DNA of 37,510 nt from Trichococcus alkaliphilus (GTDB lineage Bacteria; Bacillota; Bacilli; Lactobacillales; Aerococcaceae), in contig NZ_PXZT01000021.1 in NCBI RefSeq assembly GCF_003008695.1, forward strand, positions 1 through 37,510, read 5' to 3'. Position 1 is the stretch's first letter, and every line of letters starts with the position of its first letter. Shown piece after piece: positions 1 to 37,510 of the stretch. The notes beneath the pieces are model-generated. The model was not told the DNA's origin, did not search any database, and saw nothing but the letters and a program-made list of their open reading frames with translations. The position numbers and the translations under genes are program-made.

Positions 1-3
1 CCC

Positions 4-36
4 ATATAAGACTTGAAATAATTCAATGTCCTATAT
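4..36. repeat. AT-rich imperfect inverted repeat
   Basis: Positions 4-17 (ATATAAGACTTGAA) are nearly the reverse complement of 22-36 (TTCAATGTCCTATAT), with one inserted base and one mismatch. There is no T-run on either side, so it does not look like a normal intrinsic terminator. It may be an operator or processing hairpin belonging to a gene left of the window. The rest of 1-83 shows nothing clear. Confidence 0.3.
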
Positions 37-83
37 AGAGGTAGCATATCATCCGAGACAGTCAATTCTTTATAAAATTTCCA

Positions 84-620
84 TTAATTGTTGATGTTCA
101 GGTTTACGGGACTCAATTTGGAAACCAGATTGCGAAGACGCGATCCTGCGATTTCTTTGATCGGTTCGACGACCTCTCTGATCGCGACATATTTGTCCAC
201 GTAGGTTACAACAAAACTTTCTTTGTAACGAGGCAGGCCGCAACGGCTCACCAGGAACATATGCTTGAGGATGATGTCACGCTCCAACGAGCTGATTTCA
301 GTGATGCGGCAAGCATTTTCGCAAGCTATTTTCGGATGGGCATCTGCATGGGCACCGATATTCAGCTGCGCGACAGCATCACGATCTTCATGGAAGAAGT
401 CGTGCAACAAACCGGCACGTGCAGTGGAACGGGCATCCAGATTCCATTTTTTTGCAAGCTGGTAACTCTTATAGGATACGCGGATCGAATGCTCCAAACG
501 ATTGGTGAAGTGGTGATGGGTAATGGTCTCCATGTGCAATAATTCTTCGTGATAGATGAGATCTTCGACCAAAGCGACATATTCAACATCATTTTTCCAA
601 TGGGATTGTGGCATCTGCAT
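84..620 (-). CDS. HD-domain phosphohydrolase family protein
   Basis: Small cytosolic HD-superfamily protein of about 178 residues. The motif core is visible: a conserved His in the RLEHSIRVSY segment and the paired His-Asp in ARAGLLHDFFHED, which fits a metal-dependent phosphohydrolase; the substrate is not known. The open frame runs upstream to 758, but the leading residues look non-conserved. I prefer the ATG at 620-618, which has AAAGGA about 13 bases upstream; the ATG at 668 has no visible ribosome site. The gene is divergent from the aminotransferase gene at 853. No T-rich terminator is seen downstream on the minus strand. The family is often annotated only as 'HD domain-containing protein', so function stays general. 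Confidence 0.75.
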   Translation of the reverse strand: MQMPQSHWKNDVEYVALVEDLIYHEELLHMETITHHHFTNRLEHSIRVSYKSYQLAKKWNLDARSTARAGLLHDFFHEDRDAVAQLNIGAHADAHPKIACENACRITEISSLERDIILKHMFLVSRCGLPRYKESFVVTYVDKYVAIREVVEPIKEIAGSRLRNLVSKLSPVNLNINN

Positions 621-852
621 GCTTATTCTATCATCCTTTGTGTAAGTAGTTGTGTTCGTATTTTTCATGATGCCCATACTATACACCCACAGCAGAAAAA
701 AAGGAAGGTACTCGTTGTGTTTTTCTTCACTTTTACTAATTTTTAAATAGTTTGTCATTTGGCTGTCACATCCGCTGTTTTGCGAATTGGCATGTACTTT
801 TCGGGATTCCGGAGTAGAATAGGGAATATAAGAACGGGAAGGGGCGTCGAAT

Positions 853-1683
853 ATGGAAAAAGTGGAAGGACCTTATTACTTATTGAACGATGAACTAGTA
901 AAAAATACTGACGGCGAAAGCTATCCGGAATTTGAAGGCCGGACGGTATACGAAGTCATCCGTGTCGAGGATGGAATTGCAATATTTCTGGAGGATCATC
1001 TGGATCGTTTTTTCCGGTCCGCTGCTTATCTGGATCTGCCGCTGCCAGCTACGGCGAAATCTATCGAGGATCGCGTCTATCGCCTGATAGCCGCCAATCA
1101 GGTGGGGAATCAGAACCTTAAGTTCATCCTTGGGGAAACGTCAAAAGGCGAGAGTGTGTTATGGATCTTTTTCACCCAGAGCATCTACCCGCCAAAAAGC
1201 TATTATGAAGAGGGTATCACGACGAGTCTGTTCAGTATCGAACGACTGGATCCGAACATCAAGCTTGTCCGTTCGGATTACCAGAAAGCCGTGCTGCAGG
1301 AACGGGTGGATAAAGACGTTTATGAGCTGCTGCTTGTGGATGGTAATGAGGAAATCACGGAAGGCAGCCGCACGAATGTCTTTTTTGTGAAAGGGAAAGA
1401 ATTATACACTCCCCCTGCAAAAGCGGTACTTCTGGGGATCGTCCGCAAGAAAGTGTTCGAAATATGTGAAAAAAGACAGATTCCGATCAACGAGACGGCC
1501 ATCCCTGTCGAGTGGGTCAAGGATGCTGGAGGAGCCTTCGTTTCCGGAACCGGCAATAATGTGCTGCCGATATCGAAAATCGGAACGGTTGCGATTCCGA
1601 CGATGGACAATCCAATAGTGCGGACGATCATGGCGGATTATGCCGAAATGGTCAGAGCGTATAAGGAATCAAAAAAACACTAA
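853..1683 (+). CDS. Class IV PLP-dependent aminotransferase (BCAT/DAAT/ADC lyase family)
   Basis: A 276-residue fold-type IV PLP enzyme, the usual length for D-amino acid aminotransferase or aminodeoxychorismate lyase and a little short for a branched-chain aminotransferase. Visible family features are the RTVYEVIRVEDG start segment, the probable Schiff-base Lys in the VRSDYQKAVLQE segment, and the phosphate-binding/signature segment EITEGSRTNVFFVK followed by YTPP and GIVRKKV. The start is supported by GGAAGGGG (838-845) eight bases before the ATG. It stands alone, with no pab genes beside it, and the leu operon is 6 kb away with its own promoter, so sequence alone does not choose between branched-chain, D-amino acid and aminodeoxychorismate substrates. 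I could not find a convincing promoter in 759-852. Confidence 0.85.
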   Translation: MEKVEGPYYLLNDELVKNTDGESYPEFEGRTVYEVIRVEDGIAIFLEDHLDRFFRSAAYLDLPLPATAKSIEDRVYRLIAANQVGNQNLKFILGETSKGESVLWIFFTQSIYPPKSYYEEGITTSLFSIERLDPNIKLVRSDYQKAVLQERVDKDVYELLLVDGNEEITEGSRTNVFFVKGKELYTPPAKAVLLGIVRKKVFEICEKRQIPINETAIPVEWVKDAGGAFVSGTGNNVLPISKIGTVAIPTMDNPIVRTIMADYAEMVRAYKESKKH

Positions 1684-1690
1684 AAAAACA

Positions 1691-1721
1691 TTGTTACCCT
1701 TTGTGTTTAACGGGTTGACAA
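1691..1721 (+). promoter_or_regulatory. Probable BirA (biotin) operator
   Basis: Half-sites TTGTTACCC (1691-1699) and GGTTGACAA (1713-1721) are separated by 13 bases and each differ by one base from the bacterial biotin-operator halves TTGTTAACC and GGTTAACAA. The right half overlaps the -35 box of the birA promoter, so bound BirA/biotinyl-AMP would block transcription. The downstream genes birA and bioY fit this regulation. Confidence 0.6.
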
Positions 1722-1743
1722 GAGGCGGGGCAGCAGTTAAACT
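1715..1743 (+). promoter_or_regulatory. birA-bioY promoter
   Basis: TTGACA (1715-1720) and TAAACT (1738-1743) are separated by exactly 17 bases. Transcription would start near 1750, just before the hairpin at 1759-1784. Confidence 0.65.
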
Positions 1744-1758
1744 GAATACAGCATTGAG

Positions 1759-1790
1759 ACCATCACTTCGGTTCAAGTGGTGGTTTTTTT
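1759..1790 (+). terminator. Hairpin with U-tract in front of birA
   Basis: ACCATCACTT (1759-1768) pairs with AAGTGGTGGT (1775-1784), ten pairs with one G-U, six-base loop, followed by seven T. It has the form of an intrinsic terminator. It lies between the birA promoter and the birA start, so it either ends the aminotransferase transcript or attenuates birA-bioY. Confidence 0.75.
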
Positions 1791-1813
1791 ATAGAAGAGA
1801 ATGGAGGGAAAGG

Positions 1814-2806
1814 ATGTCAACAAAGGAGAAAGTCCTGCAGTTTCTGGAGCAGCATAAAGGCGAAAGCATTTCCGGCCAAGATTTGGCTGATAAATTGGAA
1901 GTTTCCAGAACATCCGTGTGGAAAGCAATCAACGGCCTGAAAAAAGAAGGCTATCAGATAGAAGCAACGACGAATAAAGGGTATCAACTGTCAGTCGAAA
2001 CCGATTTGTTGTCGGAGGCCGCCATCGTGCCTCTGCTATCGGAAGCGCTGAAAGCTCACCGGATCATTGCGCATAAAACGATCGATTCGACCAACCTGGA
2101 GGCCAAACGCATCGTCAACGAAGAAGCGACCTTCGAAGGCGTGATCTTATCGGAAGAACAGACAAAGGGCAGAGGGCGCTTGGGTAGAGTTTTCTACTCA
2201 CCGAGCGAATCGGGCCTGTACATGAGTTTGGTTTTGAAGCCGGTTGCTGATCTGGATAACGCCACTTTGATCACGACTGCCGCCGCTGTGGCCGTCTGTC
2301 AGGCAATCGAAACATTGACAGGAAAAGAACCCCAAATCAAATGGGTGAATGATATCTTCCTGGATGGCAGGAAAGTCTGCGGCATCCTGACGGAAGGGAT
2401 CATGGATATGGAATCGCGGACAATCGGAACGATCATTTTAGGTATCGGCCTGAACTTCCGGGCGCCTGAAACGGATTTTCCTGATGAAATCCAATCGATT
2501 GCCGGCACGTTGTTCGATTCAAAAAATGCCGTGGTGACACGGAACCAAATGGCTGCCGAAATACTCAACCGTTTTTATGTCCTTTACCCTGATTTGGCAT
2601 CCCGTTCCTACCTGGACGAGTACCGCAAACGTTGCTTCGTCTTGGGTGAACAAGTCACTTTCCCCCAAGGAAGCGAAACGATCGAAGCCAAAGCGATCGC
2701 AATCGACGACGATGGCGGACTAGTTGTAGCCTTACCCAATGGGGAAACGAAAACCCTGACCTATGGCGAAATCAGCATCAAAATCAAAAAGAGAGAAGGA
2801 AAATAA
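1814..2806 (+). CDS. birA: Bifunctional biotin-protein ligase / biotin repressor
   Basis: A 330-residue group II BirA. It activates biotin to biotinyl-5'-AMP and attaches it to carrier proteins such as acetyl-CoA or pyruvate carboxylase, and represses biotin genes. Residues 1-60 form a winged helix (QDLADKLEVSRTSVWKAINGL), giving the DNA-binding half. The catalytic part has the biotin-AMP loop GRGRLGR (119-125) and KWVNDIFLDGRKVCGILTE (176-194). The frame is open back to 1640, but the ATG at 1814 is chosen because GGAGGGAAAGG lies directly in front and the protein then starts at the HTH as in relatives. bioY follows with one base between stop and start. A BirA-operator-like palindrome overlaps the promoter, consistent with autoregulation. 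Confidence 0.95.
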   Translation: MSTKEKVLQFLEQHKGESISGQDLADKLEVSRTSVWKAINGLKKEGYQIEATTNKGYQLSVETDLLSEAAIVPLLSEALKAHRIIAHKTIDSTNLEAKRIVNEEATFEGVILSEEQTKGRGRLGRVFYSPSESGLYMSLVLKPVADLDNATLITTAAAVAVCQAIETLTGKEPQIKWVNDIFLDGRKVCGILTEGIMDMESRTIGTIILGIGLNFRAPETDFPDEIQSIAGTLFDSKNAVVTRNQMAAEILNRFYVLYPDLASRSYLDEYRKRCFVLGEQVTFPQGSETIEAKAIAIDDDGGLVVALPNGETKTLTYGEISIKIKKREGK

Positions 2807-2807
2807 C

Positions 2808-3335
2808 ATGAAATTATCAACAAGAGATTTGACCCAAATAAGCATATTTGCGGCTTTGACATTCGTCAGCGGCTTCCTGAGCATCCCCGTCGGACCCGTT
2901 CCTATCACTTTGCAGACACTTTTGGTGCTGCTGACCGGCTTCTTCCTGCGTCCGAAAGCTGCTTTCTTCGCGCAATCATTGCATCTGTTGCTGAAATTAT
3001 TGCTTGGAGGTTTCCAATCCTTATTGTCGCCCAGCTTCGGCTTTGTTTTTGGCTTTGTCGCAGCCGCTACGTTGATTTCGTATCTTGTGCACAAAAAAGA
3101 AGGCAGCTTCCTGAATTACGGGATTGCTGCAGTTGCCGGCACAATCGTAATGTACGCAATCGGACTGCCTTACATGGCTGCAATCCTGAATGGTGTCATG
3201 GGCAATCAATTCGGCTTGGCGGAAATTTTCCAAATGGGCATGATTTTGTTCATTCCCGGGGACATCGCCAAAGCCCTGTTGGCCATCATCCTTGCTGACC
3301 GTTTAAAAGGTCGTGCGCGCGTATTTCAGCACTGA
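2808..3335 (+). CDS. bioY: Biotin transporter BioY (ECF S-component)
   Basis: A 175-residue hydrophobic protein with about six membrane segments and the BioY-type opening (SIFAALTFVSGFLSIPVGPVPITLQTLLVLLTG) and ending (FIPGDIAKALLAIILADRLKGR). BioY is the substrate-binding membrane subunit for biotin that works with an energy-coupling factor module (EcfAA'T), which is not in this window. The ATG at 2808 is two bases after the birA stop and uses GAGAAGGAAA as ribosome site; longer in-frame starts lie inside birA. Co-transcription with birA and absence of bio biosynthesis genes suggest biotin uptake rather than synthesis, though only this window is seen. A terminator follows at 3371-3410. Confidence 0.93.
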   Translation: MKLSTRDLTQISIFAALTFVSGFLSIPVGPVPITLQTLLVLLTGFFLRPKAAFFAQSLHLLLKLLLGGFQSLLSPSFGFVFGFVAAATLISYLVHKKEGSFLNYGIAAVAGTIVMYAIGLPYMAAILNGVMGNQFGLAEIFQMGMILFIPGDIAKALLAIILADRLKGRARVFQH

Positions 3336-3370
3336 TTTCGTTTTTTTGAAAAAATAAATGTTTTAAAAAG

Positions 3371-3410
3371 CATCCAAAACCGCATTCTGACGGGGTTGGA
3401 TGTTTTTTTT
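3371..3410 (+). terminator. Terminator after birA-bioY
   Basis: CATCCAA (3371-3377) pairs with TTGGATG (3396-3402), followed by eight T (3403-3410). Confidence 0.8.
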
Positions 3411-3442
3411 GAAAAAATATCTCGAATTCGTGAATATATAAC

Positions 3443-3471
3443 TTGAAATACATTCCGCGATGTGGCATAAT
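3443..3471 (+). promoter_or_regulatory. Promoter of the FMN reductase gene
   Basis: TTGAAA (3443-3448), 17-base spacer, CATAAT (3466-3471). The leader of about 160 bases up to 3640 contains two small hairpins (CTTAC/GTAAG and GAAGG/CCTTC) and a second ribosome site with an in-frame TTG (3547). Confidence 0.6.
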
Positions 3472-3639
3472 GATATCAAGCTTACGAAATGTAAGAGAGA
3501 TGAAGGTGAGTCCTTCATTGAAAAACAAGTGCATGGAGGAAAAAAATTGGAAAATACATCTATAATATCTCGAATTAGTAATGCTTTATTTGGAAGTAAA
3601 AATACAACAATAACAACAGACGAAAAGGGGAAAACAACT

Positions 3640-4197
3640 ATGAAAATCGGAATTATCTCAGGAAGCGTACGTGAAGGAAGAAACTCAGCAGCAGTATCAG
3701 AATGGATCCATGAATTTGCCGAAAAACGCAATGACGGCGGCATCGAATACGAAATCGTAGCTTTAGCAAATTATGACTTGCCTTTGTTGGGCGCTAAATT
3801 GCCGGAAGAACGTCAAGCAGCAGCTGGTGCAGCGATCCAAGCTTGGTCAGAAAAAATGGCTTCATTCGACGGATACGTGTTTGTGACACCTGAATACAAC
3901 CACGCAGTCGGTGGCGCTTTGAAGAATGCGTTGGATTTCCTAAAACCTGAAGTTGCCGATAAAGCAGCCGGATTTGTAGGATACGGAAGCTTGGGCGGGG
4001 CCCGCGCACACGAAAATATGCGCGTCATCCTAGGCGAATTGAGCGTAGCAACAGTGCACACAACAGTGAACTTCTCATTGATGACTGATTTCGAGAACAT
4101 GAGCAACTTTGTGCCGAACGATTATCATGCAGGCAATGCGACAGCAATGATCGATGAATTGATCAAATGGTCGGGAGCATTGAAAACAATCCGTTAA
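3640..4197 (+). CDS. NAD(P)H-dependent FMN reductase (flavodoxin-like)
   Basis: A 185-residue cytosolic flavoprotein of the NADPH-dependent FMN reductase family (azoreductase/chromate-reductase type). It starts with the FMN phosphate-binding segment MKIGIISGSVREGRNS and has the second flavin-binding signature TPEYNHAVGGALKNALD and the GYGSLGGARA loop. The ATG at 3640 is preceded by AAGGGG and gives a normal family length. The frame is open upstream: a TTG at 3547 has a very good GGAGG seven bases before it and would add 31 polar residues, so a longer form cannot be excluded. It is a single-gene unit with its own promoter (3443) and terminator (4228). The physiological substrate (quinone, azo dye, metal) cannot be read from the sequence. 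Confidence 0.85.
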   Translation: MKIGIISGSVREGRNSAAVSEWIHEFAEKRNDGGIEYEIVALANYDLPLLGAKLPEERQAAAGAAIQAWSEKMASFDGYVFVTPEYNHAVGGALKNALDFLKPEVADKAAGFVGYGSLGGARAHENMRVILGELSVATVHTTVNFSLMTDFENMSNFVPNDYHAGNATAMIDELIKWSGALKTIR

Positions 4198-4227
4198 TAG
4201 TATAGAAGAACAAGAATGATGAGGGGA

Positions 4228-4255
4228 GGCCGCCATGCGCACATGGCAGCCTTTT
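4228..4255 (+). terminator. Terminator after FMN reductase
   Basis: GGC-C-GCCATG (4228-4237) pairs with CATGGC-A-GCC (4242-4251) with one internal mismatch, followed by four T. Confidence 0.7.
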
Positions 4256-4293
4256 CGTATTTCCGGAGACCGGCATCCTTCACCTTTCATCCA

Positions 4294-4322
4294 TTGATTT
4301 TCTGAAAGCGAGCGTCTATACT
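4294..4322 (+). promoter_or_regulatory. Promoter of the DUF554 gene
   Basis: TTGATT (4294-4299), 17-base spacer, TATACT (4317-4322), about 80 bases upstream of the start codon. The leader also holds a small CTTGC/GCAAG stem. Confidence 0.55.
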
Positions 4323-4403
4323 GAAACGTACTGAGCTTGCAGGCAAGCAAGTTTTCGGATCATGTAATCAGCATAAACGTAATAAACAGTCGGAGGAGAT
4401 AAT

Positions 4404-5090
4404 TTGGTTTTGTTGGGGAGTTTAGTCAACAGCGCTGCCATCATTTTGGGTGGCAGCATCGGTTTGGTTTTGAAGAAAGGTTTATCGGATAGGTTAGCGA
4501 ACGCAGTGATGAATGCTTTGGCGCTCTGCGTATTATACATAGGGGTCAGCGGCATGCTGAAAGGTGAAAATATTCTGATCACCATTCTGTCGATGGTTGC
4601 TGGCACATTGGTCGGCGAGGCGCTCGACCTGGACAAAAAAATCAATCAGCTCGGGGATACGGTCGAGAAGATGGTTGCTTCACCCAAAGAAGGGGTTTCC
4701 GTTTCAAAAGGGTTTGTGACGGCAAGTCTGTTGTTCTGTGTGGGCGCGATGGCAATCGTCGGTGCACTGCAGAGCGGTCTGACCGGCAATCATGATACGC
4801 TTTTCGCGAAGTCATTGATCGACGGCATTGCATCTATCGTGATGGCGTCCAGCTTAGGCATCGGCGTGCTGCTTTCAGCCGGTCTGATCCTCGTTTATGA
4901 AGGCGGCATTTCGCTTTTCGCCAATATTCTTGCGCCGCTGCTGACTGATTCTGTGATCAATGAAATGACCTGCGTGGGTTCCCTGCTGATTGTCGGTCTG
5001 GCTTTGAACATGTTGAAGCTGACGGATCTGAAAATCATGAATTATGCGCCCGCTGTCTTTTTCCCGATCCTTTTCGGATTATTTATGTGA
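4404..5090 (+). CDS. DUF554 family integral membrane protein
   Basis: A 228-residue membrane protein of the DUF554 (YdfK/YqgA) family, with about seven hydrophobic segments and the typical opening GSLVNSAAIILGGSIGLVLKKGL. Molecular function is unknown; transport or a channel-like role is often supposed. The start is a TTG at 4404 with GGAGG seven bases upstream; there is no better ATG nearby, and starting here keeps the conserved N-terminal segment. It is a single-gene unit between its own promoter and the terminator at 5097-5128. Confidence 0.85.
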   Translation: MVLLGSLVNSAAIILGGSIGLVLKKGLSDRLANAVMNALALCVLYIGVSGMLKGENILITILSMVAGTLVGEALDLDKKINQLGDTVEKMVASPKEGVSVSKGFVTASLLFCVGAMAIVGALQSGLTGNHDTLFAKSLIDGIASIVMASSLGIGVLLSAGLILVYEGGISLFANILAPLLTDSVINEMTCVGSLLIVGLALNMLKLTDLKIMNYAPAVFFPILFGLFM

Positions 5091-5096
5091 ATGCAG

Positions 5097-5128
5097 AAAA
5101 AAGACGTTCCTCAGCGGGCGTCTTTTTT
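5097..5128 (+). terminator. Terminator after DUF554 gene
   Basis: AAAAAGACG (5098-5106) pairs with CGTCTTTTT (5119-5127), 12-base loop, ending in six T. A TATAAT (5130-5135) follows at once and may be the -10 of the next gene, but its -35 is poor. Confidence 0.8.
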
Positions 5129-5192
5129 GTATAATGGTCCATCCTTCTCTATAATCGGAATCAAGGAAAGCCATCGGAAAGGGGACGGTATC

Positions 5193-5768
5193 ATGTGCGG
5201 ACGTTATGCGTTGGAAGCGACAAAAAGGGAGTTATGGGAAAGGTATCTGTTGGGAGAAATGGAAGAGGACATAGAGGAGCGTGCGGAAATATTTCCGACC
5301 AACACCACGCCGCTGATAATGCCGGGAAACGAGTTGGTCCATCACAGATGGGGATTCATGGAGCCTTTCGCGAAGCGCCCCTTGATCAATGCCAGAGCAG
5401 AAACCATACTCGAAAAGCCGACATTCAGCCAGCCTTTCCGGACAGCGCGTTGTCTGGTGCCGGCGACCGCATTCTTTGAATGGGAGAAAGTCGGCGAAGA
5501 AAAGCTGAAACGAAAAATTACCGTATCGGATATCCCGATTTTTTCGATGGCCGGTATCCTCAAGACGTACCACGATGAGAACGGAAAACCTTTCTCGGCT
5601 TTTTCCATCATCACCACTGCCGCCAACGAGCAGATGCGAGCCATCCATGATCGCATGCCGGTTATACTGGAACCTGAAGATGAAGCCTTTTATCTGGATC
5701 AGAAGGCCGATCCGAGATTGGTTTGGAAGTTGCTGAAACCTACAGAGCATCGCCTGCTGATCCACTGA
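5193..5768 (+). CDS. SRAP-domain abasic-site processing protein (HMCES/YedK family)
   Basis: A 191-residue SRAP protein. The family covalently traps abasic sites in single-stranded DNA through the N-terminal cysteine exposed after Met removal, shielding forks from strand breaks. All key residues are visible: Cys2 in MCGRY, Asn66 in INARAET, Glu96 in FFEW and His152 in HDRMP. The open frame extends upstream to 5091, but only the ATG at 5193 puts Cys at position 2, and AAGGGGA lies eight bases before it. Single gene; not linked here to SOS genes, and I see no clear LexA box. Confidence 0.93.
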   Translation: MCGRYALEATKRELWERYLLGEMEEDIEERAEIFPTNTTPLIMPGNELVHHRWGFMEPFAKRPLINARAETILEKPTFSQPFRTARCLVPATAFFEWEKVGEEKLKRKITVSDIPIFSMAGILKTYHDENGKPFSAFSIITTAANEQMRAIHDRMPVILEPEDEAFYLDQKADPRLVWKLLKPTEHRLLIH

Positions 5769-5822
5769 TCAATCGCCATCCCATGATAATGAGAATACCC
5801 TCATCCAAATTTAATTTAATCG

Positions 5823-5851
5823 TTGACATCCTTATTTAATTCTTATAAACT
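5823..5851 (+). promoter_or_regulatory. Promoter of the leader ORF and TrpX-like gene
   Basis: TTGACA (5823-5828), 17 bases, TAAACT (5846-5851). TATAAA two bases earlier is an alternative -10. Transcription would begin near 5858, giving about 105 bases of leader up to the end of the terminator at 5962. Confidence 0.7.
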
Positions 5852-5883
5852 GAAAGCAAATAACTAATGTGCTAGGAGGATTT

Positions 5884-5925
5884 ATGCAAACGCAAACAAA
5901 AGTGCCGCAGTCCCATCATCAGTAA
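5884..5925 (+). CDS. Candidate 13-codon leader peptide (attenuator)
   Basis: An AGGAGG (5874-5879) four bases before an ATG begins a short frame, MQTQTKVPQSHHQ, stopping at TAA 5923-5925. It sits between a good promoter and an intrinsic terminator, and its stop codon overlaps the first bases of the terminator stem. The peptide has four Gln codons and two adjacent His codons (CAT CAT, 5914-5919) directly before the final Gln and stop. A ribosome pausing there would cover the left arm of the terminator. The layout fits a translation-controlled attenuator for the lipoprotein gene at 6031. No longer homologous protein is recognised. Confidence 0.55.
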   Translation: MQTQTKVPQSHHQ

Positions 5926-5962
5926 AAGCCCATTTGGATAATTCTATCTGAATGGGCTTTTT
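5924..5962 (+). terminator. Attenuator terminator before the TrpX-like gene
   Basis: AAAAGCCCATT (5924-5934) pairs with AATGGGCTTTT (5951-5961). The inner part continues through two G-U pairs into GATA/TATC, giving about 17 pairs with a four-base loop and a T-run. It lies 70 bases before the start of the downstream gene and after its promoter. Confidence 0.85.
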
Positions 5963-6030
5963 CATACTAGGGACTAGCGATTGATTGCATAAGCGGTTCT
6001 CGCACAATTTAAAAAATAGGGGGAAATGAA

Positions 6031-7038
6031 ATGATTGGAATGGATTGGAAAAAGAAAGTAGCGACAACATTGGCACTGACTTCTGCCTTATTGCTTGGTG
6101 CATGCGCCGGCGGTACAGAAGAAGCGACGGATTCTTCCGCAGCAAGTTCAACAGCATCAGCGGATGCTGTGCATATCGGAATCCTGCAGATCCTTGAGCA
6201 CGAATCGTTATCGGCAGCACGCACAGGTTTTTTGGAAGTTTTGGAGGAAGCTGGTTACGTTGAGGGCGACAATCTGATAGTGGATTACCAAAATGCTCAG
6301 GGTGATCAAGCAAACCTGCAGAGTATGGCTGAGCGTTTAGCCGGCAGCAATGACCTCATTTTAGCAATCTCGACACCAGCCTCACAAGCAATAGCGAATG
6401 CTGAAAAAGAAAATGCGGTCTTGTTCACTGCCGTAACTGATCCGATCGATGCAGGACTTGTGGCAAGCGCAGAGGAGCCGGGTGCAAACATCACCGGAAC
6501 AAGCGATCAAGCACCTATGGACAAACAGATTGAATTGTTGCTGTCGATCGTACCTAGTGCGGAAACAGTCGGCATCATCTTCAACTCCAGCGAAATGAAT
6601 TCCATTGTACAGAGCGATCAAGCGAAAGCATTGTTGGAAGCGGCAGGTGTGAACGTTGAAATCATGACTGTAACTTCCACAAATGATGTGCAGCAAGTTA
6701 TGGAGTCATTGGTACAAAAAGTCGATGCGATCTATATCCCAACGGACAACACCTTATCCAGCACGATGGCTACTGTCGGCCAAATCGCTATGGAAGCCAA
6801 AATCCCTGTCATCCCTGGCGCAACTGAAATGGTGGAAGCTGGCGGATTGGCAACTTACGGAATCGACTTCAAGGAATTAGGTCGCCAGACAGGCGAAATG
6901 GCCTTGCAGATTTTGGAAGAAGGCAAGCTTCCTTCCGAATTGCCTGTCCAATTCCCTGAGACACTTCAATTGGTCATAAATGAAGAGATGGCTGAAGCGC
7001 TGGGAATCGATCCAGACAGCATTAAATTGCCGGAGTAA
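6031..7038 (+). CDS. ABC transporter substrate-binding lipoprotein, TrpX-like (ABC_sub_bind family)
   Basis: A 335-residue lipoprotein with a signal peptide and lipobox LGAC (Cys25) followed by an acidic/Ser/Ala-rich linker. The mature part has the ABC_sub_bind (PF04392-type) pattern: VHIGILQILEHESL, the LAISTPASQAIANA segment, VTDPIDAGLV, NITGTSDQAP and a C-terminal ATYGIDFKELGRQTGEMA. Family members such as TrpX bind aromatic or other amino acids for ABC importers. The ATG at 6031 has AGGGGG seven bases upstream. No permease or ATPase gene follows: the gene ends at a strong terminator and then the leu leader begins, so it must work with a transporter encoded elsewhere or as a sensor. Expression appears controlled by the leader at 5884-5962. 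Ligand unknown. Confidence 0.88.
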   Translation: MIGMDWKKKVATTLALTSALLLGACAGGTEEATDSSAASSTASADAVHIGILQILEHESLSAARTGFLEVLEEAGYVEGDNLIVDYQNAQGDQANLQSMAERLAGSNDLILAISTPASQAIANAEKENAVLFTAVTDPIDAGLVASAEEPGANITGTSDQAPMDKQIELLLSIVPSAETVGIIFNSSEMNSIVQSDQAKALLEAAGVNVEIMTVTSTNDVQQVMESLVQKVDAIYIPTDNTLSSTMATVGQIAMEAKIPVIPGATEMVEAGGLATYGIDFKELGRQTGEMALQILEEGKLPSELPVQFPETLQLVINEEMAEALGIDPDSIKLPE

Positions 7039-7049
7039 GTTATCCACTA

Positions 7050-7091
7050 AAAACGAGGTTGCCCCACTTAGTGCGGCAACCTCGTTTTTTT
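7050..7091 (+). terminator. Terminator after the TrpX-like gene
   Basis: AAAACGAGGTTGCC (7050-7063) pairs perfectly with GGCAACCTCGTTTT (7075-7088); T-run 7085-7091. Confidence 0.9.
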
Positions 7092-7114
7092 GTGGTTTCC
7101 CGGATTTAATCGCT

Positions 7115-7255
7115 CTGCTCCGGGGACAGAGGCCTCGCCGGAGTTCGACTAGATTAAACGTTGCCTCCTCCGATGAGCGAGGCTTCGTCGGAGAAGAGAC
7201 CAAAAGTTACCGGCGAGCTCCGGTGAAAGGGGCCTAACCGGAGCTGCGGGACCGC
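7115..7255. repeat. Intergenic CTCCGG/CCGGAG stem-loop repeat, copy 1
   Basis: Three consecutive hairpin modules: CTCCGG 7118-7123 with CCGGAG 7138-7143; CTCCGA 7168-7173 with a CGGAG end at 7189-7193; CTCCGG 7218-7223 with CCGGAG 7238-7243. Modules 1 and 3 are exactly 100 bases apart and both 26 bases long. The right half (GAGACCAAAA, TTACCGG, CTCCGGTGAAAG, CCGGAG, TGCGGG) aligns base by base with copy 2 at 14950-15090. It lies just after a terminator and fills most of the gap 7092-7343; I see no gene there. Confidence 0.75.
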
Positions 7256-7343
7256 ATGCAGTCAATTGCAGTCCACCACAATCAACCCGCTCCTCTGATT
7301 CCGCACCCCGTCACATGATTTTGTAAGGAAATAGCAAAAGGGG

Positions 7344-7372
7344 TTGACAAAAGAAGCCGCTTTGCATAAAAT
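7344..7372 (+). promoter_or_regulatory. leu operon promoter
   Basis: TTGACA (7344-7349), 17-base spacer, TAAAAT (7367-7372). The start of transcription would be near 7379, giving a leader of about 310 bases before leuA. Confidence 0.8.
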
Positions 7373-7436
7373 GAGAATACGATAATAAAACTTAACGAAA
7401 AATTAGAAGGCTACAAAAAAAGAGGAGGGGATCGTC

Positions 7437-7508
7437 ATGGAAGATGCACACGTATCAGATAACGTAATCATGGGGACAACCCCTTCTTATAACGGCTTAT
7501 TATTATAG
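7437..7508 (+). CDS. Leucine operon leader peptide (attenuator peptide)
   Basis: An ATG at 7437 with AGGAGG (7423-7428) eight bases upstream opens a 23-codon frame, MEDAHVSDNVIMGTTPSYNG then Leu-Leu-Leu, stop TAG 7506-7508. The three leucine codons are all TTA and lie at the very end (7497-7505). The frame sits between the leu promoter and a terminator 67 bases before leuA. This is the classic layout of ribosome-mediated attenuation: scarce charged tRNA-Leu stalls the ribosome on the TTA run and changes folding of the RNA below. A small GGGG-acaa-CCCC hairpin (7472-7483) inside the frame could serve as the RNA polymerase pause. Too short for normal gene callers; I found it by reading the leader. 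Confidence 0.88.
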   Translation: MEDAHVSDNVIMGTTPSYNGLLL

Positions 7509-7549
7509 CAGGGCTTGGACACTGGAATATCAGTCGTTTGAGCCCTGCT
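7507..7549 (+). promoter_or_regulatory. leu leader hairpin A:B
   Basis: AGCAGGGCT (7507-7515) pairs perfectly with AGCCCTGCT (7541-7549); the stem continues inside through GAC and ACTG with CAGT and GT. There is no T-run after it, so it is not a terminator. Its left arm overlaps the leader-peptide stop codon, so ribosome position decides whether it can form. Confidence 0.7.
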
Positions 7550-7557
7550 TGGCATTG

Positions 7558-7615
7558 ACAAATAATGGGGCTGAAGCGATTATTTATTGACCTTCGAAAT
7601 GCATCCATTATTTGT
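7558..7615 (+). promoter_or_regulatory. Candidate leu antiterminator
   Basis: CAAATAATGG (7559-7568) is exactly complementary to CCATTATTTG (7605-7614), extendable by A7558-T7615 and a G-U pair to 12 pairs. The right side occupies the loop and upper stem of the terminator at 7597-7630, so the two folds compete. The left segment can instead pair locally (AAATAAT 7560-7566 with ATTATTT 7579-7585), and GGGCT 7568-7572 can pair with AGCCC 7541-7545 of hairpin A:B. These alternatives would free the terminator. Confidence 0.6.
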
Positions 7616-7630
7616 GGATGCATTTTTTTT
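7597..7630 (+). terminator. leu attenuator terminator
   Basis: AAATGCATCCA (7597-7607) pairs with TGGATGCATTT (7615-7625), seven-base loop, T-run 7623-7630. It lies inside the leu leader, 63 bases before leuA. Confidence 0.9.
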
Positions 7631-7693
7631 CGAAAATTTACTCTTATGATTTTTTAATGAAACCAAACGAAAAATGAACCGGAGGAAAAGACC

Positions 7694-9250
7694 ATGACCG
7701 AAAAACAGTACATTCAATTCTTTGATACGACCCTGCGCGATGGGGAACAGACACCTGGTGTGAACTTCAATACGAAGGAAAAGGTGCAGATTGCCTTGCA
7801 GATGGAAAAATGGGGGATCGATGTTATTGAAGCAGGCTTCCCGATCTCTTCAGAAGGCGACTTTGAAGCGGTAAAGGCGATTGCCGGTGCTGTCAAAAAC
7901 ATGACGGTAGCAGGTCTTGCCCGCTGTAACGAAAAGGACATCGATGCTGCCTATGATGCTTTGAGGGATGCAGTCGATCCGCAGATCCATATTTTTATCG
8001 CGACCAGCTCCATCCATATGGAATACAAACTTAAAATGAGCAAAGAAGAAGTATTGGCCTCAGTAGCCCATCATATTGCTTACGCCAAATCAAAATTCGA
8101 GAAAGTCCAATTCTCTCCAGAGGATGCGACCCGTAGCGATTGGGACTTCCTGGTTGAAGTCATCAACCTGGCCATCGAAAAGGGCGCAACAGTCATCAAT
8201 ATCCCTGACACGGTTGGCTACACCAATCCGACCGAGTTCGGTAACCTCTTCAAATACCTGAAGCAAAACGTAACCCGTTTTGATGACGTCATCTTCTCCT
8301 CCCATTGCCATGATGATCTGGGCATGGCAACGGCTAATGCTTTGGCAGCAGTCGAAAATGGCGCGCTTCGGGTAGAAGGAACCATCAACGGAATCGGCGA
8401 ACGTGCAGGGAATACGGCTTTGGAAGAAGTTGCGGTCGCTCTTCACATCCGCAAAAACTATTATGAAAAAGAAACCGGTATGGTCCTGAAGGAAACGAAG
8501 CGCACAAGCGATTTGGTCAGCCGCCTTTCCGGCATGCCGATTCCGCGCAACAAAGCCGTCATCGGTGGCAACGCCTATGCACACGAATCCGGTATCCATC
8601 AGGATGGCGTGCTGAAGAATCCGGAAACCTACGAAATCATCACACCGCAATTGGTCGGTGTGGAGCACAATTCGTTGCCGTTAGGTAAACTTTCCGGCCG
8701 TCACGCCTTTGTAGATCGGATTGCGCAAATGGGCTATGAAATCAGCGACCCGGCAGAAATCAAAATATTGTTCGCCCGTTTCAAAGAACTGGCTGATAAG
8801 AAGAAAAACGTGACCGAAGAGGACATCCATGCATTGATGGTCGGCAAATCGATCGAGGACGAATCAGCCTACGAGTTGAAACGCCTGCAAGTGCAGTTTG
8901 TGAAGGATGGCATCCAAGGAGCAATCGTCGGCATCCAAGACAAGCGCAATAAAGATACGAAAATGCAGGATTCAGCAACCGGATCAGGAAGTATTGAAGC
9001 CATCTACAACACTATCAACCGCATCCTGGACCAAGAAATCATTTTGAAGGAATACAACATCGAAGCCATCACGGGTGGTAAAGATGCGCAAGCAGAAGTG
9101 CATGTGGTAGTGGAGGATGAGGACGGTAAGAGCTATAACGGCACAGGCATCGACTTCGACGTCCTGACTGCATCAGCGAAAGCGTATATCCAAGCCAGCG
9201 AGAAAGCAAAAAATAAACAGACAATAGAAAAAGTATCAGCACATTTCTGA
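7694..9250 (+). CDS. leuA: 2-isopropylmalate synthase
   Basis: A 518-residue LeuA: condenses acetyl-CoA with 2-oxoisovalerate to 2-isopropylmalate, the first committed step of leucine synthesis, in the cytosol. The TIM-barrel catalytic part shows the divalent-metal motif [14 protein letters not shown] (9-22) and [20 protein letters not shown], then [17 protein letters not shown]. The C-terminal LeuA dimer domain (about 390-510), which binds leucine for feedback inhibition, is present. GGAGG lies seven bases upstream of the ATG. First gene of leuABCD, behind a leader-peptide attenuator; no ilv genes are linked. Confidence 0.97.
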
Positions 9251-9268
9251 TGAGGGGGAAAAAGTAAG

Positions 9269-10315
9269 ATGAATTATACGATTGCAGCATTGCCCGGAGA
9301 TGGCATTGGACCAGAAATAATGGAAAGTGGATTGACTTTGCTGGAAACAATCGGCAAAAAATTTCAACATGAATTCAACGTGACGGTTTACCCATTCGGA
9401 GGAGCCGGCATCGATGAGACCGGCGATCCGATTCCACCGCAAACAATCAAAGGCTGTTCCGAAGCTGATGCGATCCTATTGGCCGCAATCGGCGGACCGA
9501 AATGGGAAAATGCCGAGAAAACGCCGGAAGATGGCCTGTTGCAATTGCGTAAGACTTTGGGACTTTTCTCTAACATCCGCCCGATCGCAGTGAGCGACAG
9601 CATCGCCCACCTGTCCCCATTGAAGACGGAACGCGTTAAAGGCACTGACTTCATCGTTGTCCGCGAATTGACAGGTGGCTTGTACTTCGGCCAGCCGAAG
9701 CACTGGAATGACGAAGAAGCGACAGATACTCTCTTCTATAAGAAGAGCGAAATCGATCGGATTGTCCGCCAAGCTTTTGACATCGCGATGACGCGTGGCA
9801 AAAAACTGACTTCCGTCGATAAAGCGAATGTATTGGCCAGCAGCAAACTGTGGCGCAAAACAGTCAATGAAATCGCAACAGAGTATCCGGAAGTTACCGT
9901 CGATCATTTGTATGTCGATGCGGCTTCGATGAAAATTATCCAAGATCCGACTTCATTCGATGTCATCGTTACGGAAAACATGTTCGGGGACATTCTTAGC
10001 GACGAAGCATCCGTCATCACAGGCTCATTGGGGATGCTGCCTTCCGGAAGCCATGCGGTGTCCGGTCCATCCTTATATGAACCGATCCATGGATCCGCAC
10101 CGGACATCGCCGGAAAAAACATCGCGAACCCGATGTCGATGATCCTGTCCGTTGCCATGATGCTGCGCCAAAGCTTCCAGCTGCATGAAGAGGCGGATGC
10201 GCTTGAAAAAGCGGCTGCCGAAGTGATGGATGCCGGTTTCCTGACGGCTGATTTGGGCGGCACAACTACAACGACAGCATTTACTGAACAAGTGAAAGCC
10301 ATTTTGGAAAAGTGA
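9269..10315 (+). CDS. leuB: 3-isopropylmalate dehydrogenase
   Basis: A 348-residue LeuB: oxidises and decarboxylates 3-isopropylmalate with NAD+ to 2-oxoisocaproate (third step). Motifs of the isocitrate/isopropylmalate dehydrogenase family are intact: ALPGDGIGPEIM at the N-terminus, VRELTGGLYFGQP, the metal-binding region ENMFGDILSDEASVITGSLGMLPS and the NAD site PIHGSAPDIAGKNIANP. The gene starts 18 bases after leuA with AGGGGGA as ribosome site and is followed after 15 bases by leuC, so it is co-transcribed. Confidence 0.97.
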   Translation: MNYTIAALPGDGIGPEIMESGLTLLETIGKKFQHEFNVTVYPFGGAGIDETGDPIPPQTIKGCSEADAILLAAIGGPKWENAEKTPEDGLLQLRKTLGLFSNIRPIAVSDSIAHLSPLKTERVKGTDFIVVRELTGGLYFGQPKHWNDEEATDTLFYKKSEIDRIVRQAFDIAMTRGKKLTSVDKANVLASSKLWRKTVNEIATEYPEVTVDHLYVDAASMKIIQDPTSFDVIVTENMFGDILSDEASVITGSLGMLPSGSHAVSGPSLYEPIHGSAPDIAGKNIANPMSMILSVAMMLRQSFQLHEEADALEKAAAEVMDAGFLTADLGGTTTTTAFTEQVKAILEK

Positions 10316-10330
10316 AGGGGAGTAGACAGT

Positions 10331-11719
10331 ATGAGCAGAACGCTTTTTGATAAACTATGGGACAGACACGTTATTACAGGACCAGAAGGTGAACCACAAT
10401 TGTTGTATGTGGATCTGCACCTGATCCATGAAGTCACTTCACCACAAGGCTTCGATGGCTTGCGCGAAACCAACCGCCCAGTCCGACGTCCTGACAAAAC
10501 GATCGCAACGGTCGACCACAATGTGCCGACGGAAGATATCTTCAACATCAAGGATCTGATTTCGAAGAAACAGATCGAAGCGCTGCAGAAGAATTGCGCA
10601 GAATTCAACATCCCATTGATGGACATCGGCACAGCCAACCAAGGGATCGTGCATATGGTTGGACCTGAATTGGGCGCAACCCAACCAGGTAAGATTGTCG
10701 TCTGCGGAGATTCGCATACGGCTACACATGGCGCTTTCGGAGCGATGGCATTCGGTATCGGCAGCTCGGAAGTGGAGCATGTTTTTGCAACGCAGTCGAT
10801 CTGGCAGAAAAAACCGAAATCGATGGGCGTCAAAATCACCGGCAAATTACCTGCAGGCGTCTATGCGAAAGATATCATTCTGCACCTGATCGCGACGTAC
10901 GGGACAGCCTTCGGGAGCGGCTACGCGATTGAATTCTACGGGGATACTGTGGAAGCCTTGACGATGGAAGAACGGATGACAATCTGCAATATGTCCATCG
11001 AATTCGGTGCCAAAATTGGCATGATGGCGCCGGACCAGACTACCTACGATTACCTGCGCGGCCGCCGTTATGCACCGGAAAACATGGAGAAGGCCATCGC
11101 AGATTGGGAAACACTGAAGAGTGACCCCGATGCTGTCTATGACACTGACATCGCTATCGAAGTTTCCGACTTGGCGCCTTATGTAACCTGGGGAACAAAC
11201 CCGGGCATGGGCGTGCAATTCGGCGAAAAATTCCCTGAAATCCAGGACAAGAATGACGAGCGCGCTTATAACTACATGGATCTGCAACCCGGCCAGACAG
11301 CTGAAGAAATTCCATTGGGCTTTGTCTTCATCGGCTCTTGTACGAATGCGCGTCTGTCCGATCTGATCGAAGCTGCGAAGTACGTCAAAGGCGGCAAAGT
11401 GCCTGACCATATCCAGGCTATGGTCGTTCCGGGCAGCCGGACCGTCCGTGATGCTGCTGCGGAGTTGGGATTGGACAAAATCTTCATCGATGCTGGATTT
11501 GAATGGCGCGAACCAGGTTGCTCGGCTTGTTTGGGGATGAACCCGGATAAAGTGCCTGCAGGGGTACACTGTGCCTCAACTTCCAACCGTAACTTTGAAG
11601 GCCGTCAAGGAAAGGGTTCCCGGACGCACTTGGTCAGCCCAGCCATGGCAGGCGCTGCAGCAGTGAACGGTAAATTTGTGGATATCAGAAAGGAAGCAGT
11701 GACTTATGGAGCCAATTAA
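10331..11719 (+). CDS. leuC: 3-isopropylmalate dehydratase large subunit
   Basis: A 462-residue aconitase-type LeuC. With LeuD it isomerises 2- to 3-isopropylmalate through a 4Fe-4S cluster. The three cluster ligands are visible: Cys337 in [12 protein letters not shown] and Cys397/Cys400 in [11 protein letters not shown]. The N-terminal [12 protein letters not shown] and [19 protein letters not shown] segments are typical. GAAGGGGAG precedes the ATG. The 3' end overlaps the leuD start by 14 bases, which suggests translational coupling to hold the two subunits equal. Confidence 0.97.
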
Positions 11720-12293
11720 AGTACATAACGGTAAAACCGTTGCCTTGATGAACAACAACATCGATACCGACCAAATCATCCCGAAAGTATTCCTGAAACG
11801 GATCGAAAAAACGGGCTTTGGCGCTTTCGTTTTTGATGAATGGCGTTTCCTGAAAAACGGCGACCCAAATCCGGAATTCCCTTTGAACGATGCCGACCGC
11901 CAAGAAGCAACGATCCTCGTAACCGGGGATAACTTCGGCTGTGGCTCATCCCGTGAACATGCCGCTTGGGCATTGAAGGATTACCGTTTCCGCGTCATCA
12001 TCGCCGGCAGTTACAGCGATATCTTCTATATGAACTCCTTGAAGAACGGACTGTTGTTGATCGAGTTGCCGCAAGAGCAACGTGACGCTTTGGCGCAGGT
12101 GCCGGCGAATGAAACCATCCAGATCGATTTGCCGAATCAAGTGGTCAGAACCAGCACAGCCGAGTATCCTTTCGCTATCGATCCGACTTGGAAGCACAAA
12201 TTGGAAAACGGCATCGACGACATCACCGAAACGATGGCCTATAAAGATGAGATTGATGCTTATGAAGCAAAATGGGACAATATTTACGCATAA
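11706..12293 (+). CDS. leuD: 3-isopropylmalate dehydratase small subunit
   Basis: A 195-residue LeuD swivelling-domain subunit, the usual length. The conserved opening ([37 protein letters not shown]), the substrate-binding segment [17 protein letters not shown] and the ending [28 protein letters not shown] are present. It starts inside leuC, with its AAGGA ribosome site also inside leuC. Last gene of the operon; a terminator follows at 12300. Confidence 0.96.
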
Positions 12294-12299
12294 TCGAAG

Positions 12300-12348
12300 A
12301 AGCGAGAAATTTCCTTCAATTGGAGGGAAATTCTCGCTTGTTTTTTTT
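12300..12348 (+). terminator. leu operon terminator
   Basis: AAGCGAG (12300-12306) pairs with CTCGCTT (12333-12339), continuing inside through AATTTCC/GGAAATT past a bulged A; eight T follow (12341-12348). Confidence 0.9.
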
Positions 12349-12439
12349 ATTTAAGGTAAGATGGAGTTGCGCCAAGGTCTGTCAAATATGACGATATGTT
12401 GTCGTTGTCGCTAAAAAAACATTATCCTATACTGCTTTA

Positions 12440-12448
12440 TGTTATAAT
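12440..12448 (+). promoter_or_regulatory. Extended -10 promoter of the polyamine genes
   Basis: TGTTATAAT (12440-12448) is a perfect extended -10 (TGnTATAAT). The -35 region is weak, as expected for this class. The leader of about 90 bases to the gene at 12544 shows no clear hairpin terminator. Confidence 0.6.
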
Positions 12449-12543
12449 ATCTTGTCTGTCGTTAAGCCCCGATTTGAGGATATCTGCAGAAAAAGGCCCG
12501 CAGGATGGATGAATGAATTTTCCCTACAGGAGGAATGAATAAG

Positions 12544-13755
12544 ATGAGTAGAGCTTTAATTATTGGTGCCGGTGGCGTTTCCAACGTCGTATGCCATAAA
12601 TGTGCCCAAAATTCAGAAGTGTTCGAAGAATTTATGATTGCCAGTCGTACAAAGTCAAAATGCGATGAAATCAAAGATCGGATCGAAAGCGGCATTTATG
12701 CTGGGCGTTCCAAAATCACGACTGCCCAAGTGGATGCGAACAACGTTCCTGAATTAGTGGCGCTGATCAATGAATACAAACCGGATATCGTGATTAATGT
12801 GGCTTTGCCATACCAAGACTTGACCATCATGGATGCCTGTCTTGAAACAAAAACTGATTATGTCGACACAGCGAACTATGAACCGGAAGATACAGCTAAA
12901 TTTGAATACAAATGGCAATGGGATTACCGCGAGCGTTTCGAAAAAGCCGGCATCACCGCGTTGTTGGGATCAGGCTTTGACCCGGGCGTAACAAGCGTAT
13001 TCTCTGCCTATGCCCAAAAACACCATTTCGACGAAATCCATACGATCGATATCCTGGACTGCAACGGCGGCGACCATGGTTATCCTTTCGCAACCAACTT
13101 CAATCCGGAGATCAACATCCGCGAAGTGACCGCCAACGGAAGCTATTGGGAAAACGGCGAATGGATCGAAACGGAACCGATGGAAATCAAGCGCGAATAC
13201 AATTTCGATCAAGTCGGCAAGAAGGACATGTACTTGCTGCACCACGAAGAAATCGAATCTTTGGCTTTGAACATCAAAGGCATCAAACGCATCCGTTTCT
13301 TCATGACTTTCGGCGAAAGCTATCTGACGCATTTGAAGGTGTTGGAGAATGTCGGTATGACTTCCATCGTGCCGATCGAATTCGAAGGCAAACAAATCGT
13401 GCCGCTGCAATTCCTGAAAGCTGTATTGCCTGATCCTGCTTCATTAGGACCGCGCACTAAAGGCAAAACGAACATCGGAAACATCTTCACCGGCATCAAG
13501 GACGGCAAAGAAAAGACTTATTACATCTATAACGTCTGCGACCATGAAGCATGCTACAAGGAAGTCGGCTCGCAAGCTGTTTCCTACACAACCGGCGTCC
13601 CTGCGATGATCGGGGCAGCTATGGTCTTGACCGGACAATGGAAGAAACCAGGTGTATACAACATCGAGGAATTCGATCCGGATCCATTCATGGAAGCATT
13701 GAACGTCTATGGCTTGCCTTGGCAAGAGGACTTCAATCCTACCTTGGTCGATTAG
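12544..13755 (+). CDS. Carboxy(nor)spermidine dehydrogenase (saccharopine dehydrogenase family)
   Basis: A 403-residue NAD(P)-dependent enzyme of the saccharopine-dehydrogenase-like family. It joins aspartate semialdehyde with putrescine (or diaminopropane) and reduces the product to carboxyspermidine (or carboxynorspermidine). The Rossmann opening ALIIGAGGVSNVVCHKCAQN, the PDIVINVALPYQDLTIMDACLE segment and GSGFDPGVTSVFSAYAQKH are characteristic. Two in-frame ATGs exist: the one at 12535 is one base from AGGAGG, too close, so the ATG at 12544 (ten bases from AGGAGG) is chosen. The decarboxylase partner follows nine bases later, which supports the polyamine role over lysine metabolism. Confidence 0.9.
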   Translation: MSRALIIGAGGVSNVVCHKCAQNSEVFEEFMIASRTKSKCDEIKDRIESGIYAGRSKITTAQVDANNVPELVALINEYKPDIVINVALPYQDLTIMDACLETKTDYVDTANYEPEDTAKFEYKWQWDYRERFEKAGITALLGSGFDPGVTSVFSAYAQKHHFDEIHTIDILDCNGGDHGYPFATNFNPEINIREVTANGSYWENGEWIETEPMEIKREYNFDQVGKKDMYLLHHEEIESLALNIKGIKRIRFFMTFGESYLTHLKVLENVGMTSIVPIEFEGKQIVPLQFLKAVLPDPASLGPRTKGKTNIGNIFTGIKDGKEKTYYIYNVCDHEACYKEVGSQAVSYTTGVPAMIGAAMVLTGQWKKPGVYNIEEFDPDPFMEALNVYGLPWQEDFNPTLVD

Positions 13756-13764
13756 GAGGCTGAA

Positions 13765-14904
13765 ATGGACACGACAATCGATTTTCAAGCCTTGCCGACA
13801 CCCAGCTATGTGGTGGATGAAACCTTATTGCGCCGCAATCTGGAAATCCTGAAATTGGTCAAGGATCAGACGGGCTGCAAGATTTTGTTGGCTCAGAAAG
13901 CTTTTTCGATGTATCATTTCTACCCTTTGGTTGCGGAGTATCTGGATGGCACGACCGCTAGCTCTGTCCACGAAGCGCAATTGGGTTATGAGGAATTCGG
14001 CAAGGAAACGCATGTCTTTGCGCCGGCTTTCAAAAAGGAAGAAATGGAGGCGTTGCTCGCGATAGTGGATCACATCGTCTTCAATTCCCCTAACCAAGTG
14101 AAGCTTTATGCCGAGATGGTGAAAAACAGCGATCGCCCAATCGAAATCGGTCTGCGTGTCAATCCGGAGCTTTCCACCCAGGACCATGCGCTTTATGACC
14201 CGGCCAGTCCGTTTTCCCGTTTGGGCACGACGGCTGTCAATTTTGATGAAAGCCAAGTTGAATTGTTGGACGGTCTGCATTTCCACACCCTTTGCGAACA
14301 GGGTTCCGATGCTTTGGAAGCGACTTTGGTCGCTTTTGAAGAGAAGTTCGGAAAATACCTGCATGGCATGAAATGGGTGAACTTCGGAGGCGGACACCAC
14401 ATCACCAAAGAAGGCTACGACATCGCTAAATTGGTGAAAATCGTCAACTACATCAAAGAGAAATATGACGTACAAGTCTATCTTGAGCCTGGCGAAGCGA
14501 TCGCATTGAATACGGGCTTCCTTGTTGCGAGTGTGCTGGAAACGACCTACAACCAGATGAATCTGGCGATTCTGGATACATCAGCGACTTGCCACATGCC
14601 TGACGTATTGGAAATGCCTTACCGTCCGTTCATCATCGGTTCAGGTGAAGCGGATGAAAAGGCGCACACATACCGTTTGGGCGGACAGACTTGCTTGGCA
14701 GGGGATGTCATCGGGGATTATTCCTTCGATGAGCCGCTTCAGCCCGGCGATCGCCTGATCTTCACGGACATGGCCATCTATTCCATGGTCAAGAATACGA
14801 CTTTCAACGGCATCCAACTGCCGGCCATCGCTGCCCATACGGTCAAAGACGGCACGAAAGTCATCAAGACCTTCGGATATAAAGATTTCAAATCACGACT
14901 GTAG
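13765..14904 (+). CDS. nspC: Carboxy(nor)spermidine decarboxylase
   Basis: A 379-residue PLP-dependent decarboxylase of the alanine-racemase-fold (ornithine/diaminopimelate decarboxylase) group. It removes the carboxyl group from carboxyspermidine or carboxynorspermidine to give the triamine. Lys45 in LLAQKAFSMY should hold PLP; NspC-type segments HFHTLCEQGSDALEATL, KWVNFGGGHHIT, LEPGEAIALNTGFLVASVLE and the C-terminal Cys-containing GQTCLAGDVIGDYSFDEPL are intact. The ribosome site AGGAGG overlaps the end of the dehydrogenase gene. No agmatine or ornithine decarboxylase gene is in the window, so putrescine must come from elsewhere. Product (spermidine or norspermidine) cannot be told from sequence. 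Confidence 0.92.
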   Translation: MDTTIDFQALPTPSYVVDETLLRRNLEILKLVKDQTGCKILLAQKAFSMYHFYPLVAEYLDGTTASSVHEAQLGYEEFGKETHVFAPAFKKEEMEALLAIVDHIVFNSPNQVKLYAEMVKNSDRPIEIGLRVNPELSTQDHALYDPASPFSRLGTTAVNFDESQVELLDGLHFHTLCEQGSDALEATLVAFEEKFGKYLHGMKWVNFGGGHHITKEGYDIAKLVKIVNYIKEKYDVQVYLEPGEAIALNTGFLVASVLETTYNQMNLAILDTSATCHMPDVLEMPYRPFIIGSGEADEKAHTYRLGGQTCLAGDVIGDYSFDEPLQPGDRLIFTDMAIYSMVKNTTFNGIQLPAIAAHTVKDGTKVIKTFGYKDFKSRL

Positions 14905-14920
14905 AGTTTTTGAATAGTGG

Positions 14921-14947
14921 AGCTGTCTCTGATGAGGCAGCTTTTTT
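14921..14947 (+). terminator. Terminator after nspC
   Basis: AGCTGTCTC (14921-14929) pairs with GAGGCAGCT (14934-14942) with one G-U, four-base loop, T-run 14942-14947. Confidence 0.85.
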
Positions 14948-14949
14948 GC

Positions 14950-15090
14950 TGTTCTCCGGCGTGGGACGCTTGGCCGGAGTTGAGGACCACATTCTGATGG
15001 TCTCCTCCGGTGGGCAGATGCCTCCTCGGATAAGAGACAAAATATTACCGGTCTGCTCCGGTGAAAGAAGCCTCGCCGGAGTTGCGGGGT
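14950..15090. repeat. Intergenic CTCCGG/CCGGAG stem-loop repeat, copy 2
   Basis: Same architecture as copy 1: CTCCGG 14954-14959 with CCGGAG 14974-14979; a weaker middle module from CTCCGG 15005-15010; and CTCCGGTGAAAG at 15056 with CCGGAG 15076-15081, followed by TTGCGGGG. The stretch from AAGAGACAAAA through TGCGGG aligns without large gaps to copy 1. It starts directly after the nspC terminator and, with the capA promoter, fills the gap 14905-15218. Confidence 0.75.
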
Positions 15091-15143
15091 AAAATATGTA
15101 CAGCCATTGAAAACACAATATGACTTTAAACGATTTGGTTCAA

Positions 15144-15172
15144 GTGACAAAGCCGATAGGGTCAGGTATAAT
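15144..15172 (+). promoter_or_regulatory. Promoter of the CapA-like gene
   Basis: GTGACA (15144-15149), 17 bases, perfect TATAAT (15167-15172), about 47 bases before the start codon. Confidence 0.7.
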
Positions 15173-15218
15173 CAAATTGTCGAATATTGCGCATAATTCC
15201 ACCAGAAAGGGGAATGAC

Positions 15219-16397
15219 ATGAGGAGAAAAATGTTAGTGACATCGATGGCGGTACTGGGTTTATGGGGGTGCGCGAATGAACCGGATACGGTTTCTGAAG
15301 TTGCATCCGCGGACACCGCTTCCGAACAAAACGATGCTGTTTCCGAAAATGAGGAGGAGAAAGTGATTTCCTTCATCGGAGTCGGGGACAACCTGATTCA
15401 CGATTCCATTTTCCGGGATGCGGAACTGGCGGACGGCACTTATGATTTCAAATTTATCTACGAGAATGTGGCAGAGGATATCGAAGAAGCCGACATCGCT
15501 TTTCTGAACCAAGAAACGATCAGCGCTGGGGATGATTATCCCTATTCCGGCTATCCGGCATTCAATACACCGCCCGAAATCGCCCAGGACATGAACAATC
15601 TGGGATTTGATTTGGTCAACGGTGCAACGAACCATGCCTTGGATTATGATTATCCCGGCGCCCTCAATTCTCTCGCAGTCTGGAATGAACAGGATAATGT
15701 TATCTACACGGGCATTTACGAGAGTCAGGCGGACCGTGATGAAATCAGGACGATCGAAAGAGAAGGCGTCACGTTCTCTTTCTTGACTTATACCTATGGA
15801 ACGAATGGCATCCAGCCCGACACCTCCTATCGTGTTTCGTACTTTGATGAAGAGCAAATTCGTCAGGATGTGGCCAAAGCGAAAAACGTCAGTGATGCCG
15901 TCATCGTTTCGGCGCACTGGGGTGACGAAAATACGCAGGAAGTCAATGAGATGCAGCGCACTTATGCACAATTGTTCGCCGATTTGGATGTCGATGTCGT
16001 CATAGGTACCCATCCGCATATTCTGCAGCCAATCGAGTGGGTGACAGGCGTGAATCAAAATCAAACACTTGTGGTCTATTCACTGGGGAATTTCATCGCG
16101 CACTCATTGACGGATTACAACACGCTCGGAGGTATGGTGACTTTCGATTTTGTCGTTACGGCTGATGATTCGGTGACCGTCGAAAACGTCCAATTCGAGC
16201 CTACCGTTTCGCATTATGCGGCGGACCCGGGAAATGTAGAGAACACAAGGCGTGATTTCAAAATTTATAAATTGGAAGACTACTCGGAAGAGTTGGCTTC
16301 AGCGCACGGGTTGAATGACTATGAAGGATTGGAAATAACACCGGATAACTATCTTTCCATCGTGAAGAACGTCATCCCTGCAGAAATGTTGGAGTGA
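15219..16397 (+). CDS. CapA/PgsA-family putative metallophosphoesterase lipoprotein
   Basis: A 392-residue lipoprotein of the bacterial capsule-synthesis CapA family (PGA_cap domain). The signal peptide ends in LWGC (Cys18) and is followed by an acidic Ser/Ala/Glu linker to about residue 48. The calcineurin-like core shows GVGDNLIHD, NQET, GATNHALDYD, HWGDE, GTHPHILQPIEW and YSLGNFI, so the metal site looks complete. In poly-gamma-glutamate producers CapA/PgsA helps export the polymer, but no capB or capC is nearby; stand-alone members are common and their role is unknown. The ATG at 15219 has AAAGGGGA in front; an in-frame extension to 15120 is rejected because it would bury the signal peptide. 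A terminator lies at 16505. Confidence 0.85.
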   Translation: MRRKMLVTSMAVLGLWGCANEPDTVSEVASADTASEQNDAVSENEEEKVISFIGVGDNLIHDSIFRDAELADGTYDFKFIYENVAEDIEEADIAFLNQETISAGDDYPYSGYPAFNTPPEIAQDMNNLGFDLVNGATNHALDYDYPGALNSLAVWNEQDNVIYTGIYESQADRDEIRTIEREGVTFSFLTYTYGTNGIQPDTSYRVSYFDEEQIRQDVAKAKNVSDAVIVSAHWGDENTQEVNEMQRTYAQLFADLDVDVVIGTHPHILQPIEWVTGVNQNQTLVVYSLGNFIAHSLTDYNTLGGMVTFDFVVTADDSVTVENVQFEPTVSHYAADPGNVENTRRDFKIYKLEDYSEELASAHGLNDYEGLEITPDNYLSIVKNVIPAEMLE

Positions 16398-16504
16398 TCA
16401 AAGAAGTGCAGTAAACGGTACTTACTGTTATATGATGTCTGTGTTGTTTAAATAAATTTTCCGTTGGTAAGTTTTTTGGCGGGAATCATGTGGGAGTAAC
16501 TGTG

Positions 16505-16529
16505 GCGCTCTTGCTTAGAGCGTCTTTTT
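16505..16529 (+). terminator. Terminator after the CapA-like gene
   Basis: GCGCTCT (16505-16511) pairs with AGAGCGT (16517-16523) with one G-U, five-base loop, T-run 16525-16529. Confidence 0.75.
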
Positions 16530-16580
16530 GCTGCTGACGTTATCCTTTGTGATACGACCTGAATGATGTTAAGATGAGGT

Positions 16581-16594
16581 TGAAAGCGATAACA
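16581..16594 (+). promoter_or_regulatory. cre site (CcpA) before the TPR gene
   Basis: TGAAAGCGATAACA matches the cre consensus TGWAANCGNTNWCA at every fixed position. It overlaps a TTGAAA (16580-16585) that could be a -35 box and lies 32 bases before the start codon. Confidence 0.65.
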
Positions 16595-16625
16595 GTTTCT
16601 TTTTGATATAAGGGGGGGATGCGCT

Positions 16626-17297
16626 ATGGATAAAGAAGTTCATCAATTGATCGAAATCGCTGAAATTGCGATGCAGGCGAATGACTTTGCTCATGCTGAG
16701 AAAAAATACATCGATGCTTTATATTTGTTGGATGATCCTAAATCGGAAGAATACCAAAAAGTCGTAAACAAGCTGGCGAAGTGTTACTCTGCGCAGGAAA
16801 ATTTTGCTGGAGCCAAAGAGTGCCTCGAGGAATTGCTGTTTTACGCGAAAAAAAACAAAGACTTGGAGAAGGAAGCCGAGTATCTGCATGCCTTGGCGGT
16901 GAATACCCGTTCCTTGGAAGAATACGATTTGGCGTCTCTGATGTGTGAGGAAGAAATCACTTTCCGGCTGACGCATTTTCCAGATGATTATTGCGGGTTA
17001 GCACGAAGCTATCATGAAGCGGCCACGCTGTCATTGCTGCAACGGAATCCAATTAAGAGTAAAATTAATTTGTACAAAGCGAAACAGTATGCCGATAAAT
17101 CTGAAGATGAGGAATGTCAGGCCGGCATTATGCGCGGGCTGGGCGACTATCATTTCACCCTCAGTGAATTGGAAAGAGCCCGGGATTCCTATCTAGAAAG
17201 CCATGCCTTATACATGAAAAATAAAAATGAAGAAGCGGCAGATGAATTGCTGGTAAGGCTGAAGCGCGTTGAGGACGCAGGGAGAGGACAGTATTAG
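16626..17297 (+). CDS. TPR-repeat protein
   Basis: A 223-residue, all-helical, soluble protein with no signal peptide. It has successive tetratricopeptide-like helix pairs, with motifs such as ANDFAHAEKKYIDALYLL, VVNKLAKCYSAQENFAGAKECLEELLFYAK, ARSYHEAATLSLLQRNPIKSK and GLGDYHFTLSELERARDSYLESHALY. TPR arrays bind peptides or partner proteins; the partner here is unknown. The start is set by a G-rich AGGGGGGG ribosome site five bases upstream. It stands alone; a perfect cre site in front suggests control by CcpA and carbon source. It converges on the HAD gene, sharing the terminator at 17338-17364. Confidence 0.8.
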   Translation: MDKEVHQLIEIAEIAMQANDFAHAEKKYIDALYLLDDPKSEEYQKVVNKLAKCYSAQENFAGAKECLEELLFYAKKNKDLEKEAEYLHALAVNTRSLEEYDLASLMCEEEITFRLTHFPDDYCGLARSYHEAATLSLLQRNPIKSKINLYKAKQYADKSEDEECQAGIMRGLGDYHFTLSELERARDSYLESHALYMKNKNEEAADELLVRLKRVEDAGRGQY

Positions 17298-17337
17298 GCA
17301 GCTTTGGACCTCACAAATCTATTATTAAAATAAGAAA

Positions 17338-17364
17338 AAGCAACCCGTTTTTTCCAGGTTGCTT
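17338..17364. terminator. Shared terminator between TPR and HAD genes
   Basis: AAGCAACC (17338-17345) pairs with GGTTGCTT (17357-17364). A-runs on the left and T-runs on the right make it usable on both strands. Confidence 0.75.
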
Positions 17365-17371
17365 TGATTTT

Positions 17372-17995
17372 CTATAAAATCGATAAAATATCTGAAGGTG
17401 TCTTGAAGATGTGATCGGCATCGAATCCTTCTGCCGTATGCGATCCCCATTCTGCCAATCCGAATGCAACAGCGGCATTGCGTGCGCATTGATTGTCGTA
17501 AATGGAATCCCCGATGTAGATGGCTTCATTTTCGGCAACGCCTAATCTCCGCAAACATTCCGTCAAAGGTTGTCCGGAAGGCTTGTGTTCTTCGGTATCG
17601 CTTGATGTGATGATGACGTCAAAATAGTCATCCAAACCGTATGGCGTGATGTTCAGCTCGTAACTCTCTTTTGTCTTTGAGGTGACAATGCCCAGCAGAT
17701 GATTGTTTTCTTTTAAATAGCGCAGCGTATCTTCCATCCCGGCAAAAATACTCACGCTGTCCGCGTAAGTTTTCGACTGCGCACTCCACTTCGGATGCAG
17801 ATCCGCAGCTTGTTCGGGTGTGAAGCCTAAAGATTGCAAGCCTTCCATGCCCGGTATGCCGAAAATCGTACGCATGTCTTCTGGTGTGGCAGGTCGGCCG
17901 GCGTGTTCCTGAAGGACATCATCCAGACCTTTGAAGATGGAATCTTCGGTATCCACAATCGTACCGTCGACGTCAAAAATAAATGTATGAATCAT
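17372..17995 (-). CDS. HAD-superfamily phosphatase (phosphoglycolate phosphatase-like)
   Basis: A 207-residue HAD hydrolase with a helical cap inserted after motif I. Motif I is FIFDVDGTIVD with nucleophile Asp8 and acid/base Asp10; motif II is GIVTSKTKE; motif III Lys lies in EEHKPSGQP; motif IV is YIGDSIYDN. This fits the Gph/PpaX-like group that acts on phosphoglycolate, pyrophosphate or small sugar phosphates; the exact substrate cannot be assigned. On the minus strand the ATG is preceded by GGGAGC eight bases away. An extended -10 (TGTTATAAT) lies about 30 bases upstream. Confidence 0.88.
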   Translation of the reverse strand: MIHTFIFDVDGTIVDTEDSIFKGLDDVLQEHAGRPATPEDMRTIFGIPGMEGLQSLGFTPEQAADLHPKWSAQSKTYADSVSIFAGMEDTLRYLKENNHLLGIVTSKTKESYELNITPYGLDDYFDVIITSSDTEEHKPSGQPLTECLRRLGVAENEAIYIGDSIYDNQCARNAAVAFGLAEWGSHTAEGFDADHIFKTPSDILSIL

Positions 17996-18025
17996 TTGAA
18001 CAGCTCCCTTAAAATAGTTCCTGTC

Positions 18026-18034
18026 ATTATAACA
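18026..18034 (-). promoter_or_regulatory. Extended -10 promoter of the HAD gene
   Basis: Reading the minus strand, TGTTATAAT is a perfect extended -10, 31 bases before the start codon. The -35 is weak. Confidence 0.55.
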
Positions 18035-18108
18035 CGCTTTGAATAGTAATAAAACGACCCTGAATGATGCAAACGCATTAAGAAAAGGTTACAATGTGCC
18101 GTGTTCGT

Positions 18109-18137
18109 TTGGCAACTGCGTTCATTGGTTATATACT
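18109..18137 (+). promoter_or_regulatory. Promoter of the winged-helix kinase gene
   Basis: TTGGCA (18109-18114), 17 bases, TATACT (18132-18137). The short leader contains a small CGG/CCG hairpin (18178-18188) followed by seven T, which might act as a weak attenuator. Confidence 0.65.
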
Positions 18138-18217
18138 ATACCTTTAGGAGCATTCATTGTTGCTAAAAGAATAAGTTCGGTGTTGCCGTTTTTTTATAGA
18201 GTAAGGGGAATTGAAAC

Positions 18218-19348
18218 ATGGCTTTAAACGAGAAAGAATCAAAAATACTGAGCTACATAAAGGAAAATCCTTTTATTTCGCAGCAAGATTTAGCTACAAA
18301 GATTGGCCTGTCACGTCCCGCAGTGGCAAACATCATTTCCGGCTTAGTGAGACGGGGATACCTTTTGGGTAAAGCCTATGTCATCAATGACACGCGACCG
18401 ATCGTCTGTATCGGCGCTGCCTGCATTGATCGCCGCTATTTTGTGGAAGGTGGTCTTATTCATGGACAATCGAACAATGTCACCTCGCAGACGTCAATCG
18501 GCGGGGTTGCCCTCAGTATCGCTGAGAATCTGGGAAGGCTGCAGGAAGACGTCGTTATGCTGTCTCTGGTCGGCGACGATGCGGAATGGCATACAATCGA
18601 AGAATCCATGCGTCCATTGATGAAGACGTCCGAAGTGGAAATGGTCCCTGGCTTTTCGACAGGCACTTTTATGGAAGTCATCGATGAGAGTGGGAAAATG
18701 ATTATTGGTTTAGCTGAAATGGACATTTATGAATACATGCAGCCTAAATGGTTGTTGAAACATCTGGCGACACTGAAGCGGGCAAAGACAATCATCATCG
18801 ACTCGAATTGTCCAAAGGAAAGCGTGGAACACTTGCTTGAAATCGGCGCGAAGTACAATATCCCGGTCGCCCTAGTCAGCGCATCCTTGCTGAAGCTTTA
18901 TAATATCCCGGAAAATCTGAAGGGATTGAAACTGCTCATCACGAAGCATGACGAAACTGAGAAACACTTCGGGATAGAAATCAAGGATGATGCATCATTG
19001 CGGGAAGCCTTGCAGCTTTGGATGGACCAAGGGGTGCAGCACGTCATCATCACCAGAAATAGTCAGAGCGTCGGATATGCCAGCGAAAAATATGGCATGC
19101 ACGTCTACGACCTCAAGAACAGCGACAAAGACAGCGACACCTACATCTGGGGAACAAACGAAGCGCTTTGTGCAGGTATCGTGTACTCCTACCTGAGGAC
19201 GGATGATATTTCGGAAATGATCCAGACCGGCTTGGTGAATGCGGTCATGTCATCAAAATCAGCATACAAAGTGCGACCGAACCTTTCCCAAGCGGTATTG
19301 CGTAAGGATGTCAAAGAAATCGGTAAGTTGGAAAGCAGAGAAATTTAG
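18218..19348 (+). CDS. Winged-helix / PfkB-type kinase-like protein (pseudouridine-kinase family, altered active site)
   Basis: A 376-residue two-domain protein. Residues 1-58 form a winged helix (SQQDLATKIGLSRPAVANIISGLVRRGYL). The rest is a ribokinase/PfkB fold close to pseudouridine kinase (SIGGVALSIAENLGRLQ at 93-109, MLSLVGDD at 114-121). In active relatives the C-terminal motif reads DTTGAGDAF; here it is SDTYIWGTNEAL (306-317), so the anion-hole Gly-Ala-Gly becomes Gly-Thr-Asn and the catalytic Asp becomes Glu315. This suggests weak or lost kinase activity and a ligand-sensing regulator role. No psuG or transporter is adjacent. The ATG has AAGGGG nine bases upstream and its own promoter at 18109. 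Confidence 0.8.
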   Translation: MALNEKESKILSYIKENPFISQQDLATKIGLSRPAVANIISGLVRRGYLLGKAYVINDTRPIVCIGAACIDRRYFVEGGLIHGQSNNVTSQTSIGGVALSIAENLGRLQEDVVMLSLVGDDAEWHTIEESMRPLMKTSEVEMVPGFSTGTFMEVIDESGKMIIGLAEMDIYEYMQPKWLLKHLATLKRAKTIIIDSNCPKESVEHLLEIGAKYNIPVALVSASLLKLYNIPENLKGLKLLITKHDETEKHFGIEIKDDASLREALQLWMDQGVQHVIITRNSQSVGYASEKYGMHVYDLKNSDKDSDTYIWGTNEALCAGIVYSYLRTDDISEMIQTGLVNAVMSSKSAYKVRPNLSQAVLRKDVKEIGKLESREI

Positions 19349-19421
19349 GTGGGCAAGAGCGTTCAACGCTAGTGAAATGCAGCTATCCACTAAGGTGACA
19401 TTAACTGGAGTTACAAAATAA

Positions 19422-19455
19422 CCAAAAAGAGCCTGCCACCTGGGCTCTTTTTTGG
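19422..19455 (+). terminator. Terminator after the winged-helix kinase gene
   Basis: AAAAAGAGCC (19424-19433) pairs with GGCTCTTTTT (19443-19452), ending in six T. Confidence 0.85.
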
Positions 19456-19525
19456 TTTGTAAATTTATCAACCGAAGCACCGCCAATCTTTTGTTTCTTC
19501 CGTAAGTATAGTAAAATAAGAGTAA

Positions 19526-19539
19526 GGAAAGCGTTTTCT
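19526..19539 (+). promoter_or_regulatory. cre-like site before uspA
   Basis: GGAAAGCGTTTTCT matches the cre consensus except for its first and last base. It lies after a probable -10 (TATAGT/TAAAAT near 19507-19516) and 30 bases before the start codon, a position where bound CcpA would block elongation. Confidence 0.4.
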
Positions 19540-19568
19540 GGTTGATTATTCCAAAGGAGTGAGTTTGA

Positions 19569-19982
19569 ATGAATCATTATAAAAACATATTGATCCCGGT
19601 TGACGGATCGGAAGCTTCAATCAAGGCGTTCAAACAGGCGGTCCATATCGCTGAAAGGAACGATGCTGCGCTATATCTTATTGCGATACTGGATAAACAG
19701 GACAATGCCGAAGAAGCTGCACAGCTGCAGAAAGACAAGGACTCTTTATTCGATGAATTGGACAGATATGCGCGGGCAAACGGGGTCGCGGTGCATAAGG
19801 AAATGCGCACCGGTAATCCTAAGGAAATGATTGCGAAAACGCTTGTGGAAGAATGGAATTGTGATTTGATCGTTATGGGTGCGACCGGTAAGGGCACCAT
19901 CGCAAAATTGGTAGTCGGATCGGTGACGAATCATGTCATCAAACATGCGCCGTGTGATGTATTAATTGTAAGGGAAAATTGA
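19569..19982 (+). CDS. Universal stress protein, UspA family
   Basis: A 137-residue UspA-fold cytosolic protein. It begins YKNILIPVDGSEASIKAFKQA and has the ATP-binding signature MGATGKGTIAKLVVGSVTNHVIKHAPCDVLIV (G-x2-G-x9-G-S), so it belongs to the nucleotide-binding type. Such proteins are usually induced by starvation or energy stress; the direct function is unclear. AAAGGAG lies ten bases before the ATG. It is a single gene that ends at a terminator shared with sbcC on the other strand. A cre-like sequence in the leader hints at carbon-source control. Confidence 0.9.
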   Translation: MNHYKNILIPVDGSEASIKAFKQAVHIAERNDAALYLIAILDKQDNAEEAAQLQKDKDSLFDELDRYARANGVAVHKEMRTGNPKEMIAKTLVEEWNCDLIVMGATGKGTIAKLVVGSVTNHVIKHAPCDVLIVREN

Positions 19983-20020
19983 TCAGACGCTTTTGACCCA
20001 ACGAATCAGGAGACGCAAAA

Positions 20021-20058
20021 AAAGTCCAGTTACTTAAATGTAGCTGGACTTTCCTTTT
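20021..20058. terminator. Shared terminator between uspA and sbcC
   Basis: AAAGTCCAG (20021-20029) pairs with CTGGACTTT (20044-20052), with A-runs left and T-runs right, serving both convergent genes. Confidence 0.85.
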
Positions 20059-20060
20059 TT

Positions 20061-23000
20061 CTAAAAAACGATTTTAGCGGAGCTTCCTTCCGCGGTGCGA
20101 TCGACTTCGATGTGGACAGGTATCCGCGTCTTCAATTCTTCGACGTGCGAGATGATGCCGACCAAACGTCCGCTACTGTTCAGGGAGAACAGCGCCTCGA
20201 TTGCGGTATCCAATGATTCGGGGTCCAGCGAACCGAATCCTTCATCGATGAACAGCGTATCGATCTGGATGCCCCCGCTGCGGCTCTGCATCACATCGCT
20301 GAGTCCAAGGGCAAGCGCCAGCGATGCCTTGAAACTTTCGCCGCCCGATAACGTTTTGACGCTGCGGGTTTGGCCGGTGTAATGGTCAAATACATCCAGG
20401 TCCAGTCCCTTGGCTCCTGCACCTTTGCCTTTGTCTTCCTTCCGCAACAACAGGTAGCGGTTGTTCGTCATTTGTTGGAAGCGCAAGTTGGCGGCTTCGA
20501 TGATTTCTTCATAGTAGATCGCCAGCACATAGCGTTCGAAGGAAATATAGTCGGTTTCTTTGGTGCCATTGGCTATGTCTGATAAAGTCCTGTATTTTTG
20601 GTAATCGGCAATGATCTGCTGCTGCTTTTTGTAGATTGCAGCGATTTCTTGCGCCGCTTTTTTAAGCATTTGTATGTCGCCTGAGAGCTGATCTTTTTGT
20701 TCTTCCGATTCGCGGATCGCATTGTCCAAAAGCACTTTCTGATCGGAGCAGGCAGTGATGGTTTGATCCGGATCCAGTGTTGCTGCAGCTTTCCTTTGAT
20801 CGCGCAAACGGGTCACTGTGACATTCAGATCGTCTTCATGCGTGCGTATTTGTTTCTGTAGATTCAGATACAGTGGCTTATCCAAAATCAGATGGCTGAA
20901 AGGTTCTTCCAGACCTGCAGCAGCCAGCACAATAGTGTAGACTGTTTTTGCATCCAGCAAAGCAGTTGTGGCTTCCTCTACCTGAGCTGAGTAGGTGGTC
21001 CGGTTTGCAAGGCAAACTGCAATCCGTTTCTCGAGTTCCGTCAGCTCGCTGTTCAGCTTGTTGTATTCATTTGTGTAGGTCTCGATGTTTTCGTTGAGCT
21101 GCAGAATCTCTTTTTGGACGGTTGCGAGGTCCTTGTCGCCCAAAACTTGTTTGTCCTGGTCGATTTCGGCCAGCAGATCCCGGTAAAGGGTTTCGTTCAA
21201 GAGCAGCGTTTGCTGAAGGGCAATACGGTTCTGGTCGATCTCCTGCAGCTTAGTTTCGATGTCGCTTTGCACCTTTACGAGCGCATCTTCTCCGTCAAGC
21301 ACCTTCTGCAGATTTTTCATTTCCAACAGGAATGCTTTTTCTGACGCGATCTCCGTATCGCGTTTTTCTTGCTGCTCTTGTTTGTAGCTTGCGAAAGTTT
21401 CAGCCGGGACGGCGAATTCATCGAAGAGATCAGCCAGCTGTTTTCGGATGCCGGAAAGTTCGGCAGTTGCCTGTTGGTAATCCGCATAGGCCTGATTCCG
21501 TTTTTTCTCCAGCAGCTCCCGGTCCTGATCGGAGAGAGTGTCCGCCGTTTTTTGCGCGGGTGCGGGGTGGTGTGTTGAACCGCAGACGAGGCAAGCCCCT
21601 CCGCCAACCAACTGCTCGGCTAAGATGCCGGCGATGTTGCGGTTGTAGAGGAGGGTTTCATCCTTGAACTGTTGATCGACCGTCATGTATGCTTTTTCCA
21701 GAATCAGGAATCGCTCGCCTTTTTCAAGTTGTTCAGCCAGCAATTTTTCGGTTTGGGCGATCCTTTTGTGGAGCTGCTCGGATTGCTGCACGTTCATTCT
21801 GCAGGCATTCAGTTGCTCTTGAATGATGGAAGCATCCTTTTGGGCTTGTTTCACTTCCGTAAGCCTCTGCTGGCACTGTTCCTGTTTTACTTTTTGCGCT
21901 TGCTGGAGTTCCGCATGTTTCTGCAGTTCTTTTGTGGCATCTTCGCAGGCTTTCTGGCAACCGGCCAGTTCTTTCTCTTTCCTCGCCAAGGCGACAAGCT
22001 GTTTTTCCTGTTCCTTCACGGCGTCGAGCTGCTCACGCAAGCCTGGGATCAGGGAAATGGCAAGTTCAGCTGCTTCGAACGCTGGTTTTTTATCGCGTGA
22101 AGCTTGATTCAGTTGGTCCAAGAGACCGTCATTTTTTTTGGATTGTTCCAGTTTTGCAGTCTGGTTTGCGGCTGCTGCAACGCACAATAATCTTTTTTCC
22201 TCGGCTTTGACGGCTTGTTCATGGCGTTCCAACTGCTGTTTCCATCCGACGACAGCAGATTCCTCTTCCTCAAGAAGTTTGAGCCGTGCCTCCAGCTGTG
22301 CGATATCTTCCAGCAGTTTGATGGTATCGGTAGCGGATTGGCTTTGGGTTCGCAAAGCCGTGAGCTGCAGTTCTTTGGCGGCACGTTCTTCTTCGAGTAC
22401 CTCCAACAGTTCCGCGATCCGCAGGAGAATGCGCTCGGTATCCTGCAGGATGAGTACTTCCTGCAGAGCGTCATCGTTGATTCCTGAGGCAAAGGAGTAG
22501 GCGGTCTGCAGGGAATCCTGGGCGGAAGTCGCTTGGCTTTGGAGCGATTTCGCTCTCTCCTTCAGTTCATCCTGGAAACTTTTCAAAATTTCGGTCCCGA
22601 AGATGTTCCGGAAGATCGTTTCTTTTTCGTTGCTGTTTGATTCCAGCAGTTTTTTGAATTCCCCTTGCGGCAGCATGACGATCTGTTTGAACTGCTCGTA
22701 ATTCAAGGAAAGCAATTGTTCTATTTCCGCATTGGCATCGCGCGCTTTCGTTGTCACGGTGTCGTCATGATAAAAAGCCACATCAGCCAAAAGATTGATG
22801 ATTTTCCCGCTCTTTCCGGGACCCATCTGGGCAGGGGAGCGCCTGACGCGGTAAGTCTTGCCGTTGTATTCGAAAGTCAGATCGACGTAGCAGATCGCCT
22901 GTTCCGTTGCGAACTGGGACTTGAACGTGTCTTTTTCCCGGCTGCTGCCGCTGGCGACATCGTAAAGTGCGTAGGCAATGGCATCGAAAATCGTGGTTTT

Positions 23001-23120
23001 GCCGGCACCCGTAGGCCCGCTCACCAGGAACAGCGTCTGGTTCTGGAATTGCGTGAAGTCCAATACGATTTTTTCTTTGTATGGCCCGAAGGCACTCACT
23101 TCTAATCTCAAGGGTCTCAT
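20061..23120 (-). CDS. sbcC: SbcCD exonuclease, ATPase subunit SbcC
   Basis: A 1019-residue SMC/Rad50-type ATPase. With SbcD it cuts DNA hairpins and protein-blocked ends during replication and repair. The N-terminal Walker A is GPTGAGKTTIFDAIAYAL (about 36), with the Q-loop region after it. Two long coiled-coil arms flank the zinc hook CLVC (about 507-510). The C-terminal half has the signature LSGGESFKASLALALGLSD, Walker B DTLFIDEGFGSLD and a D-loop/His switch GIISHVEEL. The ATG directly follows the sbcD stop (TAG then ATG), so translation is coupled. Confidence 0.96.
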   Translation of the reverse strand: MRPLRLEVSAFGPYKEKIVLDFTQFQNQTLFLVSGPTGAGKTTIFDAIAYALYDVASGSSREKDTFKSQFATEQAICYVDLTFEYNGKTYRVRRSPAQMGPGKSGKIINLLADVAFYHDDTVTTKARDANAEIEQLLSLNYEQFKQIVMLPQGEFKKLLESNSNEKETIFRNIFGTEILKSFQDELKERAKSLQSQATSAQDSLQTAYSFASGINDDALQEVLILQDTERILLRIAELLEVLEEERAAKELQLTALRTQSQSATDTIKLLEDIAQLEARLKLLEEEESAVVGWKQQLERHEQAVKAEEKRLLCVAAAANQTAKLEQSKKNDGLLDQLNQASRDKKPAFEAAELAISLIPGLREQLDAVKEQEKQLVALARKEKELAGCQKACEDATKELQKHAELQQAQKVKQEQCQQRLTEVKQAQKDASIIQEQLNACRMNVQQSEQLHKRIAQTEKLLAEQLEKGERFLILEKAYMTVDQQFKDETLLYNRNIAGILAEQLVGGGACLVCGSTHHPAPAQKTADTLSDQDRELLEKKRNQAYADYQQATAELSGIRKQLADLFDEFAVPAETFASYKQEQQEKRDTEIASEKAFLLEMKNLQKVLDGEDALVKVQSDIETKLQEIDQNRIALQQTLLLNETLYRDLLAEIDQDKQVLGDKDLATVQKEILQLNENIETYTNEYNKLNSELTELEKRIAVCLANRTTYSAQVEEATTALLDAKTVYTIVLAAAGLEEPFSHLILDKPLYLNLQKQIRTHEDDLNVTVTRLRDQRKAAATLDPDQTITACSDQKVLLDNAIRESEEQKDQLSGDIQMLKKAAQEIAAIYKKQQQIIADYQKYRTLSDIANGTKETDYISFERYVLAIYYEEIIEAANLRFQQMTNNRYLLLRKEDKGKGAGAKGLDLDVFDHYTGQTRSVKTLSGGESFKASLALALGLSDVMQSRSGGIQIDTLFIDEGFGSLDPESLDTAIEALFSLNSSGRLVGIISHVEELKTRIPVHIEVDRTAEGSSAKIVF

Positions 23121-24254
23121 CTAATCTTTCCTTCCCAGAGCGGCAAAGACATCCGCAACAATTTTTTGACCGGATTCATCCAATTCTATGGCGCGGTATT
23201 GCTCATAAAAGTCCTTGAACAGATCCGGGTAGGAGAGCTGCTGGAGATCCTCGCGGTTATGCTGCAAGGCCACTGATTCATTCTCTCTCCGGCTGACGTA
23301 TTCGAGGCCCATTGCCTGCGGATAGCGACGGCGCAATTGATTCATCGCATCCAGCACATATTCCGTATCCTCCAGTTCAAAAAACAGGTAATCGTCGGAT
23401 TGGCCTTTCATCAACTCGGAAAACGTGCTTCTGATCGCGCGCATATCGCGCAAAGGCTTGATGCGGAGGGGTTCTATCTCCAATTTGCCTTTTTCTATCG
23501 TTACGATACTCGTCTGCTTTTGATGCGGGGTTTCCGATTTGGAATACTTCAGGATCGAGCCGCTGTAGCGGACTTTGTCGTTTTTGACTTTCTGGGCTTT
23601 GTGCAGATGCCCTAGAGCAACGTAATCAAAGTCCTCGAACAGCGACACATCCACGTATTCGGAAGTGCCGATGCTGAGCGGACGTTCGGAATCGGATGGC
23701 TCGCTTGTGTCGTTTCCGGCCTGGATCACATAGCCGTGCGCAATCAGGATGTTTACTTCATCCGGGTTCAGCGTTGTTTTGACGGTCGCCAATTGAGCAC
23801 GAACGGCATCCTCCATATTTTTGATGCTGTCATCCTTAAGCGTTTCCCGGACGTAGACATGATCCGCAAAAGGCAGCAGATAAAAATTGGTTCCCTGGAA
23901 GGCAACTTTTCTGATTGTCTCTTTCTTCATGGTTCCCTCTATGTAGAGGCGGCTGTCGGCCAGCAGATCGGAGGCATATTCGATCCGTTCGTTGCTGTCG
24001 TGGTTGCCGGCGATGACAAACACAGGCACGCCCAATTCCTTCACCATCCGGGTCAGTGCCTTGTTGGCCAGCGCCACCGCTTCTTTCGGTGGCAAAGCGC
24101 GGTCGTAAAGGTCTCCGGCCATGATGATCGCATCGATATCTTTTTCTTTGAGTGTTTCTATCAGCTTCATCAAGTAATGGCGCTGATCGTCCAGCATGGA
24201 AAAATCATTGACGATTTTGCCGAGATGCCAATCAGCTGTATGCAGTATTCTCAT
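23121..24254 (-). CDS. sbcD: SbcCD exonuclease, nuclease subunit SbcD
   Basis: A 377-residue Mre11-type metallophosphoesterase and nuclease subunit of SbcCD. All phosphoesterase motifs are present: HTADWHLGK, GDLYDRALPP, GNHDSNERIEYA, the HGYVIQAG segment and ALGHLHKAQKV. The C-terminal capping domain follows from about residue 280. On the minus strand, AGGAGA lies eight bases before the ATG, and an extended -10 promoter sits at 24339-24347. First gene of the sbcD-sbcC pair. Confidence 0.96.
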   Translation of the reverse strand: MRILHTADWHLGKIVNDFSMLDDQRHYLMKLIETLKEKDIDAIIMAGDLYDRALPPKEAVALANKALTRMVKELGVPVFVIAGNHDSNERIEYASDLLADSRLYIEGTMKKETIRKVAFQGTNFYLLPFADHVYVRETLKDDSIKNMEDAVRAQLATVKTTLNPDEVNILIAHGYVIQAGNDTSEPSDSERPLSIGTSEYVDVSLFEDFDYVALGHLHKAQKVKNDKVRYSGSILKYSKSETPHQKQTSIVTIEKGKLEIEPLRIKPLRDMRAIRSTFSELMKGQSDDYLFFELEDTEYVLDAMNQLRRRYPQAMGLEYVSRRENESVALQHNREDLQQLSYPDLFKDFYEQYRAIELDESGQKIVADVFAALGRKD

Positions 24255-24338
24255 GGGAAAGTCTCCTGTCCATCGGTTAGTGTTTGTAATAAAAAAGTTG
24301 CGCGTATCTTATCGGAAAGGTGAATAAGTTCATTTTCC

Positions 24339-24347
24339 ATTATAACA
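24339..24347 (-). promoter_or_regulatory. Extended -10 promoter of sbcDC
   Basis: The minus strand reads TGTTATAAT, a perfect extended -10, about 85 bases before sbcD. The -35 is weak. Confidence 0.55.
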
Positions 24348-24472
24348 GACTATCTTGGAGGCGAGCAGGGACAAATGCAGTGGAGTGAGTGAAATGCTAG
24401 TGATGTGGACGCTTTTGGGCTATAGTATGGGTATGAGATCAGGATAATAAAGCAGTTGAAGGAGGAGCCGAA

Positions 24473-25258
24473 ATGGATCTGGGGTTAACGAACAAAGTGG
24501 CATTGGTCATCGCTTCGAGCCAGGGGTTGGGCAAGGCAGTGGCGAAGGAACTCGTCAAAGAAGGCGCGCACGTCATGCTCACGAGCAGAAGCGAAGACCG
24601 ATTGGCTGAGGTGAAAGAAGAACTGGAAGCCTTGCATGGTGGAAAGGTCGCTTATTTCCCTTGCGACATCACCAAAAATGAGGATATCCAGAAGCTGGTG
24701 GCAAGGACGCATGAAGTGTTCGGGAAAATCGATATTTTGTTGAACAATGCAGGCGGTCCGCCAAGCGGGAAATTTGATTCCTTTTCCGATGAGGCTTGGC
24801 AACAGGCTTTCGAATTGAACCTGTTGAGCTATATCCGGATCATCCGCGAAGTGCTGCCCGATCTGCGCAAAGAGGGCGGACGAATCGTCAATATCGCTTC
24901 GATTTCGGTGAAGACGCCGTTGCCGAATCTGATTCTTTCAAATACGTTCCGGACCGGCATCGTCGGCCTGAGCAAGACGCTTGCCGATGAATTGGCGCCC
25001 GACAACATCCTCGTGAATGTCGTTGCGCCAGGAAAAATCGCAACCGATCGCCTGAAATATCTGAATGAAGCGAATGCCAAAGCGAAAGAGTTGCCATTGG
25101 TGGAAGTCGACAAGAACGCAATCGCAGGCATTCCTTTGGGCCGTTACGGTACACCGGAAGAATTCGCGAAAGCCGTCGTTTTCCTTCTTTCCGAGGCGAA
25201 TACGTATATCACCGGCAGCACACTATATGTGGATGGTGGGGCAGTCAAAGCGATTTGA
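24473..25258 (+). CDS. Short-chain dehydrogenase/reductase-like protein lacking YxxxK
   Basis: A 261-residue SDR fold protein. The cofactor-binding parts look intact: VIASSQGLGKAVA (12-24), CDIT (64-67), NNAGG (91-95) and the C-terminal YITGSTLYVDGGAVKAI. The Ser region is present (NIASISV, 140-146), but where the catalytic Tyr-x3-Lys should be the sequence is LILSNTFRTG: Ser156 and Arg160 take the Tyr and Lys places. It may bind NAD(P) without normal SDR catalysis or use another mechanism. GGAGGAG lies seven bases before the ATG. The ChbG-like gene follows after 38 bases and probably shares the transcript. Substrate unknown. Confidence 0.82.
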   Translation: MDLGLTNKVALVIASSQGLGKAVAKELVKEGAHVMLTSRSEDRLAEVKEELEALHGGKVAYFPCDITKNEDIQKLVARTHEVFGKIDILLNNAGGPPSGKFDSFSDEAWQQAFELNLLSYIRIIREVLPDLRKEGGRIVNIASISVKTPLPNLILSNTFRTGIVGLSKTLADELAPDNILVNVVAPGKIATDRLKYLNEANAKAKELPLVEVDKNAIAGIPLGRYGTPEEFAKAVVFLLSEANTYITGSTLYVDGGAVKAI

Positions 25259-25296
25259 AGCCGAACCGCCATCCGAAACAGACAGGAGAATGAAAT

Positions 25297-26064
25297 ATGG
25301 GACAAGTAATCATCAACGCAGACGATTTTGGTCTCACAAATGGCGTGAACTACGGCATCATCGACAGTTTTTTGTACGGCATCACCACCTCGACGACCTT
25401 GCTGGCGAACGGAGCCGCATTCGATCATGCAGTGGAATTGGCATCCGATCATCCAGATCTGGAAATCGGGGTCCATCTGAATTTGACGCTCGGGAAGCCA
25501 CTATTGCCTGATGCAGACAGCATCAGTGCCAATGGGCGTTTCCAAACACGGGAATATGTGCAGCAACATGCTGCGACCCTGGATTTGGATGAAGTTTACG
25601 CGGAGTGGCATGCGCAGATCGAAAAGGTGCGTAAGGCAGGCATCAAACCAACGCATTTGGATTCGCACCATCATGTGCATATGTTGGAGCCACTCAACAA
25701 AGTCATCCTGTCGTTGGCGATACAGTACGAACTGCCGATCCGGGATCACTTTGAAGGCAGCCATGGGGTGTTGCACACGGACCGTCAATTCGACCTCGGT
25801 TTCGCTGCTGAAAAACCGCAGGCTGAATTGGGGATGAGCGTGATGGAAAAATTGGATGACATCATGGCCGTCCTGGAAAAAGCGGATACCTCGGTTGAAT
25901 TGATCGTCCATCCAGGTTATGTCGACGCAAGTCTGGAACGCTTAAGCAGCCTGCAGAAGGACCGGGCCTACATGGCTGAATTTTTGATGAATTCCGATTT
26001 TGCGGATCGGATTCGGGAAGACGAGGCAATCCAGTTGATTTCGTATGCTGAATTGAAAGAATAA
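25297..26064 (+). CDS. ChbG/YdjC-family carbohydrate deacetylase
   Basis: A 255-residue YdjC-fold metal-dependent deacetylase. Members such as ChbG remove acetyl groups from chitooligosaccharides or related sugars. Metal and catalytic residues are visible: NADDFGLTNGVN (7-18, with Asp9/Asp10), His60 in IGVHLNLT, the cluster THLDSHHHVHML (119-130) and a C-terminal VHPGYVD. No signal peptide, so it acts on an internal sugar. AGGAGA precedes the ATG. No chb phosphotransferase or glycosidase genes are linked, so the true substrate may be another N-acetyl sugar. A terminator follows at 26079. Confidence 0.9.
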   Translation: MGQVIINADDFGLTNGVNYGIIDSFLYGITTSTTLLANGAAFDHAVELASDHPDLEIGVHLNLTLGKPLLPDADSISANGRFQTREYVQQHAATLDLDEVYAEWHAQIEKVRKAGIKPTHLDSHHHVHMLEPLNKVILSLAIQYELPIRDHFEGSHGVLHTDRQFDLGFAAEKPQAELGMSVMEKLDDIMAVLEKADTSVELIVHPGYVDASLERLSSLQKDRAYMAEFLMNSDFADRIREDEAIQLISYAELKE

Positions 26065-26078
26065 TGAATCTTGTGATG

Positions 26079-26109
26079 AAAGGCAGTTCCGTTATGGGGC
26101 TGTCTTTTT
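26079..26109 (+). terminator. Terminator after the ChbG-like gene
   Basis: AAAGGCAG (26079-26086) pairs with CTGTCTTT (26100-26107) with one G-U; T-run 26105-26109. Confidence 0.75.
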
Positions 26110-26124
26110 ATATTTATTACTAAA

Positions 26125-26139
26125 TTATAGTGATTATCA
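26125..26139 (+). promoter_or_regulatory. Fur/PerR-family operator before fetAB
   Basis: TTATAGTGATTATCA matches the 7-1-7 Fur box TGATAATNATTATCA at 12 of 14 positions, with the right half (ATTATCA) perfect, and the PerR box TTATAATNATTATAA also at 12 of 14. It lies about 25 bases upstream of a candidate -10 (TAGAAT, 26165-26170), close to the -35 region. Confidence 0.55.
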
Positions 26140-26263
26140 TTAACGAAAATATGGGAAGTAGTGATAGAATAGAGAAATGAAGCATAGCCGACCTGTACGG
26201 CGATTTTTTGGTGTTCGCAACGGTTTCGGCTGCAATTTGAATAATAAAGGAGTAATTTAAAAA

Positions 26264-26917
26264 ATGGCATTATTGGAAATGGAACATCTGAGTTTTGTGT
26301 CGGACGGCAAAATCATTCTGGACGACATCACCTATTCGCTGGAGGAGGGTGAGTTTCTCTCGATAACCGGCCCGTCCGGAAGCGGCAAGAGCACTCTGTT
26401 GAAAATCATCGCGACCATCCTGTCGCGTACCGAAGGGGAAATACGCTACCAAGGCAAATCGCTGGATGCATACGAGCCCACCGAATACCGCAAGGAGGTT
26501 TCCTACACGTTCCAGACACCTGTTTTGTTCGGAAAAACCGTCCGCGACAATTTGGCTTTTCCTTACGAAATCCGCAAAAAGGAATTCTATGAAAAGAAAG
26601 CAGTCGCATATCTGGAGTCGCTCGGGCTGCCGAAGGAATATTTGGATAAAGAAATAAATACCTTGTCAGGCGGGGAAAAACAGCGTGTCGCTTTGATCCG
26701 CAACGTCCTGTTTCAACCGAAAATCCTCTTGCTCGATGAAGTGACGAGCGCCTTGGATGAAGCGAATCGCCAAATCATCTGGAAATGGCTCCAGGAAATG
26801 CGGGAGCATGCTGATATGACGATCATCATGGTCAGCCATAATGAGGAAGAATCAAGCTTGGCAGATAAGAACATCCATATCGTTGCTGGGAAAATCGTAA
26901 AAGGGGAGGGGAACTAA
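26264..26917 (+). CDS. fetA: Iron-export ABC transporter ATPase FetA
   Basis: A 217-residue ABC ATPase. Walker A is GPSGSGKSTLLK, the Q-loop region is VSYTFQTPVLFGKTVRDNL, the signature is LSGGEKQRVALIRN, Walker B is ILLLDEVTSALD and the H-loop is MVSHNEEES. The short length and the following membrane gene identify it as FetA of the FetAB (YbbL-YbbM) exporter, linked in E. coli to iron efflux and peroxide resistance. AAGGAG lies ten bases before the ATG. fetB begins one base after its stop. A Fur/PerR-like box upstream fits iron or peroxide control. Confidence 0.88.
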   Translation: MALLEMEHLSFVSDGKIILDDITYSLEEGEFLSITGPSGSGKSTLLKIIATILSRTEGEIRYQGKSLDAYEPTEYRKEVSYTFQTPVLFGKTVRDNLAFPYEIRKKEFYEKKAVAYLESLGLPKEYLDKEINTLSGGEKQRVALIRNVLFQPKILLLDEVTSALDEANRQIIWKWLQEMREHADMTIIMVSHNEEESSLADKNIHIVAGKIVKGEGN

Positions 26918-26918
26918 G

Positions 26919-27677
26919 ATGGATCTACAAGTCAGTCCAATCACGCTCATGTTGAGCTTTTCATTGGTAATGGTGGGAGTTTACATCTCTTACAAAGAAA
27001 AATTAGGCACGGCCAAAGACATTTTGTACAGCATCGCCAGAGCCGTTGTACAGCTGATTGCGGTAGGGTACGTTTTGACGTACTTGTTCAATGTGAACAA
27101 TACGATCGTCACCTTGGTTATGGTTGCCGTCATCGTCTTCAATGCGTCATGGAATGCCCACAAACGCAGCAGCAGTATCCCGAATTCCTTGAAGATTTCA
27201 TTGATCGCCATCTCTGCTTCAGCAATCTTGACGTTATCCATACTGGTCCTGTCGGGATCCGTCAAATTTATCCCTTCACAGATCGTTCCGATCACCGGTA
27301 TGATAGCCGGTAATGCGATGACGACCATCGGCTTGTGTTACCGCAACCTGAATTCCTTGTTCCGCGATCAGCGCCAACAGATCCTGGAAAAACTGTCTCT
27401 CGGAGCGACTCCGAATCAAGCCTCGCGCACCATCTTGAGGGAAACGATCAAGTCGGGCATGCAGCCATCCTTGGATTCCGCCAAAACGGTGGGTATCGTC
27501 TCCTTGCCAGGCATGATGTCGGGTCTGATGTTTGCCGGTACTGTACCGATGACGGCCATCATGTATCAGATCATGGTGACTTTCATGCTGGTGGCGGCGA
27601 CAAGCATCTCCTCCTATATCGCCTCTTTCATGGCATACCGCGAATTCTACAATGACAGACAGCAATTGCGCATCTGA
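26919..27677 (+). CDS. fetB: Iron-export ABC transporter permease FetB
   Basis: A 252-residue membrane protein of the UPF0014/FetB family with about seven hydrophobic segments. Typical stretches are GTAKDILYSIARAVVQLIAVGYVL, PITGMIAGNAMTTIGLCYRNL, EKLSLGATPNQA with IKSGMQPSLDSAKTVGIVSLPGMMSGLMFAG, and PMTAIMYQIMVTFMLVAATSISSYIA. Forms the exporter with FetA. Its ribosome site GGGGAGGGG lies at the end of fetA. No clear terminator separates it from the thioesterase gene, which has its own promoter. Confidence 0.9.
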   Translation: MDLQVSPITLMLSFSLVMVGVYISYKEKLGTAKDILYSIARAVVQLIAVGYVLTYLFNVNNTIVTLVMVAVIVFNASWNAHKRSSSIPNSLKISLIAISASAILTLSILVLSGSVKFIPSQIVPITGMIAGNAMTTIGLCYRNLNSLFRDQRQQILEKLSLGATPNQASRTILRETIKSGMQPSLDSAKTVGIVSLPGMMSGLMFAGTVPMTAIMYQIMVTFMLVAATSISSYIASFMAYREFYNDRQQLRI

Positions 27678-27695
27678 TTTTGCTCATTCTTTCGG

Positions 27696-27724
27696 TTGGT
27701 CCGCTCTGAAAAGTATGGTATCCT
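27696..27724 (+). promoter_or_regulatory. Promoter of the thioesterase gene
   Basis: TTGGTC (27696-27701), 17 bases, TATCCT (27719-27724); 34 bases before the TTG start. Confidence 0.45.
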
Positions 27725-27757
27725 TTCTATTATAAAATTGATTTTGGAGGGAAAACG

Positions 27758-28507
27758 TTGAGCGGATTAATCTATCGCAGCACCCATCGCATCAAAGGCT
27801 ATGAATGTGACATCACCGGTGAGATAACTTTGCCATCGCTCGTCAACCTGATGATGGACTTGTCGGGCCAACAAAGCGATTCACTCGGGAACACGAATGA
27901 TCAGATGTCCGAAAGAGGACTCAGTTGGATCATCGTTCAGTACGACATGCAGATCGAACGCATGCCGCACCGAGGCGAAGAAATCATTCTGGAAACAGAA
28001 GCGATGAGCTATAACCGTTTCTTCACCTATCGCCGCTTTCGGGCTTATGATGAGAGCGAACAACTTTGTGTGGAAGTGATGACGAACTTCGTCATGATGG
28101 ACATCGAGACCCGTAAAATGGTCCAGATTCAAAAAGACTTGCTGACCGTCTATCAGGCCGATGAAATCCGGACGATGGTGCGCATGAAGAAGCCGATCCA
28201 ACTGGAACCGGAAAACCGCAAGGAACAGGATTTCCGCGTCAGATACTTGGACATCGACTACAATCGCCATGTCAACAACGCGAAATATTTCGATTGGATC
28301 ATCAACACGATTGATCCGAAATTCATCATGGATCACCAGATGGCTGCCGTTACGATCAAGTACGAAAAAGAAGTCGAATACGGCAACAGCATCACCAGCG
28401 TCATGTCGACGAAAGAAGCGGAGGATGGCGAAGTCATCACTGCGCATCGCATCATGAACGGCGAAGACTTGGCCTGCGAAGCCCATATGATCTGGAAAAA
28501 AGTATAA
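27758..28507 (+). CDS. Acyl-ACP thioesterase (FatA/FatB-like, PF01643 type)
   Basis: A 249-residue double hot-dog thioesterase that hydrolyses acyl-ACP to free fatty acid in the cytosol. The N-terminal hot-dog (3-130) opens with IYRSTHRIKGYECDITGEITLPSLVNLMMDLSG; the second carries the catalytic segment VRYLDIDYNRHVNNAKYFDWI, with Asn169 and His171. The start is TTG at 27758 with GGAGGG six bases before it; no better ATG exists and the conserved N-terminus requires this start. Ends at a strong terminator facing the ABC-F gene. Fatty-acid genes are not nearby. Confidence 0.9.
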   Translation: MSGLIYRSTHRIKGYECDITGEITLPSLVNLMMDLSGQQSDSLGNTNDQMSERGLSWIIVQYDMQIERMPHRGEEIILETEAMSYNRFFTYRRFRAYDESEQLCVEVMTNFVMMDIETRKMVQIQKDLLTVYQADEIRTMVRMKKPIQLEPENRKEQDFRVRYLDIDYNRHVNNAKYFDWIINTIDPKFIMDHQMAAVTIKYEKEVEYGNSITSVMSTKEAEDGEVITAHRIMNGEDLACEAHMIWKKV

Positions 28508-28513
28508 AAAGAA

Positions 28514-28551
28514 AGAGGAACAACCCGAACGCTCGGGTGTTCCTCTTTTTT
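28514..28551. terminator. Terminator between thioesterase and ABC-F genes
   Basis: AGAGGAAC (28514-28521) pairs with GTTCCTCT (28539-28546); the stem goes on through ACCCGA/TCGGGT past one bulged A, loop ACGC, T-run 28546-28551. A-runs on the left allow use by both strands. Confidence 0.9.
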
Positions 28552-28561
28552 CGTGCTGGTT

Positions 28562-30196
28562 TTATGCTTGTTCTTTATAAAGTGCATTGATTCTTGCTTG
28601 GACATCCTTATCCGCCAAGAAGTCTTCATAGGTTGTTTCCATTCTGTCCACAACGCCGTTTGGAGTCACTTCGATGATGCGGTTCGCAGTAGTGTTGATG
28701 AACTCGTAATCGTGTGAAGTGAACAACAACGCGCCTTTGAAGGCGATCATGCCGTCATTCAAGGCAGTGATGGATTCAAGATCCAAGTGGTTCGTCGGGT
28801 CATCCAATACCAAGACGTTTGCTTTGGTAAGCATCATTTTCGATAGGATGATACGTACTTTTTCTCCCCCGGATAGGACAGAAACTTTTTTCATTACGTC
28901 TTCACCTGAGAACAGCATGCGGCCCAAGAAGCTGCGCAAGAAGGTATTGTCATCCTCTTCTTTGCCTGCGAATTGGCGCAACCATTCCAAAATAGTGATG
29001 TCGGCAACCGGGAATTCGTTCGTGTGGTCCTTCGGCAAGTAGCTTTGTGACGTTGTGACGCCCCATTTGAAAGTACCGCCGTCAGCTTCCATTTCACCCA
29101 TCAAAATTTTGAAGAGGGTGGTAGTAGCGATATCTTTGCGGCTTGCGAAAGCGACTTTATCGTTTTTGTTCAAAGCAAAGCTGATTTTGTCCAAAATTTT
29201 GACGCCATCGATTGTCTTGGAAAGGTTCGAAACGATCAGCAAGTCATTACCGATTTCGCGTTCTGGGGTGAAGCCTACGAAAGGATATTTACGGGATGAT
29301 GGTTGAATATCATCCAATGTGATTTTATCCAATGTCTTTTTACGTGAAGTCGCTTGTTTGGATTTCGATGCATTTGCACTGAATCGCGCAATGAAGTCCT
29401 GCAATTCCTTGATCTGCTCTTCTTTTTTCGAATTGGAATCAGCTGCCAATTTAGAAGCCAATTGACTGGATTGCATCCAGAAGTCGTAGTTACCGACATA
29501 AAGTTTGATCTTTCCGAAGTCGACGTCACACATGTGCGTACAAACCGTGTTCAGGAAGTGACGGTCATGGGAAACAACGATGACGGTGTTAGGGAAGTTG
29601 ATCAGGAACTCGGATAACCATTCGATAGATTCTTTGTCCAAACCGTTTGTCGGCTCATCCAATAGCAATACGTCAGGTTTGCCGAATAATGCTTGCGCCA
29701 GCAAAACTTTTACTTTTTGCGGCTCCAACAGGTCGCTCATTTGCTTGAAGTGCAACTCTTCACCGATTCCTAAACCTTGCAAGAGACTTGCAGCATCGGA
29801 TTCGGCTTCCCATCCATCCAATTCGGCAAATTCGCCTTCAAGTTCGCCGGCTCTGATGCCGTCTTCCTCAGTGAAATCAGTTTTTGCATAGATAGCATTT
29901 TTTTCATCCATAATGGCATAAAGACGTTTGTGACCCATGATGACAGTGTCCAGTACTTGATGATCTTCGAAACCATAGTGGTTTTGGTTAAGCACAGCTA
30001 AACGTTCATTTGGATCTAAAATGATATCTCCGGTGGTGGGCTGGATGACGCCTGATAAAATCTTCAAAAAAGTAGATTTTCCAGCTCCGTTGGCACCGAT
30101 GACGCCATAGCAGTTACCAGGGGTGAACTTTAGATTAACATTGTCAAACAACTTGCGATCGGAAAATTGTAGGCTGACATTTGATACGGTAATCAT
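28562..30196 (-). CDS. ABC-F family ATPase (YkpA/YbiT-like)
   Basis: A 544-residue soluble twin-ATPase of the ABC-F family, which act on ribosomes; there are no membrane segments. Domain 1 has Walker A GANGAGKSTFLKIL and Walker B VLLLDEPTNGLD, but its signature reads LLEPQK instead of LSGGQ. A charged linker (about 250-300, KSKQATSRKKTLDKI) separates the domains. Domain 2 has a good signature LSGGEK, but Walker A is degenerate (FASRKDIATTTLFKIL, no Gly-Lys) and Walker B ends in LDDPTNHLD, Asp in place of the catalytic Glu. This pattern resembles the YkpA/YbiT branch rather than antibiotic-resistance ABC-Fs. GAGGA lies about nine bases before the ATG. Confidence 0.9.
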   Translation of the reverse strand: MITVSNVSLQFSDRKLFDNVNLKFTPGNCYGVIGANGAGKSTFLKILSGVIQPTTGDIILDPNERLAVLNQNHYGFEDHQVLDTVIMGHKRLYAIMDEKNAIYAKTDFTEEDGIRAGELEGEFAELDGWEAESDAASLLQGLGIGEELHFKQMSDLLEPQKVKVLLAQALFGKPDVLLLDEPTNGLDKESIEWLSEFLINFPNTVIVVSHDRHFLNTVCTHMCDVDFGKIKLYVGNYDFWMQSSQLASKLAADSNSKKEEQIKELQDFIARFSANASKSKQATSRKKTLDKITLDDIQPSSRKYPFVGFTPEREIGNDLLIVSNLSKTIDGVKILDKISFALNKNDKVAFASRKDIATTTLFKILMGEMEADGGTFKWGVTTSQSYLPKDHTNEFPVADITILEWLRQFAGKEEDDNTFLRSFLGRMLFSGEDVMKKVSVLSGGEKVRIILSKMMLTKANVLVLDDPTNHLDLESITALNDGMIAFKGALLFTSHDYEFINTTANRIIEVTPNGVVDRMETTYEDFLADKDVQARINALYKEQA

Positions 30197-30233
30197 TTTT
30201 TTACATTCCTCAATTCTTGTTTATAGTCAATTA

Positions 30234-30242
30234 ATTCTAGCA
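30234..30242 (-). promoter_or_regulatory. Extended -10 promoter of the ABC-F gene
   Basis: The minus strand reads TGCTAGAAT (TGn plus a near-consensus -10), about 38 bases before the start. The divergent gap 30197-30496 otherwise holds only a small CCGT/ACGG hairpin (30344-30357) and a candidate -10 for brnQ (TAGAAT, 30456-30461). Confidence 0.45.
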
Positions 30243-30496
30243 TATTCCTGAAAAAATAAAAGGATTTTAACACAGTGTTTACAAAAAACGAGTAAGATTG
30301 TTTCTTTTGTGGCAATCGTTTGTGCTGGTTTGTTGTAATATTGCCGTTATTTTACGGATGACAACCAATGCTTGGGGGACAGATGCGAAAATGAGAAAAT
30401 GGTAAGTTTTCTTTGGTTAGCGCTGCCAATTCTAGTAACAGGGGAAATGCCGTGATAGAATGGACAAAATTGAAACAGAAAGTGGGCTGAGACTTA

Positions 30497-31843
30497 ATGG
30501 ATAAGAAATTATCGAATAAAGAATACATATACATAGGCTCCATGCTCTTCGGCTTATTTTTTGGAGCCGGCAACCTGATTTTCCCGGTCCACATGGGACA
30601 ATTGGCTGGCCAAAACTTGATTCCGGCGATATTAGGGTTTATCGTGACGGCAGTAGGATTGCCGTTTCTGGGCATCGTAGCGATGGGGCTATCCGGTAAG
30701 GAAAGCCTGTTGGAAATGGCGAGCAAAATCCATCCGAAGTACGGCGTATTCTTCACAGCGGCACTTTACTTGACGATCGGACCATTCTTTGCGACGCCGC
30801 GTACCGCGACCGTCTCGTTCGAGGCAGCCTTTGCGCCTTATCTGGATCCTTCGATGACAAAAATGGCGCTGTTCCTGTTCTCATTGCTTTTCTTCGCGGC
30901 TGTGCTGTGGTTCTCACTGAAGCCATCGGAAATTTTGAAATGGGTAGGCAAGGTTCTGAACCCAATTTTCCTGGTTTTTCTTTCGATTCTGATCCTCTTC
31001 GGCTTTTTCGCGCCGATGGGTACAGCGAGTGAAATGCCGGTGGATGCGAGCTATCAGACAGGTGCATTCTTCAAAGGCTTTCTGGAAGGGTACAACACGA
31101 TGGATGCTCTGGCTTCCTTGGCTTTCGGCATCATCGTCGTAACGACGATCCAAGGCCTGGGCGTCACAAAAACGACTACCATCGCGAGGGATACGATAAA
31201 AGCCGGAACGATCAGCATGTTGTTGATGGCTGTCATTTACGGTTCGCTGGTTTACTTGGGCGCAACGAGCCGTGGTGTTTTTGAAATAAGCGACAATGGG
31301 GGTATCGCCTTAGCGCAAATCTCAAACGAGTACTTCGGCATCTTCGGTGCTGTTCTGTTTGCGGTCATCATCACCGTTGCCTGTCTGAAAACGGCAATCG
31401 GGTTGATCACGGCGATCAGCGAAACATTTGTGCTTATGTTTCCTAACTCATTGGACTACAAAAAATACGTCTATCTTTTCACAGCCATTTCCTTCGGGTT
31501 GGCGAATCTGGGCTTGAGTCAAATCATCGCGTTTTCGATTCCGGTATTGATGTTCCTTTATCCACTCGCGATCACTTTGATTTTGCTCTCGATAATGAGC
31601 AGCCTGTTCAATGACCGGACGATTGTCTACCAGATGACGACCTTGTTCACCTTGCCGTTCGCCTGCGTTGACTTCCTGAAAGCTTTGCCGCAAGGAATCA
31701 AGGATGCTGTCGGCATGAACGGTGTCATCGCCTGGACCGATTCAGCGATTCCTTTATCAGATATCGGAATGGGGTGGCTGATCCCATCCGTGATCGGTTT
31801 TGCGATCGGCTTGGCGATTTCGAAAAATAGTAAGTTAGCCTAA
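30497..31843 (+). CDS. brnQ: Branched-chain amino acid carrier BrnQ
   Basis: A 448-residue LIVCS-family carrier with about 12 membrane segments, importing leucine, isoleucine and valine with Na+ or H+. The family opening is clear (KEYIYIGSMLFGLFFGAGNLIFPVHMGQLAGQN), with GIVAMGLSGKESLLEMASKIHPKYG and PRTATVSFEAAFAPYL. The start follows a weak ribosome site (AAAGTGGG), so expression may be modest. No T-box or leader peptide is visible in front. It shares a long terminator with ppk. It complements the leuABCD operon by giving a second source of leucine. Confidence 0.95.
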   Translation: MDKKLSNKEYIYIGSMLFGLFFGAGNLIFPVHMGQLAGQNLIPAILGFIVTAVGLPFLGIVAMGLSGKESLLEMASKIHPKYGVFFTAALYLTIGPFFATPRTATVSFEAAFAPYLDPSMTKMALFLFSLLFFAAVLWFSLKPSEILKWVGKVLNPIFLVFLSILILFGFFAPMGTASEMPVDASYQTGAFFKGFLEGYNTMDALASLAFGIIVVTTIQGLGVTKTTTIARDTIKAGTISMLLMAVIYGSLVYLGATSRGVFEISDNGGIALAQISNEYFGIFGAVLFAVIITVACLKTAIGLITAISETFVLMFPNSLDYKKYVYLFTAISFGLANLGLSQIIAFSIPVLMFLYPLAITLILLSIMSSLFNDRTIVYQMTTLFTLPFACVDFLKALPQGIKDAVGMNGVIAWTDSAIPLSDIGMGWLIPSVIGFAIGLAISKNSKLA

Positions 31844-31851
31844 TGACGGCA

Positions 31852-31892
31852 AAAAAGAAGGTCAGGAGCGCGCAGCTCCTGACCTTCTTTTT
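31852..31892. terminator. Shared terminator between brnQ and ppk
   Basis: An 18-pair perfect stem, 31852-31869 with 31875-31892 (core GGTCAGGAGC / GCTCCTGACC), five-base loop, flanked by A-runs and T-runs, for both convergent genes. Confidence 0.95.
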
Positions 31893-31898
31893 CTGCCG

Positions 31899-34049
31899 TT
31901 ATTTCTTGAATCTTCGTTGGATTTTTTTTAGCCAGGAATCTCTTTCAGAGAGTGTTGGGATTTCTTTTTCCTTATTCGCTAGTTCCATGAAATACTTTTG
32001 CGCATCCACTTCTGGCTTGTCGTTACGGACGTGTCGATAGCTCCCGTCAGGGTGCAGTTCGCGCGCTTTCGTGTTGTCTGCAAGGTAGACATCCATCAAA
32101 GACAGGATTTCTTTCTTGATGGCTTTGTCCAGAATCGGAAACTCTATTTCGACGCGTTTGATCATGTTGCGGGTCATCATGTCAGCGGAGGACAGGAAAA
32201 GATTATCATCGCCGTTATGATGGAAATAGTAGATCCGGCTATGCTCCAGAAAGCGGCCGACGATGCTGCGGACATGGATGTTTTCGCTGACGCCAGGAAC
32301 TTGGGGCTTCAGGCAGCAGATGCCGCGGATGATCAGATCGACCCGGATGCCGGCTTGGCTGGCTTCGTACAATTTCATGATGACGCGTTTGTCGGTCAAT
32401 GAGTTCATTTTCGCGATGATATGCCCATTCCCGAATTGGTTGTGGGAGGCGATTTCGTCGTCGATGTATTCAATGAAGGAATCACGTATTTCGAATGGCG
32501 ACACGTGCAGGTGATTGTACTCCGGTTGATCCGAATAGCCGCTCAAGTAGTTGAAGAAGTTTGTAGCATCCTCGCCTATTTCCTTGTTTGCAGTGAAGAT
32601 GGCCATGTCGGTATAAAGTCTGGCTGTCTTGTCGTTATAGTTACCGGTAGCCAGATGGACATAGCGGACTATCCGGTCATTATGTTTCTTAACGACCATC
32701 GTGATCTTGCTGTGTGTCTTCAAATGGGTCATCCCGTAAAGGACATGCGCTCCGGCTTCTTCCAATTCCTTGGCCCATTGCACATTGTTCTCTTCGTCGA
32801 AACGGGCTTTCAGCTCGACAAGCACAGTGACTTGCTTGCCGGATTCGGCAGCAGTCTTCAACCCTTCGATGATTGGCGAATCTTTGCTGACGCGATACAA
32901 GGTCTGTTTTATGGCGATCGTATCTTCATCTTCAGCGGCGCTCTTGATGAAATCGACGACCGGATCGAACGAATCGTAAGGATGGTGCAAGAAGACATCC
33001 TGTTTTTCGACCACATCAAAGATGTCTTTTCCGGACAGATCACTCGGTGTCACCGGTGAGAAGCTAGGGAATACATCTTCGGGCCAAGAAATCATCAGAA
33101 AGCGCGTCAATTTGCTGAGGAAAGTAAGATCCAGCGGGCCATCGATCAGGTAGACATCGCGATCATCGAGATCCAATTCAGTCTGCAAAAAACGCACATC
33201 TCCCTGGAGAGTCTCGATCGTATCGCGGGTGTCTACTTCAAGGCGGACTGCCATCCCGTTTTTGCGTTTCTTCAGGTAATCCTGGATGACCAAAAGCAGA
33301 TCATCCGCACCATCCTCATGCAATTCCAAATCCGCATTGCGGGTGATACGGCAGCTGAAACTGTTCGTAACGGTAAACCCTTTGAATAAGGTATGAATAA
33401 AATGGCGCACGACGTCTTCCAACAGCACGATACCGATGTCGTTTTTATCCTCGTCCAACAAGATGAACCGTTGCAGAGGGGCGGGAACAGGTACAATCGC
33501 AATCCGCGTTGTGTCCTCCTTTTCCAAATTGACAAAAATGTGGATCAGTTTGTTGTTTAGGTTAGGGAAGGGGCGGTATGCGTCAATCCCTAACGGCGTT
33601 AAGGCAGGGAAAATTTGCTCGTGAAAAGTTTCTTCTATTAGCGCGAATTCGCTTTTGGATAAGTCGCTGATTTTTTTTATGTGGACATTCTTTTCAGCCA
33701 ATTTATTCAAAAGTTCATAATAGTACTCATATTGTAAGGCGATGTTTCCGTTATTTTTCTCGGAGATGGCAGCCAACTGTTCAACTGGTTTCATATCGGT
33801 TTTGCGGTCAGTCATATGGTAGCCAAGTTTGAACTGATCCTGTAATCCGGCAACCCGAACCATGTAGAATTCATCAAGATTGGAACTTGCTATGGATAAA
33901 AAGTTCAGCTGTTCAAGCAAAGGGTTCTGGGGATCTTTCGCTTCCTCAATGACACGTTTGTTGAAGTCCAGCCAACTCAACTCTCGATTGAAATAATAAT
34001 CTGCATGAGCGAGATTGGGTTTACTATCTGATTCCATCATATTACACAT
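31899..34049 (-). CDS. ppk: Polyphosphate kinase 1
   Basis: A 716-residue PPK1 that makes polyphosphate reversibly from ATP. N-domain: YYFNRELSWLDFNKRVIEEA and NFLSIASSNLDEFYMVRVAG. The catalytic histidines are visible: His446 in LKTHSKITMVV (autophosphorylated) and His465 in VHLATGNYND; the TLYRVSKDSPII and ELKARFDEENN segments are typical. The exact start is unsure: ATGs at 34049, 34040 and 34037 (minus strand) all lack a good ribosome site. It lies 42 bases after ppx on the same strand, so synthesis and degradation of polyphosphate are co-transcribed. Confidence 0.95.
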   Translation of the reverse strand: MCNMMESDSKPNLAHADYYFNRELSWLDFNKRVIEEAKDPQNPLLEQLNFLSIASSNLDEFYMVRVAGLQDQFKLGYHMTDRKTDMKPVEQLAAISEKNNGNIALQYEYYYELLNKLAEKNVHIKKISDLSKSEFALIEETFHEQIFPALTPLGIDAYRPFPNLNNKLIHIFVNLEKEDTTRIAIVPVPAPLQRFILLDEDKNDIGIVLLEDVVRHFIHTLFKGFTVTNSFSCRITRNADLELHEDGADDLLLVIQDYLKKRKNGMAVRLEVDTRDTIETLQGDVRFLQTELDLDDRDVYLIDGPLDLTFLSKLTRFLMISWPEDVFPSFSPVTPSDLSGKDIFDVVEKQDVFLHHPYDSFDPVVDFIKSAAEDEDTIAIKQTLYRVSKDSPIIEGLKTAAESGKQVTVLVELKARFDEENNVQWAKELEEAGAHVLYGMTHLKTHSKITMVVKKHNDRIVRYVHLATGNYNDKTARLYTDMAIFTANKEIGEDATNFFNYLSGYSDQPEYNHLHVSPFEIRDSFIEYIDDEIASHNQFGNGHIIAKMNSLTDKRVIMKLYEASQAGIRVDLIIRGICCLKPQVPGVSENIHVRSIVGRFLEHSRIYYFHHNGDDNLFLSSADMMTRNMIKRVEIEFPILDKAIKKEILSLMDVYLADNTKARELHPDGSYRHVRNDKPEVDAQKYFMELANKEKEIPTLSERDSWLKKIQRRFKK

Positions 34050-34091
34050 CCGTTCGTTCGATTTGTAAGCTTTATTTATAGCATGTTTTTG

Positions 34092-35630
34092 TTAAATTTC
34101 TGTAAATATAATGTTAAGTTTACCATTCAGGAGGCGCTCAATATGCTTGCGCTGACGCTCGGCACGGTACTCTTCGGCAAGAATGTCACCTTTAAAATAG
34201 AGCACAAGATTGTGCCCGTTCTTTGTCTTATTGATTTTGATGTCCTGGATGACAGCCATATGGGAGTCGTTGATGGCGTCAGCGAATTTGATGATGCCGC
34301 CGAATGATTGCAGCTGATCGATCTGGGTCACTGTGTACCAATCCGTGTAGCCCGTCAGGTACTGGTTGACGAGCGACCGGTTTTTGAAGCTGGCCAATAA
34401 AGCGATGCTTACCCGTTCCTTGTGGCTGATGCCATCCAAGTCGCTGTTGGAGATGATGTAGAAAGTATGCTGCGAACTGGCACCGGTCTCGACGAATTGT
34501 CCGAGGTAATAAAGGTAACCTCCGAAATGCAACAGTTTCTCCATTTCCGGATTCTTGTCAAAAATTTCCAGTCGGCACAATTCCTCGTACAACATATCGA
34601 CCAATTTCACCCTTTGTTGGGCGACATGCGCTAAGGTGTGGTAGCTGGCGGCGAGCCTGCTGACCGACTGAGCAGCAATATTGAAAACGCTGAAGGCTTT
34701 GTTTTCGTATTTGTTGTTAAGAAATTCCATCACGATGCCTTCGCGCAAGCCTTTGTTGCTGAACAGGAATACGGGGGCCTTCACCTCATCGAAGAGGGTA
34801 TTGAATACCACATTCGCGGGTATGATCAGATCGGTGCGGTCCCGGCTCAGCCCATCCAGATTCTGCAATTGCGGAATGGTCAATGACTGGAATAAATCGA
34901 TTGTCTTTTGGAGGTCATTTCGGTACATGCGGTATCCGTGTACGCCCGCTAATCGATAATTGACTTGCCGTTGGTGAACATTCGCGATGCTGCGGGCAGA
35001 TCCGCCCATGGCTACGATCGGCACTTGTTTTTTGCTGAGCCATTTGATCGATTTGAACTGCTCCTTCACAAATTCCTGCATTTTCTTTATCGCTTTCGGG
35101 TCATTGTGTTCTTTGCCGTCAAAGAACATCTGCTTCAAAGTCACGACCCCAAACGGGAAACTGTGGTATTGAAGGAGCTCTTTATTGTCATAGTAAGTGA
35201 TTTCCGTGCTGCCGCCACCGATATCGATTGTGATGCCGTTTGAGAATTGCGTTGTATGCAGAACGGCATAATTCCCATAAAAGGCTTCTTTTTCTTCCGG
35301 CAACAATATCATTTCAATGCCAGTTTTCTTGCGTACTTGCGCCATGATGTCATCGCGGTTGGTGGACTGGCGGATGGCGGCTGTCGCAACAGGCATCAGC
35401 GTGCTGACTTGGTACTGATCAGCAACCGATTTGAAACTTTTCAGGACTTTGATAAGGACGTCGATCCCTGCTTGGGACATCTTTTTCTTTTTGTCCAAAT
35501 ATTGAAACAGGCGTGCTGGGGTTTTGATATTCTGGACTTGAAACATCGTGAAGTGTTCATCGATTTCAAAGATGACCAAACGGATGGTGTTGGATCCGAT
35601 ATCGATTAAACCTATTCTCTCTAATAACAT
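34092..35630 (-). CDS. ppx: Exopolyphosphatase (Ppx/GppA family)
   Basis: A 512-residue Ppx/GppA phosphatase of the sugar-kinase/actin fold, removing phosphate from polyphosphate ends (some also act on pppGpp). Conserved parts are GLIDIGSNTIRLVIFEID (7-24), ATAAIRQSTN (82-91), the ITIDIGGGSTEITYY loop (133-147) and MGGSARSIA (208-216). The C-terminal helical part sits where an HD domain is expected, but the His-Asp pair is replaced: GGYLYYLG at 370-377 instead of an LHDIG-type motif, so that domain is probably not catalytic. The frame opens at 35672, but the ATG at 35630 has AAGGAG eight bases before it and starts right at the conserved fold. First gene of ppx-ppk. Confidence 0.9.
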   Translation of the reverse strand: MLLERIGLIDIGSNTIRLVIFEIDEHFTMFQVQNIKTPARLFQYLDKKKKMSQAGIDVLIKVLKSFKSVADQYQVSTLMPVATAAIRQSTNRDDIMAQVRKKTGIEMILLPEEKEAFYGNYAVLHTTQFSNGITIDIGGGSTEITYYDNKELLQYHSFPFGVVTLKQMFFDGKEHNDPKAIKKMQEFVKEQFKSIKWLSKKQVPIVAMGGSARSIANVHQRQVNYRLAGVHGYRMYRNDLQKTIDLFQSLTIPQLQNLDGLSRDRTDLIIPANVVFNTLFDEVKAPVFLFSNKGLREGIVMEFLNNKYENKAFSVFNIAAQSVSRLAASYHTLAHVAQQRVKLVDMLYEELCRLEIFDKNPEMEKLLHFGGYLYYLGQFVETGASSQHTFYIISNSDLDGISHKERVSIALLASFKNRSLVNQYLTGYTDWYTVTQIDQLQSFGGIIKFADAINDSHMAVIQDIKINKTKNGHNLVLYFKGDILAEEYRAERQRKHIERLLNGKLNIIFTEI

Positions 35631-35929
35631 GAGCGTCTCCTTCTGAATCCCGGATCTTCCAAGATTCCTCACTTCCCATTTTACTGGAATTCGGCAAGTT
35701 TGTCATAAAATTATCTTTTGCTGTTGCTGATTTAGTCAAAAAAAGCAGAATCATGTTACGAAAAGGCATCTTATGTTACGGGGGAGTTACAAAACTGCCC
35801 GTTATAAGGCAAAATATATATCGAGTGAATCATTTGATACGAAACGGTAAAAGGAATGCAACCCTACGTCAAGGGAAATTCGATATAATAAAGGAGCATT
35901 TTTCAACGAGAAAAGAGAGGCGTGAGATT

Positions 35930-37135
35930 TTGAATCATAAAAAGCGTATAGGGAAACTGATGTTGGCCGGCTTGGCAGCAAGTCTGACCCTTTCCATTAC
36001 ACAAGTTCAAGGTTCCACCTTAGATAACTTAACCAAAGAAGAACAAAAGATGGAAGCCCAAATTGCTTCTGTGGAAGTGACAATCGGTGAAACATTAGCG
36101 TCGATCAACCTGAAGCAAATGGGGATTGATGACCTGAAAGCACAGATTATTGCGACTGAAGAGAGCCAAATCGAGACAAAAGCAGCTATCGAAGCGCAAA
36201 AAGAAGTGATCGCTTCGCGGAAAGAACAACTGAAAACGCGGTTAGTTGCCTTGCAGATTTCTGATGCAACGAAGAACCAGGTATTGATGTTGCTGGATTC
36301 CGAAAATTTTGCTGATTTCATCAATAGAGCCTATGTAGTCGGTCAGTTGCAAGCTGCCGATAATGAGCAGATCGAATCTGCCATTTCCGAAGAAGAGAAA
36401 CTGGAGGCATTGGAAGAACAGTTGGCTGAGCAAATCCAAACAGTCAAAGTTGCAGAGAGCCGCCTGAATTCTGAATCCACTGCATTGGCTGAAGAATTGA
36501 CTTCTTTGAAGGGCATCCTTTCCGACAACCAAACTGTGTTGTCGCAAGTGAAAACGGAGTATGCGGATGAGGCTACCCGTTTGGCTGCCGAAGAAGCGCA
36601 AGCAAAAGCTGATGCCGAGGCGGTTGCAGCCAAAGCATCGGAAGAACAACAAGTTGCAGAATCGAGCAGCGCTGCCACCGTTGCCGAATCTGCATCGTCT
36701 GCAGCTTCATCATCCGTACAAGAGAGTGCTGTCGCATCATCCGTACAAGCACCGGTTAGCCAAATCACCGACAGTTCCGTTGCTTCTGTTGAAGTTGCGC
36801 CTGTCGTGACCGTCACTGCTCCAACTGTGGCAGAAACACCGGCTGCACAAGGAAAAACGTTGGTCGTATCGGCAACAGCCTATTCGCGCCACGAAGCGGG
36901 CCTATCCAACTTTACCGCTACAGGCATCGACTTGTCGGTCAATCCGATGGTTATTGCGGTTGATCCTTCCGTGATCCCGCTGGGAAGCTTAGTCAGCGTA
37001 CCGGGCTATGGCATCGCGATTGCCGGGGATACCGGTGGAGCGATCATAGGAAATAAAATTGACTTGCACATGGAAGACCTAAACGCCGCGCTTTCATATG
37101 GCAGACAGACTTTGACAATCACGATATTACAATAA
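35930..37135 (+). CDS. Secreted coiled-coil protein with C-terminal 3D domain
   Basis: A 401-residue exported protein. A signal peptide (1-28, GKLMLAGLAASLTLSITQVQG) is followed by a coiled coil (about 30-225) as in PcsB-type cell-wall proteins, a Ser/Ala/Val-rich linker (about 235-310), and a C-terminal 3D domain. The three aspartates that name the domain are visible in IAVDP, AGDTGG and KIDLHM; this double-psi beta-barrel is related to lytic transglycosylases, so action on peptidoglycan is likely. The frame extends to 35753, but starting at the TTG at 35930 (GAGAGG nine bases before) gives a proper signal peptide. A TATAAT lies at 35884-35889 with a weak -35. Followed by a terminator. Confidence 0.85.
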   Translation: MNHKKRIGKLMLAGLAASLTLSITQVQGSTLDNLTKEEQKMEAQIASVEVTIGETLASINLKQMGIDDLKAQIIATEESQIETKAAIEAQKEVIASRKEQLKTRLVALQISDATKNQVLMLLDSENFADFINRAYVVGQLQAADNEQIESAISEEEKLEALEEQLAEQIQTVKVAESRLNSESTALAEELTSLKGILSDNQTVLSQVKTEYADEATRLAAEEAQAKADAEAVAAKASEEQQVAESSSAATVAESASSAASSSVQESAVASSVQAPVSQITDSSVASVEVAPVVTVTAPTVAETPAAQGKTLVVSATAYSRHEAGLSNFTATGIDLSVNPMVIAVDPSVIPLGSLVSVPGYGIAIAGDTGGAIIGNKIDLHMEDLNAALSYGRQTLTITILQ

Positions 37136-37141
37136 AAATAA

Positions 37142-37186
37142 AGAATCGGGTTATCTCAAAAAAATTGAGGTAGCCCGATTCTTTTT
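37142..37186 (+). terminator. Terminator after the 3D-domain gene
   Basis: AGAATCGGG (37142-37150) pairs with CCCGATTCT (37174-37182), inner CTC/GAG pairing, T-run 37182-37186. Confidence 0.9.
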
Positions 37187-37202
37187 GATTGGTTGGCGAG
37201 TC

Positions 37203-37234
37203 TCGAACTCTCGAACTCGCGAATTCGCGAATTC
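37203..37234. repeat. Paired tandem octamers
   Basis: TCGAACTC occurs twice in tandem (37203-37210, 37211-37218), followed at once by GCGAATTC twice (37219-37226, 37227-37234). The two octamers differ at three positions, so this may be a four-unit degenerate array. Confidence 0.7.
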
Positions 37235-37239
37235 TCCAC

Positions 37240-37410
37240 CTCCGATGAAGCGAAAACTGCCCGGAGCTGAGGTGAAAGAAGCGATCACTCCTCCGGGGAG
37301 CCCCCCTTCGTAGGAGGTCGCATCACGGTCGTCTTTTCAGCTCCGGCCAAGCCATGGCTCCCCGGAGCTGCGGCCCGTTTACGAGTGTCACGCACGCTCC
37401 TCCGGTCAAG
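37240..37410. repeat. Intergenic CTCCGG/CCGGAG stem-loop repeat, copy 3 (diverged)
   Basis: Modules: CTCCGA 37240-37245 with CCGGAG 37261-37266; CTCCT 37288-37292 with AGGAG 37312-37316; CTCCGG 37341-37346 with CCGGAG 37362-37367 followed by CTGCGG as in copy 1. It shares the GGTGAAAGAAGC core with copy 2. Again it begins just after a terminator. The remaining bases 37411-37510 contain no recognisable gene. Confidence 0.6.
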
Positions 37411-37510
37411 CAATTCTCATTTTCCGTATTCCATAAAAAAACAAAGGTTGCCCTTTTTTTGGTATGCCACCCGTCAATAGGACAGTAAAATATTTAAACA
37501 GTTTTACAGA

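Follow-up and report, generated by a model that had tools for sequence, protein, structure and literature searches.

A candidate ribosome-mediated attenuator arranged as a relay of mutually exclusive helices upstream of leuABCD in Trichococcus alkaliphilus

Ribosome-mediated attenuation of branched-chain amino acid (BCAA) operons in Bacillota and the relay of multiple hairpins (in the enterobacterial his operon) are both already known. For Staphylococcus aureus, the accessible text of PMC5794164 describes an ilv-leu attenuator with a BCAA-codon leader peptide, whose reporter responds to leucine limitation. The Trichococcus leader considered here resembles it in having a BCAA leader peptide followed by a terminator (52 nt after the stop codon in S. 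aureus); however, the antiterminator of S. aureus base-pairs to the poly-U tail without disrupting the terminator stem, the operon is ilv-leu with Ile and Leu codons, and the same part of the source describes no relay (PMC5794164). The Rli60 leader of Listeria monocytogenes is likewise presented as a ribosome-mediated attenuator, with experiments, but one of four segments, and mutants whose leader cannot be translated transcribe less, whereas a bare five-segment relay predicts read-through of an untranslated leader (accessible part of PMC5864092). Leader-peptide attenuation has also been predicted for BCAA leaders of Lactococcus lactis and Streptococcus, which concern the same genes as here (accessible parts of PMC5794164 and PMC6123439). 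Outside these bacteria, the enterobacterial his attenuator is similar in being a stem-loop relay, AB-CD-EF versus BC-DE, set by the position of a ribosome on cognate codons, but differs in its six segments, in the strengthening of attenuation when the ribosome is absent, and in operon and sequence (available text of PMC10989985). Antiantiterminator, antiterminator and terminator hairpins also occur in ilvBNC of Corynebacterium glutamicum, where they are supported by mutations; this leader, from Actinobacteria, has three hairpins and uses Leu and Val control codons, unlike ours (available text of PMC11857589). A literature search, with subscription papers mostly outside its coverage, turned up no five-segment relay described for Bacillota and no account of this Trichococcus leader, and neither was found in the accessible parts of two broad surveys (PMC2965389 and PMC8632094).

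The window (the whole stretch of 37,510 nucleotides that was analysed, from a genome of 2.96 Mb) contains the leader between leuABCD and an upstream gene related to tryptophan ABC transporter binding proteins (below the model's cut-off). Among the best 80 loci, the nearest named relative of its leuA is from a Trichococcus MAG (98% over residues 1-374). Transcription probably starts near 7379, as placed by the predicted promoter (Table 1); the region 7000-7800 contains three promoter-like sites, with 1.0 expected from shuffles. Upstream of this promoter are three palindromic repeats, CTCCGR N7 GGCYT NN YCGGAG (7118-7143, 7168-7193 and 7218-7243), spaced by exactly 50 bases; this pattern has 13 matches in the genome and its reverse has none. 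The leader comprises a short ORF that carries a ribosome site and a cognate codon run, and a terminator between this ORF and leuA. As the preliminary description had it, the 23-codon ORF ends in TTA TTA TTA and a stop codon (TTATTATTATAG, 7497-7508), and an 11-pair intrinsic terminator (7597-7607/7615-7625) with a U-tract extending to 7630 is located 63 bases before the leuA ATG (7694). The perfect 10-base complement that it placed at 7559-7568/7605-7614, and the further alternatives at 7507-7515/7541-7549, 7560-7566/7579-7585 and 7541-7545/7568-7572, are also found there as perfect complements. A generic terminator scan did not list the terminator of the leuA leader, its sole match being elsewhere on the minus strand.

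Table 1. Positions of the leuABCD leader elements and of the operon in the window.
Feature	Position	Strand	Basis
Promoter, sigma-70-like, TTGACA-17-TAAAAT	7344..7372	+	11/12 consensus positions; both hexamers constant in 14-leader alignment
Shine-Dalgarno-like GAGGAGGGG of leader ORF	7422..7430	+	sequence
Leader peptide ORF MEDAHVSDNVIMGTTPSYNGLLL*, 23 codons + TAG, C-terminal Leu-Leu-Leu	7437..7508	+	ORF open in 14/14 Trichococcus leaders
Putative sensing codons TTA TTA TTA	7497..7505	+	Leu run + stop 12/12 columns invariant
Segment 0 (Leu codons), possible partner of C (7561-7573), enclosing A:B, without ribosome	7493..7504	+	prefix folds
Arm A, directly 3' of a ribosome in a first-Leu stall	7507..7524	+	A:B stem; P ~1 when free
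Arm B, partner of A or C	7532..7549	+	17/18 columns invariant
Arm C, partner of B or D	7552..7581	+	7559-7578 20/20 columns invariant
Arm D, terminator 5' arm + loop; antiterminator partner of C	7596..7614	+	7597-7614 16/18 columns invariant
Arm E + U-tract of intrinsic terminator	7614..7630	+	7615-7625 11/11, 7626-7630 5/5 columns invariant
leuABCD, operon downstream of leader	7694..12293	+	NCBIfam leuA, leuB, leuC, leuD models over cut-off

We consider it likely that this leader is a ribosome-mediated transcription attenuator for leuABCD in which four mutually exclusive helices form a relay. The peptide would be translated and the leader would respond to leucine as follows. When leucine is short, the ribosome would halt at the first of the three TTA codons, its 3' edge not quite reaching arm A, so A:B could form, and C would stay free to pair with D as D emerges; C:D would then pre-empt the terminator D:E and leuABCD would be transcribed. 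When leucine is plentiful, the ribosome would reach the stop codon and cover A, B would pair with C, and D would be left free to form D:E at the U-tract, ending transcription before leuA. C:D is expected to precede D:E, as C is transcribed earlier than E.

The stems of this chain are A:B (7507-7520/7536-7549, -26.3 kcal/mol), B:C (7532-7546/7567-7581, 14 pairs and one G-G mismatch, -22.8 kcal/mol), C:D (7552-7569/7604-7621, -23.6 kcal/mol) and D:E, delimited by the chain test as 7596-7608/7614-7626 and the weakest of the four (-21.1 kcal/mol). The B:C step suggested earlier is larger than the five pairs then named. In the chain test, four serial stems were required, with neighbours sharing an arm and the last ending at a U-tract, and the weakest stem was taken as the score. 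None of 4000 dinucleotide shuffles matched the window leader (shuffle mean 2.7, maximum 10.9), which shows the his-type feature, a chain of mutually exclusive helices ending in a terminator. The fold of 7395-7640 as a whole (-85.4 kcal/mol, z -7.6) was equalled by 0 of 200 shuffles.

Alignment of 14 Trichococcus leaders (12 distinct) reveals that conservation is concentrated in the Leu run and the arms. The run and its stop codon are entirely invariant, versus 29 of 60 columns for codons 1-20 of the ORF, and the Shine-Dalgarno region (7421-7436) is poorly conserved in the genus (7/16). Arm A is invariant at 13 of 16 columns (7509-7524), and the values for arms B to E and the U tail are given in Table 1; less constant stretches are the A:B loop (2/7), the spacer 7579-7596 (13/18) and the 64 bases of leuA that follow its start codon (44/64). 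The ORF is in frame in all 14 leaders, one being 3 bases longer and one having a GTG start. Even in the leader that diverges most (L014, 79% over 407 aligned columns), in which the peptide is altered at most positions, the GLLL-stop end is retained and arms B, C and E are identical letter for letter. The preliminary description would have been contradicted if close relatives had failed to preserve the Leu run or the 7559-7568/7605-7614 pairing, and both are constant in 14/14 leaders; the covariation that it proposed to seek is a different matter, since the arms, although conserved, are too invariant for it. Both bases of one A:B pair are replaced in a single leader (A-U to G-C), 0 of 11 counted B:C pairs vary, and the U-G pair 7556/7617 of C:D is lost in two leaders.

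Folding was constrained by an assumed ribosome footprint from -14 to +13 relative to the A-site base, such that a stall at the first Leu codon masks 7483-7510 and a ribosome at the stop codon masks 7492-7519. For nine 5' ends from 7377 to 7437, the stop state gives probabilities of 1.0 for B:C, 0 for C:D and 1.0 for D:E, in agreement with the earlier proposal that a ribosome on the stop codon masks A, lets B trap C and allows the terminator to form. The companion proposal for the stalled state holds fully for A:B (1.0 for all nine 5' ends) and in part for the antiterminator: C:D versus D:E is 0.35/0.65 from 7377-7395 and 0.28/0.72 from 7400, and only with a cut 5' end does C:D reach about 0.93-0.95 (from 7407, D:E 0.07) or 0.91 (from 7437, D:E 0.09). 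Since the real start is predicted from the promoter to be near 7379, 0.35 is the fairer figure, the higher value of 0.95 being due to the omission of 7379-7406 from the fold. An alternative structure incompatible with the terminator is present: C:D falls from 0.35 when the ribosome is at the first Leu codon to 0 when it is at the stop codon, with D:E still leading at 0.65 in the stalled equilibrium; the stalled state would lower termination at equilibrium, but not to zero. With the footprint assumed, stalls at the second or third Leu codon fold to the terminator, and only the first-Leu stall leaves A usable.

The default of the untranslated leader is uncertain and a main point of doubt in these models, because C:D has a probability of 0.73 in the ribosome-free RNA (from 7377-7395; 0.31 from 7400, 0.96 from 7407 and 0.84 from 7437) and yet the Leu codons pair with C (9-12 pairs) in ribosome-free prefixes from 7437 ending at 7570-7610. 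This pairing of segment 0 with C gives way to C:D in prefixes ending at 7615 or later. In a his-type relay, a protector pairing of this sort would make the untranslated leader terminate. The order of events also matters in the stop state: B:C is at 0.99 when the 3' end is at 7600, and a snapshot with D already out gives C:D 0.98 at equilibrium, so that the terminator of the window would rely on the persistence of the B:C helix formed earlier.

Because a DNA search of 60 genomes for the leader outside Trichococcus gave only chance-level matches among the matches listed, relatives were sought through leuA, which had a match in 26 of 76 family genomes (E up to 1e-100) and in 186 of 395 order genomes (E up to 1e-120). 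Together with the window, 190 upstream stretches (79 from the best 80 loci, 13 from the family, and 18 plus 80 from the order) made a set of 191, in which some species occur twice and leuA is in many cases within an ilv-leu operon. A mechanical filter for ribosome-site-like bases, at least three consecutive Leu codons and a stop within 12 codons detected a Leu-run leader ORF in 101/191 stretches (including L076, judged spurious), compared with 5/191 reversed and 4/191 shuffled stretches. After merging leaders with identical first 110 bases, leaving out eight loci of a looser list that were spurious or not Leu runs (L044, L049, L076, L092, L094, L151, L152 and L174) and dropping L237, in which no terminator was found, 80 distinct leu leaders were obtained. 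Their runs consist mostly of TTA (200) and TTG (60) codons, followed by CTG (10), CTA (3), CTT (2) and CTC (2), and the stop is located 9 to 36 bases past the first Leu codon. Arm A starts shortly after the bases that a ribosome at the first Leu codon would cover (starts below 13 bases are masked in the folds), and the ORF continues through A in L033 and L036. Within the family but outside Trichococcus, a Leu-run ORF precedes 8 of 13 leuA genes (L153 and L156-L162) and is not found before the other five (L151, L152, L154, L155 and L163).

Three architectures were distinguished by eye: a relay with GCATT (Trichococcus, an Enterococcus group, Atopococcus and others), a relay without GCATT (Streptococcus, Floricoccus and the L241 group), and a single-hairpin class (L218, L225, L039, L041, L043, L247 and others) with the Leu run, A:B and one GCATTGCA..GGARTGC hairpin that is followed by a U-tract and often contains a G-G mismatch. 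No common antiterminator was seen by eye in the single-hairpin leu leaders when A with C, A with E and B with C were considered. The chain test was applied to 34 of the 80 distinct leu leaders and to 11 ilv leaders, labelled as relay or single-hairpin by inspection. Among the 29 so labelled as relay (18 leu and 11 ilv), 26 were at 0/200 shuffles, including three Streptococcus leaders (L050, L052 and L071), and three were at 1/200 (L286, L058 and L156). By comparison, the 16 single-hairpin leaders had no chain in seven cases and an unremarkable chain in seven (equalled by 20 to 86 of 200 shuffles), the other two having weak chains (L045, 0/200 with 7.2 versus a maximum of 7.1; L234, 1/200). An earlier version of the test, with mismatches only and 100 shuffles, missed the chain in the ilv leader of the same genome (36/100 equal) and in L050 (59/100); with bulges allowed, both are at 0/200, narrowly, and margins over the shuffle maximum are small for ilv (9.3 versus 9.0), L050 (10.2 versus 9.7) and L198 (9.6 versus 9.3).

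Switch folds covered 21 of the 29 relay leaders. At full-length equilibrium with cut 5' ends, C:D is favoured in the stalled state in only three (the window, L036 and L177), and the stop state of the same folds gives D:E of at least 0.92 in 21/21 and B:C of at least 0.5 in 16/21. In the D-exposed snapshot, stalled C:D reaches 0.5 in 17 of the 21 leaders; with the ribosome on the stop codon, B:C is at least 0.5 in 11 and C:D is below 0.5 in 14. C:D is near zero in every state of this snapshot for L283 and L241, in which arm location may be faulty. As C:D prevails at equilibrium in so few of the stalled relay leaders, kinetic trapping would be needed for the switch to work.

Other explanations of this leader have to be weighed. 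It is conceivable that a classic four-segment attenuator is at work, in which C:D and D:E suffice, A:B causes pausing and B:C plays no part, as the published Rli60 model of L. monocytogenes has four segments in the accessible part of its source (PMC5864092) and C has a second local partner at 7579-7585. However, this would leave without a role a B:C helix of 14 pairs and -22.8 kcal/mol, whose stem belongs to the chain in the 29 relay leaders, and the invariant part of C (7559-7578, 20/20) exceeds the stretch that pairs with D. We therefore find a four-segment device rather improbable, and the preliminary description's preference for a relay over such a switch is supported, with the constrained folds shifting in the predicted direction. 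A different objection is that the long C:D hairpin (7552-7569/7604-7621), which ends one base before the U-tract of D:E, might itself terminate transcription, leaving the leader only weakly regulated. A look-alike seems to terminate in the single-hairpin leu leaders of other genera, among which L218, L225 and L041 have only the GCATTGCA..GGARTGC hairpin and U-tract, with a G-G mismatch as in the window. But Trichococcus also retains a separate, perfect 11-pair terminator, and an unvarying B:C would be pointless if both states terminated, which makes this reading unlikely.

It is far less probable still, to the point of being hardly credible, that a T-box or metabolite riboswitch controls the operon and the short ORF is incidental. 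Such a reading could draw on the T-box of leuS in the same genome and on that of the Bacillus subtilis ilv-leu operon (accessible part of PMC5794164), but it is the Leu codons that are most strongly conserved within the ORF. No Rfam covariance model matched the window at the gathering score, so a T-box or another Rfam family was rejected for the leader, and the T-box model (RF00230) is not among the four sub-threshold matches in 7100-7800 (E up to 5). The proteobacterial leucine leader is presumably among the Rfam families. Across 17 loci with similar leaders, the one match at the gathering score was Ref84 (Enterococcus sRNA 84), which is located elsewhere in an Enterococcus locus, upstream of its leu leader (L036:1248-1334). 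A CodY box, scanned for with what we take to be its motif, was not found near the promoter, and the whole window had two matches with up to 3 mismatches (at 30059 and 34094), with 3.1 expected. The leuS T-box is located upstream of leuS on the minus strand (L267:153-360, 128.7 bits) and is one of 26 T-box matches in the genome, of which 14 are over the cut-off; two kinds of leader seem to coexist in the leucine pathway of this organism.

The attenuator relay may not be restricted to leu operons. A second candidate leader-peptide attenuator was observed in the same genome before an ilvB-ilvC-ilvA cluster (L266:3955-4115, contig C11), in which the small gene between ilvB and ilvC was assumed to be ilvN. 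Its peptide, MKTMNPLNIIIVLMI, contains IIIVLMI and is followed by a similar succession of arms A to E, the C:D stem scored by the chain test being different from the stem recognised by eye (ATGGGATG/CATCCCAT). The DNA of this leader is present in 13/13 Trichococcus genomes and 0/63 other family genomes. A C-D-E pattern, written from leaders already seen and missing the window's own leader and most others, had three matches in 395 order genomes (none for its reversed control), all located before ilvB or ilvD and behind BCAA-rich short ORFs. Upstream of ilvD, a BCAA-rich ORF followed by a relay was found in Listeria (3/3 genomes searched) and Staphylococcus (4/4), whereas second ilvD-like matches in two staphylococci and the matches in Lactococcus and Floricoccus had no BCAA-rich ORF. 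Chains as strong as those of the ilvD leaders of three other Listeria species (L287, L289 and L291) occurred in 0/200 shuffles each, and for four other staphylococci (L284, L285, L286 and L290) in 0, 0, 1 and 0 of 200. These leaders fit a five-segment relay, unlike the models published for S. aureus and L. monocytogenes as given in the accessible parts of their sources. The arm sequences appear alike between leu and ilv leaders when compared by eye, which suggests that the two may be of common descent. We see roughly even chances that one homologous, uncatalogued A-B-C-D-E platform (with arms like GAGTCCTATT / AATGGGAT / GCATCCCAT) has spread over Lactobacillales, Listeria and Staphylococcus, with the sensing codons LLL, IIIVLM, LLLVVL or IVILVI before leu or ilv genes.

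The relay proposed here is a specific RNA architecture by which Bacillota could sense amino acids in addition to using T-boxes, and the genome studied combines a T-box before leuS with leader peptides before the leu and ilv operons. The analysis also exposes a class of leucine leaders with no visible antiterminator. A clear-cut prediction about an untranslated leader follows from the parity of the relay; it separates a relay from a trp-type model and bears on the published attenuators of Listeria and Staphylococcus. If the platform reading is true, the default of a bare relay would be opposite to that of trp, such that an untranslated leader would read through unless a sixth segment intervenes, and both the four-segment model of Rli60 and the poly-U model of S. 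aureus would need redrawing.
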